The position numbers and the translations under genes are program-made. The notes beneath the pieces are model-generated. The model was given only the letters and a program-made list of their open reading frames with translations. It was not told where the DNA came from and made no database searches. A stretch of DNA of 45,465 bases from a virus, in IMG/VR virus record IMGVR_UViG_3300025009_000176, positions 1 to 45,465 of that record; one strand, given 5' to 3'. Within the stretch, counting starts at the first letter, position 1. Every line of letters starts with the position of its first letter. Below are positions 1 through 45,465 of this stretch, piece by piece.

Positions 1-178
1 CCTCAACACGCATGTATAGTCATTTCAAACCGCGCTAATCCGCGCACTTAGCCGCGTGCGGCGTTATAGCGGCGCGGTTACGGCGCACTTGGCGCGCAGC
101 GTGCATCAGCGTTTGGCACGCCGCACAACGCGGCACCGGAAGCGCCCCGCCGGGACTCGGGGTGAACCAGGATCGAAG
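1..178. promoter_or_regulatory. Left-end non-coding leader
   Basis: No convincing gene lies before the ATG at 179; the open frames here on both strands are arginine/alanine-rich shadows. A TATAGT hexamer at 15-20 is close to a sigma-70 -10 box, but its -35 partner would fall off the left edge. The stretch holds repeated GCGCACTTRGC-type words (near 43 and 85) and ends in a hairpin leader (137-173) that recurs at 568-603. If the molecule is circular or permuted, it joins the palindrome-rich right end to form one control region. Confidence 0.4.
137..173 (+). repeat. Hairpin leader element, copy 1
   Basis: The word CGGAAGCGCCCCGCCG, then a short spacer, then CTCGGGGTGAA, sits directly before the ribosome-binding region of the gene at 179. 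CCCCG can pair with CGGGG to form a short stem. A near-identical element, differing at only a few positions, precedes the gene at 608. A shared post-transcriptional control is inferred. Confidence 0.55.
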
Positions 179-493
179 ATGAACGCCACCACCACCGCCT
201 GCACCGCCTGCACCACCACCACCACCGAGTCCGAGGATGTGGTCTGGACCATCACTTATGAGCCGACAGACGTGGCGGTCGCAGACGATCGCGGCACTGT
301 CGCCGGGGCGTTGGTGACGGTCGAGCACCCGGAATACGACACCGACACGATCGAGGTCATTCCGCCGGAAGGGCACACGGCGGACTGCTGGCTGGGACAC
401 GACGGCTACGCCTACCCCGAGGAGATCTGGGACGCTCTCGGTGAGGCCGCCGAAGCGGGCGCTCGCGGCGAGAGCGGGACGATCGAGGTCTGA
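179..493 (+). CDS. Small acidic hypothetical protein
   Basis: I do not recognise this 104-residue protein. After a Thr/Cys-rich start (TTACTACTTTTTESED) it is acidic with many beta-prone stretches, and ends in an Ala/Glu/Gly-rich tail. The ATG at 179 was chosen over an upstream ATG at 56 because the intervening segment is Arg-rich, contains the repeated hairpin leader, and an AGGA ribosome-binding word lies 7-10 bases before 179. It is the first gene of the rightward left-end group, a typical position for an early host-takeover protein; that role is inference only. Confidence 0.6.
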   Translation: MNATTTACTACTTTTTESEDVVWTITYEPTDVAVADDRGTVAGALVTVEHPEYDTDTIEVIPPEGHTADCWLGHDGYAYPEEIWDALGEAAEAGARGESGTIEV

Positions 494-522
494 TCTGCGC
501 ACCGCCCGCGCCCGCCCCGCAC

Positions 523-569
523 CTCTCACGAGGCCGGGGCTATAGGCGTGAGAGCGACGCGCTCTCACG
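523..569 (+). promoter_or_regulatory. Three-segment alternative hairpin (attenuator-like)
   Basis: CTCTCACG at about 523-530, CGTGAGAG at 547-554 and CTCTCACG at 562-569 are mutually complementary. The middle segment can pair with either neighbour. The second option is a perfect 10-bp stem, CGTGAGAGCG with CGCTCTCACG, with a 3-base loop. GCCCCG before and CGGGGC after the first segment can extend the first option. This mutually exclusive layout is the form of an attenuator, or one arm may simply be a terminator. Confidence 0.5.
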
Positions 570-603
570 GAAGCGCCCCGCCGAGCTCGGGGTGAATCGA
601 GGT
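568..603 (+). repeat. Hairpin leader element, copy 2
   Basis: Second copy of the CGGAAGCGCCCCGCCG/CTCGGGGTGAA leader found at 137-173, again immediately before a gene start (GTG at 608). It directly follows the three-segment hairpin, so the two structures act on the same transcript. Confidence 0.55.
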
Positions 604-607
604 CACC

Positions 608-1102
608 GTGGACGCTGATACCACCGCCACCCCCGCCCCTGACTGGACAGACACCGTCGCGTGTATCACCGCTGCGCGCGCTGACGTCGATGCCGTGCCG
701 CGCGTCGAGATCCGCTCCGCGTGGCGGGATCTCTCGTGCCGCGGGAGCGGGCCGGAGGAGTTCCGGCGCGTGGCGTACGCACCCGCAGGTGTCGCCGCGA
801 CGGTGTGGCCGGACGCGGATCGCCTCCCGGCGGTGGGCATTCGCGCCTCGGAGCGCCGGGTGTGCGTGTCGTGCGAGGTGCCCGTTGGCACGCTCGTGCA
901 GAGGTTCGAGCGCGACGTGTTCCGCGGCGCGCGAGGCAAGTGCCGCGTGCGCTTCGCGATCGTGGTCGCGGCGGAGGCCGGCGTAGCCGACGACGGCCCC
1001 GGGCGACTCGCGCCGGTGCCGCATCGCACGCTGCGCGCGCGGCCCGTGTACGAGATCACGCTACCCACCGGTGAGCTGTGCTACGTGGCGCGGCGGCCGT
1101 GA
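608..1102 (+). CDS. Hypothetical protein, left-end group
   Basis: A 164-residue protein that I do not recognise. It starts at GTG, with a GAGG ribosome-binding word a few bases upstream. The N-terminal third is helical; the C-terminal part contains beta-rich runs such as RVCVSCEVPVG, KCRVRFAIVVA and VYEITLPTGELCYVARR, suggesting a small beta-sheet domain. No catalytic motif or membrane segment is visible. Its stop overlaps the next start (TGATG). The duplicated leader shared with the gene at 179 suggests co-regulation. Confidence 0.6.
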   Translation: MDADTTATPAPDWTDTVACITAARADVDAVPRVEIRSAWRDLSCRGSGPEEFRRVAYAPAGVAATVWPDADRLPAVGIRASERRVCVSCEVPVGTLVQRFERDVFRGARGKCRVRFAIVVAAEAGVADDGPGRLAPVPHRTLRARPVYEITLPTGELCYVARRP

Positions 1103-1260
1103 TGCGCTACCACGATCAGATCCACCACATGCTGCACTCACGACCGTGGACGGCCGCGGTCGTCCACGCGTCCACACCGCGGGCACTACTGCTCGCGTAC
1201 CGCGCAGTCGTGCGCGGGATGTACCGTACATGCCGCGCCGGAGTGCGCGGCGGCCAATAG
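1102..1260 (+). CDS. Small basic hypothetical protein
   Basis: A 52-residue basic protein with His, Tyr and Arg-rich ends and a hydrophobic middle (AAVVHASTPRALLLAYRAVV). The ATG overlaps the stop of the preceding gene, which decides the start. No family recognised. Confidence 0.45.
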   Translation: MRYHDQIHHMLHSRPWTAAVVHASTPRALLLAYRAVVRGMYRTCRAGVRGGQ

Positions 1261-1272
1261 GAGATCGATCGA

Positions 1273-1500
1273 ATGCAGAACCACGCACCGAATCCGCTCA
1301 CTGCCGTGTCCGCGTGCACCAATCGCCGCCATCGGCGGCTCGCAGCGAAGCGCCGCCGCGCGGCGGTCACCGATCCCGCCCGGCTCGCGTACGCGCATCG
1401 CGAGGCGCGGCGTGAGTCCCGGCGTGCCGCCGGCGTGTGCCCGTGGTGCGGGTACCCGCCGCACGTCGGCGATCACGCGGCGTGTGCGGTGCGCGCGTGA
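1273..1500 (+). CDS. Small zinc-ribbon-like protein
   Basis: A 75-residue basic protein. The middle is dense in Arg (RRHRRLAAKRRRAAV); the C-terminus carries CPWCG, then H and C residues spaced like a treble-clef or zinc-ribbon half (C-x2-C-x4-H-x3-H-x2-C). Nucleic-acid binding is plausible. A TAGGAG ribosome-binding word precedes the ATG. The stop overlaps the GTG start of the next gene (GTGA). Confidence 0.55.
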   Translation: MQNHAPNPLTAVSACTNRRHRRLAAKRRRAAVTDPARLAYAHREARRESRRAAGVCPWCGYPPHVGDHAACAVRA

Positions 1501-2141
1501 GACCGCCCCCCGAGCCGGAGCTCGTGCGCCGCGTGCTCGAGCGTGTACGTGCGGGCGACTCGTTCCGCGCGATCGGACGTGACGCGGGCATCAGCGATTC
1601 GACGGTGCGTCGTTGGGCGCGCGACGCCGGCGCCGCACCCGCGCCGCCGCTGATTATGCGGCTCCCTCCGCCGCCGCTGAGCGACGACGTGCGCGCCGCA
1701 CTGCCGGCGGAGCTTGCGGCGCTCGCGGCCCGGCTCGACGCCGAGGGCGCGCGCGTGGTTCGCCGCGCGATCGACGCGCTCGCGGCCACACCGGATCGGG
1801 ATAGCGACGCACCCGATCCCACCGACGACATGCGAGGGTGGATGGTCCACCAGATCCGCCGGTGCGAGCACCGCCTCGCTGTCGCGGAGGTGTCGCAGAA
1901 CAGCATGGCGGTGAAGCAGGAATCGGCCACGCTAGAGAAGTGGGCCTCGTCGCTGCGACAGCTCGACAAGACTCGCGACACGGACGACATTGTGATCCCG
2001 CGTGGTGCGCTCGCGGAGCGCATGGCGCGGCTACGTGAGACGGTCTCGGCGCTCACTACGGATGCGCCGAGGTGCGTGGATTGCGGGCGCGCTATCCGCG
2101 CGTCCTGGGCTGACGATACGGAGGGCGACGATGGCGAATGA
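1497..2141 (+). CDS. Helix-turn-helix protein, candidate small terminase
   Basis: 214 residues from a GTG that overlaps the preceding stop. The N-terminus has a resolvase/HTH_23-type helix-turn-helix (GDSFRAIGRDAGISDSTVRR). A Pro-rich linker follows, then a long helical region (about residues 100-185) and a C-terminal CVDCGRAI knuckle. A DNA-binding HTH followed by a helical oligomerisation region is the usual layout of a phage small terminase subunit, and the large terminase lies about 0.6 kb away, though on the other strand. The alternative is a transcription regulator. The family assignment is inferred from layout and position. Confidence 0.5.
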   Translation: MRPPPEPELVRRVLERVRAGDSFRAIGRDAGISDSTVRRWARDAGAAPAPPLIMRLPPPPLSDDVRAALPAELAALAARLDAEGARVVRRAIDALAATPDRDSDAPDPTDDMRGWMVHQIRRCEHRLAVAEVSQNSMAVKQESATLEKWASSLRQLDKTRDTDDIVIPRGALAERMARLRETVSALTTDAPRCVDCGRAIRASWADDTEGDDGE

Positions 2142-2325
2142 CACGATCGATGCGATGCTTGCGCGGGCTGTCGCGCACACTGCGCGACTCAACGCGGAGG
2201 CGTTGGACGCGTTCGCGGCGGAACTGCTCGAGGTGAGCGGTGATCCGCCTGCGGTGAGACGCATCGCGGCCGACATGCTCGATCTGGCTCGCTCGGTGCG
2301 TGACGCGTGCGGAGGTGCGTCGTGA
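2131..2325 (+). CDS. Small helical hypothetical protein
   Basis: 64 residues, predicted almost wholly alpha-helical and Ala/Asp/Arg-rich (DAMLARAVAHTARLNAEALD). The ATG lies 11 bases inside the end of the preceding gene, so the two are translationally coupled. No family recognised. Confidence 0.5.
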   Translation: MANDTIDAMLARAVAHTARLNAEALDAFAAELLEVSGDPPAVRRIAADMLDLARSVRDACGGAS

Positions 2326-2663
2326 TCACGCGTGCGATGCTGGACGCCGCGATCGCGTGGTGCACGATCATGCTGTTCGCGATCGTGCTAGCTGTGGTGG
2401 CGGTGGTGACCGGGTGCGGACCGCATGACGCGGGGCCCGACGCGGGGCCCGACGCGGCGCCCGACGCGGCGCCGCCCGCGTGCCGCACGTACCTCGATCG
2501 CATCGCCGACGGTGGGTTGTGGTGCGACCGTGGCGAAGGTGAGATCGCCGAGGTGTGGACGCGCGACGGATGCGACGCGTGCTATCTCGTGCAGTGCCAC
2601 GCGGAGTCCGCACCTAGCTGGATCCGCGTCGAGTGCGCGACGTTCGACGGAGGCGCACCGTGA
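2322..2663 (+). CDS. Small lipoprotein with Asp-Ala-Gly-Pro linker
   Basis: 113 residues from a GTG overlapping the previous stop. A hydrophobic segment (about residues 11-31) ends in VVTGC, a lipobox with Cys32 as the acylation site. The linker after it, DAGPDAGPDAAPDAAP, is encoded by imperfect 12-base direct repeats. The remaining 65 residues contain six Cys (CRTYL, LWCDRG, GCDACY, QCHAE, ECATF), suggesting a disulfide-bonded periplasmic or surface domain. Such Asp/Ala/Gly/Pro linkers are frequent in Myxococcota lipoproteins. A role in superinfection exclusion or as a spanin-like factor is possible but unproven. Confidence 0.6.
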   Translation: MITRAMLDAAIAWCTIMLFAIVLAVVAVVTGCGPHDAGPDAGPDAAPDAAPPACRTYLDRIADGGLWCDRGEGEIAEVWTRDGCDACYLVQCHAESAPSWIRVECATFDGGAP

Positions 2664-2668
2664 TCGTG

Positions 2669-2683
2669 GTGCGCGACGCGCAC
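2669..2683. terminator. Hairpin between convergent genes
   Basis: GTGCGC-GAC-GCGCAC forms a perfect 6-bp stem in the 35-base gap between the rightward lipoprotein gene and the leftward terminase gene. There is no U-tract, so a bidirectional terminator is only suggested by position. Confidence 0.35.
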
Positions 2684-2698
2684 GTGACGCGAGTTACA

Positions 2699-4117
2699 CT
2701 ATCCTATCCCGATCCGGCGTGATCGCCCCGCGGAGCGCAGTTGCTTCGCGATCTTCGCGGCTTCGCGTATCGACGCGCCCACGTTCCGCGGCGTCACTAG
2801 GGTGACGTCGGCGATCTCACTCACGGCGAACACCGCCGCGTCGAGTCGGTTAGGCGAGCGACGTGTGCCAGGCTCCCACGTGGTCTGCTCGTGCTCGAGC
2901 CTCGCGAGCGTGCCGATGTGGTGCACTAGGCCGGCTTTGTACAACGCCGCCACCGGAGCCGCGCGGGTTTCCTTCGCGTGGTGCGACACGACCTCACGGA
3001 TGTAGATCGTCCCGGGCGATCGCGGAGGGAACGCGCGCGTCGGATCGGGTAGCACCTCGACGCGCAAGCCCGCGAGCTTCGCGTGCACCTTGATCAGATC
3101 CCGCGCGTGCTGGCCCACGTGGTTGCGCTCGACCACGACGCCGCTCGCGTCGCGTCGGCACTCTCGCACCACGACGCCCGCGTAATCCTCCGGCGACATC
3201 TTCGCGCTGAGATCCTCGACGTACACGTGACCACCGATGACGCGCGTAGCCCGCGCGATGCCGACTTCATCCGCGGTCCTATCTCCGCTGAGCGCGGGAT
3301 CGAGGCCGATCACGGTGATCAGCGGAGACACCGGTCGCGCGTCGACGCGATACGGATCGATCCAGTCCTGATCCCACAATGCGCCCGCCGCTTCCGTGAA
3401 CACGAGACCAAGGATCTCCTCGTCGTACGCGCGGGTGCCGCGGCCGTATTTGCGAACCTCATCGCGGATGTATTTTCGCGTTAGCAGCGGGTTGTCGAAC
3501 ATCGTGCCGCGCGTGAGGCGGTGCGCGCGCGGCGCGGCTTCGTGCTGCGCGATCAGCGCTTGGATGACGTCGTTCTTGCCGCGCGACGTGGTGTCCCACA
3601 GGTATTGCGGTCGTCGACCGACGCGGCACGCGGTGGTGATATCGCGATAGGCGGCCATGCGCGTCGACGGATTCCAGCGCACGAGCTCGGTCATCCACAC
3701 GAGATCGAAGTTCGAGCCGCTCGACGGGCGCTCGAGCTCCGCGCTCGTCGCCTCCGCTGTGACGCCGTTGGACCACCGTACGCCCTTGCCGTGCGCTTCG
3801 CACGGGCAGTCGATCCGCGCCGTGTCAATCAGCGCGGACGCCTGTACCTCCGCGACGCGGTCGACCGTCGGCGCGATCAGCGCCGGGGCGCGGCACTCGC
3901 CATCCGCCACGCGGCGGTTGATCTCCGCCGCGATGCCGAAAGTCTTCCCCCATCCGCGCCCCGCGACGTAGCCGCACGATCGCCAATCCCCGCGCGGCAC
4001 GCGCTGGTCGGGGCGTAGCGACAGCTCCGGCGCGAACGCGAGCAGCGCGAGCAACTCCGCCGGCACCGCGTCGATCGCGTCGCATAGCGCGAGCTCGTGC
4101 AGAGGTGAGACGCTCAC
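2699..4117 (-). CDS. terL: Large terminase subunit
   Basis: 472 residues from a GTG overlapping the portal stop (GTGA on the minus strand). It is the ATP-driven DNA packaging motor and headful/cos nuclease. Walker A is GRGWGKT (Lys58). The Walker B region is FDLVWMTELVRW, keeping Glu144 but with Thr143 where relatives usually carry Asp. The adenine-region motif GALWDQDWID precedes the RNase H-like nuclease with acids in VIGLDPALSGDRTADE, GVVVERNHVGQ and RLDAAVFAVSEI. The sequence resembles the terminase type of gene-transfer agents and many Mu-like phages. It runs opposite to the capsid genes, in a two-gene unit with the portal. Confidence 0.9.
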   Translation of the reverse strand: MSVSPLHELALCDAIDAVPAELLALLAFAPELSLRPDQRVPRGDWRSCGYVAGRGWGKTFGIAAEINRRVADGECRAPALIAPTVDRVAEVQASALIDTARIDCPCEAHGKGVRWSNGVTAEATSAELERPSSGSNFDLVWMTELVRWNPSTRMAAYRDITTACRVGRRPQYLWDTTSRGKNDVIQALIAQHEAAPRAHRLTRGTMFDNPLLTRKYIRDEVRKYGRGTRAYDEEILGLVFTEAAGALWDQDWIDPYRVDARPVSPLITVIGLDPALSGDRTADEVGIARATRVIGGHVYVEDLSAKMSPEDYAGVVVRECRRDASGVVVERNHVGQHARDLIKVHAKLAGLRVEVLPDPTRAFPPRSPGTIYIREVVSHHAKETRAAPVAALYKAGLVHHIGTLARLEHEQTTWEPGTRRSPNRLDAAVFAVSEIADVTLVTPRNVGASIREAAKIAKQLRSAGRSRRIGIG

Positions 4118-5730
4118 GCGGTGGGCGCCGCCGGCGCCGGTGCGGCCGCGATCTTCGCCGCGATCCACGCGTCGAGCTCAGGCAGCGTGAGGTCATCGCG
4201 CGCGTCGCCGAACGGCGGCAAGCCCTGCGCGCTTCGCGCCTCGCGCACGCGGACGACCTTCGCGGCGTCGGTGGGCGCGAGCGTGATCGTCGACGTTTGT
4301 TGATCGATCGCAGCGAGGCGTGGCGCTGGATCGACGCCAAGCTCCGCGGCGAGACGGTCGACGACGTCCTGCGTGACCTCGAGTTTCTGTTCGCGCATAG
4401 CCTTGATCGTGTCGGTGAGGCGCGTGCGGTTCTCGCTCAGCTCGGCGCGCTTCTTATCCCGATCCGGATCAGGCATCAGGAATCGCCACGCCGGTGAGTA
4501 ACGCGTGTCGCCGTGGTTGATCGCGGTCCAGGGCTCGTACAGACCGCTGAGTAGGCCCGCCTCGATCGCATTGAAGTCGCCTTGGAGCTTCGTCGTCGCA
4601 ACGTTGAACAGCGCGCTGATGTCCACGCCCGGCGCGCCGCCTACCGAGCCCAGCATCGCGTCCGTCCCGTTGTAGACGCGGGCCGCGGCCTTCTCGCGCG
4701 AGCCCACGTTCTCACTGAAGATCTGCCACGCGTTGCTCACGTCGCTGAGGAACGCGACCGTCGATCCGAAAGGCGACACGGTCACGAGCGAATCACCTTC
4801 GGCCATCTCGATCAGCGCATCGCGGAAGTCGGCGGCTGTGTCGGTGGGCTCCGCCGTGTCGTCCGTGATCGCATTGCCCTCCGGCATCGTGCCGTGAATC
4901 TTGCTTGATCCGTGGGAGCGGCTCGACGCTTGCCAGTCGCTAACGCCCTCGGCGTGCGCCGCCCAGATGAAGCCCGCGGGCAGCAAGCACGCGTCTTCGC
5001 GCCACGGCATGAACGCGTAGCGACGGAAGATGATCCACCGCCCGTCACCGTGCGTGATCGGTACGATCACGCCTTCGGCCGTTTGCGTCTCTAACGTCTC
5101 GGTGGCGGAGTTATAGCGCACGTGCTCGAGCGGCCACTCCGTGAGGCGCATGTCGACGCGGGTGCCGGCGTCGTCGACCTCGTGCTCTACGTAGCCGATC
5201 GCGATCGCGTGATCGACGAGCGTGCCTTCGATGCCCGCGAGCACAGTGCTCGCGACCTGCACGCTGGTGCGAGCTCGCGCCGCGATCGCGCGGCCGCGAT
5301 CACTGTCGTGCGCCTTGACCTCGCTTGCCACGGCGGAGATCGGCGCGACCCGGTTCGACCGCGCCGCGAAGATCGCGTTGTCGCGCCGCATCGCTTCGGC
5401 TAGACGCTTCGGCAGTCTGAATTGCCCGCGCATCTGCGCGTCCAGCGCGCCGCGGATCGCCGCGATCGTCCACGAGGTCGCGGTGTCGCGCGCTCGAGGC
5501 GGCCGCACTCGCGGCGCTCGTGCGAAGTCTTTCGCCGTGCGCACACGCGGAGGCACGCGGCGCAACGCCGTAGCGGTGACGGCGCTCACGCCATGCCCGG
5601 TGATCGCTCGCTTGACCGCAGACGGTGAGACGCCAGCGCGTCGGGCTGTGGCGCGAAGGCCCTCGTGATTCACGCGATCCTGGATCGCGCTGACCGTATC
5701 GGGTGGGAGTGTGTTCCGCATTGTTCGCAT
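4114..5730 (-). CDS. Portal-like protein with N-terminal HTH
   Basis: 538 residues. About residues 10-60 read as a helix-turn-helix (EGLRATARRAGVSPSAVKRA). A Pro/Arg-rich linker (PPRVRTAKDFARAPRVRPPRAR) leads to a long body resembling Mu gp29/DUF935-type portals (VRYNSATETLETQTAEGVIV, GDGRWIIFRRYAFMPWRE, WQIFSENVGSREKAAAR), ending in a helical Ala/Pro tail. Portals form the dodecameric DNA gate at the capsid vertex. The ATG at 5730 gives the HTH; a second ATG sits at 5721, and an internal ATG at 5433 could give an HTH-free portal. No good ribosome-binding site is visible. The HTH fusion is unusual. Confidence 0.72.
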   Translation of the reverse strand: MRTMRNTLPPDTVSAIQDRVNHEGLRATARRAGVSPSAVKRAITGHGVSAVTATALRRVPPRVRTAKDFARAPRVRPPRARDTATSWTIAAIRGALDAQMRGQFRLPKRLAEAMRRDNAIFAARSNRVAPISAVASEVKAHDSDRGRAIAARARTSVQVASTVLAGIEGTLVDHAIAIGYVEHEVDDAGTRVDMRLTEWPLEHVRYNSATETLETQTAEGVIVPITHGDGRWIIFRRYAFMPWREDACLLPAGFIWAAHAEGVSDWQASSRSHGSSKIHGTMPEGNAITDDTAEPTDTAADFRDALIEMAEGDSLVTVSPFGSTVAFLSDVSNAWQIFSENVGSREKAAARVYNGTDAMLGSVGGAPGVDISALFNVATTKLQGDFNAIEAGLLSGLYEPWTAINHGDTRYSPAWRFLMPDPDRDKKRAELSENRTRLTDTIKAMREQKLEVTQDVVDRLAAELGVDPAPRLAAIDQQTSTITLAPTDAAKVVRVREARSAQGLPPFGDARDDLTLPELDAWIAAKIAAAPAPAAPTA

Positions 5731-5769
5731 AGTGTAGCACGGTGAATAACGTGGGTCGCGACGATTGCC

Positions 5770-5798
5770 TTGACCGCCGCTATCCGTAATGGGATACT
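5770..5798 (+). promoter_or_regulatory. Sigma-70-like late promoter
   Basis: TTGACC (5770-5775), exactly 17 bases, then GATACT (5793-5798). This is a 5/6 and 4/6 match to consensus at ideal spacing. The predicted start falls near 5805, next to the ATG at 5807, so the first late mRNA could be leaderless. It lies in the divergent gap between the portal and protease genes. Confidence 0.6.
5781..5796. promoter_or_regulatory. Candidate operator over the late -10 box
   Basis: TATCC-N6-GGATA is a 16-bp inverted repeat overlapping the spacer and -10 box of the late promoter. The position is right for a repressor site that would control the late operon and perhaps the divergent portal/terminase unit. 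Confidence 0.4.
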
Positions 5799-5806
5799 TA
5801 CGCAAC

Positions 5807-6949
5807 ATGAGTCGCGTCACGTGCCATGCGTTATCGATCTCGCTGCCCGTGGAAGAGGGGAAGCCACCTCCGCGGGAGTTCCGCATTTTCGCGGCTGGCG
5901 TGAACGAGACCGACAAGGGCCCGATCGTGTTCAATGATGAGGCCGCCGCCGCCGTGATGGCGGAGTACACCCGCCGCGGGAATCGCATCGTGATCGATCT
6001 TGAGCACGATTCGATCAACGCGGCCGCTCGCGTTGCGCGCAATGATGCAGGCGACGCTCGTGCTCGGTGCGATCTTGCGGTGCGAGCTGGCCCGGAGCTC
6101 TGGGCCGTGAATGTCGATTGGACGCCCGATGGCGCCGATCGCGTGAGCGTTCGCCGGTCGCAAGATTCGATCTCGCCCGTGGTGTTCTTCGACAGTGAAA
6201 CACGCGTGGCTAAAGAGGTTTTCAATCTCGCCTTGGTCGCCCAACCGGCGATGCACAACGCCCCGTCGCTAGCCGCCGGGCGAACAATGGGAGTCCTATC
6301 GATGGATCCGAAGATCATACAAGAGGCGCTCGATGCGCTGATCGCAGGCGACACTACGGCGGCGCTCGACGTGCTCAAGGCGTTGGTCACCGAGGCCGCG
6401 ACCGGCGAGGCCGGCGCGACCGGTGAGGCTGACGCAGCCGCCGCGGAGTCGGCCGATCCGAAGCCTCCCGCTGCGCCCGGCGCGCCCGGCGAGAAGGACC
6501 CGGCAGCGGCGATGGCCGCTGCGCTGAGCGCTGCTCTTGGGATCACTGCCCGCGCACCGAGTGAGATCCTCGCCGCGGTCAAGACGTTGCAGACCAAGGT
6601 CGATGCGCTCGAGCTGTCGCGCTCGGCGGATGAATCGATCGAACGCGCAGGCCTCGTCGGCGAGCTCGTGAAGCTTGGCGTCGAGCTGCCCGCGACCGCG
6701 TGGGAGAATGCGGACAAGCGCGTCCCGGTGGTTGCGCTTCGCGTGATGCCGATCGCCGATCTCCGGTCGCGGGTCGCTGCGTTCCGCGCCGCACCGCGGA
6801 CGGCCGCTGTCGGCGTCCCGAAGCGCGCGATTCTCGACGTCGCTGCGCTGTCCGCATCGGAGCAGATGGCCGCCGAGGGGATCACCAATGAAGCCGCCCG
6901 CGCGCGATTCATCGCGATGCGTCTGGCGAAGAAAGCGAACGCCCAATGA
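5807..6949 (+). CDS. Mu I-like capsid maturation protease/scaffold
   Basis: 380 residues. The N-terminal half resembles phage Mu gpI-type proteases (REFRIFAAGVNETDKGPIVF, RIVIDLEHDSIN, VNVDWTPDGADRV, SISPVVFFDSETR, NLALVAQPAMH), which process head proteins. The C-terminal half is a Glu/Ala/Pro-rich, helical scaffold region ending MRLAKKANAQ. An upstream in-frame ATG at 5789 is less likely because it lies inside the spacer just before the promoter -10 box. First gene of the late operon; overlaps the next gene by 4 bases. It carries a nested scaffold start at 6302. Confidence 0.82.
   Translation: MSRVTCHALSISLPVEEGKPPPREFRIFAAGVNETDKGPIVFNDEAAAAVMAEYTRRGNRIVIDLEHDSINAAARVARNDAGDARARCDLAVRAGPELWAVNVDWTPDGADRVSVRRSQDSISPVVFFDSETRVAKEVFNLALVAQPAMHNAPSLAAGRTMGVLSMDPKIIQEALDALIAGDTTAALDVLKALVTEAATGEAGATGEADAAAAESADPKPPAAPGAPGEKDPAAAMAAALSAALGITARAPSEILAAVKTLQTKVDALELSRSADESIERAGLVGELVKLGVELPATAWENADKRVPVVALRVMPIADLRSRVAAFRAAPRTAAVGVPKRAILDVAALSASEQMAAEGITNEAARARFIAMRLAKKANAQ
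6302..6949 (+). CDS. Nested scaffold protein (internal in-frame start)
   Basis: An ATG at 6302, in frame with the protease, has a GGGAG ribosome-binding sequence at 6289-6293, 8 bases upstream. This is better than anything before the protease start. It begins exactly where the protease domain ends and would give a 215-residue scaffold (MDPKIIQEALDALIAGD...). Phage Mu makes its scaffold Z from within gene I in the same way. Production is inferred from the ribosome-binding site and precedent. Confidence 0.6.
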   Translation: MDPKIIQEALDALIAGDTTAALDVLKALVTEAATGEAGATGEADAAAAESADPKPPAAPGAPGEKDPAAAMAAALSAALGITARAPSEILAAVKTLQTKVDALELSRSADESIERAGLVGELVKLGVELPATAWENADKRVPVVALRVMPIADLRSRVAAFRAAPRTAAVGVPKRAILDVAALSASEQMAAEGITNEAARARFIAMRLAKKANAQ

Positions 6950-7971
6950 CAGCAACCGCATCATACCGTCTCACCGAGATGGGCCCGCTCGTTCCGTCGA
7001 AGGGCACGCTCGAGGTCGCCGCGAACATCCTGCTTATCGGCGGGACGATCGTCACCGTCGACGGTGACGGGCGCGCCGACGTCGTCACCGCAGGGCAGAA
7101 CGCCGCGGGCATCGCAGCGGCCGATTACGACAACCGCACCACCGCACCGGAGGGCGGAGGCGCCGGCGCGATCAAGGCCGAGATCCAATTCGGGATCGCG
7201 GGGCTCGCGTACGACGGCACCGCGCCCGAAGCGGGGCAAGTCGTGTACGTGCTCGACAATCAGACCGTTACGCTGGATAGCGACAGCGGCTCGCGCGGAA
7301 TCGCGGGCTACTGCTCCGAGCTGCGCGACGGTCTATGTTGGACGCTGATGGGTCCAGCGATCGTCGGACAGATCGTGATCGCCGCGACCGAAGCCGCGCA
7401 GCTCGACCAAGCGCAGATCGACATCGACGCCGCGGAAGCGGATATCGTCGCACTCCAGACCGACGCGCTAGTCGAGCGGATCTTCGTCCCGGTCACTGCG
7501 TTCACGCTGCCCGCGGGCGCTCCGCTCGTCGCCTTCTCCGACGGTGCCGCCGACGGTCTCGCCGTCGACGAGGGTATCATGTATCGCTGGAACGTGGACG
7601 CGACCGTCCCGATCTGGACGACCGTCCCGCTTCCGGACTATCTCGACGGCGCGGAGGACGTCATCGTGCGGCTGCTCGTGTCGCGCGAAGGCGCGGTCGA
7701 TACGGATCTCACGATGGTGCTCGGCGCGTACTTCGTCAGCGCGGGCGAGGTCTACACCGCCGACACGAATTGCGGCGGCGCAACCGCTGCGCTGAGCGAG
7801 ACCACGAAGTTCGTGGTGGAGAAGCCCGTCACGCTCGACGCGGCCGACGTGCCTGTCGCGCCGCTTCTGCTGTCGCTGTCGGTCGTCCCGACGACCGCGT
7901 TGCTCAACACGGATGACGCCAACCTTCACGGCGTGGTGATCGAATTCACTCGCGCGGTGACCGCACCGTAA
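6946..7971 (+). CDS. Capsid decoration-like protein
   Basis: 341 residues, start overlapping the protease stop (ATGA). The first 110 residues (GTLEVAANILLIGGTIVTVD, AAGIAAADYDNRT, GQVVYVLDNQTVTLDSDSGS) resemble the small beta-rich cement/DUF2190-like head proteins between protease and capsid in Mu-like phages. A short coiled coil (EAAQLDQAQIDIDAAEADIV) then joins a second beta-sandwich-like domain. That extra domain makes it much longer than a usual cement protein and could project from the capsid. Confidence 0.6.
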   Translation: MTATASYRLTEMGPLVPSKGTLEVAANILLIGGTIVTVDGDGRADVVTAGQNAAGIAAADYDNRTTAPEGGGAGAIKAEIQFGIAGLAYDGTAPEAGQVVYVLDNQTVTLDSDSGSRGIAGYCSELRDGLCWTLMGPAIVGQIVIAATEAAQLDQAQIDIDAAEADIVALQTDALVERIFVPVTAFTLPAGAPLVAFSDGAADGLAVDEGIMYRWNVDATVPIWTTVPLPDYLDGAEDVIVRLLVSREGAVDTDLTMVLGAYFVSAGEVYTADTNCGGATAALSETTKFVVEKPVTLDAADVPVAPLLLSLSVVPTTALLNTDDANLHGVVIEFTRAVTAP

Positions 7972-7984
7972 GGGGATAACAGAG

Positions 7985-9043
7985 ATGCCTTCGATCTATC
8001 ATGACATGCCGCGCGACGCACAGCTCGCGCTGACCGAATACTCCACCGCGTTCGACGCCGCGTTTGCTCTCGGTGATGTCGAGCAGTGGTCGTCGATGAT
8101 CGGAGCGACGCACGTCTCCGACTCGATCCGCACTGTGTTCCCGATCCCGATCGCCGCAGCGGGATACAAGCTCCGCGACGGCGACGACAAGCTCCGGCGT
8201 CTGTTCGAGCGCGCGCTGTCGATGGTCCCGGTTGCGTGGTACGACGGTGTCGAGGTACTCGCCCGCGTGATCGAAAGCGGCGGCGGTGAGTTCATCGGTT
8301 GGGGCAACGCTCCCGCCGAGATGGCCGCCGAAGCCGTCCGTCATCCGAACGTGCTCGTCGCTGATCTGCTCGCAAGCAATCCGCTTCTAGACTTCTACAG
8401 GATCGATCGCCCCGGCGGCAGCACCGCGAGCACGATCCGACTCTTCGCCGCGAACCATCCGGTCAACGTGCTCGCGGCTGGCGCCGGTACGTTCGACAAC
8501 GACTGGTCCGCCGGCGACACGGTCCAAGGCGACGTCGTGCCTGGCGAAATGAACGCGACGCTAGTGAAGCAGTGCCGCCGGCACTTCCGATCGATCAACG
8601 GCCCGAACGGTCGTCCGCTCGGTCTGCGCTTCGCTGGGTTCCTGGTGCCCGCCGCGCAGGAAGAGAACGCACTGGATGCGTTCGCGAGAGACAAGGTCAT
8701 CGAGGTCGTGAGCAACGTGCTCGGCACCGAGAACGTTGCAGCGGCCGCTATGCCGAACCGTCACGTCGGTACGAAGGTGATCATCGGCGACGAGCTCACC
8801 GGCGCGCTGCCGTCTGGCGCCACCGGCGACGGTGACGTCGTGTACGCCTTCGGCACGAAGGCCGGCGGTGTGACCCCGCCTCCGTGGATCGTTCAGCGGC
8901 GCGGTTCACCGGAGGAGATCGTGTATGACAAGACTGACGCCAAGTACAAGGACACCGGCTACGTGGGCGTCAAGGAGATCCTCGAGATGGCCGCCGCGGG
9001 TGCGCTGCCTCACGGGATCGTGCGGATCAATCTCACACCCTGA
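7985..9043 (+). CDS. Major capsid protein (Mu gpT-like)
   Basis: 352 residues, preceded by a GGGGATAACAG ribosome-binding region. The length, position after protease and decoration genes, and sequence (EYSTAFDAAFALGDVEQWSSM, IPIAAAGYKLRDGDDKLRRL, FYRIDRPGGSTASTIRLFAA, EEIVYDKTDAKYKDTGYVGV) fit the Mu gpT-type HK97-fold major head subunit. The C-terminal charged loop followed by YVGV and a short tail is typical of the family. It forms the icosahedral shell. Confidence 0.85.
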   Translation: MPSIYHDMPRDAQLALTEYSTAFDAAFALGDVEQWSSMIGATHVSDSIRTVFPIPIAAAGYKLRDGDDKLRRLFERALSMVPVAWYDGVEVLARVIESGGGEFIGWGNAPAEMAAEAVRHPNVLVADLLASNPLLDFYRIDRPGGSTASTIRLFAANHPVNVLAAGAGTFDNDWSAGDTVQGDVVPGEMNATLVKQCRRHFRSINGPNGRPLGLRFAGFLVPAAQEENALDAFARDKVIEVVSNVLGTENVAAAAMPNRHVGTKVIIGDELTGALPSGATGDGDVVYAFGTKAGGVTPPPWIVQRRGSPEEIVYDKTDAKYKDTGYVGVKEILEMAAAGALPHGIVRINLTP

Positions 9044-9051
9044 GGTGACGC

Positions 9052-9690
9052 GTGGCGTACTGCGTGACCGCTGATCTCTACAGCTACGGGTTGCCTCGCG
9101 GCGCGCTCGCGTCGCCGGGCGTGCTCGTGGGCACGGTCAGCACCGCGGACGACACGCTAGAGCTTGACGGCCACGGCTTCGACGACGGGACCACGCTCCA
9201 GTTTCGCGCCGTCGGCGGAGGCACGTTGCCCGCTCCGATCGTCGCAGGCGTGGACTACTACGCGATCGTCGTCGACGCGTGGCGCTTTCAGATCGCGGCG
9301 ATCTCCGGCGGCGCGGCGATCGATCTCACCTCCACCGGGACGACGTTCGTCGTGATGGCGCCGCTTCCGATCGCTGCGACGATCGAGAAAGTCTCTCGCT
9401 TGATCGACGACATGCTCCCCGCGCACGTGGTCCCGCTCACCGACCCGGTGGCGCCAATCATTCGGATGACCACCGCGGAGCTCGCCGCGGCGGAGTTGCT
9501 CGCTCTCACCGGCAAGGGCAGCGTGTCGCTCACTGCGATCTACGATGCCGCTCGCAAACGCGTCGAGCGCTGGTCTCGCAACGTCGAGATCCGCGGAACG
9601 AACGCACCGCCCACCGCACAGCGGACGCTGCGATCGTCCGCGGCCCTGAGGCCGCTCACACCGTGGAAGCGCTACGGGGGGATCGCATGA
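9052..9690 (+). CDS. Head-tail adaptor (DUF1320/gp36-like) with beta insert
   Basis: 212 residues from a GTG. Residues 1-20 (YCVTADLYSYGLP) and the C-terminal two thirds (ATIEKVSRLIDDMLPAHVVP, RMTTAELAAAELLALTGKG) match the helical adaptor that docks on the portal in Mu-like phages. Between them sits an extra beta domain (about residues 22-100: TLELDGHGFDDGTTLQF, GVDYYAIVVDAWRFQIA) of a type also found in other phage virion proteins. Overlaps the next gene by ATGA. Confidence 0.65.
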   Translation: MAYCVTADLYSYGLPRGALASPGVLVGTVSTADDTLELDGHGFDDGTTLQFRAVGGGTLPAPIVAGVDYYAIVVDAWRFQIAAISGGAAIDLTSTGTTFVVMAPLPIAATIEKVSRLIDDMLPAHVVPLTDPVAPIIRMTTAELAAAELLALTGKGSVSLTAIYDAARKRVERWSRNVEIRGTNAPPTAQRTLRSSAALRPLTPWKRYGGIA

Positions 9691-10097
9691 GCGGCGTACG
9701 CAAGGTCAAGGGCCGCGGGATGCGCGACGCCACCGAGCGCGTTCGAAAGCTCGGCGTGATCGCCGGGCAACGCGTGGCGCGCACCGCCGCGCCGAAGCTA
9801 TCCGCGGCGGCGCTCTCGGACTTCTCGGGCGGGCGTACGGCGTACGGCGACGCGCGACCCACCGGGGTCAACGGCCCGCTGTCGCTCGTGCGCACCGGAG
9901 CGACGCGCGCCACGCTGGGTTTCTCCGCGCAGGGCACCGTGATGCGCGCGGTACTGTCCACGCGATGGGCGCGGTATCTCGTCGGGCGGTACCGCATCCT
10001 GCCCGTCGGTGATCGAACCGCGATGCCGTCGAAGTGGTCGGCGTTGATCGGCGGCGTGGTCAAGGCAGCGTTGGACGCCGAGTGGGGCGGCGCATGA
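9687..10097 (+). CDS. Neck/tail-completion protein
   Basis: 136 residues, basic, with beta segments in the middle (SLVRTGATRATLGFSAQGTV) and WARYLVGRYRILPVGD near the end. Size, position between adaptor and terminator, and composition fit the virion morphogenesis/neck proteins (HK97 gp10 or Mu gpG position). Start overlaps the preceding stop. Specific family not proven. Confidence 0.5.
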   Translation: MSGVRKVKGRGMRDATERVRKLGVIAGQRVARTAAPKLSAAALSDFSGGRTAYGDARPTGVNGPLSLVRTGATRATLGFSAQGTVMRAVLSTRWARYLVGRYRILPVGDRTAMPSKWSALIGGVVKAALDAEWGGA

Positions 10098-10639
10098 TCT
10101 TCGCTATCCGCAACGGGATGCTGGAGAATCTCACCGCCAAGGGCTTCCCCGTGTCGGTGGCGTGCGGCACTGAGCGGCCGCACGCGATCCAACGGCACCA
10201 CGTTGTGATCGACTTTGACGACACGATCGGCGATGCGTTCGGGCCGGCACCCGGCGGCGACGCGGATCAGATCCTTGCGTGCCGCGTCGGGTACGCGATC
10301 CGGATCTACGCGAGTGCACCGAACGCCGGCGCGCTAGCGTGGGAGCACCGCATCGAAGTAGGCAAGCTGCGCGACGGTGTGATCGTCGCGCTGGTGGATT
10401 GGGCCAGCGAGCAGCACGCGGGTAACGTCGAGATCGTCTCCGGTCGCATGATGACCGCGGAGGAGCTCGAGGCGATCGATGACCCGCTGATCGCGGGCTA
10501 CGCGCTGAGCGTGCGGATCGGTCGCAGCGTCAACCGCAAGCGATACGACGGATCGGGACAGCCGACGGCCACGCTCGCCGGCACGACAACGACCACACGC
10601 GTCACGCTTGACGGCGCGACGTACGAGGAGATCGATTGA
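10094..10639 (+). CDS. Putative tail terminator
   Basis: 181 residues, alpha/beta (IFAIRNGMLENLTAKGFPVS, CRVGYAIRIYASAPNAGALA, YALSVRIGRSVNRK). It lies directly before the sheath gene, the usual place of the tail terminator (Mu gp37/gp38 region) that caps the tube and sheath. Start and stop overlap neighbours by 4 and 1 bases. Assignment rests mainly on position. Confidence 0.5.
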   Translation: MIFAIRNGMLENLTAKGFPVSVACGTERPHAIQRHHVVIDFDDTIGDAFGPAPGGDADQILACRVGYAIRIYASAPNAGALAWEHRIEVGKLRDGVIVALVDWASEQHAGNVEIVSGRMMTAEELEAIDDPLIAGYALSVRIGRSVNRKRYDGSGQPTATLAGTTTTTRVTLDGATYEEID

Positions 10640-12579
10640 TGGCTACACTTCCGCGCGTTGGGAATTCACTCGCCGCCGCCGGCGCCGCTGGCGTCGCCGG
10701 TGAAGATCTGCTCGTCGTGATCTCGCCGTGCGCGACGAACGCGGACGCTACGCCCCGCATCCTCGGAAGCGCGGCCGCTGTGTACGCACAGCACGGCTAC
10801 TGCGAGGGCGTCGAATACGTGGCGCGTCACGTCGACGAGACCGCGCTGTCGGTCGCGTTCGTAGGCATTCCGATCGCTACGCCCGGCGTGGTCGGTCGGG
10901 ATAACACGAGCGGCAACGCCGGCACGTCGGTGACGTCGATCACCGCCGGGTCGAGCGGCGTGCTGCACGAGCACGACGGCGTCCTGACGTGCGAGGTCGG
11001 CGGCACCGTAGGCACCGATCAGATCATCCTCGGGCTCTCGCTCGACGGTGGGAAGTCCACCAAGAAAATCCGCCTCGGTACCGCGACGAGCTACGTTGTG
11101 CCGTACTTCGGGATCACGATCGGCGCGACGGTCGGCACGCTCACCGCCGGTCAGACGCTGCACACGTGGCACGGTACCGGACCGCGCGGCGACTCGACGG
11201 GGTGGGCCGCTGCGTTCACCGCGCTCGCGGACGAGACGTGGATCCCGCGGAGCCTGATCAATCTCGGCGACATGCAGACGGACACCGAGGTGTCCGCGAT
11301 GGTTACGCTCCTCGGGGCGTACGAGACCACCGCAGGCAAGATCGCCACGATGCGGATGAGCGTGCTCGATCGGTTGCCGCTTGCGTCGCTGTCGAGCACG
11401 TCGCATCGCATGAGCACCGCGAACGTGACGTTCGCCGAGGTCGGCGCTACCGGTGACACGATCACACGCGCAAGCGGATCGTGGATCACCGATGGCTTCG
11501 CCACCGGCGATATTCTCACGATCAGCGGTAGCGCCTCGAACGACGCCACGCTGGCCGCCGCGGCCACCGTCACGAGCGCCACGGTGGTCACTCTCGACAC
11601 CGACGACCTTGTCGCCGAGGGTCCCGTTGCCAACGTCACGATCACTGGGGAGGCGTCGCTCACGTTCAGCGATGCGGCGGATACGATCGTCCGCTCGAGC
11701 GGATCGTGGCTAGCCGACGGATTCCGGATCGGCGACGTCGTCACGATCGCGGACAGCGTGTCTAACAACGGCGCGTTCACCGTCACCGACGTGACCGCGG
11801 CGACGTTGACGCTCGAGGCTAACGACCTCGCCAACGAGGTGATCGGTGCGACCGCGATCACCGTGACCGCGGGGCAGACGGAAGCCGCGTGGATCGCCGC
11901 GATCTCGTCGGAGTTCGCTTCGATCGACGACGACGAGCACGTTGACCTGAGCTGCGGCAAGGCGCGGAAGTTCTCCTCGTTCTCGCAGTGGCACCTCCGC
12001 ACGCCGGCGGCGTGGGATGCGTCGTGCCGCGAGTATCAGCACGACATGCATATCGACGTGTGGCGAGTGAGCGACGGGCCGACCGGCGCTTCACTCACCG
12101 ACGCGGACGACGTTCGCGTCGAGTACGATGATCGCGTCGGCGGTGGCGCGGCGAGCGCTGCGCGCTTCACGAGCTACCGCACGTGGAACAACCGTAACGG
12201 CGTGTTCCTCGCGAACTCGCTCACGCGAGCGCTCGATGCGTCGTTGCTTGTGCAGACGCACAACACGATGGTCGTCAACCGCGCGCGGAACGTGTGCAAC
12301 TCGGCAACGCAATTCAAGGTCGGCGCGGTGCTCGCGAAGAGCGCCGATGGCACGCTCACCTCCGCCGCGCGCAAGGAGGTCGAATCGTTCGTGAACACGT
12401 CACTCGCGAAGGATCTGCTCGCGAACAAGCGCGACGAAGGCCCGCGGTGCTCGAACGTCCAATGGGCAATGGCGAGCGATGACGACTTCTCCGTGCCGGA
12501 GCCGGTCACGACTGGCGTGCTCACCGTCGATCTGAACGGCACGATTCACAGCATCCTGACCACCACGCGAGTGAGGTAA
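10639..12579 (+). CDS. Tail sheath protein with two inserted repeat domains
   Basis: 646 residues, longer than the roughly 500 of Mu gpL. It forms the contractile outer tail. The N-terminal and C-terminal parts read as sheath (SLAAAGAAGVAGEDLLVVIS, WAAAFTALADETWIPRSLIN, YRTWNNRNGVFLANSLTRAL, KEVESFVNTSLAKDLLANKR). In between, about residues 262-415, lie two tandem beta domains sharing GSW-x-DGF-x-GD-x-T and the following threonine/valine pattern. Insertions in the sheath midsection point outward in known sheaths, so these probably decorate the tail surface. The ATG overlaps the previous stop; an in-frame TTG at 10636 is not needed. Confidence 0.82.
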   Translation: MATLPRVGNSLAAAGAAGVAGEDLLVVISPCATNADATPRILGSAAAVYAQHGYCEGVEYVARHVDETALSVAFVGIPIATPGVVGRDNTSGNAGTSVTSITAGSSGVLHEHDGVLTCEVGGTVGTDQIILGLSLDGGKSTKKIRLGTATSYVVPYFGITIGATVGTLTAGQTLHTWHGTGPRGDSTGWAAAFTALADETWIPRSLINLGDMQTDTEVSAMVTLLGAYETTAGKIATMRMSVLDRLPLASLSSTSHRMSTANVTFAEVGATGDTITRASGSWITDGFATGDILTISGSASNDATLAAAATVTSATVVTLDTDDLVAEGPVANVTITGEASLTFSDAADTIVRSSGSWLADGFRIGDVVTIADSVSNNGAFTVTDVTAATLTLEANDLANEVIGATAITVTAGQTEAAWIAAISSEFASIDDDEHVDLSCGKARKFSSFSQWHLRTPAAWDASCREYQHDMHIDVWRVSDGPTGASLTDADDVRVEYDDRVGGGAASAARFTSYRTWNNRNGVFLANSLTRALDASLLVQTHNTMVVNRARNVCNSATQFKVGAVLAKSADGTLTSAARKEVESFVNTSLAKDLLANKRDEGPRCSNVQWAMASDDDFSVPEPVTTGVLTVDLNGTIHSILTTTRVR

Positions 12580-12581
12580 CC

Positions 12582-13094
12582 ATGGCCGGCGCAAACAACG
12601 AATATCCGCTCTATGACGGCTTCGCGCCGTCGTGGGCCGACTTCATTTTGAAGCTGCAACCGACGGGCGTTGCGCTGCTTACCGCGCGCGATGTCAAGTC
12701 GTTGAACAGCGGCAGCACCGTCGAGGTCGGGACGCAGATGGCCGGCGGTCGTCCACGGCAGAGTACCGTCGGATCGATCTCGCACGAAGCATCAATGACG
12801 CTTTACCTCAGCGGTGCACAGTCCTTTGAGCGCCTGCTCAAGGAAGCAGCGATCGCCGCTGGCTACGTGCGCGACGGCGGCGTCGCTCAGCTCTCGCTCG
12901 TGCAGTTTCAGATCGACTACCTCTTCACCCCGCCCGGGAGCGTCGCCATCTGGGAGCGCAGGCTCAAGGGCGTGCGCTTGTTGTCGGAGGTCGAGGCACC
13001 CGCCGAAGGGACCGACGCAACGACGTGCGACTACAAGCTATTCGTCACCGAGCGCGTGAAGGTCATCGACGGTGTGGAGTGCGCGCTGCTGTAA
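12582..13094 (+). CDS. Tail tube protein
   Basis: 170 residues, 2 bases after the sheath stop. Mostly beta (SWADFILKLQPTGVALLTAR, STVEVGTQMAGGRPRQSTVG, MTLYLSGAQSFERLLKEAA, CDYKLFVTERVKVIDGVECA). The second place after the sheath and the size are those of the inner tube (Mu gpM-like), which rings up to form the DNA channel. Confidence 0.75.
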   Translation: MAGANNEYPLYDGFAPSWADFILKLQPTGVALLTARDVKSLNSGSTVEVGTQMAGGRPRQSTVGSISHEASMTLYLSGAQSFERLLKEAAIAAGYVRDGGVAQLSLVQFQIDYLFTPPGSVAIWERRLKGVRLLSEVEAPAEGTDATTCDYKLFVTERVKVIDGVECALL

Positions 13095-13129
13095 CCGGTC
13101 ATCGTCATCACCCGCATTGGAGGAACACA

Positions 13130-13549
13130 ATGCCTGAGTCACTCGAACAGATCGAATGCGAACGCACCGAACGAAAAGAGGCGCTCGCGAAGGCGCGACT
13201 CGCGCAGCGCGCGATCGACATCGGCGCGCTCAACGCGCTTGAGATCGAACGCGGCGACGGTAACGTCGCGTCGCTCGACGTCGGCCGATACGCGCCGGGC
13301 CTAGTGACGTTGCTCGTGGTGCGGCCGCTCACGCGACCCGAACTCAAGCGGTACCGCGATCGCATCCGCGCGGAGAACGCGGACAACGCGGCCGCTGCGG
13401 AAGAGGCTGCGGCATCGACGCTGCTCTATCCCGCGCGGGATAGCGAGCAGTGGTCGCAGCTCACCGAAGCGATCCCGGGCATCGCCGCCCGTGCTGGCGT
13501 CGAGGCGGTGCAGCTTTCGGTGGGCCTCGAGCGCGCGTCGGGAAAATGA
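13130..13549 (+). CDS. Tail assembly chaperone (short form)
   Basis: 139 residues with a strong GGAGG ribosome-binding site 6 bases before the ATG. Helical, charged start (SLEQIECERTERKEALAKAR), then a small beta core with a tail-chaperone-like stretch (YAPGLVTLLVVRPLTRPELK) and a helical end. It sits between tube and tape measure, exactly where G/GT-type chaperones lie. Its last codons are TCG GGA AAA TGA, so the slippery heptamer GGGAAAA touches the stop codon and can shift ribosomes into the next frame. Confidence 0.75.
   Translation: MPESLEQIECERTERKEALAKARLAQRAIDIGALNALEIERGDGNVASLDVGRYAPGLVTLLVVRPLTRPELKRYRDRIRAENADNAAAAEEAAASTLLYPARDSEQWSQLTEAIPGIAARAGVEAVQLSVGLERASGK
13540..13546 (+). 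promoter_or_regulatory. Slippery heptamer for -1 frameshift (GGGAAAA)
   Basis: G GGA AAA in the reading frame of the chaperone gene is a canonical X-XXY-YYZ slippery site (lambda uses G GGA AAG). A -1 slip continues straight into the frame of the gene at 13546, giving a 192-residue G-T-type fusion. The stop codon immediately after it would favour slipping. Confidence 0.7.
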
Positions 13550-13707
13550 TCGCCGACGCGTGCGCAGACATGCGCACGAACGCCGGGCGGTTCGGTGACG
13601 GATTGCTCGGCGCGTTCGGCGATGCGACGTCACAACCGGACGAGGTGCGCGCCGCGTGGGCGCAACTAGCGATCGTGATCCAACGCCTGGGAGGACACCG
13701 TAAGTAG
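13546..13707 (+). CDS. Tail assembly chaperone frameshift extension
   Basis: 53 codons overlapping the chaperone stop (ATGA). Contains WAQLAIVIQRLGGHR near its end. By analogy with lambda GT and Mu, it is more likely the T extension of a -1 frameshift product (13130-13546 plus this frame) than a separate protein, although re-initiation at the ATG at 13546 is also possible. The T part normally recruits tube subunits to the tape measure. Confidence 0.65.
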   Translation: MIADACADMRTNAGRFGDGLLGAFGDATSQPDEVRAAWAQLAIVIQRLGGHRK

Positions 13708-13709
13708 CC

Positions 13710-15836
13710 ATGTCTGACGCGTCCTACGTCATCGAGATCGCATCGCAAGTCAGCGGCGTGGAAGCGACGTCAGCCGAGATCGATTCGCTAGCCGCGAGCC
13801 TATCCGGATCGGGCGTGAACGCGGCGATGTTCGACGACGCGATCGCCAAGCTCACCGGCGATCTTGCGCGCGCCAGTGCCGCGAGCGCCGCGGCGAACGC
13901 GGCCCTAGCGGCGGGCAAGGCGCATTACGCCGAGCTCGAAGCCGCCGCGGTGAAAGCCGCGAAGGGCGTGGAGAAGATCGAAGCGGGCCTCGCGACGGCG
14001 CAAGGCGCGGTGTCCGCTGCGCAGGCGAACGTCGACGCCGCGGCCGCGTCCGGTGCGCCTGCGGAGGCCGTCGCGAAGTACAATCGCGAGCTTGAGAAAG
14101 CGCAAGCGAACCTCAAGAAAGCTGAGGCCGCGGCGGCCGGTCTCGATGACGCGAAGGCCGGAGCGGCCGCCGCGGAGGCCGCGGCACGCGCCTACGCAGG
14201 CGAGCTCGATCACCTCGAGCGCGAGGCAGAACAAGCAGCCGCGGCGCAACGCGCGCTCGACAAGACGCTCGCCTCGACGGCGAAACTACAGACGCGCGTG
14301 AATGACAACCTCGGCGACGCCGCGACGAACATGTCGACGTTCCGCGGTGCGCTCGGTGACATCGGCGGGCCGATCGCCGAGTTCGGGGAGAAGCTGTTGT
14401 TCCCCGCGCAAGCGTTCGTTGACCTCAACGAAAAGTTCGGCCGCGGCACGGCGATCGCGATGGTCGCCGGCTTCGGGCTTGCGCGCGTGGTAACCGCCGT
14501 TGTCGGTGCGGTCGTGAAGCTGACCGCGGCGCTAGTCGTCGGCGTGATCGCGATCGTCGGGTATTCGTTCGCCGCGAGCAACGCGGCGCGATCGCTGGCG
14601 CTCACGCGTGAGGCCGCGGAGATCGCAACGCCCGCGCTCGTGGGCATCCCGTGGGCGGAGCTGACGCGCGCCACAGGCGTAGCCGAGGACTCGTTGCGCA
14701 CGCTAGCGAAGTCGCTGATCGCGGCGAAGGTCAGCGCCGCTGACATGCCCGCCGCGCTTCGCGCCGCCGCGATCGCGGAGGCCGCGCTTGGTGCCGGCGG
14801 AGCTGATGCGTTCCTCGCTGACGTCCGCGCGGGGAAGCGCGCGGTGAGTGATCTCGCCGCGGAGGTCGAGGCGAAGTTCGGCGGCGTCGTCGCGCGACAG
14901 CTCCTCGGGTTAGAGGCGCAGGGCGCACGCTTCAAAGCGAACGTCGCCGGGTTGTTCGCGTTCGACGGGATCGATCCCGCGCTCGAAGGTCTCGCGGTGC
15001 TAGTGGCGTTGTTCGACAAGAATAATACTAGCGGCAAGGCGATGCGCGCCGCTCTCACCGGGATCATGGATCCCGTAATCGCGAACGCGAAGGCCGCCGC
15101 GTACGTCGTCGAGGCGTTTGTGCTTGGTCTGTTGATCGGCGCGGCGAAGCTGTATCTCGCGGCGTCTCCGGTGATTGACGCCGTGGGCGAGATGCTCGGG
15201 ATCGACGCCTCGGAGTGGACGCTAAGCGACGTGCTCAACGGTGCGGCGCGTGCGGGCGAGCTCGTCGCGCCGGTGATCGCTGGCGTGGTGATCGTGCTCG
15301 GCGTGCTCGGCGGGGCGGTGCTCGGCGTGCTCGCGGCGTTCGCCGCGTTCGTGGTCGGCTTGTCGTCGATCAACCAAGCGATAGGCGCGACGATCGCGCG
15401 ACTCGCACAAGGCGCGGTGTCGCTCGGCGCGGATATCGTCGCCGGCCTCGCAAGCGGGATCACAAGCGGCGCGACCGTCGTGATCGCCGCGATCACCGGC
15501 GTGGTCGGAGGCGCGATCAACGCCGCGAAGTCGCTGCTTGGGATCGCGTCGCCGTCAAAGGTGTTCGCATCGATCGGCGATGACACCGGCGCCGGCTTCG
15601 CGGGTGGCCTCGCGGGGCAGCAAGACGCGGCGCACGCGGAGATCGCCAAGCTCACCGATCCCAACGCGGCGAGCGACGGCGGCACCGCCGGCACCGCGGG
15701 AGCCACGAGCACCACGAGCACCACGAGCACCGCGACCACGATCGTCATCGAGCGTATCGAGCTTCCCGGCGTGACCGATCCGCGGGCGTTCGTCGCGTGG
15801 CTCGAGGGTCTCGCGCTACAGGGGGCCGCCGCATGA
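13710..15836 (+). CDS. Tape measure protein
   Basis: 708 residues. Residues 40-190 are a long Ala/Glu/Lys coiled coil. Several hydrophobic segments follow (AMVAGFGLARVVTAVVGAVV, LVVGVIAIVGYSFAASN, VIAGVVIVLGVLGGAVLGVL), then the common tape-measure ending SLLGIASPSKVFASIGDD with GAGFAGGL, and a Thr/Ser linker. It sets tail length and is ejected during infection. It is short for a tape measure, so the tail should be short, roughly 100 nm by the usual 0.15 nm per residue rule. It follows the chaperone genes. Confidence 0.88.
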   Translation: MSDASYVIEIASQVSGVEATSAEIDSLAASLSGSGVNAAMFDDAIAKLTGDLARASAASAAANAALAAGKAHYAELEAAAVKAAKGVEKIEAGLATAQGAVSAAQANVDAAAASGAPAEAVAKYNRELEKAQANLKKAEAAAAGLDDAKAGAAAAEAAARAYAGELDHLEREAEQAAAAQRALDKTLASTAKLQTRVNDNLGDAATNMSTFRGALGDIGGPIAEFGEKLLFPAQAFVDLNEKFGRGTAIAMVAGFGLARVVTAVVGAVVKLTAALVVGVIAIVGYSFAASNAARSLALTREAAEIATPALVGIPWAELTRATGVAEDSLRTLAKSLIAAKVSAADMPAALRAAAIAEAALGAGGADAFLADVRAGKRAVSDLAAEVEAKFGGVVARQLLGLEAQGARFKANVAGLFAFDGIDPALEGLAVLVALFDKNNTSGKAMRAALTGIMDPVIANAKAAAYVVEAFVLGLLIGAAKLYLAASPVIDAVGEMLGIDASEWTLSDVLNGAARAGELVAPVIAGVVIVLGVLGGAVLGVLAAFAAFVVGLSSINQAIGATIARLAQGAVSLGADIVAGLASGITSGATVVIAAITGVVGGAINAAKSLLGIASPSKVFASIGDDTGAGFAGGLAGQQDAAHAEIAKLTDPNAASDGGTAGTAGATSTTSTTSTATTIVIERIELPGVTDPRAFVAWLEGLALQGAAA

Positions 15837-16381
15837 CCGCGCCGCACATTCATCCCGATCTGTATCGCTCGATCGTGCTGGGCACCGCAGTGTCACCGGG
15901 CGTCGTGACGCTCAGCGGTCACGACCGTGAGAGCGCGTGGGAGACCACCGCGGCGAAAGGGCAGACCGGCGCATCGTCGACGCTGAACGGCTCGCCGGTA
16001 GGCACTTTTCAAGCGTCGTTCTACCTCGCGAGCGTCGAGGATCAGATCGCGTGGCCGGCGTTTCAACGCGTGATCGAGAGCACCACGAACGGCGCCGCTC
16101 CCGTGGCGTTGCCGATCTACCATCCCGATCTGGCGGCCAACCGCTTCACCGAGGTCTGCGGCGCGAACGTCGGCGGCATCGTGCGCGACAGCCGCGGCGG
16201 CGTAACGGTGCTCGTGAAGTTCATCGAGTACCGCCCTCCGAAGCCGAAGGCTGCCAAGGGTGCGACCGGTAGCGGCGGCAACGCCACGCCGGGCGGCGCG
16301 GGGGGCGGCGACGCGAACGACCCCAACGCAGATCTGAAGCGAGAGCTCGACAATCTCGTGTCGGAGGCGCGGGAGACATGA
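15833..16381 (+). CDS. Baseplate-associated protein
   Basis: 182 residues, start overlapping the tape measure stop. A beta-rich core (SPGVVTLSGHDRESAWETT, GTFQASFYLASVEDQIAWPA, VALPIYHPDLAANRFTEVCG, GVTVLVKFIEYRPPKPKA) is followed by a Gly/Ala/Asn-rich linker and a short helix. It occupies the place of the Mu gpN/hub-adaptor gene between tape measure and hub. I could not assign a precise family. Confidence 0.5.
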   Translation: MTAPHIHPDLYRSIVLGTAVSPGVVTLSGHDRESAWETTAAKGQTGASSTLNGSPVGTFQASFYLASVEDQIAWPAFQRVIESTTNGAAPVALPIYHPDLAANRFTEVCGANVGGIVRDSRGGVTVLVKFIEYRPPKPKAAKGATGSGGNATPGGAGGGDANDPNADLKRELDNLVSEARET

Positions 16382-17457
16382 GCCTAGCCACGATCACTCA
16401 CGACGGCGACACTGCGGCGATCACGTCGGCGCGCGTGCAGATCCCCGCGTGGGGCCGCTGGTGGGCTGACGTCGACGTGCAATCCGCGATCGAGATCGCG
16501 CGCGGCGCGTCGGTTGTGGTCGCGTTCGCTGGCGAGGAGATGCACGCCGCGGTGGTCGCGGGAGGCGCGGCGAACGGTCGCGCGGCGTATCGCGTGGTAG
16601 CTGGCACCGGCGGGTGGTCACGCGCGATCGACGCTCGCGCGTATCGCAACGCCGCCGGCGTGGCGGTAGCGACGGTGATCGCAGACGTCGCCGCGATCGT
16701 CGGCGAGAGCGTGGCCGACGTGCCGGCGACGCGCGTCGGTGAGCACTACGCGGTGACAGCCGGCGCGGCATCGCGCGCGCTGAACGAACTCGCGCCGCGC
16801 GCGTGGTACGTCGGCCACGACCGTGTGACTCGCTTTGGCGCTCGCGCGTCGGCTGTGTACGACGGCACTGCAACGCGGCTCGATCCACGCCCGATCGACG
16901 ACGTGATCGAGCTCGCTACCGACGACGTCACCGGCCTCGTGCCGGGCGTGATCGTAGACGGCGCCGCGCCAGCGACTGACGTCGAATACGTGCTCACGCC
17001 GGAGCGGCTCATCGTGCGCGTGTTCACGGGCCCGCGTTCGTCGCGGGAGCTCGACGCGCTACGGCGCGTGCTAGATGCGCTTGATCCGCGGCGTGCGTAT
17101 CGCGCCGCGTACGAGTATCGCGTAGTCACCCAGGACGGGAGCGCGCTCAATCTGCAACCGGTTCGTTCCTCCGCCGGCATGCCGGATCTAGAGCGCGTTC
17201 CCGTTCGCCTATCGCCCGGCGTGCGGGCGGAGCACACCCTTGGATCGCTCGTGACGGTGGTGTTCCTCGACGGCGATCCGTCGCGTCCACGCGTGATCAC
17301 TGGCGACGACGACGGCGCGCCGGGGTGGATGCCGATCGAGATCGAGATCGGCGAGTCGCCGGCGCTCGGCGTGGCGCGGCTGACTGATACTGTGATCGCG
17401 GGTCCGTACGCGGGCACAATCACCGGCGCGTCGGCGCGCGTGAAAGCGGGATCGTAA
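16378..17457 (+). CDS. Baseplate hub/spike protein
   Basis: 359 residues. The first 220 residues look like a hub domain of the gp27/Mu gpP type (TITHDGDTAAITSARVQIPA, ASRALNELAPRAWYVGHDRV). About residues 280-310 carry HTLGSLVTVVFLDGDPSRPR followed by VITGDD, the OB-fold signature seen in gp5/gpV and VgrG spikes. A combined hub-plus-OB spike protein caps the tube and enters the cell envelope first. The start overlaps the preceding stop by ATGA. Confidence 0.72.
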   Translation: MSLATITHDGDTAAITSARVQIPAWGRWWADVDVQSAIEIARGASVVVAFAGEEMHAAVVAGGAANGRAAYRVVAGTGGWSRAIDARAYRNAAGVAVATVIADVAAIVGESVADVPATRVGEHYAVTAGAASRALNELAPRAWYVGHDRVTRFGARASAVYDGTATRLDPRPIDDVIELATDDVTGLVPGVIVDGAAPATDVEYVLTPERLIVRVFTGPRSSRELDALRRVLDALDPRRAYRAAYEYRVVTQDGSALNLQPVRSSAGMPDLERVPVRLSPGVRAEHTLGSLVTVVFLDGDPSRPRVITGDDDGAPGWMPIEIEIGESPALGVARLTDTVIAGPYAGTITGASARVKAGS

Positions 17458-17696
17458 TGGCGATGAGTGCGACGGTGCTAGCTGAGGCGCTCGAGGTCGC
17501 GTTCGTCGAGACCGCGGGCATGCAGGACAACGACGCGATGCGCGCGCTTGCGGAAGCGATCGCCGCCACTGTCGTGGCGCACGTCACGGCGAACGCGGTC
17601 GTCACCGTGGCCGCCGGGATCGCGGTCGCAACCGCCGGCACCGCCGCCGCGCAGACGGGCGCGACCACCGCGACCGGAACAGGAACGATCACATGA
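17457..17696 (+). CDS. Small Ala/Thr-rich protein after the spike gene
   Basis: 79 residues. One hydrophobic helical segment (IAATVVAHVTANAVVTVAAGIAVATAG, shown here in part) is flanked by an acidic N-terminus and a Thr/Gly tail. ATG overlaps the previous TAA (TAATG). Being between spike and gp25-like genes it could be a baseplate accessory or spike tip, but I do not recognise it. Confidence 0.45.
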   Translation: MAMSATVLAEALEVAFVETAGMQDNDAMRALAEAIAATVVAHVTANAVVTVAAGIAVATAGTAAAQTGATTATGTGTIT

Positions 17697-18109
17697 GCAT
17701 CGGATACGGCGCCGATCTCTCCTGCCCCGGGCGGCTGTCTACTGCGCGACTCGTCGGCGGTCGCACGCTGCTCGCTGAGGCGATGCTGCGCAGGCTCACC
17801 ACGCCGCGCGGTACGCTGCACGGCGGCGCGGAGGAAAGCGCGTACGGCATCGACCTCGCGGCGTACGTCGGCGCCGTGAACGCAGCCGTGGCCGCGGCCG
17901 CGTTGCCCGCGATCATCGAAGGCGAGTTGCTCAAGGACGATCGGATCGCGTCGGTGCGCGTGCGGCTTACGTCGTCGCGTGCGCTCGACGGCACGGTGAC
18001 GTTCACGATCGCGATCGACGTCACGCCCGCAAGTGAGCTTGCGGACTTCGCGCTAACGCTTGCGGTGTCGGCGGTGAGCGTCGACGTGATCGGAGGGATG
18101 CCGTCATGA
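17693..18109 (+). CDS. Baseplate wedge protein (gp25/W-like)
   Basis: 138 residues. GADLSCPGRLSTARLVGG at the start, the internal RLTTPRGTL motif, and the later KDDRIASVRVRLTSS followed by a beta hairpin (GTVTFTIAIDVTPAS) match the gp25/gpW lysozyme-like family (Mu gp46). It is the first of the wedge pair that starts sheath polymerisation. Overlaps the baseplate J gene by ATGA. Confidence 0.78.
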   Translation: MSIGYGADLSCPGRLSTARLVGGRTLLAEAMLRRLTTPRGTLHGGAEESAYGIDLAAYVGAVNAAVAAAALPAIIEGELLKDDRIASVRVRLTSSRALDGTVTFTIAIDVTPASELADFALTLAVSAVSVDVIGGMPS

Positions 18110-19215
18110 CGATCGACGTTCGCACGTTGTTCACCTCCGATAGCGCGACACGCTTGTTCGCTACGGGGCTTGAGGTCGCGGCCGCGCTGGGTTTGCCGGT
18201 GACGTCATGGCGAGTCGGCGACCCCTCGCGCACACTTTTCAAGTGGCTCGCCGACGCGCTCGCTACGCGCGATCTCGTCGGGAGCGAGTTCATTCGCGCT
18301 GGCTTTCTGCGCAGCGCCACCGGCGCGTGGAAGACGCTCGTCGCGAGCGACGTGTTCGGCGTCGAGCGCACCGCGGCGACGTACGCCACGCCCACCGTGA
18401 CGCTCTCGAACGCGGGCGGCGGCGCGTACGTTCGCGCCGCCGGCGAGGTGATCGTCAAGGCGAGCTCCACCGGCGTGACGTTCCGATCGACGGAGGCGCT
18501 CGACCTCGCGAGCGGTCCCGGCACGAGCGCCACGATCGCGCTGGTCGCCGACGTCGCGGGCAGCGCCGGCACCGTCGGCGCGAACGACATCGACGAGATC
18601 GTAACGACGATGCTCGGCGTGAGCGCGACGGCGAGCACGGCCGCGATCGGCACCGACGAGCAGAGCGACGCCTCGCTAGAGACGGAGTGTTTCGCCACGT
18701 TAGGCCGTGCGTCAAGCAACGGGCCACCCGACGCGTACAACGCGACGGTGCTCGATTCGGCGCTCACCGGCGCGACCACGATCACGCGCGCGACGACCAC
18801 CGAGGACGCCAGCGACGGCACCGTGACCGTGTACGTCGCGACCGCGAGCGGCGCGGTGAGCGCGGGTGAAGTCGCTCTCGCGCAAGCGGCGGTCGAGCTG
18901 TGGGCTACGCCGGCGACGGTCACGCCCACGGTGGTCAGCGCGATCGCAGATCCGCAAGCGATCTCACTCGACGTGAGCGGCGACGACATTCCCGCCACCG
19001 CGGAGACTGATATCGCCGCGCTGTACGTGGCGCACTACGCGACGATCCCGATCAGCGGCTTCGTGTCGCTGTCGGCGCTGAGCTCGATTGCACACACGTA
19101 CTTGGTCGGCGCCGGTGCTACTAGCGTGCTCGTGGCGATGACCGCACCGGCGGGCGGTGCGCTCGCCGTGGGTCGCGTGGCGACCGTCGCATCATGCGTG
19201 GTGACGGAGATCTAA
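18106..19215 (+). CDS. Baseplate J-like wedge protein
   Basis: 369 residues. Domains in order: helical start, a beta domain with YVRAAGEVIVKASSTGVTFR, the conserved AGSAGTVGANDIDEIVTTML turn, the stretch SDASLETECFATLGRASSNG, PPDAYNATVLDS, and a C-terminal alpha/beta repeat (VELWATPATVTPTVVSAIAD). This is the baseplate J/gp6/Mu gp47 family, which links wedges into the baseplate ring. Its neighbours gp25-like and tail protein I-like support it. Confidence 0.85.
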   Translation: MTIDVRTLFTSDSATRLFATGLEVAAALGLPVTSWRVGDPSRTLFKWLADALATRDLVGSEFIRAGFLRSATGAWKTLVASDVFGVERTAATYATPTVTLSNAGGGAYVRAAGEVIVKASSTGVTFRSTEALDLASGPGTSATIALVADVAGSAGTVGANDIDEIVTTMLGVSATASTAAIGTDEQSDASLETECFATLGRASSNGPPDAYNATVLDSALTGATTITRATTTEDASDGTVTVYVATASGAVSAGEVALAQAAVELWATPATVTPTVVSAIADPQAISLDVSGDDIPATAETDIAALYVAHYATIPISGFVSLSALSSIAHTYLVGAGATSVLVAMTAPAGGALAVGRVATVASCVVTEI

Positions 19216-20183
19216 TGCCTCGATCACTACGATCGCTCACGCGATACATGCTGCCGTACTGGTGCCTCGACGACGAGGCCGACGGCGCGCTCGTGTACAC
19301 GCTGGCGTTGATGATCGATGTTTCGTTGCAGCGCTTGCGCAGCGGTCTCGAGGCGCGCTTCCCGTCGCGCGCTGGCGCGTCGGCGCAGGCGCTGATCGGC
19401 GGGGATCGATTGATCGCGCGCGGTCGCGACGAGACGGAGGCCCACTACGCGGCGAGGCTCGCGGCGTGGCGGTACCCGCGCGGCCACCGCGTGCGAGGTA
19501 GCGTGTTCGCGCTGCTCGAGCAGATCGGCGAGTACTTCGGCGGCGCGTTGTCGCTGTACGGGATCGACCGGAGCGGTAACCTCCGGCGTCGCTACGGCGA
19601 CGGTGCTGAGACCGCCACCGCGGGCACGGCGTGGACGTGGGATACAGGCGCCGCGTCGCAATGGGCGCGGCAGTGGATCGTGATCGATGGGAGCGAGCTC
19701 TTCCGCGCGCAACCAGACTTCGGCGACGCTGCGCTATGGGGCGGTGCGATGGGCACCGCGGGGTACTGCGTGGGCATCGGCGGATCGTCGGCGGAGGACT
19801 GGCGCGCGATCGTGGCGCTCACCCGCGGACAGCACCGATGGCTCCCCGCCGGCACACAGGGCGAGTGGATCATTGTGTCGCTAGACGGCACATCGCCCGC
19901 GCCCGATGCGACGTGGGCCAAGTGGGGCGTGCTCGACGGGACCGACTACGTGCCCTCGCGTTCGGCGGGGCTGCGATACGTCGCCATGCGCGATGCGCTG
20001 CGCGAGTATGCGGGTGACGCGGATTGGGCGAATCGCGCGATCACGCCGGAGTGGTCGTTCACCGGCGACGACACGGACTATCCCGCTACGGTTACAATGC
20101 CGGACGGCATAACGATCGCGGGTGACATCACCGATTTCCCTGCTACGATAACAATACCTGACGACGGGAGTGCGACGCTATGA
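19215..20183 (+). CDS. Tail protein I-like baseplate/fibre connector
   Basis: 322 residues from an ATG overlapping TAA. Start (SLTRYMLPYWCLDDEADGAL) is helical; DETEAHYAARLAAWRYPRGH and SVFALLEQIGEYFGG resemble tail protein I/Mu gp48-type connectors. The C-terminal third is beta-rich with many Trp and ends in a twice-repeated D-Y/F-PAT-V/I-T-M/I-PD motif (about residues 287-318), like a short fibre-attachment repeat. It follows baseplate J and precedes the fibre genes, as expected. Confidence 0.65.
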   Translation: MPRSLRSLTRYMLPYWCLDDEADGALVYTLALMIDVSLQRLRSGLEARFPSRAGASAQALIGGDRLIARGRDETEAHYAARLAAWRYPRGHRVRGSVFALLEQIGEYFGGALSLYGIDRSGNLRRRYGDGAETATAGTAWTWDTGAASQWARQWIVIDGSELFRAQPDFGDAALWGGAMGTAGYCVGIGGSSAEDWRAIVALTRGQHRWLPAGTQGEWIIVSLDGTSPAPDATWAKWGVLDGTDYVPSRSAGLRYVAMRDALREYAGDADWANRAITPEWSFTGDDTDYPATVTMPDGITIAGDITDFPATITIPDDGSATL

Positions 20184-20998
20184 CCGTATCGGGATCTACC
20201 TTCAGCGTGCCGCTCGAACAGCTCGCGAATCGTACCGCGGTGCTCGTGCCCGACGTGCAGGAGTTCACCGCGAACGGCACGTGGACGAAGCCAGCGCTCG
20301 CGATGTGGTGCGACGTCATGCTCGTCGGCCCGGGTGGTAGCGGCGGCGCGGGCGGAGGCGACGGCGTGTCAGGCCCGGCAGCGGCGGGCGGCGGCGGTGG
20401 CGGCGGTGGCGCAGGTCAGATCGTGCGCATGACGATCGACGCGACGGACATACCAGACACGTGCACCGCGACGGTGCCGGCCGGAGGCACCGAGACGTTC
20501 ACACGCTTGCACGGCACAGGCTTCGATGCGCGGGCCGCGGGCGGGCAGAACGGCGCCGACGCCGGCGCGATCGACGGCAGCGCAGGTGCGAAGGGCGCGG
20601 GCGCATCGGGCATCGACGGTGGCGCGGGCGGCGTGGGCACGGCGACCGCCGGCGGTACCGCCGGCGACAACGGCGACGCGGATTACTACGTCGGCGCCGG
20701 CGCGCTCGGCACGGGCGGCCTAGGCGCGGACGATCAGACGGGCGGCGCACCGGGTATCGCGGGCTACGGCTACGGCGCGGGTGGCGGTGGCGGTGGCGGT
20801 GGCGGCTCGACGACGACGTACGACGCGGGTGGCGGCGGCGGTGGCGCCGCAGGACTCGGGCGCGGGCGGATCGCGGACGACGGCGGCGCGGGCGCCGACG
20901 GTGTCGCAGGCGTGTCGATGGGCCTCGGTGGCGCAGGCGGCACCGGCGCTAGCGGTTTGGTGATCGTCACCACGTGGCGAGGAGTGGCAATCATATGA
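20180..20998 (+). CDS. Glycine-rich tail fibre/adhesin
   Basis: 272 residues. EFTANGTWTKPALAMWCDVM and MLVGPGGSGGAGGGDG open the glycine-rich fold common in phage fibres. About residues 50-260 are dominated by glycine runs (up to ten Gly-rich residues in a row), which in T4-like gp38 adhesins form polyglycine II sandwiches with host-binding loops. It probably contacts the host surface or caps a fibre. DNA is correspondingly extreme in GGC/GGT. Confidence 0.7.
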   Translation: MTVSGSTFSVPLEQLANRTAVLVPDVQEFTANGTWTKPALAMWCDVMLVGPGGSGGAGGGDGVSGPAAAGGGGGGGGAGQIVRMTIDATDIPDTCTATVPAGGTETFTRLHGTGFDARAAGGQNGADAGAIDGSAGAKGAGASGIDGGAGGVGTATAGGTAGDNGDADYYVGAGALGTGGLGADDQTGGAPGIAGYGYGAGGGGGGGGGSTTTYDAGGGGGGAAGLGRGRIADDGGAGADGVAGVSMGLGGAGGTGASGLVIVTTWRGVAII

Positions 20999-21570
20999 GC
21001 GGTTCGATCCTGGATGCGTTGTTGGGCCGCTTCTACAGCGGCGGTGTGGAGCTCGAGCTCGGCGCCGGCGTGGACGTCGCGGCGCCGCTCGTCGCGGTGC
21101 GCAACAGCGCCACGAGGCGGATCGACCTTTCGCTACCAGCGACGGGCGTCACGGCCGGCGCGTACTCGCTCGCGAGTCTGACGATCGACGCCTACGGGCG
21201 CGTGACGGCTGCGTCGGAGGCGACGGGGATCACGCTCCCGGCGGGTGCGGATCGGACGATCACGGTAGCGGCGACCGTCGGCAGCGGCGGCGTCGACCTG
21301 ATCGTGCTTGCGGGGAATGGCGACGAGGCCAACGGCGGTAACGCGGAATTCGGGTCAGGTACTGGCGCCGATGACCCCGGCCTTGTGTGGCTGTCGAGCG
21401 GGCGCGAGAAAGTCGTTGGCTCGTTGTATTCGGCTGGGGCCTACTATATAGGATTCGCCGACAAAGCCGCGGTGCCCCCGCTGCGCCCAGAGGTGCTCTC
21501 GAATGCGAGCGCTGCGGACCTGATCACGGCACTCGACGCAATCGGATTGATCAAACGTATCGTGGCGTAG
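20995..21570 (+). CDS. Tail fibre/appendage protein
   Basis: 191 residues, start overlapping the previous stop. AYSLASLTIDAYGRVTAASE is a motif widely shared by phage tail fibres (time-like T-x-D-x-x-GRVT repeats). Later GLVWLSSGREKVVGSLYSAG and a helical C-terminus. It belongs with the fibre cluster; the binding target is unknown. Confidence 0.6.
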   Translation: MSGSILDALLGRFYSGGVELELGAGVDVAAPLVAVRNSATRRIDLSLPATGVTAGAYSLASLTIDAYGRVTAASEATGITLPAGADRTITVAATVGSGGVDLIVLAGNGDEANGGNAEFGSGTGADDPGLVWLSSGREKVVGSLYSAGAYYIGFADKAAVPPLRPEVLSNASAADLITALDAIGLIKRIVA

Positions 21571-21578
21571 GAGGAGTG

Positions 21579-21824
21579 ATGCGACCAGCAATGACGGTGA
21601 CGGTGATGATGATGGCGATGATCGCAACGGCGTGCGCGGCGTTGCAGTCCGCACCCGCCGAGCGTCCTGAATGCAGCGATCGCGCGTTGCTCGAACTCGA
21701 GTCGCGCTACGTGGCGGAGATCATGGTCGTGTGCGACGGGCACGCGTTCGACGCGTGCGGCGCCCGCGAGGCGATCGATGCGCGCTTCGACGCGCTGCGA
21801 GAGGAGTGGGTGGCGTGCCAATGA
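21579..21824 (+). CDS. Small lipoprotein, spanin candidate
   Basis: 81 residues. A GAGGAG ribosome-binding run lies almost against the ATG at 21579, and a second ATG at 21591 is better spaced. The N-terminus is hydrophobic and Met-rich (MTVTVMMMAMIATACAAL); Cys in IATAC is a likely lipidation site. The mature part is acidic and helical with four Cys (ECSD, VCDGH, DACGA, ACQ). Near the lysis genes, it could be an outer-membrane spanin subunit, or another surface lipoprotein. Confidence 0.5.
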   Translation: MRPAMTVTVMMMAMIATACAALQSAPAERPECSDRALLELESRYVAEIMVVCDGHAFDACGAREAIDARFDALREEWVACQ

Positions 21825-22006
21825 ACATCATAGCCAAACTTCTGACCGGCGCTCCACCGGAGTTGATCGCGGCGGTGATCGATCTCGTTCGCGCCGTGGT
21901 CGAGAGCGACGATCCCGCGCGCACCGCGCGCCGCCAAGCGACGATGGTCGCGGCGCGCACCGCCTCACGCGCCGCTGCGAAGCGCGCTCTCGGTGGTGCG
22001 CGATGA
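21821..22006 (+). CDS. Small amphipathic hypothetical protein
   Basis: 61 residues. An N-terminal hydrophobic stretch (NIIAKLLTGAPPELIAAVID) is followed by a basic, Ala/Arg-rich helix. Overlaps both neighbours by 4 bases. May be membrane-associated in the lysis cluster; not recognised. Confidence 0.4.
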   Translation: MNIIAKLLTGAPPELIAAVIDLVRAVVESDDPARTARRQATMVAARTASRAAAKRALGGAR

Positions 22007-22710
22007 AGCGCGTGCACCTCTCGACGATCGACGACGTGCGCCGCGCGGCGGTGGCGCTGGCGACGTTCGCAGTCGACGGCGATCGCGGGCGCAGCACTCA
22101 CGACCCGGTGCACGAATGGATCACCGAGGGCCGTCGAGCGCAGTACGAGCGCGCGCTAGCGCACGGCTACGCGTGGGCCAAGGCGATGCCCGCGGGATAC
22201 TCGTCGTGCGGCGATCTCGCGCACTGGATGCTGACGATGCTCGGCGTGCGCGACGAGCGCGTCGTCAACCGCGGCGACGACGGCGGCGTGTGCGGGTGGG
22301 CGGTCGGCGCGAATCTCTCGCGGCTCGTGCGATCGCCGTGGTACGTCCACGCTAGCAAGCACGGCATGCCAGCGCTAGGCGACGTGCTGCACGTCGCACC
22401 GAGCGATCACGTGGCGGTGCACGTCGCACCGAGCGATCACGTGGCGGTGCTCCTCGCGATGCCGGACGCGGCGCAGTGGATCACCGCGGACTACGGGCAA
22501 CCGTGCGGCCTACGTCGCGTGTGTCAGCTACGCGACGTCGCCACCGGGCTACAGGTGCGGGGCCGCGTGCTGCGCGGGTGGGTGTCGCTCGATCGCGTGT
22601 ACGCAGCGCGTGCGCTCGTCGCACCCGCGATCGTACCAGGCACGTTCGACGCGCCGCTCGATGACAATCCCTATGACGACGTGACGATCCCGAAAGGCGT
22701 TGACGCATGA
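22003..22710 (+). CDS. Cys/His peptidase-like protein, endolysin candidate
   Basis: 235 residues. SSCGDLAHWMLTMLG places a Cys before a helix, and GDVLHVAPSDHVAVHVAPSD with a following DHVAVLLAMPD places His in a beta strand, the order seen in CHAP/NlpC-P60 cell-wall peptidases. W, D and G residues later (WITADYGQPCG) also fit. It lies next to lipoprotein and holin-like genes, so peptidoglycan cleavage in lysis is the best guess; a virion-borne hydrolase is the alternative. The His strand is duplicated by a perfect 30-base repeat at 22389-22448. Confidence 0.55.
   Translation: MKRVHLSTIDDVRRAAVALATFAVDGDRGRSTHDPVHEWITEGRRAQYERALAHGYAWAKAMPAGYSSCGDLAHWMLTMLGVRDERVVNRGDDGGVCGWAVGANLSRLVRSPWYVHASKHGMPALGDVLHVAPSDHVAVHVAPSDHVAVLLAMPDAAQWITADYGQPCGLRRVCQLRDVATGLQVRGRVLRGWVSLDRVYAARALVAPAIVPGTFDAPLDDNPYDDVTIPKGVDA
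22389..22448 (+). repeat. Perfect 30-bp tandem duplication
   Basis: Two identical adjacent 30-base copies within the peptidase gene encode HVAPSDHVAV twice. No substitution separates them, so the duplication is recent or maintained. Confidence 0.9.
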
Positions 22711-23165
22711 CCACCGCACTCGACATCCTTCGCGACGCGCTCGCTCGGCGACGCGCGTTCATCGCGCTCCGCCGCGCCGACGCCGGCGCCGACGTGACTG
22801 ACACTGATACCGCGGTGGTCGCGACCGCCGGCGCGAACGGCGGCCTCGCGGTCGAGTTCGCCGCCGGCGCCGCGGCGGATTCGGGACTGGCGACCGCAGC
22901 GAAGCAGGACGAGGCGCGCGCCGCGATCGACTTGATCAAGCCTGCATCAAGCGGCCCCGTGGTCGACTACTCGGGTGGAGACGTCACCTACGCGGGAGGC
23001 GTCCAGCTCTTCGTCGTCACTGCCGGTACGATCAAGTACGACGACGCCAACGGCAATCTTGCGCAAGCACCAGCGGGTGACTTCGCGGCGGGAGTCACGA
23101 CTCCGTGGCTCGTGACGAAGGTCTATCAAACTGGCACTTCGGCGGTGCTGGTGGCGGTGTCCTGA
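22707..23165 (+). CDS. Virion-like beta protein
   Basis: 152 residues. A helical, Ala/Asp-rich N-terminus leads to GLATAAKQDEARAAID and a compact beta domain (VVDYSGGDVTYAGGVQLFVV, TAGTIKYDDANGN, PWLVTKVYQTGTSAVLVAVS). The beta domain resembles small phage virion modules. It is between the peptidase and the lectin-like gene and may support the fibre. Function not assigned. Confidence 0.5.
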   Translation: MTTALDILRDALARRRAFIALRRADAGADVTDTDTAVVATAGANGGLAVEFAAGAAADSGLATAAKQDEARAAIDLIKPASSGPVVDYSGGDVTYAGGVQLFVVTAGTIKYDDANGNLAQAPAGDFAAGVTTPWLVTKVYQTGTSAVLVAVS

Positions 23166-23956
23166 TGGCGTCGCGCTCTGCTCGTGGACGTGGACGCGTG
23201 TTCGGCGCCGCCCCCGCCTCCGCACCCGCCTACACCCCCGCAGCGCTCGGCGCGAAGCTAGTCGACTACTGGCAATCCCACCTTGGAGTCACGCTCAACG
23301 GCAGCAACGTGTCGGCGTGGACCGGGCAAGCAAACGGCGTAGTCCTGTCGCAGCCGACGGAGGTGAAACAGCCCGCGTACGACACGATCAACACGATCAA
23401 CGGTCACGCGGTCATTGCTCCCGCTGGCGCTGAGGGACTCACGCTGCCGGCGCTCGGGTGCGCGGCGAGCCCGAAGGCGTGCTTCGTCTCGGTCGTACGC
23501 ACGACGTCAACGGCCGCGGTCCAGGCGATCATTATGCCCAACGCTGACATCACGTCGGCCAACGGCATCAGCCTTAACTACTCGTTCTCGACCGCAAACA
23601 GTCTACACGCGGCATGCAACGGCGACGCTGGCAATTACAGCTTCATTCGATCTACATCTGCGGCAGCTGCCGGGGTGTGGCAGCGCATCGTCGCGCAGTA
23701 CGACACGACGCAGGTTGCTGACCTCGATCAAATGTCACTGCGAATCGACGGCTCCGCAGTGGCAGAATCAGATTCTGCCGGGTCCGCTACGAACGGCAAC
23801 CTGGGCAACGTCGCGCACTCGATCTTTTCTCAAAACAACGCGACCACGTACGGCTGGGCGGGGCGATGTGCGTGCCTCGTTCTACTGCGCGACCTCCCCA
23901 CGGTCGACGAACTTGCCGCGCTGGAAGCCTGGCTTGCATCGGAGTACCCGGCATGA
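23165..23956 (+). CDS. Lectin-like (LamG-type) receptor-binding candidate
   Basis: 263 residues. After a basic start, LVDYWQSHLGVTLNGSNVSA with W, then FVSVVRTTSTAAVQAIIMPN, AAGVWQRIVAQYDTTQVADL and LRDLPTVDELAALEAWLASE match the layout of concanavalin-like LamG domains found at the tips of phage fibres. A sugar-binding receptor protein is likely. The base composition is visibly less GC-biased than neighbours at third positions, which hints at recent exchange. Confidence 0.6.
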   Translation: MASRSARGRGRVFGAAPASAPAYTPAALGAKLVDYWQSHLGVTLNGSNVSAWTGQANGVVLSQPTEVKQPAYDTINTINGHAVIAPAGAEGLTLPALGCAASPKACFVSVVRTTSTAAVQAIIMPNADITSANGISLNYSFSTANSLHAACNGDAGNYSFIRSTSAAAAGVWQRIVAQYDTTQVADLDQMSLRIDGSAVAESDSAGSATNGNLGNVAHSIFSQNNATTYGWAGRCACLVLLRDLPTVDELAALEAWLASEYPA

Positions 23957-24312
23957 TTCGCACTACAGAGCGCGGGGCAAAAGCCCTACAGGCCAGTGAT
24001 GACAAGGCCGCATTGATGCCGCTCCGAGGCGTGCACGTTGGCGGCGGCAGGCATGTCGACCTCGACGCGAGCGACCCTGGCAAGGGTGGTAATGGCGCGG
24101 GGTGGACGCTGCATCGGTATGACGTCGTGGTAGAGACCGTCGACGAAGAGACAACCGTGTATGCCTATCCCGCAACGGCCGAGGCGGTGAAAGCCGTCGA
24201 AGCAGCGAAGGCCAAGCCCGATCGCGGCCGAACACCGGCCGAGAAAGACCTCGCGGTGACCGACACCAAGCCCATCGCCGACGATCCGATCGTCAAGGAG
24301 ATCAGCAAGTGA
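23953..24312 (+). CDS. Hypothetical protein before holin gene
   Basis: 119 residues: a beta-rich front (PLRGVHVGGGRHVDLDASDP, LHRYDVVVETVDEETTVYAY) and a Lys/Ala/Glu helix, then an acidic tail. Overlaps neighbours by 4 bases on each side. The beta part is like small tail or fibre accessory proteins. Not recognised. Confidence 0.5.
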   Translation: MIRTTERGAKALQASDDKAALMPLRGVHVGGGRHVDLDASDPGKGGNGAGWTLHRYDVVVETVDEETTVYAYPATAEAVKAVEAAKAKPDRGRTPAEKDLAVTDTKPIADDPIVKEISK

Positions 24313-24656
24313 CAGACATCATCGCAACCCTCGTATCAGTGCCATTCGCTATCGCGGTGACAGCCCTCTTGAGAAAGCGCTGGCCTTCGATCAATGGCGC
24401 CTACGTCTACGCCGTAGTGCTCGTGCTCACCATCGTAGCGGCTGTGCTCTCGTACTACCGCGCAGCGATCCCGGTCGAGGTGTGGACGGCGGCAGGACCG
24501 CTGCTTGCGGCTGTGCTAGCGCTCGGTGGCGTGCAGGCTGCGCAGCATGTTGCTGAGTCCGGCGCGACGAAGCCGCTCCCCACGGCGGCCGCAATCGATG
24601 AGTGGTCGGGGCGGGAAGCACCGAGCGAAGCGCCGACCCGCAAGGACACGCGATGA
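24309..24656 (+). CDS. Holin-like membrane protein
   Basis: 115 residues from a GTG that overlaps the previous stop. Three hydrophobic segments: about residues 4-20 (IIATLVSVPFAIAVTALL), 32-48 (AYVYAVVLVLTIVAAVLSYY) and 58-78 (VWTAAGPLLAAVLALGGVQA), with a basic RKRW turn and a polar C-terminal tail. This topology and size suit a class I holin that times lysis by opening the inner membrane. Confidence 0.65.
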   Translation: MTDIIATLVSVPFAIAVTALLRKRWPSINGAYVYAVVLVLTIVAAVLSYYRAAIPVEVWTAAGPLLAAVLALGGVQAAQHVAESGATKPLPTAAAIDEWSGREAPSEAPTRKDTR

Positions 24657-25078
24657 GCACCGCGCCCTCGAACGGCGGATCGCCAGCTGGGTGGTATGCG
24701 GAGACGGACGATCGCATCGACGCGCTCGAGCGCTTTCGCGACTCGCAAGAGGACGTCAACACCGCGGTGCTCGCCACGCTCGTGCGCATCGAGACCCGGC
24801 AAGGCCATGCACCCGATCCGGTCAACGGCGATCCGGGCAGCGGGATGCTCCGCATCCTGCACGGACTCGCGAACGCGATCATGACCGGCAACGTGCGATC
24901 GCCGATGCAATCGATCGTCGACGCCGACGAGAGTGAAACCACCGGCGTCATGGATCGACCCGCGATCATCGCCCGCGCGAGGGCGAGTGAACGCCGCGTG
25001 AAGCTCCTCGTCGGGCTAGCGACGGTACTGATCACCACGATAGGCGCCGTGGCAGTGGCGTATTACACGGGGCGGTGA
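24653..25078 (+). CDS. XhlA-like membrane protein with coiled coil
   Basis: 141 residues. A soluble, charged N-terminus with a short coiled coil (TDDRIDALERFRDSQEDVNT), a Gly/Asn/Pro middle and a single C-terminal membrane segment (KLLVGLATVLITTIGAVAVA). This is the layout of XhlA-type lysis proteins. It directly follows the holin-like gene, so a lysis partner is likely; an inner-membrane spanin is the alternative. Confidence 0.55.
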   Translation: MSTAPSNGGSPAGWYAETDDRIDALERFRDSQEDVNTAVLATLVRIETRQGHAPDPVNGDPGSGMLRILHGLANAIMTGNVRSPMQSIVDADESETTGVMDRPAIIARARASERRVKLLVGLATVLITTIGAVAVAYYTGR

Positions 25079-25305
25079 TGCCGCGCCCGCCGCTCGCCGT
25101 GGTCACGTGGGACGACGCGTGGCACACGCTCGACGGCGCAGACGTCGACGGCGCGGACGCACCGTATCGTGTGCGCACCGCGGGATGGATCATTCGGGAC
25201 ACCCCGCGAGCGGTCGTGATCGCCGCCGAGCTGCTCCCGTGTGGCACCCCGCGCGGCGTGACGCGGATCCCCCGCGCTGTGGTGATATCGGTGCGTGTGC
25301 TGTGA
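25078..25305 (+). CDS. Conserved small phage protein
   Basis: 75 residues, start overlapping the stop of the preceding gene (TGATG). TWDDAWHTLDGADVDGADAP and GWIIRDTPRAVVIAAELLPC resemble a small beta protein often seen near the ends of phage operons, of unknown role. Last gene of the late operon. Confidence 0.55.
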   Translation: MPRPPLAVVTWDDAWHTLDGADVDGADAPYRVRTAGWIIRDTPRAVVIAAELLPCGTPRGVTRIPRAVVISVRVL

Positions 25306-25530
25306 TTGCGTAGTGCGCACTTATTTGCGTAGCGATGAATCGCGCGCGATTTCGCGGTGTTACCACGCACGGCGGATTGGTTGCGCGCATTCGGTGCGTA
25401 TGGTCACCGTGCGTCGTTGACGGAAGAGCGCCGCAATCGAGCAGTGCGCGGGGTGGCACACGGGGTGCAAGGGGCGATCGCCAACCGCGGCGCTGTGTCC
25501 GCTCTCGGATAGCCCGCTAGGAGTCAGCAA
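25306..25530 (+). promoter_or_regulatory. Intergenic control region before replication block
   Basis: The largest gap between the late and replication genes. It holds TTGCGTAG twice (25306-25313 and 25325-25332), with the 8-bp palindrome GTGCGCAC between them, then a perfect 14-bp palindrome AATCGCGCGCGATT at 25338-25351. TTGACG near 25418 could be a -35 box, but no good -10 follows. A promoter with operators for the replication genes is inferred. Confidence 0.45.
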
Positions 25531-25764
25531 GTGCCCGACTACGTGATCATCGTCGACGGGGCGCGGCCTCGTCCGCGCCATCTCCGCACCGCGTTAGCGT
25601 GCTTCCGTACGCGTGAGCGGTGCCCGCTGTGCGGCCGTGCGCTGCTCGTCTACGTAACGGAGTGCCGCGACGGTGACGCCGTGTGCTTTGCGTGCGGGGG
25701 TATCGCGGGGCGCTTGCTCTCGGGGTGCGCGGTGGACGCGCACGGGGACGTGGTGGCCGCATGA
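25531..25764 (+). CDS. Small zinc-ribbon protein
   Basis: 77 residues from a GTG, with AGGAG about 8 bases upstream. [20 protein letters not shown] and then [11 protein letters not shown] give a C-x2-C ... C-x2-C zinc ribbon. Gene-regulatory or nucleic-acid-binding role is likely. First gene of the replication block. Confidence 0.55.
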
Positions 25765-26603
25765 ACATCGCGATAAGACCCTACGCGAACCTGCACCGCG
25801 CGGATCTGAGCGGCGCGAACCTGCGCGACGCGGATCTGAGCGACGCGGATCTGAGCGACGCGAACCTGCGCGGCGCGGATCTGCGCGGCGCGGATCTGCG
25901 CGACGCGGATCTGCGCGGCGCGGATCTGCGCGGCGCGGATCTGCGCGACGCGAACCTGAGCGGCGCGGATCTGCGCGGCGCGGATCTGCGCGACGCGGAT
26001 CTGCGCGGCGCGAACCTGATCGACGCGGATCTGCGCGTCGCGGATCTGCGCGGCGCGGATCTGCGCGTCGCGGATCTGCGCGGCGCGGATCTGAGCGACG
26101 CGGATCTGCGCGGCGCGAACCTGATCGACGCGGATCTGCGCGGCGCGGATCTGCGCGGCGCGAACCTGATCGACGCGAACCTGCGCGGCGCGAACCTGCA
26201 CGGCGCGAATCTGATCGACGCGAACCTGATCGACGCGAACCTGAGCGGCGCGAGAGGACTGTCCACGTCAGCAGAGTGGTTAGCAACGTTCGACGCCGAC
26301 GCCGATGGAGTGCGCGTGTACAAGCGCATAGGCGCTACGCGCACGCAGTACGCGCTGCCCGCGCGGTGGGTCATCGAGCCAGGCGCAGTGCTCACCGAGG
26401 TGGTCAATCCCTGCCGTACGACGGAGTGCGGATGCGGCGTAAATTTCGCCACGCGCGAATGGTGCGACGCGCATTACACGGACTCGGCGCTGTGGCTGTG
26501 CCGAATCGCGTGGATCGATCTCGCCGACGTCGTCGTGCCGTACGGCACCGACGGCAAAGCGCGATGCGCGCGGCTGACGCTGCTCCGCGTGGTGCCGGCA
26601 TGA
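25761..26603 (+). CDS. Pentapeptide-repeat protein with C-terminal domain
   Basis: 280 residues, start overlapping the preceding stop. Residues 9-165 are about 30 A-(D/N)-L-x-x pentapeptides ([20 protein letters not shown]...), forming a right-handed quadrilateral beta helix. The C-terminal 115 residues ([40 protein letters not shown]) match the DUF5758-type domain that accompanies phage pentapeptide proteins. Pentapeptide helices can mimic DNA, as in Qnr and MfpA, so shielding gyrase is one idea; not shown here. Confidence 0.85.
25797..26252 (+). repeat. 15-bp tandem repeat array in pentapeptide gene
   Basis: About 30 consecutive units of a 15-base repeat close to GCGGATCTGCGCGGC encode the pentapeptides. 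Variation is mostly in the two x positions (CGC GGC, AGC GAC, ATC GAC, CGC GTC). Near-perfect codon-level identity suggests slippage or recombination changes copy number. Confidence 0.9.
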
Positions 26604-26788
26604 GCGCGCGCTGTCCCGAGTGCCGCGGCGAACGCGGGCGGCATAAGCTCTCGTGCGGCGCTCGGATGCATCTAGCGATGCTCGATCGCGGCGCGGTAAG
26701 CTCGCACTTTGGGCCGCTGGATCTGCTCGATGAGTACCGCACGCTCGTGCGATCGCTTGCGCTCCGTGCCGCGAGGGCCCACGCGTGA
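26600..26788 (+). CDS. Small Cys-motif protein
   Basis: 62 residues. [16 protein letters not shown] is a zinc-knuckle-like start, followed by a helical region ([20 protein letters not shown]). Overlaps both neighbours by 4 bases. Not recognised. Confidence 0.5.
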
Positions 26789-28008
26789 GGCGGCCCTACT
26801 ACAGCGCCTCAGCGATCAAGCAAGGCGCGCGCTGCGCGCGAGCGTGGGCGCTTACGTACATCGACGGCCTCCGCGACGCGGACGTCGAATGGCACGAGAT
26901 TGAAGCGGGCCCCGTGGTGCCGCCGCGGGTGCGATCGCTCTCACTAGGCAAGGCGGTGCACGCCGTAGGCGAGACACACTACCAGCAAGACGACGCCGAT
27001 CAAGTGCAGTGGTGCACACTGCCCGCGCAGATCTACATGAGCGGTCTCGGGCATCTGCCACGCCCGAGTGAGTGCACCGTGATCGAGGTCGAGCGCGCCC
27101 TAGGCGACGCGCCCACCGGGCTAACCGCGCCCCGACCGCCATCGACGATCGAGATCGCCGGCGTGCGCTGGGCTGGCTTCCGCGATCTCGCCGTCGAGGT
27201 GCGCGGACGGTGGCTACAGATCGACTACAAGACCACGCGGTCGATCGCGCGGTGGGCCCTCACTCCGGAGGCGCTCGCGGGCGATCTACAGTGCGCGCTG
27301 TACTCGTACGATCTCGCCGTGCGCCTTGGCGTCGATACGATCGATTCGCGGTGGCTCTACCTCGAGACCGGTGCGGTGCGCCGATCCGCGCCCGTCGACG
27401 TCGTCGTGTCGAGGCAGCAAGCGATCGACGTGATCGGCCCGGCGGCGGACGTCGCGCTGCGCCTCGACGCGATCGACGCGAGCGACTCCGCCGAGTGCAA
27501 CACCGATGCGTGCTGGGACTACGGCGGGTGCAGATTTCATCACACCCGCGGAGGGCCGTGCGATGCGCGCACGTCGATCCGCGGATTTTTCACACAGCAA
27601 ACACGAAGGAACAACGACATGGATCCAGCAACGCTAGCGAAGTTTCAAACGCTCGGCGCGCCCGCCGCGGTGATCACCGCGCCCCCCGCGGATCAGGACG
27701 CCGCCGACGCGGCCGCGTTCGCCGCGCTCACCACGCCCGCCACGCCCGCCGCGCCCGCCACGCCCGCCGCGCCCGCCGCACCCGCCGCGCCCGCCGCGCC
27801 CAAGCCGCGCACGCGCAAACCGAAGGACACCACCACGGCGCCACCCGCGCCGGAGGGCGGCCTCGCTGCACAGCTCGCGATCGCCGTGGCCGCGCTCGCC
27901 ACCGCCGAGACCGCGGCGAGCGCGGCCGCGCAAGCGCTCGACGCCGCGAACGCCGCCTACGGCGACGCCGTCGAGGCGGTGCGCGCGATCGTGGGCGGTG
28001 CATCGTGA
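26785..28008 (+). CDS. PD-(D/E)XK nuclease with Fe-S cysteines, fused tail
   Basis: 407 residues from a GTG overlapping the previous stop. YYSASAIKQGARCARAWALT opens the RecB/Cas4/AddB-like nuclease fold; GFRDLAVEV gives Asp134, and IDYKTT gives Asp147 and Lys149, the active site. Cys17 near the start and Cys238, Cys243, Cys249 and Cys259 resemble the 4Fe-4S set of Cas4/AddB. After about residue 278 the character changes to an Ala/Pro-rich linker and coiled coil; the DNA at the join looks like a leader, with an internal start at 27619. Likely end-processing in replication or recombination. Confidence 0.75.
   Translation: MRRPYYSASAIKQGARCARAWALTYIDGLRDADVEWHEIEAGPVVPPRVRSLSLGKAVHAVGETHYQQDDADQVQWCTLPAQIYMSGLGHLPRPSECTVIEVERALGDAPTGLTAPRPPSTIEIAGVRWAGFRDLAVEVRGRWLQIDYKTTRSIARWALTPEALAGDLQCALYSYDLAVRLGVDTIDSRWLYLETGAVRRSAPVDVVVSRQQAIDVIGPAADVALRLDAIDASDSAECNTDACWDYGGCRFHHTRGGPCDARTSIRGFFTQQTRRNNDMDPATLAKFQTLGAPAAVITAPPADQDAADAAAFAALTTPATPAAPATPAAPAAPAAPAAPKPRTRKPKDTTTAPPAPEGGLAAQLAIAVAALATAETAASAAAQALDAANAAYGDAVEAVRAIVGGAS
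27619..28008 (+). CDS. Nested C-terminal protein (internal start)
   Basis: 129 residues in frame with the nuclease. AAGGA at 27606-27610 is 8 bases before this ATG, and the preceding stretch is unusually A-rich, as intergenic leaders in this genome are. The product would be an Ala/Pro linker protein with KPRTRKPKDTTT and a helical Ala/Glu end. Either the two genes fused by loss of a stop codon, or both forms are made. Confidence 0.45.
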   Translation: MDPATLAKFQTLGAPAAVITAPPADQDAADAAAFAALTTPATPAAPATPAAPAAPAAPAAPKPRTRKPKDTTTAPPAPEGGLAAQLAIAVAALATAETAASAAAQALDAANAAYGDAVEAVRAIVGGAS

Positions 28009-28268
28009 GCACCGACGTAGCCACTGCGACCGCGCGCGAGATCGCATCGGCGATGATCGCCGCGCTGATCGCAGTGGGCACTCCTGAGTCGACCGCCTAC
28101 GCGCGCTCGGTGCAGCGCCGTCGCGACGACGTCGTACGCGTCCTGATCGGCGTGATCCTCGACGGCGACGATGAGACCTCGTTCGCGCTGCCTGTCTCCG
28201 ACGCCGCGGTGGACGCCGCGATCCGCACGGAGCGCGAGCGCGGCGAGGATTGGACGGTGCTCGCGTGA
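28005..28268 (+). CDS. Small hypothetical protein
   Basis: 87 residues from a GTG overlapping the previous stop. Helical throughout (TATAREIASAMIAALIAVGT, SDAAVDAAIRTERERGEDWT). No recognised motif. Confidence 0.45.
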   Translation: MSTDVATATAREIASAMIAALIAVGTPESTAYARSVQRRRDDVVRVLIGVILDGDDETSFALPVSDAAVDAAIRTERERGEDWTVLA

Positions 28269-28660
28269 GCCCTGAAGTAGCCGAGACGGTCCGCGCGTTC
28301 TCGCCGTGGAAGCCGAAGCTCTCCGTGGACTTCATCGTCGTGTCGGTGGACCCTGACGACTTCGCCCACGCCGCGGCGTACGTAGGCTTCACCGCGCGGC
28401 CGGTCGAGCGTATCGCGGACGCCGCGCACCGGCACGTGAGCGCAAAATACACCGAGGTGCGCTACGCCACCGCCGCCGCGCGGCGATCCGACCGCGCGCG
28501 GGTCCTAGTCGACACGCGGCAGTGCCTATCGTGGGCGCAATTCGGTGAGCTCGTGCAAGCCGTGCGCACCGAGGCGATGACGCACGTCGGCCCTATCCAC
28601 GTGCGTGTCACCGCACCGGGTAAAACGTCCTTCGGGGCCGTTGCGGGGGTGCTCGCGTGA
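28265..28660 (+). CDS. Hypothetical protein before helicase
   Basis: 131 residues from GTG (GTGA overlap). Alpha/beta: KLSVDFIVVSVDPDDFAHAA, then VRYATAAARRSDRARVLVDT and GPIHVRVTAPGKTSFGAVAG. No catalytic signature identified. Coupled to the SF2 helicase gene on its right. Confidence 0.45.
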   Translation: MSPEVAETVRAFSPWKPKLSVDFIVVSVDPDDFAHAAAYVGFTARPVERIADAAHRHVSAKYTEVRYATAAARRSDRARVLVDTRQCLSWAQFGELVQAVRTEAMTHVGPIHVRVTAPGKTSFGAVAGVLA

Positions 28661-30327
28661 GCCTCGCCGTAGCCCACACGATCGAGTTCGATCGGATCGC
28701 CTCGCTCCCGCGTCGTCGCGTCGACGCGACGATCGCCGCGCAGTGGGCTACGGCACTCGACCCGATATTCGCCCTGCGCGCCGATGCGCACCTCCGACCG
28801 TGGCAGGCGTTCGCGCTCGTCGAGGCGGTCGAGGTCGGCGGCGCGTGGCTCGCGCTGCCCGTCGGGATCGGCAAGACGCTGATCTCGTGGCTGCTTCCGA
28901 CGGCGATGCAATCGGAGCGCGCGTTGCTACTCGTGCCGGGATCGCTAGTGGATAAGACCCGCGCGGACTTCGCGGAGTTCGTCGGCGTGTGGCGCGCGCC
29001 GGCGAATCCGCTGCGCATCGAGACGCGGGAGATGCTCGCGACCGTGCGAGGCGCGGAGATCCTCGACGCGTACCGGCCGGATCTGATCATCATCGACGAG
29101 GCCGACAAGCTCAGCAACGCGCGCTCGAGCGTCGCCCGGCGCGTGGATCGCTACGTCCGCGAGGCCGCGCCGCGCGTGGTCGCGATGACGGGCACGCCCT
29201 CGCGCAAGTCAATCCTGGACTACTGGCACCTGCTCGCGTGGTGCCTCGGAGACAGCGCGCCGATCCCGCTGTCGCGCGACGAGGCGACGGTGTGGTCGCT
29301 CGCGATCGACGAGCAGCGCGGCGAGCAAGCAGACCCCGGCCCGCTCGGCGCGACGCTCGCCGCCGCGGGTGCGTGGTACCGCCGACGCCTCGCGGAAACG
29401 CCCGGCGTGGTGGTCGTCGATGAGGACAGCTGCGACGCGCCTCTCACCGTGCGGGTGCGACTCGCGCGCGAGGACGCCACGCTAGATGCAGCGTTCGAGC
29501 GCTTCGCCGTCGAGCAAGAGAACCCCGGCGGCATCCCGGTGAGCGATCCGCTCTCGCGGTGGCTGCTCGACGGCCAGCTTGGGCTAGGACTGTATTCCGT
29601 GTGGTCGCCGCCGCCGCCGGAGGAGTGGCGCACCGCACGCCGGGCGGTGGCGCGCTTCGTCCGCGAGCGCATCGACGCCACGACACACACGCGGCGCCCG
29701 CTCGACACCGAGGCGCAGGTACTGCGGCGGTACGACACGCACCCCGTGGTGACCGCGTGGCTCGCGCAGAAGCCGCTGTTCGCCGGCGCGACGGAGACGG
29801 TGTGGATCTCTCGCAGCGCGATCGAGTCGGCGCGCGACTGGCTCCGCGAGCTCGACGGCGTGCCGGGGATCGTGTGGTGCGGAAGTGTCCCGTTCGGGAT
29901 GGCGCTAGCCGAGGCCGCCGGGCTAGCGTACTACGGCGCCAAGGGCACCACCGCCGGCGGTGCGTCGCTTCGGTTCGCGCCGGTGGGCGTGTCGCTGTGC
30001 GCGTCGTGGAAAGCGAATATGACCGGCTTCAATCTGCAAGCGTGGCCGCGGCAATTGGTCACCATGCCCCCGCAGAGCGCGAAGTGGCTCGAGCAGATCT
30101 TCGGTCGGTCACACCGAAGCGGACAGCGCGAGCATGTGATCGTCGACGTGCTGGCCACGAGCGGGGGGACGCTCGATCTCGTCGAGACCGCGATCGGCGA
30201 AGCCGCGCGCGTGAAGCGCAATGAGGGCCTCACGCAGAAGATCCTACGCGCGGACGTGGTGCGCGCCGAGCCGCGCGTCACCGCGCGCAACGAGTTTCGA
30301 TGGGCGCGAAGGGAGCGAGACGAATGA
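28657..30327 (+). CDS. SF2 (SNF2-like) helicase
   Basis: 556 residues from GTG. Motif I LPVGIGKTL with Lys73; motif II IIIDEADKLS with Asp147-Glu148-Ala-Asp150; motif III MTGTPSRKS at about 179; motif VI QIFGRSHRSGQ at about 480. The H-R-S-G-Q ending is the SNF2-type signature, so the protein likely translocates on dsDNA or remodels DNA-protein complexes in phage replication or recombination, as the helicases of many dsDNA phages do. Start overlaps the previous gene; the next gene overlaps it. Confidence 0.88.
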   Translation: MSLAVAHTIEFDRIASLPRRRVDATIAAQWATALDPIFALRADAHLRPWQAFALVEAVEVGGAWLALPVGIGKTLISWLLPTAMQSERALLLVPGSLVDKTRADFAEFVGVWRAPANPLRIETREMLATVRGAEILDAYRPDLIIIDEADKLSNARSSVARRVDRYVREAAPRVVAMTGTPSRKSILDYWHLLAWCLGDSAPIPLSRDEATVWSLAIDEQRGEQADPGPLGATLAAAGAWYRRRLAETPGVVVVDEDSCDAPLTVRVRLAREDATLDAAFERFAVEQENPGGIPVSDPLSRWLLDGQLGLGLYSVWSPPPPEEWRTARRAVARFVRERIDATTHTRRPLDTEAQVLRRYDTHPVVTAWLAQKPLFAGATETVWISRSAIESARDWLRELDGVPGIVWCGSVPFGMALAEAAGLAYYGAKGTTAGGASLRFAPVGVSLCASWKANMTGFNLQAWPRQLVTMPPQSAKWLEQIFGRSHRSGQREHVIVDVLATSGGTLDLVETAIGEAARVKRNEGLTQKILRADVVRAEPRVTARNEFRWARRERDE

Positions 30328-30815
30328 CGCGCACCGCCGTCGTCGTCGCCGTCGCCACCCTCGCGTGCGCCGCGTGCACCGCCGCCGCGCCCGCCGCGCC
30401 GCCGCGCACGATCGCACCGCGGGCGGCGTTCGTGTGCATCGACGACGCGTTCCCTCCGGCGGGCGCAAGCGCCACGCGCACCGCCGCAGCGCTGTGGTCA
30501 CGAGCGCTGCGCTACCGCGTGGCGCTCGTGCCGGTGCACATCGACGGCGCGGTGATGCCGCCGCCGGCGGCGTGCGACCTCGTCGTGTATCGCACCGCGA
30601 TCGACGCGGGCGACACGACCGCCGGCTTCGTCGACGCGATCGGCGGGCGCTACGCGTGGATCGTCGACGGAGTCGTGCCGCGCGAGCGCGTGCGATGCGT
30701 GGTCGTCCACGAGATCGGGCACCTGCTCGGCCTCCGACACGACGCCCGCGGCGTGATGCGCGCAACGCTCGCGTGTGTGCCGATCACCGAGCACGAGGCC
30801 GACGCGGTGCTGTAG
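30324..30815 (+). CDS. Metzincin-like zinc protease, predicted lipoprotein
   Basis: 163 residues, ATG overlapping the helicase stop. TRTAVVVAVATLACAACTAA is a signal peptide with lipidation-type Cys at 15 or 18. Then an alpha/beta region, and VVHEIGHLLGLRHDARGVM: the zinc motif HExxHxxGxxH (His129-His139) plus a Met (Met145) in the Met-turn position, the hallmark of metzincins. It is small for the clan, near the size of a matrixin core. Active-site Glu130 is present, so it should be active. A secreted protease in the middle of a replication operon is unexpected; exclusion, host surface cleavage or a host-derived moron are candidates. Confidence 0.75.
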   Translation: MTRTAVVVAVATLACAACTAAAPAAPPRTIAPRAAFVCIDDAFPPAGASATRTAAALWSRALRYRVALVPVHIDGAVMPPPAACDLVVYRTAIDAGDTTAGFVDAIGGRYAWIVDGVVPRERVRCVVVHEIGHLLGLRHDARGVMRATLACVPITEHEADAVL

Positions 30816-30834
30816 CCCGCACTGCTGCCGATCC

Positions 30835-30889
30835 GCCACGTAGCCCTAGCGGTTCGTGGCTTGCGGTCGTGAGGGCGCATCCCGCGCCC
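30835..30889 (+). promoter_or_regulatory. Tandem leader hairpins before ssDNA-binding gene
   Basis: GCCACG (30835-30840) pairs with CGTGGC (30855-30860), extended by AGCC with GGTT; then GGGCGC (30873-30878) pairs with GCGCCC (30884-30889) across a 5-base loop. The second hairpin ends just before the GAAAGGA ribosome-binding site at 30891-30897. The first could end upstream transcription; the second is placed for translational control. Confidence 0.5.
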
Positions 30890-30904
30890 CGAAAGGATTC
30901 GATC

Positions 30905-31495
30905 ATGTTCGCAAACAAGTTCGGTGTTCCTGCTTCTGCTCCGGCGACCGCGCCCGCCGCGCCACCGCAGCGCTCCCGCTACGGCGGTATCCAGTGCGGC
31001 GAGGCGCGCGATCCGATGCTCGACCTCGGCACCTACCGCGTGCGGATCGTGAGCTGCACCGAGGGCAGCAACCCCAAGACCGGCCGTGCGTCGGTCAAGC
31101 TTGGCGTGTGCGTGGTCGCCGCGTCGCCCGACGCCGGTACGCCCGTCGACGCGGTGTGCACCGTCGTGCACCTCGCCACGCCGATCGGTCTCGGCGAGCT
31201 CAAGACCATGCTCGTGCACGCGGCCGGCTGCGGTCCGACGCTCGCGCAGCGCGCCGCCGGTGACATCCGCGCGATCGCGAAGGAGGGTGAGGCGCGATAC
31301 GACGCCGTCGACGCGAGCACCTACCCGGGGTCGATCATCGAGGCCACCGCAGGCACCGCGAACGGCGCGCCGTCGATGATCGGTCGCCTCGTCGACGTCG
31401 TCGTGACGCGCGGCCGGGACACCAAGTCCGAGGGCGACTGGTACCGCAACTTTCGCTGGGGCGCCGTGCCGGAGGCGGAGCAGATCCCGGCGTAG
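30905..31495 (+). CDS. ssDNA-binding protein candidate (DUF669-like)
   Basis: 196 residues with a strong GAAAGGA ribosome-binding site. Ala/Pro-rich start (ANKFGVPASAPATAPAAPPQ), then a beta core (GTYRVRIVSCTEGSNPKTGR, ASVKLGVCVVAASP) followed by ASTYPGSIIEATAG and DTKSEGDWYRNFRW near the end. This looks like the OB-type ssDNA-binding/DUF669 proteins placed next to phage polymerases. It would coat single-stranded DNA during replication. The strong ribosome site suggests high expression. Confidence 0.6.
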   Translation: MFANKFGVPASAPATAPAAPPQRSRYGGIQCGEARDPMLDLGTYRVRIVSCTEGSNPKTGRASVKLGVCVVAASPDAGTPVDAVCTVVHLATPIGLGELKTMLVHAAGCGPTLAQRAAGDIRAIAKEGEARYDAVDASTYPGSIIEATAGTANGAPSMIGRLVDVVVTRGRDTKSEGDWYRNFRWGAVPEAEQIPA

Positions 31496-31501
31496 ATGCT
31501 A

Positions 31502-31548
31502 GCCCCGCGCACGCTCGCGCCATGCCGGGACGGCAACCCGGGCGGGGC
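31502..31548 (+). promoter_or_regulatory. Long GC stem in leader of small gene
   Basis: GCCCCGC at 31502-31508 is complementary to GCGGGGC at 31542-31548, with inner TGCC/GGCA pairing. The right arm contains the GGGG that would be the ribosome site of the gene at 31552, so the stem may hide it. Confidence 0.4.
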
Positions 31549-31551
31549 CCT

Positions 31552-31710
31552 ATGACGATCACCATCGACTCGCGCGGCGTGTACACGCTGCGGCTCACTG
31601 CGGCGGAAGCCGCCGCGCTACAGCACGCGATCACGATCGCGCGGCCTAGCGGCACGGCGGCCACGCCCGACGGGCGCGCGGTGGTGGTCGTCGTGGAGGT
31701 CGCGCGATGA
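31552..31710 (+). CDS. Small beta protein before polymerase
   Basis: 52 residues. TITIDSRGVYTLRLTAAEAA suggests a beta hairpin, followed by a helix and a beta strand (AVVVVVEVAR). Overlaps the polymerase start by ATGA. Not recognised. Confidence 0.5.
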   Translation: MTITIDSRGVYTLRLTAAEAAALQHAITIARPSGTAATPDGRAVVVVVEVAR

Positions 31711-33740
31711 TCACGCCCGTGTTGCTCGACGTCGAGTCGCGCTCCCGCGCGAATCTCAAGCGCGTAGACGGGCGGCTGTACTGGCAGCACCCGTCGAGCG
31801 CCGTGCTCGTGGTGGTGTGGTACGACACCGCCAACGGCGCCGTCGGTGCGTGGTACCCAGGCGACGTGTGGCCGCACCACGGGCGCGTGCTCGCCGCACA
31901 CAACGCGCATGGCTTCGATCGGTTCGCGCTCGAGCGCTACGGGATCACCGCCGCGGAGTGGATCGATACCGCGCAGCTCGCACGCAAGGCGGGCCTCCCC
32001 GGCGCGCTCGACGCCCTCGGTGTGCGGTGGTGCGGCACGCCGAAGGACAAGGTCGCGTCGGCGTACACGCGCTCGCTGAGCGCGGTGGCGCGACCGGTGG
32101 CGCGCATCGACGCGCTCGCGATCGCGTGCCCCCGCTGCGCGGCAGCCGTCGGCGACGCGTGCCGCGGAGTCAAGCACGCGCACAAGGCGCGCCGCGACGC
32201 CGCGCCGTCGGTCGGGCGCGAGATCCCCGCGACCGTGTGGCGCGACATGCCCGACGACGAGCGCCGCCGCGTCGGCACACAGCCCGCGATCGACGCGGCG
32301 GTGATGTCGCGCGTGGTTGCGTACTGCGCGTCCGACGTGGCGATCATGGTCGATGCGTGGCCGCGCCTCGCGGAGTGGATCCCCGTCGACGCGGAGGTCG
32401 AGGCGCTCGACCGCGTGCTCAACGATCGCGGGGTCGCGTTCGACTCAGCGCTCGCACGCCGGCTGCTCGCCGAAGACGCGCGGATCTGCGACGCGGTGAT
32501 CGCCGAGGTCGCGCGCGCGTGCGGCGTGACCGTCGCCGCGGTGCGCGAGGCCGCATCCTCGCCGGCGCAATTCTGCGCGGCCACCGGCGCCGCGGATGCG
32601 CAAGCCGCCACCGTCGAGACGATGGCGCATCCGCTCGCACGCGCGCGCATGGCGCTCGCGTCGATCACCCGCGGCAAGATGCTCGCCGGTCTCGCGCGTG
32701 TCGGCGCCGACGGACGCATGCGCGACACGATGCGGTACTACGGCGGGCACACGGGGCGGTGGAGCAGCGTAGGCATGCAGCTCCACAACCTTCCGCGCCC
32801 CGACAAACGGTTCGAAGACGTGCGCGGCGACGCGCGGTATCCCGCGCTCGACGACGGAGCGATCGACGTCGACGCGTTCGCGGATGCGGTGCTTACCGGG
32901 CGCGAGTGCGACGCCGCGGAACGCGACCTGCTCGTGCGTGCGACGATCACCGCGTCGCGCGGGCACCGGCTCGCGGTGGCTGACTTCGCGAGCGTCGAAG
33001 CCCGCGGCACCGCGTGGGCTGCGGACGACCGCGACGCGATCGCGGTGTTCACGAGCGACCTCGATCCGTACCGCGTGGCCGCGGCGGCAATCTACGGGAT
33101 CGACTACGCCGCCGTGACATGGCAACGCAAGGTCGGCAAGGTCGCAGAGCTCGCGTGTGGCTACGGCGGCGGCCCGGCGGCGTTCGAGAAATTCGCGGCC
33201 GTGTATCGCGTGGATCTGAGCGCGCTAGACCTGCGCGCCACGGTCACCGCGTGGCGCACGCTGCACCGTCCGATCGTGGCGCTGTGGTACGCGTGCGAGC
33301 GTGCGTTTCGATCCGCGATCGAAGGCCGCGCTCGCACGGTGGGCCCGTTCGAGTTCGTGCCCAGCGACGCGGGCGACGCGGTGGCGTGCTTCCTCCCCAG
33401 CGGTCGGCCGATCGTGTACCACGCGGCGCGGATCTCGCGTGACGGATCGCTCGCGTACCTCGGAGTGCACGGTACCGAGCACGTCTACGGAGGCAAGCTC
33501 ATCGAGAACGCGATCCAAGCGCTGTGTCGGGATCTGATGGCGGTGGCGCTGCTCCGCGCGGAGCGCGAAGGGCTCAATCCGGTGCTCACCGTGCACGACG
33601 AGATCGTGTGCGACGTGCCGGAGGCGCGAGCGGACGGGGCCTACGCCGCGCTACGTGACGCGATGCTCGCGCTGCCGGCGTGGGCGGCGGGCTTCCCGAT
33701 CGGCTGCAGCGGCTGGATCGGGCGGCGGTATCGAAAGTGA
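31707..33740 (+). CDS. Family A DNA polymerase with inserted zinc knuckle
   Basis: 677 residues. The exonuclease domain is marked by LLDVESR (Asp8, Glu10), AHNAHGFDRFAL and VAYCASDVAIM. Motif A is AVADFASVEARG (Asp426), motif B WQRKVGKVAELACGYGG, motif C TVHDEIV (His630-Asp631-Glu632). These complete a T7/Pol I-type replicative polymerase. Unusually, between the exonuclease motifs (residues 141-159) lies CPRCAAAVGDAC with following His157 and His159, a zinc-binding insert that I would not expect in standard family A members. Replicates the phage genome. Confidence 0.92.
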   Translation: MITPVLLDVESRSRANLKRVDGRLYWQHPSSAVLVVVWYDTANGAVGAWYPGDVWPHHGRVLAAHNAHGFDRFALERYGITAAEWIDTAQLARKAGLPGALDALGVRWCGTPKDKVASAYTRSLSAVARPVARIDALAIACPRCAAAVGDACRGVKHAHKARRDAAPSVGREIPATVWRDMPDDERRRVGTQPAIDAAVMSRVVAYCASDVAIMVDAWPRLAEWIPVDAEVEALDRVLNDRGVAFDSALARRLLAEDARICDAVIAEVARACGVTVAAVREAASSPAQFCAATGAADAQAATVETMAHPLARARMALASITRGKMLAGLARVGADGRMRDTMRYYGGHTGRWSSVGMQLHNLPRPDKRFEDVRGDARYPALDDGAIDVDAFADAVLTGRECDAAERDLLVRATITASRGHRLAVADFASVEARGTAWAADDRDAIAVFTSDLDPYRVAAAAIYGIDYAAVTWQRKVGKVAELACGYGGGPAAFEKFAAVYRVDLSALDLRATVTAWRTLHRPIVALWYACERAFRSAIEGRARTVGPFEFVPSDAGDAVACFLPSGRPIVYHAARISRDGSLAYLGVHGTEHVYGGKLIENAIQALCRDLMAVALLRAEREGLNPVLTVHDEIVCDVPEARADGAYAALRDAMLALPAWAAGFPIGCSGWIGRRYRK

Positions 33741-33757
33741 CACCAACGGAGGACAAC

Positions 33758-33787
33758 ATGGGATCGAAACGAGATAGATTGATATGA
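33758..33787 (+). CDS. Nine-codon leader ORF (MGSKRDRLI)
   Basis: ATG at 33758 with GGAGGACAAC upstream, the best ribosome-binding site in the area, opens a 9-codon frame. Its TGA (33785-33787) overlaps the ATG of the next gene (33784). The next gene lacks its own good site, so it appears to depend on translation of this leader. Confidence 0.55.
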   Translation: MGSKRDRLI

Positions 33788-34131
33788 CGCCGCGCGACGT
33801 CTACGCAACCGCGGAGTCGACCGCGCTGCGCGGTAGCGACCTCCGCGGGATCGACCTCAGCGGTAGCAACATGCGCGGGGCGGATCTCCGCGGGTGCGAT
33901 CTCGCCGGCGCGGAGTTCGACGGCGCCACGCTCACCGACGCGATCGGCCTCGCGGAAAGCGACGACTTCGTCGAGTTGCGCGAGGAGCACACGGACGCGC
34001 TGCGTGAGTGCGCCGAAGCAAAGGCCGCGCTCGCGGCGCTGATCGCCGCCGTGGACGCGATCGAACCGGAGGCCGTCGACTTTCCCGAGATGGCTACCGC
34101 GTTAGCTGCGGCGCGCGAGGCGGTGCTGTGA
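33784..34131 (+). CDS. Short pentapeptide and coiled-coil protein
   Basis: 115 residues. Residues 12-55 are about seven pentapeptide units (LRGSDLRGIDLSGSNMRGAD), then a helical coiled coil (EEHTDALRECAEAKAALAAL) and an Ala-rich tail. A second, smaller member of the pentapeptide family in this genome. Role unknown; DNA mimicry or protein docking are possibilities. Coupled to a 9-codon leader. Confidence 0.6.
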   Translation: MTPRDVYATAESTALRGSDLRGIDLSGSNMRGADLRGCDLAGAEFDGATLTDAIGLAESDDFVELREEHTDALRECAEAKAALAALIAAVDAIEPEAVDFPEMATALAAAREAVL

Positions 34132-34268
34132 TCGTCTACCCGTGCGAGCTGTGGTGCGACGTCTCGCCGATCGTACGCGTCGAGCGCGGCGTCGCCGTCG
34201 CGCTCATCGAGCGCCGGGCGAATACCCGCACCGGCGCGATCGTAATCCAAATCGAGGTGACATCGTGA
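34128..34268 (+). CDS. Small hypothetical protein
   Basis: 46 residues from a GTG overlapping the previous stop. Beta-rich (VIVYPCELWCDVSPIVRVER, GAIVIQIEVTS). Not recognised. Confidence 0.4.
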   Translation: MIVYPCELWCDVSPIVRVERGVAVALIERRANTRTGAIVIQIEVTS

Positions 34269-34789
34269 TCATTGCTATCGACTGTGACGGCGTGCTCGCC
34301 GACTTCGTGGGCGGCGTGCTCGACGCGCTCGGCGCCGCGCACACCCACGAGGACGTGGTGTGCTGGGATATCGAGCTCGCGCTAGGACTCAAGCGCGGCG
34401 CTCTCGCGGGGATCGTGTCGCGCCCCGGGTGGGTCGCGTCGCTGCGCCCGATCGACGGCGCTCGCGACGCGGTGGACGCCCTGCGCGCCGCCGGGCATCG
34501 CGTGGTGTGCGTGACCACGCCGTGGCACACGTCGCCGCACTGGCACCGCGAGCGGCACGCGTGGCTAGAGCGGGAGTTCGCGTTCAACTCGCGCGACATC
34601 GTGCAGTGCGGCGATAAGTCGCTGATCAACACGCACGTGCTGTGCGAGGATAACACGCGCACGGCGAACGCGTTCGCGTCGCGTGGCGATCGCCGCCGCG
34701 CGGTGCTCATCGACGCGCCGTGGAACCGCCGCGACGCGATCGTAGCCGGCGTGACGCGCGTGGCGTCGCTCGCGGAGGTGGCGCGATGA
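34265..34789 (+). CDS. 5'(3')-deoxyribonucleotidase-like HAD phosphatase
   Basis: 174 residues from GTG (GTGA overlap). IIAIDCDGVLADFVGGVLDA is HAD motif I (Asp6, Asp8). VVCVTTPWHTSPHWHRERHA and QCGDKSLINTHVLCEDN supply later motifs with Thr, Lys and Asp. This is the NT5C/phage deoxyribonucleotidase family, which hydrolyses deoxynucleoside monophosphates and adjusts dNTP pools. Confidence 0.8.
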   Translation: MIIAIDCDGVLADFVGGVLDALGAAHTHEDVVCWDIELALGLKRGALAGIVSRPGWVASLRPIDGARDAVDALRAAGHRVVCVTTPWHTSPHWHRERHAWLEREFAFNSRDIVQCGDKSLINTHVLCEDNTRTANAFASRGDRRRAVLIDAPWNRRDAIVAGVTRVASLAEVAR

Positions 34790-35352
34790 CCACCGAGCGC
34801 CATCAATTCCTATGGCTCGACCTCGAGACCACCGGCCTCGACCCTGCGCGCGGGCGCATCCTAGAGTTCGCCGCCGTGCTGTGCGAGGACGCAGCGGGCG
34901 ATGACTTCGCGATCACGCGTAGCTACGCGGGCGTCGTGCACTACGATGCCGCGGTACTCGACTCGCTGGTGATCGATACCCGCGTGGTCGACATGCACAC
35001 GGCAAACGGCCTTTGGCGCGACGTCGCCGCGAGCACCACGCGACCGCACGAGATCGACGAGTTCCTGGCCGCGCTCGCGGACGAGCTCACCGGCGGCGCG
35101 CTGCACGCGGTGACGCTCGCGGGGTCGAGTGTGCACTTCGATCTTGCGTGGTGCTGCGTGCATCTGCCTGCGTTTCGCGAGCGGCTGTCGCACCGCGTGT
35201 TCGACGTGAGCACGCTTCGCCGCGCCGCGGAGGCGTGGGCGCCGGCGACGGTGTGGCCGGTGCGCGACGCGCACCGCGCGCTCTCGGATATCACCGCATC
35301 GATCGCGGAGGCGCGAGTCGCGCGCGCCGCACTGATGGGAGGCGGGCAATGA
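34786..35352 (+). CDS. DEDDh exonuclease, oligoribonuclease-like
   Basis: 188 residues. FLWLDLETTGLDP (Asp12, Glu14) and ILEFAAVLCED form ExoI; VHFDLAWC is ExoII; RDAHRALSDITASI holds the His-x5-Asp of ExoIII. The length and architecture match oligoribonuclease/DnaQ-like exonucleases. It could degrade oligonucleotides or provide proof-reading support. Sits beside nucleotidase and clamp genes. Confidence 0.8.
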   Translation: MTTERHQFLWLDLETTGLDPARGRILEFAAVLCEDAAGDDFAITRSYAGVVHYDAAVLDSLVIDTRVVDMHTANGLWRDVAASTTRPHEIDEFLAALADELTGGALHAVTLAGSSVHFDLAWCCVHLPAFRERLSHRVFDVSTLRRAAEAWAPATVWPVRDAHRALSDITASIAEARVARAALMGGGQ

Positions 35353-36041
35353 CCACCGTGACGATCGACCGTGACGCGTTCAAATCGGGCGTGCGCGCAG
35401 TGGCGCACGCGATCGACACCGACGCCACGCGAGGTGCGTGGCGGCGTAGCGTGCTCGTGCGCGTGGTGGATGACCACTGGCTAGAGCTCTCGACCGCCGA
35501 CGGGCACCGCATGGCGCGATGGCGGGAGCGCATCATCGCAGGCGACACGAGCGGCGCGGTGCTCGTGAGCAACGCCAAGCCTCTGATCGCGTGGACGAAG
35601 TCGCTCACGCGCGGCGGCACCGTGACGATCGACTTCGCGCGCGGCGTGATCACCGCCGGTGTGGCGGAGTTCGCGATCGAGGCAGTGTCCGACGACGATC
35701 ACGCCGCGCGCGAGGCGGCGACCGACGCGGCAGGCTCCCTCGATGGCGTCCACGCCGCGAGCGTCGCCGGTGACCGCGCTGCGATCACCGCGCGGCTGAG
35801 AGCGCTCGCCACCGCGCTAGGCGACGACGCCAGCGTTGCCGAGCACGTGGCGCTGCTTCGCGCTGCCGCGCGCGCCCTCGACGATGCGTGCAGCGTGGCG
35901 CTGCACGCGCGCTACATCGCCGACGCGGCGAAAGCCTGCGGCGATGGCACCGCGTGGTTCAACGGCGCGCTCGACCCAGTGATCGTGCGTCAGTCACACG
36001 CCGGACCGCTCACGTGCATCGTGATGCCGGTGCGACAGTGA
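35349..36041 (+). CDS. Beta sliding clamp-like protein (short)
   Basis: 230 residues. SGVRAVAHAIDTDATR near the start, then VRVVDDHWLELSTADGHRMA, resembles the T-D-G-x-R motif of DnaN domain 1. The C-terminal FNGALDPVIVRQSHAGPLTC and IVMPVRQ match the last strands of DnaN, which normally ends in an I-M-P-x-R motif. It is shorter than the usual 366 residues, so it may have two of the three domains and assemble differently, for instance as a trimer. It would hold the phage polymerase on DNA. Confidence 0.6.
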   Translation: MTTVTIDRDAFKSGVRAVAHAIDTDATRGAWRRSVLVRVVDDHWLELSTADGHRMARWRERIIAGDTSGAVLVSNAKPLIAWTKSLTRGGTVTIDFARGVITAGVAEFAIEAVSDDDHAAREAATDAAGSLDGVHAASVAGDRAAITARLRALATALGDDASVAEHVALLRAAARALDDACSVALHARYIADAAKACGDGTAWFNGALDPVIVRQSHAGPLTCIVMPVRQ

Positions 36042-36574
36042 TCGCGATCGATCCGGGATACGCCACGCGCGGCCGCGGATGCGCGTGCGCGCACTTCGTC
36101 GGCGGTCGCCTCGTCGCGGTGTGGTTCGATCGGCCGGAGGACGCGCGCACGCGTCGCAGGTACGACGGCGTAACGCGCGTGGTGTGGGAGTGCCCCCAGG
36201 TGGACGCGCGCACCCGCGTGTCGGTGCCTGCGGTGGTGCGCCTCGCCGCCGTGGGCGGCACCCTCGCGGGACTGTACGCCGGCGCTAGCGGCGCCGTCGT
36301 CGAGGCCGTCGCACCGAGCGCGTGGAAGGGCTCGACCGCGAAGCCCGTCGCGCACGGTCGTATGTGGGCCGCGCTCGACGCGCGCGAACGCGGCGTGCTT
36401 GGCGGCGATGCGACCGCCGCGGCGATCACCGCGGCGAAGCGCGCGGGTGGGCTCGATCGCTGGTCCTGCGACGGCGCGAGTTACTACCCCGCGGGCTTCA
36501 CGATGCACAACACACTTGACGCCGTTGGGATCGGCATATGGCGCCTTGGGCGCGGAACGGAGGACTCACGATGA
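36038..36574 (+). CDS. RuvC-like Holliday junction resolvase
   Basis: 178 residues from GTG. VIAIDPGYATRG gives the first acidic residue (Asp5), VVWECPQV gives the Glu, and NTLDAVGIGIWRL closes with the final Asp region of the RNase H-fold resolvase family. It would cut branched intermediates and clear DNA before packaging. Overlaps neighbours by 4 bases. Confidence 0.75.
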   Translation: MIAIDPGYATRGRGCACAHFVGGRLVAVWFDRPEDARTRRRYDGVTRVVWECPQVDARTRVSVPAVVRLAAVGGTLAGLYAGASGAVVEAVAPSAWKGSTAKPVAHGRMWAALDARERGVLGGDATAAAITAAKRAGGLDRWSCDGASYYPAGFTMHNTLDAVGIGIWRLGRGTEDSR

Positions 36575-37347
36575 CCACCAAGCTACGCCCCTTCTGGCGC
36601 TACTACGGGGGTAAGTGGCGCGCTGCTCCGCGCTATCCCGCGCCCGCGCACGGCACGATCATCGAGCCGTTCGCGGGCGCGGCGGGATACTCGATGCGCT
36701 ACCCGGACCGGCGAGTCGTGCTGATCGAACGCGATCCTATGATCGCGGAGACGTGGCGCTGGTTGATCGGCGCCTCGCGGGCGGACGTGCTCGCGGTCCC
36801 GCTGGTCGACGACACGCGCGACTTGCCTGCGTGGGTGCGAAAAGGCGCCATCAACCTAATAGTGCTACTGCTCAGCGAGGCTAGCGCGTCAGGCCCCCGG
36901 GGCCAGACGGTACAGAGCAAGCGGGTGACCAAAGGCGTAGCGAACGGAGAGCGCATGCGCGGGTGGGGGGAAGCCATGCGCGACCGCGTCGCGTCGCAGG
37001 TCGACGCGATCAAACACTGGACGATCATCGAAGGTGACTACACCGATGCGCCCAACGTCGAAGCAACGTGGTTCGTGGATCCACCGTACGACAATCGCGC
37101 CGGACGCGCGTATCGCTTCCACGACATCGACTACCCCGCGCTAGGTGATTGGTGCCGCACACGTCAAGGACAGGTGATCGCGTGCGAGAACGACGGCGCC
37201 ACGTGGCTTCCGTTTCGCCCTCTGTACAGCGTCACGACGCGAATGAACGGTGCTAAGGGCGAAGGCGGGCGCAAGTCCACCGAAGCGATCTGGACGAACG
37301 AAGACGACGCGCCTCGGGCGCACTACGCGGGAACGGAGACACGATGA
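36571..37347 (+). CDS. Dam-like N6-adenine DNA methyltransferase
   Basis: 258 residues. FWRYYGGKWRAAPRYP is the N-terminal K-W/Y-x motif; IIEPFAGAAGYSM is the SAM-binding FxG motif; WFVDPPYDNRAG contains catalytic DPPY (Asp170 to Tyr173). This is the Dam class (D12). It could protect phage DNA from host restriction or mark DNA for packaging. Target not deducible from sequence. Next gene overlaps its stop. Confidence 0.85.
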   Translation: MTTKLRPFWRYYGGKWRAAPRYPAPAHGTIIEPFAGAAGYSMRYPDRRVVLIERDPMIAETWRWLIGASRADVLAVPLVDDTRDLPAWVRKGAINLIVLLLSEASASGPRGQTVQSKRVTKGVANGERMRGWGEAMRDRVASQVDAIKHWTIIEGDYTDAPNVEATWFVDPPYDNRAGRAYRFHDIDYPALGDWCRTRQGQVIACENDGATWLPFRPLYSVTTRMNGAKGEGGRKSTEAIWTNEDDAPRAHYAGTETR

Positions 37348-37946
37348 CCACCAAACTACGTATCGACGATGAGCTGCGCGCGTTCATTCCGGCGCTCAGC
37401 GCGGAGGAGCGCGACGCTCTCGAGCGCTCGCTGATCGAGACCGGCCGCGCGACCAATCCGATCACCGTGTGGCGAGGCACGATCCTCGACGGGCACCACC
37501 GCTACGAGCTGTGCACGCTGCATGGTCTGCCGTACGACGTGATCGACCTCGGCGCGAGCATCGCCGACCGCGACGCCGCCAAAGCGTGGATGTTCGATCA
37601 CCAGATCGCGCGGCGGAATCTATCGCGCGATCAGATCATCGCGCTCGCCGCGCTGCGCGGGGTGGCGATGCCGGCGGGCGTGCGCAGCGCTATCGCGACA
37701 TGCGAGAGCGCGATCGATATGGCCGCGCACGACGAGGGCCGCGCTCTGCTCGAGCGGGTGCTCCGCGGGGAGCGCACCATGCCGTACGCGGCGAACGATT
37801 GGGCCCGCCGCGACGCCCCGCGACGCCCCGCGCAGACGCGGCGTACGCGCGTGCAGATCGCGCTAGACGGCGTGCGCGAGATGAACGCGAAGGACTTCGC
37901 CGCGTTCACCGAGGCGTTCGTCGAGATCGCGGAGGCCCGGCAATGA
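37344..37946 (+). CDS. ParB-like domain protein
   Basis: 200 residues. NPITVWRGTILDGHHRYELC is the ParB/sulfiredoxin-type G-H-R pocket (residues 49-53), which binds nucleotides and in some members cuts DNA. Helical remainder (MFDHQIARRNLSRDQIIALA, DGVREMNAKDFAAFTEAF). It lacks an obvious DNA-binding HTH. Phages often carry such proteins beside methyltransferases. Function uncertain. Confidence 0.7.
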   Translation: MTTKLRIDDELRAFIPALSAEERDALERSLIETGRATNPITVWRGTILDGHHRYELCTLHGLPYDVIDLGASIADRDAAKAWMFDHQIARRNLSRDQIIALAALRGVAMPAGVRSAIATCESAIDMAAHDEGRALLERVLRGERTMPYAANDWARRDAPRRPAQTRRTRVQIALDGVREMNAKDFAAFTEAFVEIAEARQ

Positions 37947-38665
37947 CCCGCGAGGAACGCAACCGCCGCGATCGCGAGCGAGCGCGCGAGCGCCGCGCCG
38001 ACCCCGCGATCCGCGAGGAGAAGAACCGCCGCCAGCGTGAGCGCCTCGCCGACCCCGCGATCCGCGAGGAGATCAACCGTTGCATGCGCGAGCGCCTCGC
38101 CGACCCCGCCTACCGCGAGGAGATCAACCGCCGCCAGCGCGAGCGCCTCGCCGACCCCGCCTACCGCGAGGAGATCAACCGCCGCCAGCGCGAGCGCTAC
38201 GCCGACCCCGCCTACCGCGAGGAGATCAACCGCCGCCAGCGCGAGCGCTACGCCGACCCCGCCTACCGCGAGGAGCAGAACCGCCGCAAGCGCGAGCGCC
38301 TCGCCGACCCCGCCTACCGCGAGGAGCAGAACCGCCGCAAGCGCGCTCGCGAGCGCATCGCCGACCCCGCCTACCGCGAGGAGCAGAACCGCCGCAATCG
38401 CGAGCGCCGCGCCGACCCGGCGATCCGTGAGCGCGAGAACCGCCGCGCTCGCGAGCGCTACGCCGCGAAGCGCCGCGCCGACCCCGCCTACCGCGAGGAG
38501 CGCAACCGCCGCAGGCGCGAGCGCCGCGCCGACCCGGCGATCCGCGAGGAGAAGAACCGCCGCGATCGCGAGCGCCAGCGCGAGCGCCTCGCCGACCCCG
38601 CGATCCGCGAGGAGATCAACCGCCGCGAGCGCGAGCGCCGCGCCGCGAAGAAAGGCACCCGATGA
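37943..38665 (+). CDS. 12-copy ADPAYREE repeat protein (Arg/Glu-rich)
   Basis: 240 residues. After a short basic lead, 12 near-identical 17-residue units with consensus R-x-ADPA-(Y/I)-REE-x-NRR-x-RE follow, some carrying 2-5 extra residues. Units 3-6 are almost identical. Opposite charges alternate as in single alpha helices, with ADP as helix break. No enzymatic motif exists. It could bind DNA or RNA along its length or act as a spacer; neighbours are ParB-like, methyltransferase and phosphoesterase genes. Repeats of this general kind occur beside HNH and DNA-binding domains elsewhere. I do not know its role. Confidence 0.7.
   Translation: MTREERNRRDRERARERRADPAIREEKNRRQRERLADPAIREEINRCMRERLADPAYREEINRRQRERLADPAYREEINRRQRERYADPAYREEINRRQRERYADPAYREEQNRRKRERLADPAYREEQNRRKRARERIADPAYREEQNRRNRERRADPAIRERENRRARERYAAKRRADPAYREERNRRRRERRADPAIREEKNRRDRERQRERLADPAIREEINRRERERRAAKKGTR
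37991..38635 (+). repeat. 51-bp tandem repeats of the ADPAYREE gene
   Basis: About 12 units of roughly 51 bases with very high identity (shared core GCCGACCCCGCCTACCGCGA). Spacing is uniform except for four insertions. There are no spacers between copies, so it is not a CRISPR array. Confidence 0.9.
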
Positions 38666-39765
38666 CACCGATCGAACGACTCCGAAGGCTCACCACCGCG
38701 CGCACGGCGTCGCCCGCCGCGCCGCCCACCGCGCCGCCCACCGCGCCGCCGCGCCCAACCCTCGACGAGCAGCGCACCGCGAACCGCGACCGCGCGGCCG
38801 CGAGCGACGCCCGCCGTGATCTCAAGCGTGCGCTCGAACGCATCGACGACCTCGACACGACGGTGCGCGCGTACGAGCGATACACCTCCGAGCCGATCCG
38901 CCCGGTGCCGCCGGCGGTGCTAGCGATGACCGGCGGCCGCCGCGTCGCCGCCGCGGTGGCGATGCTGAGCGACGTCCACGCCGAGGAGCGTGTCGACCGC
39001 ACCGACGCGATCGATAACGAGTACTCGCTCTCGATCGCGCAACGCCGCGTAGCCCGCTTCTTCGCGGGGCTGGTGTGGCTCGTGCAGCACAACTCCGCGG
39101 CGTTCGACATCGGCACCGTGGTGGTGTGGCTCGGCGGCGATCTGATCACCGGTGACATCCACGACGAGCTGCTCGAGCGCGCGGAGGTGCCGCCCGGCGA
39201 AGCGACGATGATCGTCCGCGACTGGATCGTCAGTGGCCTGCGGTACCTGCTCGCGGAGCTGCCCGACGTGACGGTGCTAGTGCCGTGCTCGATCGGCAAC
39301 CACGGCCGCACCACCAAGCGAATGAACGCAGCTACGGGCTACGGGCATTCGTGGGAGTGGCTGCTCTATCAGATGATCGGCCGCGACTTCGCGAACGAGC
39401 CGCGCGTACAGATCCACACGACTCGCGATGAGATGCAGTATCTATCCGTGCTCGGATATGAGCTCGCGTTTCACCACGGGCACCGGCTGCGATACAATGG
39501 TGGCATCGGCGGCCTCACGATCCCCGCGATCAAGGCGATGCACCGCTGGTCACAGTGGCGAGATTGCGACTACTATCACTTCGGGCACTTTCACACGTAT
39601 TCGCCAGACATAGCGTCAATGACGTTCAACGGTTCGGTGATCGGCCCGAATCCGTACGCGTTCGCGATCGGCGCCAAGCCGGAGCCTCCGCAGCAAGCGT
39701 TCTACTTGCTCGACGCGAAGCGCGGGAAGACGGCGATGCACCCGATCTGGGTAGGTGAATCATGA
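38662..39765 (+). CDS. Calcineurin-like metallophosphoesterase
   Basis: 367 residues. Pro/Ala-rich and helical N-terminal 90 residues; then LSDVHAEERV (Asp104, His106), LGGDLITGDIH (Asp160), SIGNHGRTT (Asn213-His214), FHHGHRLRYN and FGHFHTYSP, the full binuclear metal set. It may process DNA ends, nucleotides or cyclic nucleotides, as phage MPEs do; substrate not visible. Starts in the stop of the repeat gene (ATGA). Confidence 0.82.
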   Translation: MTPIERLRRLTTARTASPAAPPTAPPTAPPRPTLDEQRTANRDRAAASDARRDLKRALERIDDLDTTVRAYERYTSEPIRPVPPAVLAMTGGRRVAAAVAMLSDVHAEERVDRTDAIDNEYSLSIAQRRVARFFAGLVWLVQHNSAAFDIGTVVVWLGGDLITGDIHDELLERAEVPPGEATMIVRDWIVSGLRYLLAELPDVTVLVPCSIGNHGRTTKRMNAATGYGHSWEWLLYQMIGRDFANEPRVQIHTTRDEMQYLSVLGYELAFHHGHRLRYNGGIGGLTIPAIKAMHRWSQWRDCDYYHFGHFHTYSPDIASMTFNGSVIGPNPYAFAIGAKPEPPQQAFYLLDAKRGKTAMHPIWVGES

Positions 39766-40166
39766 ATGCCACCGTTCCCGCCCCGCTACCGCCTAACCGA
39801 AGGGCACTCGATGCCGCCGCGTGCCCTGAGTGTGGCGGTTACGACGCTGACGAATGCCCTTGGTGCGACCCCCGACGCGCCACGGCGACCAAGCGCGACC
39901 ACGGCAAACGCCGCTGGTCGCTCGTGCCGTGGGCGGCGCTCGGTGACGCGGTGGACGTGCTCACCGCCGGCGCCGCGGAGCACGGAGACTTCGGCTGGCG
40001 CGACCTCCCGAACGCTCGCGAGCGGTACTTCGACGCGCTCCTACGGCACCTCACAGCGTGGTGCGACGGCGAGCGCATCAACCGCGACAGCGGACGCGCG
40101 CACCTCGCGCACGCTCTCGCGAACGCGATCATTCTCGCGGCGCTCGATCGCGAGGTAGACGCATGA
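39762..40166 (+). CDS. dATP/dGTP pyrophosphohydrolase-like protein
   Basis: 134 residues. N-terminal CPECGGYDADECPWC is a zinc ribbon. The helical body (DAVDVLTAGAAEHGDFGWRD, RERYFDALLRHLTAWCDGER, RAHLAHALANAIILAAL) matches the DUF5664/dATP-dGTP pyrophosphohydrolase N-terminal family with conserved His and Glu/Asp. It would lower specific dNTPs, often linked to modified bases. Next gene overlaps its stop. Confidence 0.65.
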   Translation: MNATVPAPLPPNRRALDAAACPECGGYDADECPWCDPRRATATKRDHGKRRWSLVPWAALGDAVDVLTAGAAEHGDFGWRDLPNARERYFDALLRHLTAWCDGERINRDSGRAHLAHALANAIILAALDREVDA

Positions 40167-41434
40167 GCACATCGATCGTGATCGCCAGTGACTCGCTCGA
40201 CGTGCTGCGACAGCTCGACGCGGCGACGTTCGACGCGGTGGTGTGTGACCCGCCCGCGGGCGTGGCGTTCATGGGCCGCGCGTGGGATAGCGCGCGCGGC
40301 GGGCGAGACGCGTGGATCGAGTGTCTCGCCGCGATCATGCGCGAGGCGTGCCGCGTCCTGCGACCCGGTGGGCACGCGCTCGTGTGGGCACTACCGCGGA
40401 CGTCGCACTGGACCGCGATGGCATGCGAGAACGCGGGCTTCGAGATCCGCGACTCGATCTCGCACATGTTCGGTAGCGGATTTCCGAAGTCGCTCGACGT
40501 GAGCAAAGCGATCGACGCCGCCGCGGGCGTGACGCGTGAGGTCGTGGGGCGCCACGCGCACCCCGCCACGAGCATCCACACGCAAGGCGCGAGGACACTG
40601 CCGCTAGACGTCGACATCACGACCGCCGCGACCGCCGACGCGCAGCGCTGGTCCGGATGGGGCACCGCGCTAAAGCCAGGGCACGAGGTGTGGTGGCTGT
40701 GCCGAAAGCCGCTCGCGGGCACCGTCGCGGCGAACGTGCTCGGGCATGGCACTGGGGCGCTGCACGTGGACGCGTGCCGGGTTGCAAGCGACACGCCCGC
40801 CGCGACCGTCTACGGCGGCGCGAAGGGTGGTGGTGGTGTATTCGGTACTAGCTCTAAGTACACGACGGAGCCACACGACGTCGGCCGCTGGCCGCCCAAC
40901 GTCGTACTGACGCACTCAGGAGCGTGCACCGACGCGGCGTGCGCGCCGGACTGCCCCGCGCGAGCGCTGGGCGCCGCCGCCCGCTTCTACCCGACGTTCG
41001 ATCCCGACCCGATCGGGATAGAGCCGTTCGTGTACGTCGCCAAGCCGAGCACGCGCGAGCGCGAGGCCGGATGCGAAGCGCTTCCCGCGCGCGCGGCCGC
41101 GGAGCTCGTCGATCGCACCGCGGATAGCGCGGGCATGTCGTCACCGCGGGCCGGCGCCGGACGCACCGCGACCGCGCGTCACAACACGCACCCCACGGTC
41201 AAGCCGATCGCGCTCATGCGGTGGCTGGTGCGGCTCGTGACGCCCCCCGGCGGCGCGGTCATCGATCCGTTCGCGGGCAGCGGGACCACAGGGTGCGCGT
41301 GTGCGATCGAGGGCTTCGACTTCGCGGGGATCGAGCTCGACCCGGCGCACGTCGCGATCGCCCGAGCGCGCATCGCGTGGCACACGGCACACCCGACCGC
41401 GTTCGATCGAAAAGCGAAGCGCGATGCCGCGTAA
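40163..41434 (+). CDS. DNA methyltransferase (N4/N6 class) with DPPA motif
   Basis: 423 residues. Motif IV is DPPAGVAFMGRAWD (Asp29 to Ala32), an alternative to DPPY known in phage methyltransferases; motif I is VIDPFAGSGTTGCACAIEGF followed by GIELDP near the end, so the order is IV before I (beta class). NTHPTVKPIALMRWLV is the TRD-end signature common in this family. Two methyltransferases in the genome imply layered modification. Target sequence unknown. Confidence 0.82.
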   Translation: MSTSIVIASDSLDVLRQLDAATFDAVVCDPPAGVAFMGRAWDSARGGRDAWIECLAAIMREACRVLRPGGHALVWALPRTSHWTAMACENAGFEIRDSISHMFGSGFPKSLDVSKAIDAAAGVTREVVGRHAHPATSIHTQGARTLPLDVDITTAATADAQRWSGWGTALKPGHEVWWLCRKPLAGTVAANVLGHGTGALHVDACRVASDTPAATVYGGAKGGGGVFGTSSKYTTEPHDVGRWPPNVVLTHSGACTDAACAPDCPARALGAAARFYPTFDPDPIGIEPFVYVAKPSTREREAGCEALPARAAAELVDRTADSAGMSSPRAGAGRTATARHNTHPTVKPIALMRWLVRLVTPPGGAVIDPFAGSGTTGCACAIEGFDFAGIELDPAHVAIARARIAWHTAHPTAFDRKAKRDAA

Positions 41435-43469
41435 CGCGACGATCACAGTCTACCGCGGCGCGCGCAACGCCGTGCCGATCGCGCGCGATGAGCTATCGTG
41501 GGACGCGTTCGTCGCGGAAGTCGAGGCGCTGTGTCGCGAGGAGGACCCCGCGACCGACAAGCGCGACCTCGTGGCGTTCGGGCCGTACCGGCTCGCGCCC
41601 GGCACCACCCGCGCCGCGGACAACGTCGAGGCGATGAGCGCGATCGCGATGCTCGACGTGGATCACGAGGTCGACCTCGGCGCGCTCCGCGAGCGCATCC
41701 GCGCGCTCGGCGTGGCGGCGATCGTCCACGGTTCACCGAGCGACGACGAAGCCGGCGATCGCCGTGTGCGTGTGTACGTCGCCCTCGACGATGAGCACGC
41801 ACCGAGCGACGCCGGACGCGTACGCCGCGCGGTCGCGGAGCTGCTCGGTGTGTGCGACGATCCGGCGACACACAACGCCGACCGGATCGGGTTCGTCGGG
41901 CGCCTAGCCGGCACCGCGCCGCGGTACGTCGAGCGCTTCGACGGAGCGCCGATCGCGCTCGCAGCCGTGCGGGATTGCGCCGCTTTCGGGGCATCGCGAC
42001 CGGTATCCGGATCGGGCGAGAATCCCGCGCCGATCACACGGCCGACCGCCGCGAACGACGCGGCCGCCGCGGCGATCGTGGGCGCCCTCGGACCCGCCGC
42101 GGGGTGGGCCGGCAGCAAGCACCGCGTGGTCGGAGCGCTCGGCGGGATCTTGCGCAAGTGCGGATGGCCTCGCGATGTCGCCGGCGAGCTCGTGCGCACG
42201 TGGATCGCGAACGACGCGCGCGACGTGGACGCGGGTGTGCGATGGGCGACCGCGGCGTGGGATCGCGAGGCGTCGGAGGTGAGCGGCCGCCAAGCCTTAG
42301 ACGCCGTGGTCGGCGCCGACGTGGGCCGCGTGATCGAGGAGTGCGCGCTGCTTCCGTGGCGTGCTCGCGGTGCGGCCGCACCGGACGCGGATCGCCCGCC
42401 CGCTATCGACGCGGGCGACTACGCTACGCTGCGCCGCGTTCGCCTCGACGTGATGCCGCCGCCGATGCGCTACGTGGTGCCGGCGCTCGAGCTGGCGCCG
42501 GGGAAGGTGTCGGCGATCCAGGGCTTCGCGAACGCGGGTAAGACACCGTTCGCGCTCGTGCTCGCGACGTGCGTCGCCGCGGGGATCGACTTCCTGGGGA
42601 TGAGCACCGTGCGCACCTCGGTGGCGTACTTCGATCACGAGGCCTCCCCGCTCACGCAGGAGCGCGCTATCCGGATTCGGTGCGGGCTAGGCCTCGATGT
42701 CGCGCCGGCGGGGCTGCACCTTTTCAACGCCGAACCGTTCAGCTTGGCGCTAATCGCCGACGCGCGGCAGGCGATCGCCGATCACCAGATCGGGATGATC
42801 GTGATCGACACGTACAGCTCCGCGCTGCCCGACGACGGAGGCTCATTCAACGACTCAACGTTTCGCTCGTGGGCCACCGCGCTAGGCCGCATGAGCGCGG
42901 AGCTCGACGTGGTGGTCGTGATCCTGCTGCACGAAGCTAAGACCGGATCGGGACTGCGCGCTATCAGCGGCCACGGCTCACTCGCTGGCGCGCTACAGGC
43001 GGCGATCGCCCTGACGCACCCAGACGAGGAGGACGTCGCCCGTGTGCGCGTGTCGTGCGCACGCGCCACGCGCAAGGGATTCGCCCCGTTCGACGTGGTG
43101 TGGTCGGACAGCGAGGACGCGACCGCGCCCACCGGCGACGCGCTAGTCGCTACGCGCGAGGCCGCCGCCGCACCCGCCGTGACGGCGCCCGCGGCGGCGC
43201 GCAACGCCCGCGCGATCGCCGACACCCGCACTGCCGGCGAGGCTATCATGCGCAGCGCCCCACGCGGCGTGACTGTGCCGCGTAGCGAGCTGATCGCCCT
43301 CGGCGGCGAGTCGCGCGCGGCGTGTGTGCGCGCGATACAACGGCTTGTTGCGGCGGGATTGATCGCGTACTCTCCGCCCGCGGCGTACGGCGTGTCCGCC
43401 GCGGGCGCGACGGCGGACGCTCTCGCGATCGCCACCGCGCTAGGCGCGGTCGGTGGGTTCCAGCGCTAG
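41424..43469 (+). CDS. Primase-helicase (AEP primase plus RecA-type helicase)
   Basis: 681 residues, start 11 bases inside the preceding gene. Residues 60-130: MSAIAMLDVDHEVDLGALRE, with Asp78 and Asp80, then VHGSPSDDEAGDRRVRVYVA, resemble the AEP/PrimPol catalytic D-x-D and H. About residues 360-540: FANAGKTPFAL (Walker A Lys373), IGMIVIDTYSSAL (Asp462) and VVILLHEAKTGSG match RepA/DnaB-type AAA_25 helicases. C-terminal wHTH-like region. Together they make primers and open the replication fork. Its stop shares a CTAG with the stop of the opposing gene. Confidence 0.8.
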   Translation: MPRNATITVYRGARNAVPIARDELSWDAFVAEVEALCREEDPATDKRDLVAFGPYRLAPGTTRAADNVEAMSAIAMLDVDHEVDLGALRERIRALGVAAIVHGSPSDDEAGDRRVRVYVALDDEHAPSDAGRVRRAVAELLGVCDDPATHNADRIGFVGRLAGTAPRYVERFDGAPIALAAVRDCAAFGASRPVSGSGENPAPITRPTAANDAAAAAIVGALGPAAGWAGSKHRVVGALGGILRKCGWPRDVAGELVRTWIANDARDVDAGVRWATAAWDREASEVSGRQALDAVVGADVGRVIEECALLPWRARGAAAPDADRPPAIDAGDYATLRRVRLDVMPPPMRYVVPALELAPGKVSAIQGFANAGKTPFALVLATCVAAGIDFLGMSTVRTSVAYFDHEASPLTQERAIRIRCGLGLDVAPAGLHLFNAEPFSLALIADARQAIADHQIGMIVIDTYSSALPDDGGSFNDSTFRSWATALGRMSAELDVVVVILLHEAKTGSGLRAISGHGSLAGALQAAIALTHPDEEDVARVRVSCARATRKGFAPFDVVWSDSEDATAPTGDALVATREAAAAPAVTAPAAARNARAIADTRTAGEAIMRSAPRGVTVPRSELIALGGESRAACVRAIQRLVAAGLIAYSPPAAYGVSAAGATADALAIATALGAVGGFQR

Positions 43470-43867
43470 CCTAGCCACCCCGCCACCGTCGTCACCACGC
43501 GCTCGACGTCGGCGGCGATCGAGTCGGCGACCCACTCATGCGAGATCGCGCTGTGGCCGCTCATCGGGCCCCGCTTGATCTTCGCGGCGGCCTCCACCCG
43601 CGCGTGATTCGCGTCGCGGTACCACGACCACCGTGACGTGGCCCACTCGATCACCGGGGTGGGATGCGCACCCGCGGCGAGCAGACACCACACATCCGCG
43701 AGGATGTCGTGCTTGGGTGCGTCGGCGCGATCCGCGCCGCTCGCGCCAGCGTAGGCCGCGGTCGATCGATCACGGGCGAAGCGCGCAGCGTCGCGGCACC
43801 GCTCGGCGATCGTCGCTGGCAGCGCGGCGCGCCCGGCGGTGAGCCTGGCGAAGTCCGCGGACGTCAC
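43466..43867 (-). CDS. Hypothetical protein, minus-strand operon
   Basis: 133 residues from GTG overlapping the previous stop (43864-43867). Helical: TAGRAALPATIAERCRDAAR, then KHDILADVWCLLAAGAHPTP, VIEWATSRWSWYRDANHARV. No family recognised. Converges with the primase-helicase gene; the stop codons overlap at 43466-43469. Confidence 0.5.
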   Translation of the reverse strand: MTSADFARLTAGRAALPATIAERCRDAARFARDRSTAAYAGASGADRADAPKHDILADVWCLLAAGAHPTPVIEWATSRWSWYRDANHARVEAAAKIKRGPMSGHSAISHEWVADSIAADVERVVTTVAGWLG

Positions 43868-44196
43868 GACGTCACCGCGAGCGCGGCGTCGATCGCCCGA
43901 CCGATCAGCGCCTTGCCGAAATCGCACCCGGGCCACGGCGTGCGCTCCTGGATCTCGCGCACCAGTCCGGATCGGATCACCAGCAGTGCCGCCCTACGCT
44001 CCGCACGCGCGGCCGCGATCGCGGCGTCCCGGGCGGGCAACGGGCCCTGGTCATCGGCAGGAGCGAGCTCCCGGCTCGACACCCAGATATCGCCGTCATG
44101 CAGCCGCACCCGGGCGTCGGTCATGGCCGGCCCCAGCGGCTCCCACGCGGTCACGACGCCGAGCTCGCCGCGGAATCGCACTACGCGGCCGATCAC
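43864..44196 (-). CDS. Hypothetical protein, minus-strand operon
   Basis: 110 residues from GTG overlapping the winged-helix gene stop. Beta-rich front (VIGRVVRFRGELGVVTAWEP, DARVRLHDGDIWVSSRELAP) like a small barrel (Tudor or KOW-like), then a helical half. Not recognised. An upstream GTG at 44211 is less likely because the overlap start matches the operon pattern. Confidence 0.5.
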   Translation of the reverse strand: MIGRVVRFRGELGVVTAWEPLGPAMTDARVRLHDGDIWVSSRELAPADDQGPLPARDAAIAAARAERRAALLVIRSGLVREIQERTPWPGCDFGKALIGRAIDAALAVTS

Positions 44197-44588
44197 GACG
44201 TCACCGCCCACCGCCCGTCACGGAGCACCGCGAGGCCGGAGCCGCGGAGCGACGCCAGCGCTCGCGACGTCGCACGGGACCCGCACGCCACGCGAGCGCG
44301 CAGCTCCTGCTCCGTGAGGCCATCGGGCGCCTCGACGAGCGCATCCACGATCGCGTCCCGGGCGGTCGTGGTCGCGGCTGCCGCGGCGGCCGCGCGGGTG
44401 GCGTTCGCCCCCGCTCCAGCGGGCGCCGCCGCGTCGAAGCGCGCGCTCGCCGCCACGACGCGCCGATACGCCATCGATATCGCCGAGCCGCGGGGTAGCG
44501 GTCGACCGCGAGACACCGTCGCGTACGCGCGGCGGCACAGCGTGGTGAGATTGCTCAGGGCGTCGAGTAGATCGTCTTGGTCGCTCAT
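44193..44588 (-). CDS. Winged-helix regulator candidate
   Basis: 131 residues. A very good ribosome-binding site AGGAGG is 6 bases before the ATG. Acidic helical start (DQDDLLDALSNLTTLCRRAY), an Ala/Thr linker and a C-terminal winged-helix-like region (IVDALVEAPDGLTEQELRAR, SRATSRALASLRGSGLAVLR, DGRWAVTS). The wing strand L-A-V-L-R-D-G-R-W fits. As the first gene leftward from the right-end control region, it is a candidate early repressor or activator. Confidence 0.6.
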   Translation of the reverse strand: MSDQDDLLDALSNLTTLCRRAYATVSRGRPLPRGSAISMAYRRVVAASARFDAAAPAGAGANATRAAAAAAATTTARDAIVDALVEAPDGLTEQELRARVACGSRATSRALASLRGSGLAVLRDGRWAVTS

Positions 44589-44696
44589 CCGGTACCTCCT
44601 AGGTCAGGGTCGCCGGATGCACTCCGCGTGCCTACGTAGCGAGGGGCGAGCGGCACCACTCCGCGGGACCCCGTGTGCATATGACCGCCCGTGTGC

Positions 44697-44737
44697 GAAA
44701 GATCAACGATCACAACTACTTACGCCAGTGCGCCTTG
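44697..44737. repeat. Direct repeat, copy 1 (GATCAACGATC / CTACTTACGCC)
   Basis: AAGATCAACGATC (from 44699) followed by CTACTTACGCC (44716-44726) recurs 110 bp to the right with few changes. It lies within 150 bp of the winged-helix start, so an operator or iteron is likely. Confidence 0.6.
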
Positions 44738-44806
44738 TGTTTCACACACTTCCATTTACAGTGTACCCTAAGGGTGCCGATGGGCTGAGGCGTGCAACCG
44801 GCATGT

Positions 44807-44847
44807 AAAAGATCAATGATCTTCGCTACTTACGCCCGCTGTGCCTC
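44807..44847. repeat. Direct repeat, copy 2 with 15-bp palindrome
   Basis: AAGATCAATGATCTT (44809-44823) is a perfect palindrome with a single central base, then CTACTTACGCC at 44826-44836. Both words are exactly 110 bp from copy 1, close to a whole number of helical turns. Confidence 0.6.
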
Positions 44848-44873
44848 GGTGTCCCGAGCACCGCAGAGCCGCG

Positions 44874-44914
44874 CCCCCTAGGGGGACCCCCTTAAGGGGG
44901 CCCCCGGGGGCGGG
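44874..44914. other. Alternating C5/G5 palindrome block
   Basis: The stretch reads C5-TA-G5-A-C5-TTAA-G5-C5-G5-C-G3. It contains perfect palindromes CCCCCTAGGGGG and CCCCCTTAAGGGGG, and four G-runs that could fold as a G-quadruplex. It could also act as a strong terminator in front of the minus-strand operon. Confidence 0.75.
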
Positions 44915-44920
44915 CGCGAG

Positions 44921-45169
44921 CTATGCCACGGTGCGCGGCGTGTACCGTGGGCACCACGCGGTGGCGATCGGATCCCCGACGACGCGGTGCCACCGGCGCC
45001 CACCCGGCACCCCGCAGGTAAGGCACCGCCGTCGCGCGTGGCGGGGTCACGGTGCCCGTTTCGCCGCGAGGTGTGGTCCTTGGACGTCTGCGATCGAGGG
45101 CTCCGCCGTGGCCCCGTCTAGCGCCAGCACGGCGCGATCGTGGTTATCCCCGGTGATTATCGCGTATGG
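44921..45169 (-). pseudogene. Broken zinc-ribbon-like gene
   Basis: One minus-strand frame reads ITGDNHDRAVLALDGATAEP..., is interrupted by TGA at 45047-45049, and resumes as RRRCLTCGVPGGRRWHRVVG with DPIATAWCPRYTPRTVA before TAG at 44921. The part after TGA has a zinc-ribbon C-x2-C ... C pattern, and the part before looks ordinary. No start codon is visible just after the TGA. A gene decayed by one stop, or a frame-matched coincidence, are the options. Confidence 0.35.
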
Positions 45170-45173
45170 TCAC

Positions 45174-45206
45174 TGCACTATATGACCACGCGTGACACGT
45201 AGTGCA
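45174..45206. repeat. Inverted repeat TGCACTA ... TAGTGCA
   Basis: Two 7-base arms separated by 19 bases. Between them is TATGACCACGCGTGACAC. Possibly a protein-binding site in the right-end control region. Confidence 0.45.
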
Positions 45207-45246
45207 TTGTCATCGGTTGTCACTGTACGGATCGGCGGCCGTCGCG

Positions 45247-45270
45247 CACCATGACACGGCGATCATGGTG
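45247..45270. promoter_or_regulatory. Palindromic operator-like site A
   Basis: CACCATGA-N8-TCATGGTG, with 8-base perfect arms. Read on the other strand, its 22-base core matches the site at 45396-45417 at 20 positions, and the site at 45327-45348 at about 16. Confidence 0.55.
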
Positions 45271-45326
45271 AGCTTTCCGCAGTGATTACGCCCGCTTAGC
45301 CCGGTGTGCGCGTCACGCGGCCGCGC

Positions 45327-45348
45327 CGCATGATCTCGGTGTCATAGC
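45327..45348. promoter_or_regulatory. Operator-like site B
   Basis: A diverged copy sharing CATGATC, then GTGTCAT with the same spacing as sites A and C. Confidence 0.4.
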
Positions 45349-45395
45349 GGGTAATCGCTAGCCGTTACGCGTGCTTAGCGCGAGACGCTGCGCCT

Positions 45396-45417
45396 ACCAT
45401 GATCGCTGTGCCATGGT
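45396..45417. promoter_or_regulatory. Operator-like site C
   Basis: ACCATG-N10-CATGGT. Nearly identical to the complement of site A, so the set is oriented head to head around the middle of the region. Confidence 0.5.
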
Positions 45418-45465
45418 CGACCCCCTCGCGGCGGGGTATACGCCCCCCGGCACGGCCTTCCACGA

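Follow-up and report, generated by a model that had tools for sequence, protein, structure and literature searches.

Why should a phage carry, in the middle of its replication genes, a gene for an apparently exported zinc protease? The question is raised by the gene at 30324–30815 (+ strand) in a 45,465-nt stretch of DNA from an uncultivated virus (IMG/VR record IMGVR_UViG_3300025009_000176, positions 1–45,465), referred to here as the window.

The gene and its neighbors

The open reading frame at 30324–30815 is real. It encodes 163 amino acids plus a stop (product P0001) on the + strand, exactly at the coordinates given in the first-pass annotation. A ribosome-binding site, AAGGGAG (30309–30315, +), is located 8 nt before the ATG, which overlaps the stop codon of the upstream helicase gene as ATGA. 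The alternative in-frame ATG at 30300 lacks a ribosome site such as AAGGGAG. The G+C content at the three codon positions (0.76/0.58/0.93) follows the same pattern as in the neighboring genes.

The gene is part of a run of replication genes, all on the + strand, that begins with an exonuclease-like gene (26785–28008; phrog_69, E 2e-5). The DNA helicase gene whose stop overlaps the metzincin start (28657–30327; phrog_62, E 4e-18) encodes a product with 55–67% identity in related phages. Directly downstream of the metzincin gene is that of a conserved replication-region protein (30905–31495; 38–48% identity in related phages), and the run includes the DNA polymerase (31707–33740; phrog_17, E 3e-83). 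The first-pass annotation had placed P0001 between helicase and ssDNA-binding genes. The helicase is indeed a neighbor, as is the DNA polymerase, but the "ssDNA-binding" label of the downstream gene was not borne out, its product having no PHROG match. A promoter scan recognized none, RNA-family and tRNA scans returned nothing useful, and the timing of metzincin expression is read from operon position alone.

Zinc motif and predicted fold

The predicted zinc-binding and catalytic motif of P0001, HEIGHLLGLRH, occupies residues 129–139 (30708–30740, +). It is the single occurrence of HExxHxxGxxH in the six frames of the window, and the pattern appeared in 0/150 simulated Markov-1 windows. Downstream of the third His lies Met145 of the Met-turn (ARGVMRA; 30756–30758, +), a nearly invariant column in both of our alignments (A1 and A2), in agreement with the motif and Met-turn Met originally reported. 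Trp58 of helix A (30495–30497, +) is invariant in the phage alignments. The zinc ligands, the catalytic Glu, Trp58 and a signal-peptide Cys are all retained across divergent phage homologues.

The top Pfam matches of P0001 are metzincin or zincin families, all under their curated cut-offs. Matrixin (PF00413, M10) reached 22.7 bits (cut-off 24) and DUF4953 "Met-zincin" 22.3 bits (cut-off 24.2). PF02031 (snapalysin, M7) was not among the Pfam matches, and PHROGs gave no significant family.

Structure prediction, proposed in the first-pass annotation as a check, yielded the metzincin topology. AlphaFold2 was run with an 11-sequence phage alignment; the best model has a pLDDT of 86.3 and a pTM of 0.76, and the five models span pLDDT values from 74 to 86. 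The predicted order of elements is b1-aA-b2-b3-b4-b5-aB-Met-turn-aC, with the zinc helix aB at residues 120–134 and a final helix at 156–162. A Foldseek search of the PDB with this model returned 180 matches at E < 0.001; among those listed, the best are karilysin, ADAM-8, snake-venom proteases, snapalysin and MMPs, with a probability of 1.00 for karilysin, MMPs, ADAMs and snapalysin. Of the two findings that were to count against the assignment, a model lacking zinc-site geometry and close identity to a known non-protease family, neither occurred: judged by its order of strands and helices, the model has the metzincin topology, and no non-protease family explains P0001. The identification of P0001 as a phage-encoded metzincin is therefore computationally well supported, by its sequence and by the model. 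Active proteases are included among the Foldseek matches, and P0001 would be expected to bind zinc and to act as a peptidase.

Among the known systems closest to P0001 are two groups of metzincins. The matrixins (PF00413, M10; karilysin, MMP catalytic domains) appear to share the fold topology, zinc motif and Met-turn, with a Foldseek TM of ~0.57 for the model; unlike them, P0001 is minimal in size and has no recognizable pro-domain. Snapalysin (M7) of Streptomyces, a secreted enzyme, is likewise a small bacterial metzincin and has the highest target-normalized TM among the listed matches (0.66–0.69).

A diffuse family in uncultivated phages

Simple searches with P0001 were negative. It has no relative among 50,697 phage records (tblastn against isolate phages), and a single-sequence scan of viral contigs gave no match. 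Relatives were found with a degenerate DNA pattern for HEIGHxLGxxH, which located 91 stretches in IMG/VR. Among the proteins encoded there is a set of 130–240 amino acids with lipoprotein-type starts. An independent profile was built from proteins of large contigs (L018, L123 (two), L124, L125), leaving P0001 out. P0001 scores 52.0 bits against this profile, compared with a maximum of 27.1 in 200 shuffles that preserve the zinc core, and most other viral metzincins reach ≤30 bits. With the zinc core masked, P0001 still scores 15.8 bits versus 0.2 for the best of 500 shuffles. The A2 model gives it 146 bits, a value that is not independent, since P0001 is a row of A2.

A lipobox rule is passed by 16/27 of the collected phage proteins and by 1/32 viral matrixins of the twin-arginine (TAT) type, a comparison that is descriptive, the 27-protein set having been chosen partly with lipoprotein starts in view. 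In the tree, one branch (support 100/99) lies between the two sampled groups, lipoprotein-type and TAT-type, and P0001 falls with the former; branches are long, and the tree places P0001 on the lipoprotein side but not at any position inside it. By these comparisons, P0001 is a member of a loosely related family found in contigs of uncultivated phages, made up of small metzincins most of which are of lipoprotein type. The Matrixin PF00413 cut-off is exceeded by the related-phage proteins discussed below and by several family proteins, unlike P0001. The phage identity of some family contigs is backed by terminase-like matches; for those without such a match it rests on IMG/VR. The metzincin genes of L018 and L088 are identical, and hence give no dN/dS.

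The first-pass annotation considered such a protease rarely described. This is true of the searchable literature, where we find the Listeria protein Mtz (PMC8235301), and of isolate phages, which gave no tblastn match, but it does not hold for uncultivated phages.

Copy number varies across the family. The 394-kb contig G005 (IMGVR_UViG_3300047994_000374) carries ~8 metzincin-like genes (L123, L134–L138), two of them in tandem, and some other family contigs have two metzincin matches. In L018, L124 and L125, the gene directly upstream of the metzincin gene encodes a Trypsin_2 domain that scores over the cut-off (pairs at L018 1802–2979, L124 5109–6525 and L125 4847–6276). These pairs are surrounded by arrays of genes for ~100-aa CxxC zinc-ribbon-like proteins. 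The trypsin-like proteins of L018 and L125 have lipoprotein-like starts, and that of L124 plausibly so.

Two further observations were made among the viral metzincins. A 95-kb high-GC viral contig (L103) has two different lipoprotein-start metzincins in tandem, at 1196–1738 and 1801–2553. By a simple pattern, 32/93 viral HEIGH-type proteins (within L018–L107, e.g., L024, L032, L041, L048) have a twin-arginine-like start; the nine of them that were sampled make up a matrixin group of their own, whose Met-turn is ALMYPY-like.

Metzincins of bacterial genomes were considered as a source but are not treated as such. They are mostly large proteins whose similarity is confined to the surroundings of the active site, and none exceeded 42.3 bits in the four genomes scored with A2. 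A search for the family across 195 genomes of a single phylum, in which 15 candidates per genome were scored, gave nothing at E 1e-10; as no positive control was recovered either, this is weak evidence.

Export signal and probable lipid anchor

Judged from its N-terminal residues, P0001 carries an export-type signal. The signal peptide, MTRTAVVVAVATLA (residues 1–14; 30324–30365, +), is indicated by the sequence, by the lipobox rule and by an AlphaFold2 helix at residues 2–18. Cys15 (30366–30368, +) is the favored predicted lipidation cysteine, and Cys18 (30375–30377, +) is the alternative: alignment A1 pairs Cys15 with the Cys that is invariant among the remaining phage proteins, whereas in A2 that column is occupied by Cys18. 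The four residues before Cys15 are A-T-L-A, and this cysteine conforms to a PROSITE PS51257-type lipobox rule, which is passed by 4/305 six-frame ORFs of the window. The canonical lipobox [LVI][ASTVI][GAS]C is found at neither position (T-L-A-C at Cys15, C-A-A-C at Cys18). The lipidation signal, earlier described as clear, thus passes the PS51257-type rule (ATLAC) but is not a canonical lipobox, and we regard it as plausible only. On balance, P0001 is likely to be lipidated.

Conversely, signal peptidase I may free a soluble protease to the periplasm or the medium, where it would act on neighboring cells or on the host-colony matrix. The non-canonical T-L-A-C, followed by an Ala-rich stretch with AxA sites, is compatible with such release, and Mtz is itself a Sec/SPI protein (PMC8235301). 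In Myxococcus xanthus, Ala at +7 has been tied to extracellular-matrix sorting (PMC3222651). Counted from Cys15 as +1, P0001 also has Ala at +7, a weak hint given that the region is Ala-rich and that a Myxococcota host is itself a guess. Secretion without an anchor is nevertheless rather improbable, since lipobox signals recur in the family (16/27) and a Cys is aligned at the lipidation position in every row of A1 and A2.

Gene order in related phages

Three contigs have helicase, polymerase and structural genes in common with the window, and in none of them is the metzincin gene kept beside the helicase gene. In L003 and L005, the helicase gene is followed directly by the homologue of 30905–31495, with no metzincin between them. 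In L002, the slot downstream of the helicase holds other genes, and it takes other insertions in G001. Two of the three related phages (G002, G003) encode a small lipoprotein metzincin elsewhere, antisense between tail-region genes (L129 6964–7389 and L128 6795–7181; both over the M10 cut-off). No metzincin was found in the third, G001. The AlphaFold2 model of L129 was poor (pLDDT 53) and was not used. In G014, the metzincin gene comes after tail-region genes, and next to it downstream is a small gene for a Cys-rich, lipoprotein-like product.

The occurrence of the metzincin at unlinked loci in the relatives indicates that the protease is accessory and not part of replication. The contrast between a protease and its replication neighbors, which the first-pass annotation pointed out, does not survive this comparison: the position in the replication operon appears to be incidental, and the function of the protease an accessory one.

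Proposed function

Computation demonstrates the gene, the motif, the predicted fold, the export-type signal, the family relationship and the recurrence at unlinked loci. We propose from these that P0001 may be an exported, probably lipid-anchored protease that cuts envelope proteins during lytic infection, serving superinfection exclusion or envelope weakening, and we give this proposal roughly even chances. Its translation coupled to that of the helicase, the protease would be made alongside the replication proteins and exported by Sec across the inner membrane as a minimal matrixin-like zinc endopeptidase. Lipidation at Cys15 or Cys18 would then leave a short linker to present the catalytic domain at the membrane surface. 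Here it could cleave envelope proteins of the host, or of an incoming phage. Surface receptors or lipoproteins would be removed or altered, blocking re-infection of the infected cell; alternatively, the envelope would be weakened ahead of lysis. We infer the membrane, the substrate and the benefit, together with the lipid anchor. The cell-surface alteration of the infected host that was suggested at the outset is a reasonable inference.

There is precedent for both outcomes. The phage-derived Mtz of Listeria cleaves the lipoprotein Tim and sensitizes cells to lysis (PMC8235301), and the phage lipoprotein Ltp blocks superinfection (PMC3952083). Several points count against the envelope-protease proposal: the non-canonical lipobox, a C-terminus that is shorter than that of most relatives and lacks their terminal Cys, the poor model of L129, and a timing read from operon position. 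P0001 also has no close homologue with which selection on its own active site could be measured.

A second explanation, which we consider rather unlikely, is that of an accessory lysis factor. In this case, late cleavage of envelope lipoproteins or wall enzymes would sensitize the cell to endolysin, in the manner of Mtz-Tim, where proteolysis by Mtz boosts both lysis by phage and sensitivity to penicillin (PMC8235301). The metzincins of the related phages, placed among late tail genes, and that of G014, placed after tail-region genes, are consistent with this role. The window metzincin, however, is among replication genes and at a distance from the lysis genes presumed from position and sequence near 22–24.6 kb, and its neighbors (helicase and conserved replication-region gene) include no evident TIMP-like partner. 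The early-type position in the window favors superinfection exclusion over lysis; the late-region position in the relatives favors the opposite.

A more specific form of the envelope-protease proposal is that phage-specific lipid-anchored metzincins, present in multiple copies and sometimes paired with trypsin-like proteins, form a protease coat that destroys receptors or incoming tail proteins, a proteolytic superinfection exclusion. We regard such a coat as speculative and unlikely.

It is very unlikely that the gene is lysogenic-conversion cargo (a moron) of a temperate phage, benefiting the lysogen. Its accessory distribution and the antisense orientation to tail-gene neighbors in G002 and G003 do resemble independently expressed cargo. 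However, the window metzincin is coupled to the helicase, and no integrase or resolvase above the cut-off was found in the window or the three relatives with two Pfam integrase families, making a lytic life of the phage more likely. Least probable is that the gene was captured from a host and does nothing for the phage: the metzincin is missing from the same slot in relatives, which in G001 holds other insertions, but the frame and catalytic residues are intact, the composition is neighbor-like, and carriage is repeated in unrelated phages.

Relation to known phage systems

Exported phage proteases are little studied, and Listeria Mtz-Tim is the directly relevant precedent. Compared by description, Mtz resembles P0001 in being a phage-linked exported metzincin with HExxHxxGxxH/D and a Met-turn, encoded by an accessory gene (PMC8235301). 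In the Listeria pair, Mtz carries a Sec/SPI signal and the lipoprotein is the partner, Tim, whereas here it is the protease, P0001, that probably bears the lipid anchor. Mtz is located near holin-lysin genes in Gram-positive prophages; the P0001 gene is in a replication run with no Tim-like neighbor evident. Ltp of Streptococcus thermophilus phage TP-J34 is likewise a small phage-encoded lipoprotein acting outside the membrane (PMC3952083). In contrast to P0001, which lies between replication genes with no integrase above the cut-off, Ltp comes from a temperate phage, where it is part of the lysogeny module, and it is not described as a protease.

Of greater interest than the one gene in the window is the metzincin family that spans uncultivated phages. 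Recurrent probable lipoprotein metzincins, in up to ~8 copies per contig and at shifting loci, suggest a repeatedly selected proteolytic editing of the host envelope. The family provides a concrete, testable set of proteins for work on superinfection exclusion and on the control of lysis, and it would let annotators recognize members that score under the Pfam cut-offs and match no PHROG.

Host and other genes of the window

Homologues of the helicase occur in 19/195 genomes from the phylum to which a "Deltaproteobacteria" genome belongs, with ~35% identity by local alignment and 28% by tblastn over the whole length; these genomes are 8–12.4 Mb in size. The large genomes, together with a GPDAGPDA-type lipoprotein at 2322–2663, suggest a host in Myxococcota, which we offer as a guess. 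A phage_integrase match in the window was rejected as spurious (14.3 bits, below cut-off, with a stop inside).

In several large bacterial genomes, an exonuclease gene related to 26785–28008 lies beside the helicase homologue (L148–L157), the pair being perhaps prophage-borne. The gene at 2322–2663 is the second lipoprotein-type gene in the window, its product carrying VVTGC and, after it, GPDAGPDAAPDA repeats. Near the presumed lysis genes, 21591–21824 encodes a small Cys-containing protein with an export-type start (76% identity over 54 aa in G001), possibly an outer spanin. Pentapeptide-repeat proteins are encoded at 25761–26603 and 33784–34131, where the DNA repeats give rise to long spurious ORFs on the opposite strand.

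Follow-up and report, generated by a model that had tools for sequence, protein, structure and literature searches.

Related palindromic sites near the probable cos-type ends of a myovirus-like phage genome, with candidate roles in packaging and regulation

The cos site of phage lambda is organized as cosQ-cosN-cosB and includes the IHF site I1. Its cosB contains three R sites (R3, R2 and R1) bound by the small terminase subunit TerS, R2 being inverted relative to R3 and R1 (PMC4669245). In lambda, cleavage by terminase, carried out by TerL, takes place 47 ± 2 bp from its R site (a title cited in PMC4856287), and cosQ, which lies across the cut from the R sites, is required for termination (PMC4856287, PMC4669245). 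Phage N15 has a simple cosB with one R3 and an inverted, distant rR2. Arrays of related short sites near the right genome end also occur in cluster A mycobacteriophages, as repressor sites and stoperators. Here, we compare with these systems the right-end region of a metagenomic phage genome (IMGVR_UViG_3300025009_000176), the whole of which, 45,465 bp and classed as linear by IMG/VR, will be referred to as the window. The initial annotation had described three related palindromes in this region as a repressor, partition or origin binding set. Protein sites in a right-end control region do fit our data and partition is poorly supported, but a probable physical cos-type end, which that annotation had not seen, makes packaging the leading candidate role.

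The window encodes a Mu-type portal protein, a large terminase subunit (TerL), contractile-tail and baseplate proteins, a family A DNA polymerase, helicases, a clamp-like protein and methyltransferases. Three relatives from other metagenomes (G001, G002 and G003) are collinear with it, and their core proteins are approximately 45-70% identical. Among 50,697 phage records, the polymerase yielded distant matches at most and the putative capsid protein none. A fifth contig, L041 (DYPH01000112.1), carries a TerL with 66% identity and is binned as Sorangium cellulosum, which is a weak hint of a myxobacterial host. Several single features were also recorded. The Mu-type portal domain covers only residues 503-826 of a 932-aa protein (4114-6912, minus strand), whose long N-terminal part is without a family match. 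A pentapeptide-repeat protein (33784-34131) weakly matches the effector-associated domain EAD2, and 39762-40166 encodes a dATP/dGTP pyrophosphohydrolase-like protein. The aminoadenine (Z) genome suggested by the latter was rejected, as PurZ was found in none of the four genomes. Finally, positions 37501-39000 combine a strong AT skew (0.35) with the highest GC content of the window (74.5%).

Oriented alike, the four collinear contigs, all from separate metagenomes, begin with CCT at the left end (positions 1-3 of the window); a further contig, G009, starts with TCTC followed by a block similar to that of the relatives. On the right, the window, G002 and G003 all extend 26 nt beyond a conserved GGGG(G)TAT, and G001 is about 10 nt shorter than these after GGGGATAT. 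In L041 the right and left ends are joined, reading GGGGGTAT, 29 nt and the left-end block. A tandem repeat array of the CACGGTCCC type was also observed in L041 immediately next to the junction. Shared start and stop positions together with the joined ends of L041 argue for fixed packaging ends that are joined in the cell rather than for chance assembly breaks. Fixed unique ends, as in a lambda-like cos site, are thus indicated indirectly by comparing the contigs, and ends joined in replicating or circular DNA are apparent in one relative, L041, not in the window itself. No repeat shared by the two contig ends was detected; the complementary single-stranded overhangs of a lambda-like cos site are lost or filled in when libraries are prepared. 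The window is probably a complete myovirus-like genome with packaging (cos) ends, which would be produced by terminase.

Constant contig ends, together with the match of the portal protein to Portal_Mu, might also point to a Mu-like phage, the palindromes being transposase end-binding sites and the contigs ending at the phage/host boundary. We give this idea almost no weight, as no rve (DDE) transposase reached the cut-off in the four genomes, whereas control genomes were positive in the same search. Moreover, a full set of autonomous replication genes is present, and the joined ends of L041 largely refute it. Tyrosine integrase and serine recombinase likewise did not reach the cut-off.

Two constant elements mark the ends. 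Counting both strands, the four genomes contain six copies of CACTTAGC, each of them within 250 bp of an end, compared to 0.1 expected. In the left-end element CTAATCCGCGCACTTAGCCG (35-54, plus strand), CACTTAGC starts 45 nt from the end of the window; the corresponding distances are 45 nt in G002 and 44 nt in G003, and G001 is without a left-end copy. Its position thus fits that of an R site in three of the four genomes, with TerS as the putative ligand. A pattern search with the left-end block plus CACTTAGC returned 51 matches, at a contig start solely in the known relative G003. On the right, the family-conserved element TGATTACGCCCGCTTAGCCC (45283-45302, plus strand) is followed by a second right-end element with the core TTACGCGTGCTTAGC (45362-45381, plus strand; CTTA at 45374). 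The conserved GGGGTAT (45433-45439, plus strand), 26 nt before the right end, is cosQ-like by position.

Like lambda cos, this locus has a short block of conserved sequence about 26 nt from the right end and, following an A+T-richer stretch, a repeated element about 45 nt from the left end. Repeated sites of mixed orientation and an HTH-containing small terminase gene near the end are further shared features. The locus differs in that palindromes lie on the right-end side, whereas lambda R sites are found solely on the other (left) side, in that CTTAGC boxes are present on both sides of the cut, and in that TerL is transcribed toward the end; the sequences themselves are unrelated. With the simple cosB of N15 it shares one well-placed left-end element and further, partly inverted copies, but here the extra copies lie across the cut and are interleaved with the palindromes.

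The three right-end palindromes proved to be real. Site A (45247-45270, minus strand) is a perfect 8-8-8 palindrome, CACCATGA-CACGGCGA-TCATGGTG, with arms CACCATGA-N8-TCATGGTG, and site C (45396-45417, plus strand; ACCATGATCGCTGTGCCATGGT) has outer arms that are perfect over 6 bp. A and the inverted C are identical in 20 of 22 bases in opposite orientation, as the initial annotation had claimed, whereas the best inverted 22-mer among 200 dinucleotide-shuffled versions of the rightmost 876 bp reached 18 and never more. Site B (45330-45345, plus strand; ATGATCTCGGTGTCAT) had rightly been called diverged: its symmetry is restricted to the inner ATGA/TCAT, and it shares the asymmetric inner sequence, fitting the consensus ATGATCnCnGTGnCAT exactly. 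Perfect copies of ATGATCnCnGTGnCAT occur exactly three times in the window, in A (45251-45266, minus strand), B (plus) and C (plus); as the consensus was built from these sites, the independent tests are the shuffles. Allowing up to three mismatches, a 19-mer gave four matches compared to 0.33 expected, a number reached in none of 100 shuffles. An exact pattern search of IMG/VR with the palindrome yielded three unrelated lone matches, none of them clustered. A-C, located 48 to 218 bases from the apparent cut DNA end, are a non-random, binding-site-like cluster.

This cluster is larger than first described. An additional palindrome, TGGTCACTGCACTATATGACCA (TGGTCA-N10-TGACCA; 45167-45188, strand not assigned), and further TGTCAY half-sites in the region 45192-45223 (at 45192 on the minus strand, at 45208 and 45218 on the plus strand) had been missed. 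Five of the 28 TGTCAY copies of the window are packed into 154 bp (45192-45345), for which the Poisson probability is approximately 6 × 10−8 before and 2 × 10−5 after correction for the choice of window; judged by this distribution, A and B are part of a wider TGTCAY cluster. From 45138 to 45465 the order is low-GC stretch, TGTCAY half-sites, A, CTTAGC, B, CTTAGC, C, GGGGTAT and end. The low-GC stretch (45138-45227, 50% GC) is the second lowest 90-bp window of the genome and adjoins the array. The centres of A and B both lie 36.5 bp upstream of the CTTA of the next CTTAGC copy, and C is without CTTAGC at this spacing. Since the consensus in A is inverted relative to B, simple duplication of a unit fails to explain the equal distances. 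An Rfam scan of the right-end region gave no credible match, and a tRNA search found none.

Such an arrangement might also represent a replication origin, with palindromes and half-sites acting as iterons for the helicase-primase (41301-43469) and the low-GC segment 45138-45227 as melting site. The replicative helicase-primase gene is only 2-4 kb away, the low-GC segment adjoins the site cluster, and a strong hairpin at 44868-44920 is conserved in G001. Nevertheless, we consider an origin rather unlikely: the right-end region has no GC-skew extremum, the sites do not form a series of direct iterons at even spacing, and in G003 similar boxes flank the cut on either side.

The hairpin itself, which is very stable and contains the conserved GGGACCCCCTTAA (z −4.3 in the window and −5.0 in G001, L021 725-825, minus strand), is found downstream of a CTTA element in both genomes. 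It could be a terminator, a structured RNA or extruding DNA. Nearby, a 29-bp direct repeat, AAAGATCAAYGATC..CTACTTACGCC, occurs at 44698-44726 and 44808-44836 (83% identical, 110 bp apart) and resembles the CTTAC-type elements of G001. Positions 44692-44781 form the lowest-GC 90-bp window of the genome.

The relatives separate two kinds of elements: CTTAGC and GGGGTAT are constant, whereas the palindromes drift. A-C are weakly conserved, with one copy carrying two mismatches in G001, about 300 bp from the right end, and none in G002 and G003. Their distance from the cut varies among the relatives. In G003, TGTTAC palindromes are present to the left and to the right of the cut, and G002 has a few boxes. 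In the terminal 800 bp pooled over the family, 18 TGTYAY words were counted compared to 3.1 expected, an enrichment that is partly due to base composition, as the ends are non-coding and the background is mostly coding.

Our preferred, though tentative, reading is that A-C belong to a recognition array that flanks cos and serves the phage packaging complex. The CTTAGC boxes, whose left-end copy is separated from the cut by about 45 nt, and GGGGTAT, placed 26 nt before the right cut, would be terminase recognition and termination elements, acting like the R sites of lambda cosB and like cosQ, respectively. A, B and C together with the nearby TGTCAY half-sites would be bound by a dimeric HTH protein, either TerS or a phage accessory factor, and this protein might form a nucleoprotein complex with the CTTAGC boxes that positions terminase on joined concatemer ends. 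The sites and their statistics, the conserved layout of the ends and the spacing shared by A and B were observed as such; end formation by terminase, the identity of the protein binding A-C and a role of this binding in packaging are what we infer. In favour of packaging, a probable TerS with an N-terminal HTH (1500-2141, plus strand), conserved in the relatives, and TerL (2699-4168, minus strand) adjoin the end, and A and B share the 36.5-bp CTTAGC spacing despite their inversion. A Foldseek search with the predicted TerS model gave no significant whole-chain match, but short matches to HTH regions only. The weak conservation of A-C argues against this role, as TerS is conserved. So do the restriction of the lambda R sites to the other side of the cut, the missing left-end CACTTAGC and shorter right end of G001, and the lack of CTTAGC at the A/B spacing from C.

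Ranked nearly as likely is a function in transcription, which we consider a serious possibility. According to this proposal, A-C are operators or activator sites, and the CTTAGC elements serve, wholly or in part, as promoters that read rightward across cos. The joined ends would constitute a divergent, non-coding control region of about 1 kb between the leftward right-arm and the rightward left-arm genes, with A and B about 40 bp upstream of CTTAGC elements; the 36.5 bp from their centres to CTTA is an activator-like distance. This region also contains the two 90-bp windows with the lowest GC content in the genome. In G003, TGTTAC boxes precede the first gene of each arm by approximately 110-190 bp, and the CTTA elements are directed at these genes. 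The best-scoring CTTA element of G001 (L021 6400-6440, minus strand), 6.4 kb inside the genome, stands directly upstream of a lone, oppositely oriented gene in a promoter-like context, which packaging does not explain. On the other hand, no sigma-70-like promoter was found, although this type may not be that of the host; in the window and G001 the CTTAGC copies are oriented away from the genes of the right arm, and a constant distance between CACTTAGC and the physical left end is unexpected for a promoter. A T7-like promoter was also considered for CTTAGC and rejected, with no match to a T7-type RNA polymerase in the window; as the control genomes gave none either, this does not prove its absence.

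Nor was a confident repressor gene found. The small ORF at 44193-44588 (minus strand, 131 aa), annotated initially as a winged-helix protein, is a candidate regulator with a weak winged-HTH match: its hits are a PHROG transcription regulator (E 0.01) and Pfam HVO_A0261_N (E 0.0013), and a single-sequence structure model of low confidence is all-helical. It has no relative in IMG/VR and no clear one in G001. With about 660 bp between its start codon and site A, simple autoregulation via A-C is unlikely. In comparison to the cluster A mycobacteriophage arrays, the sites described here are confined to the end and palindromic, and neither a repressor nor an integrase was found.

The initial annotation had also named a ParB-like protein at 37344 as a candidate ligand. 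The ORF at 37344-37946 does match ParB-like profiles, but weakly, and parS-like sites of a ParB-type partition system are very improbable. No ParA-like match was obtained among the proteins scanned, so that the combination of a ParA ATPase and a ParB with centromere sites that defines ParABS was not found. Lytic phages commonly carry ParB-like ORFs near methyltransferases, which we counted against partition as well.

A bolder proposal, to which we assign a low probability, is a two-sided cos of an undescribed family, in which the right-side palindromes, held at a fixed spacing of 3.5 turns from the terminase boxes, would couple packaging to transcription that crosses the joined ends; the specificity of the palindromes would diverge from relative to relative, and the terminase box would remain constant. 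The mechanism of the cluster itself would be of a familiar kind in a phage family that is undescribed. The location of the cluster is reinterpreted as cos-proximal, with packaging and regulation as its candidate functions. Both the window and the related contigs probably represent complete genomes whose ends are defined, and they provide a packaging signal that can be tested in a phage family with no close match among the phage records searched. Across the four termini, elements that stay constant (CTTAGC and GGGGTAT) can be told apart from quickly changing palindromes, and it is this pattern of constant and changing elements that decides packaging or regulatory specificity.
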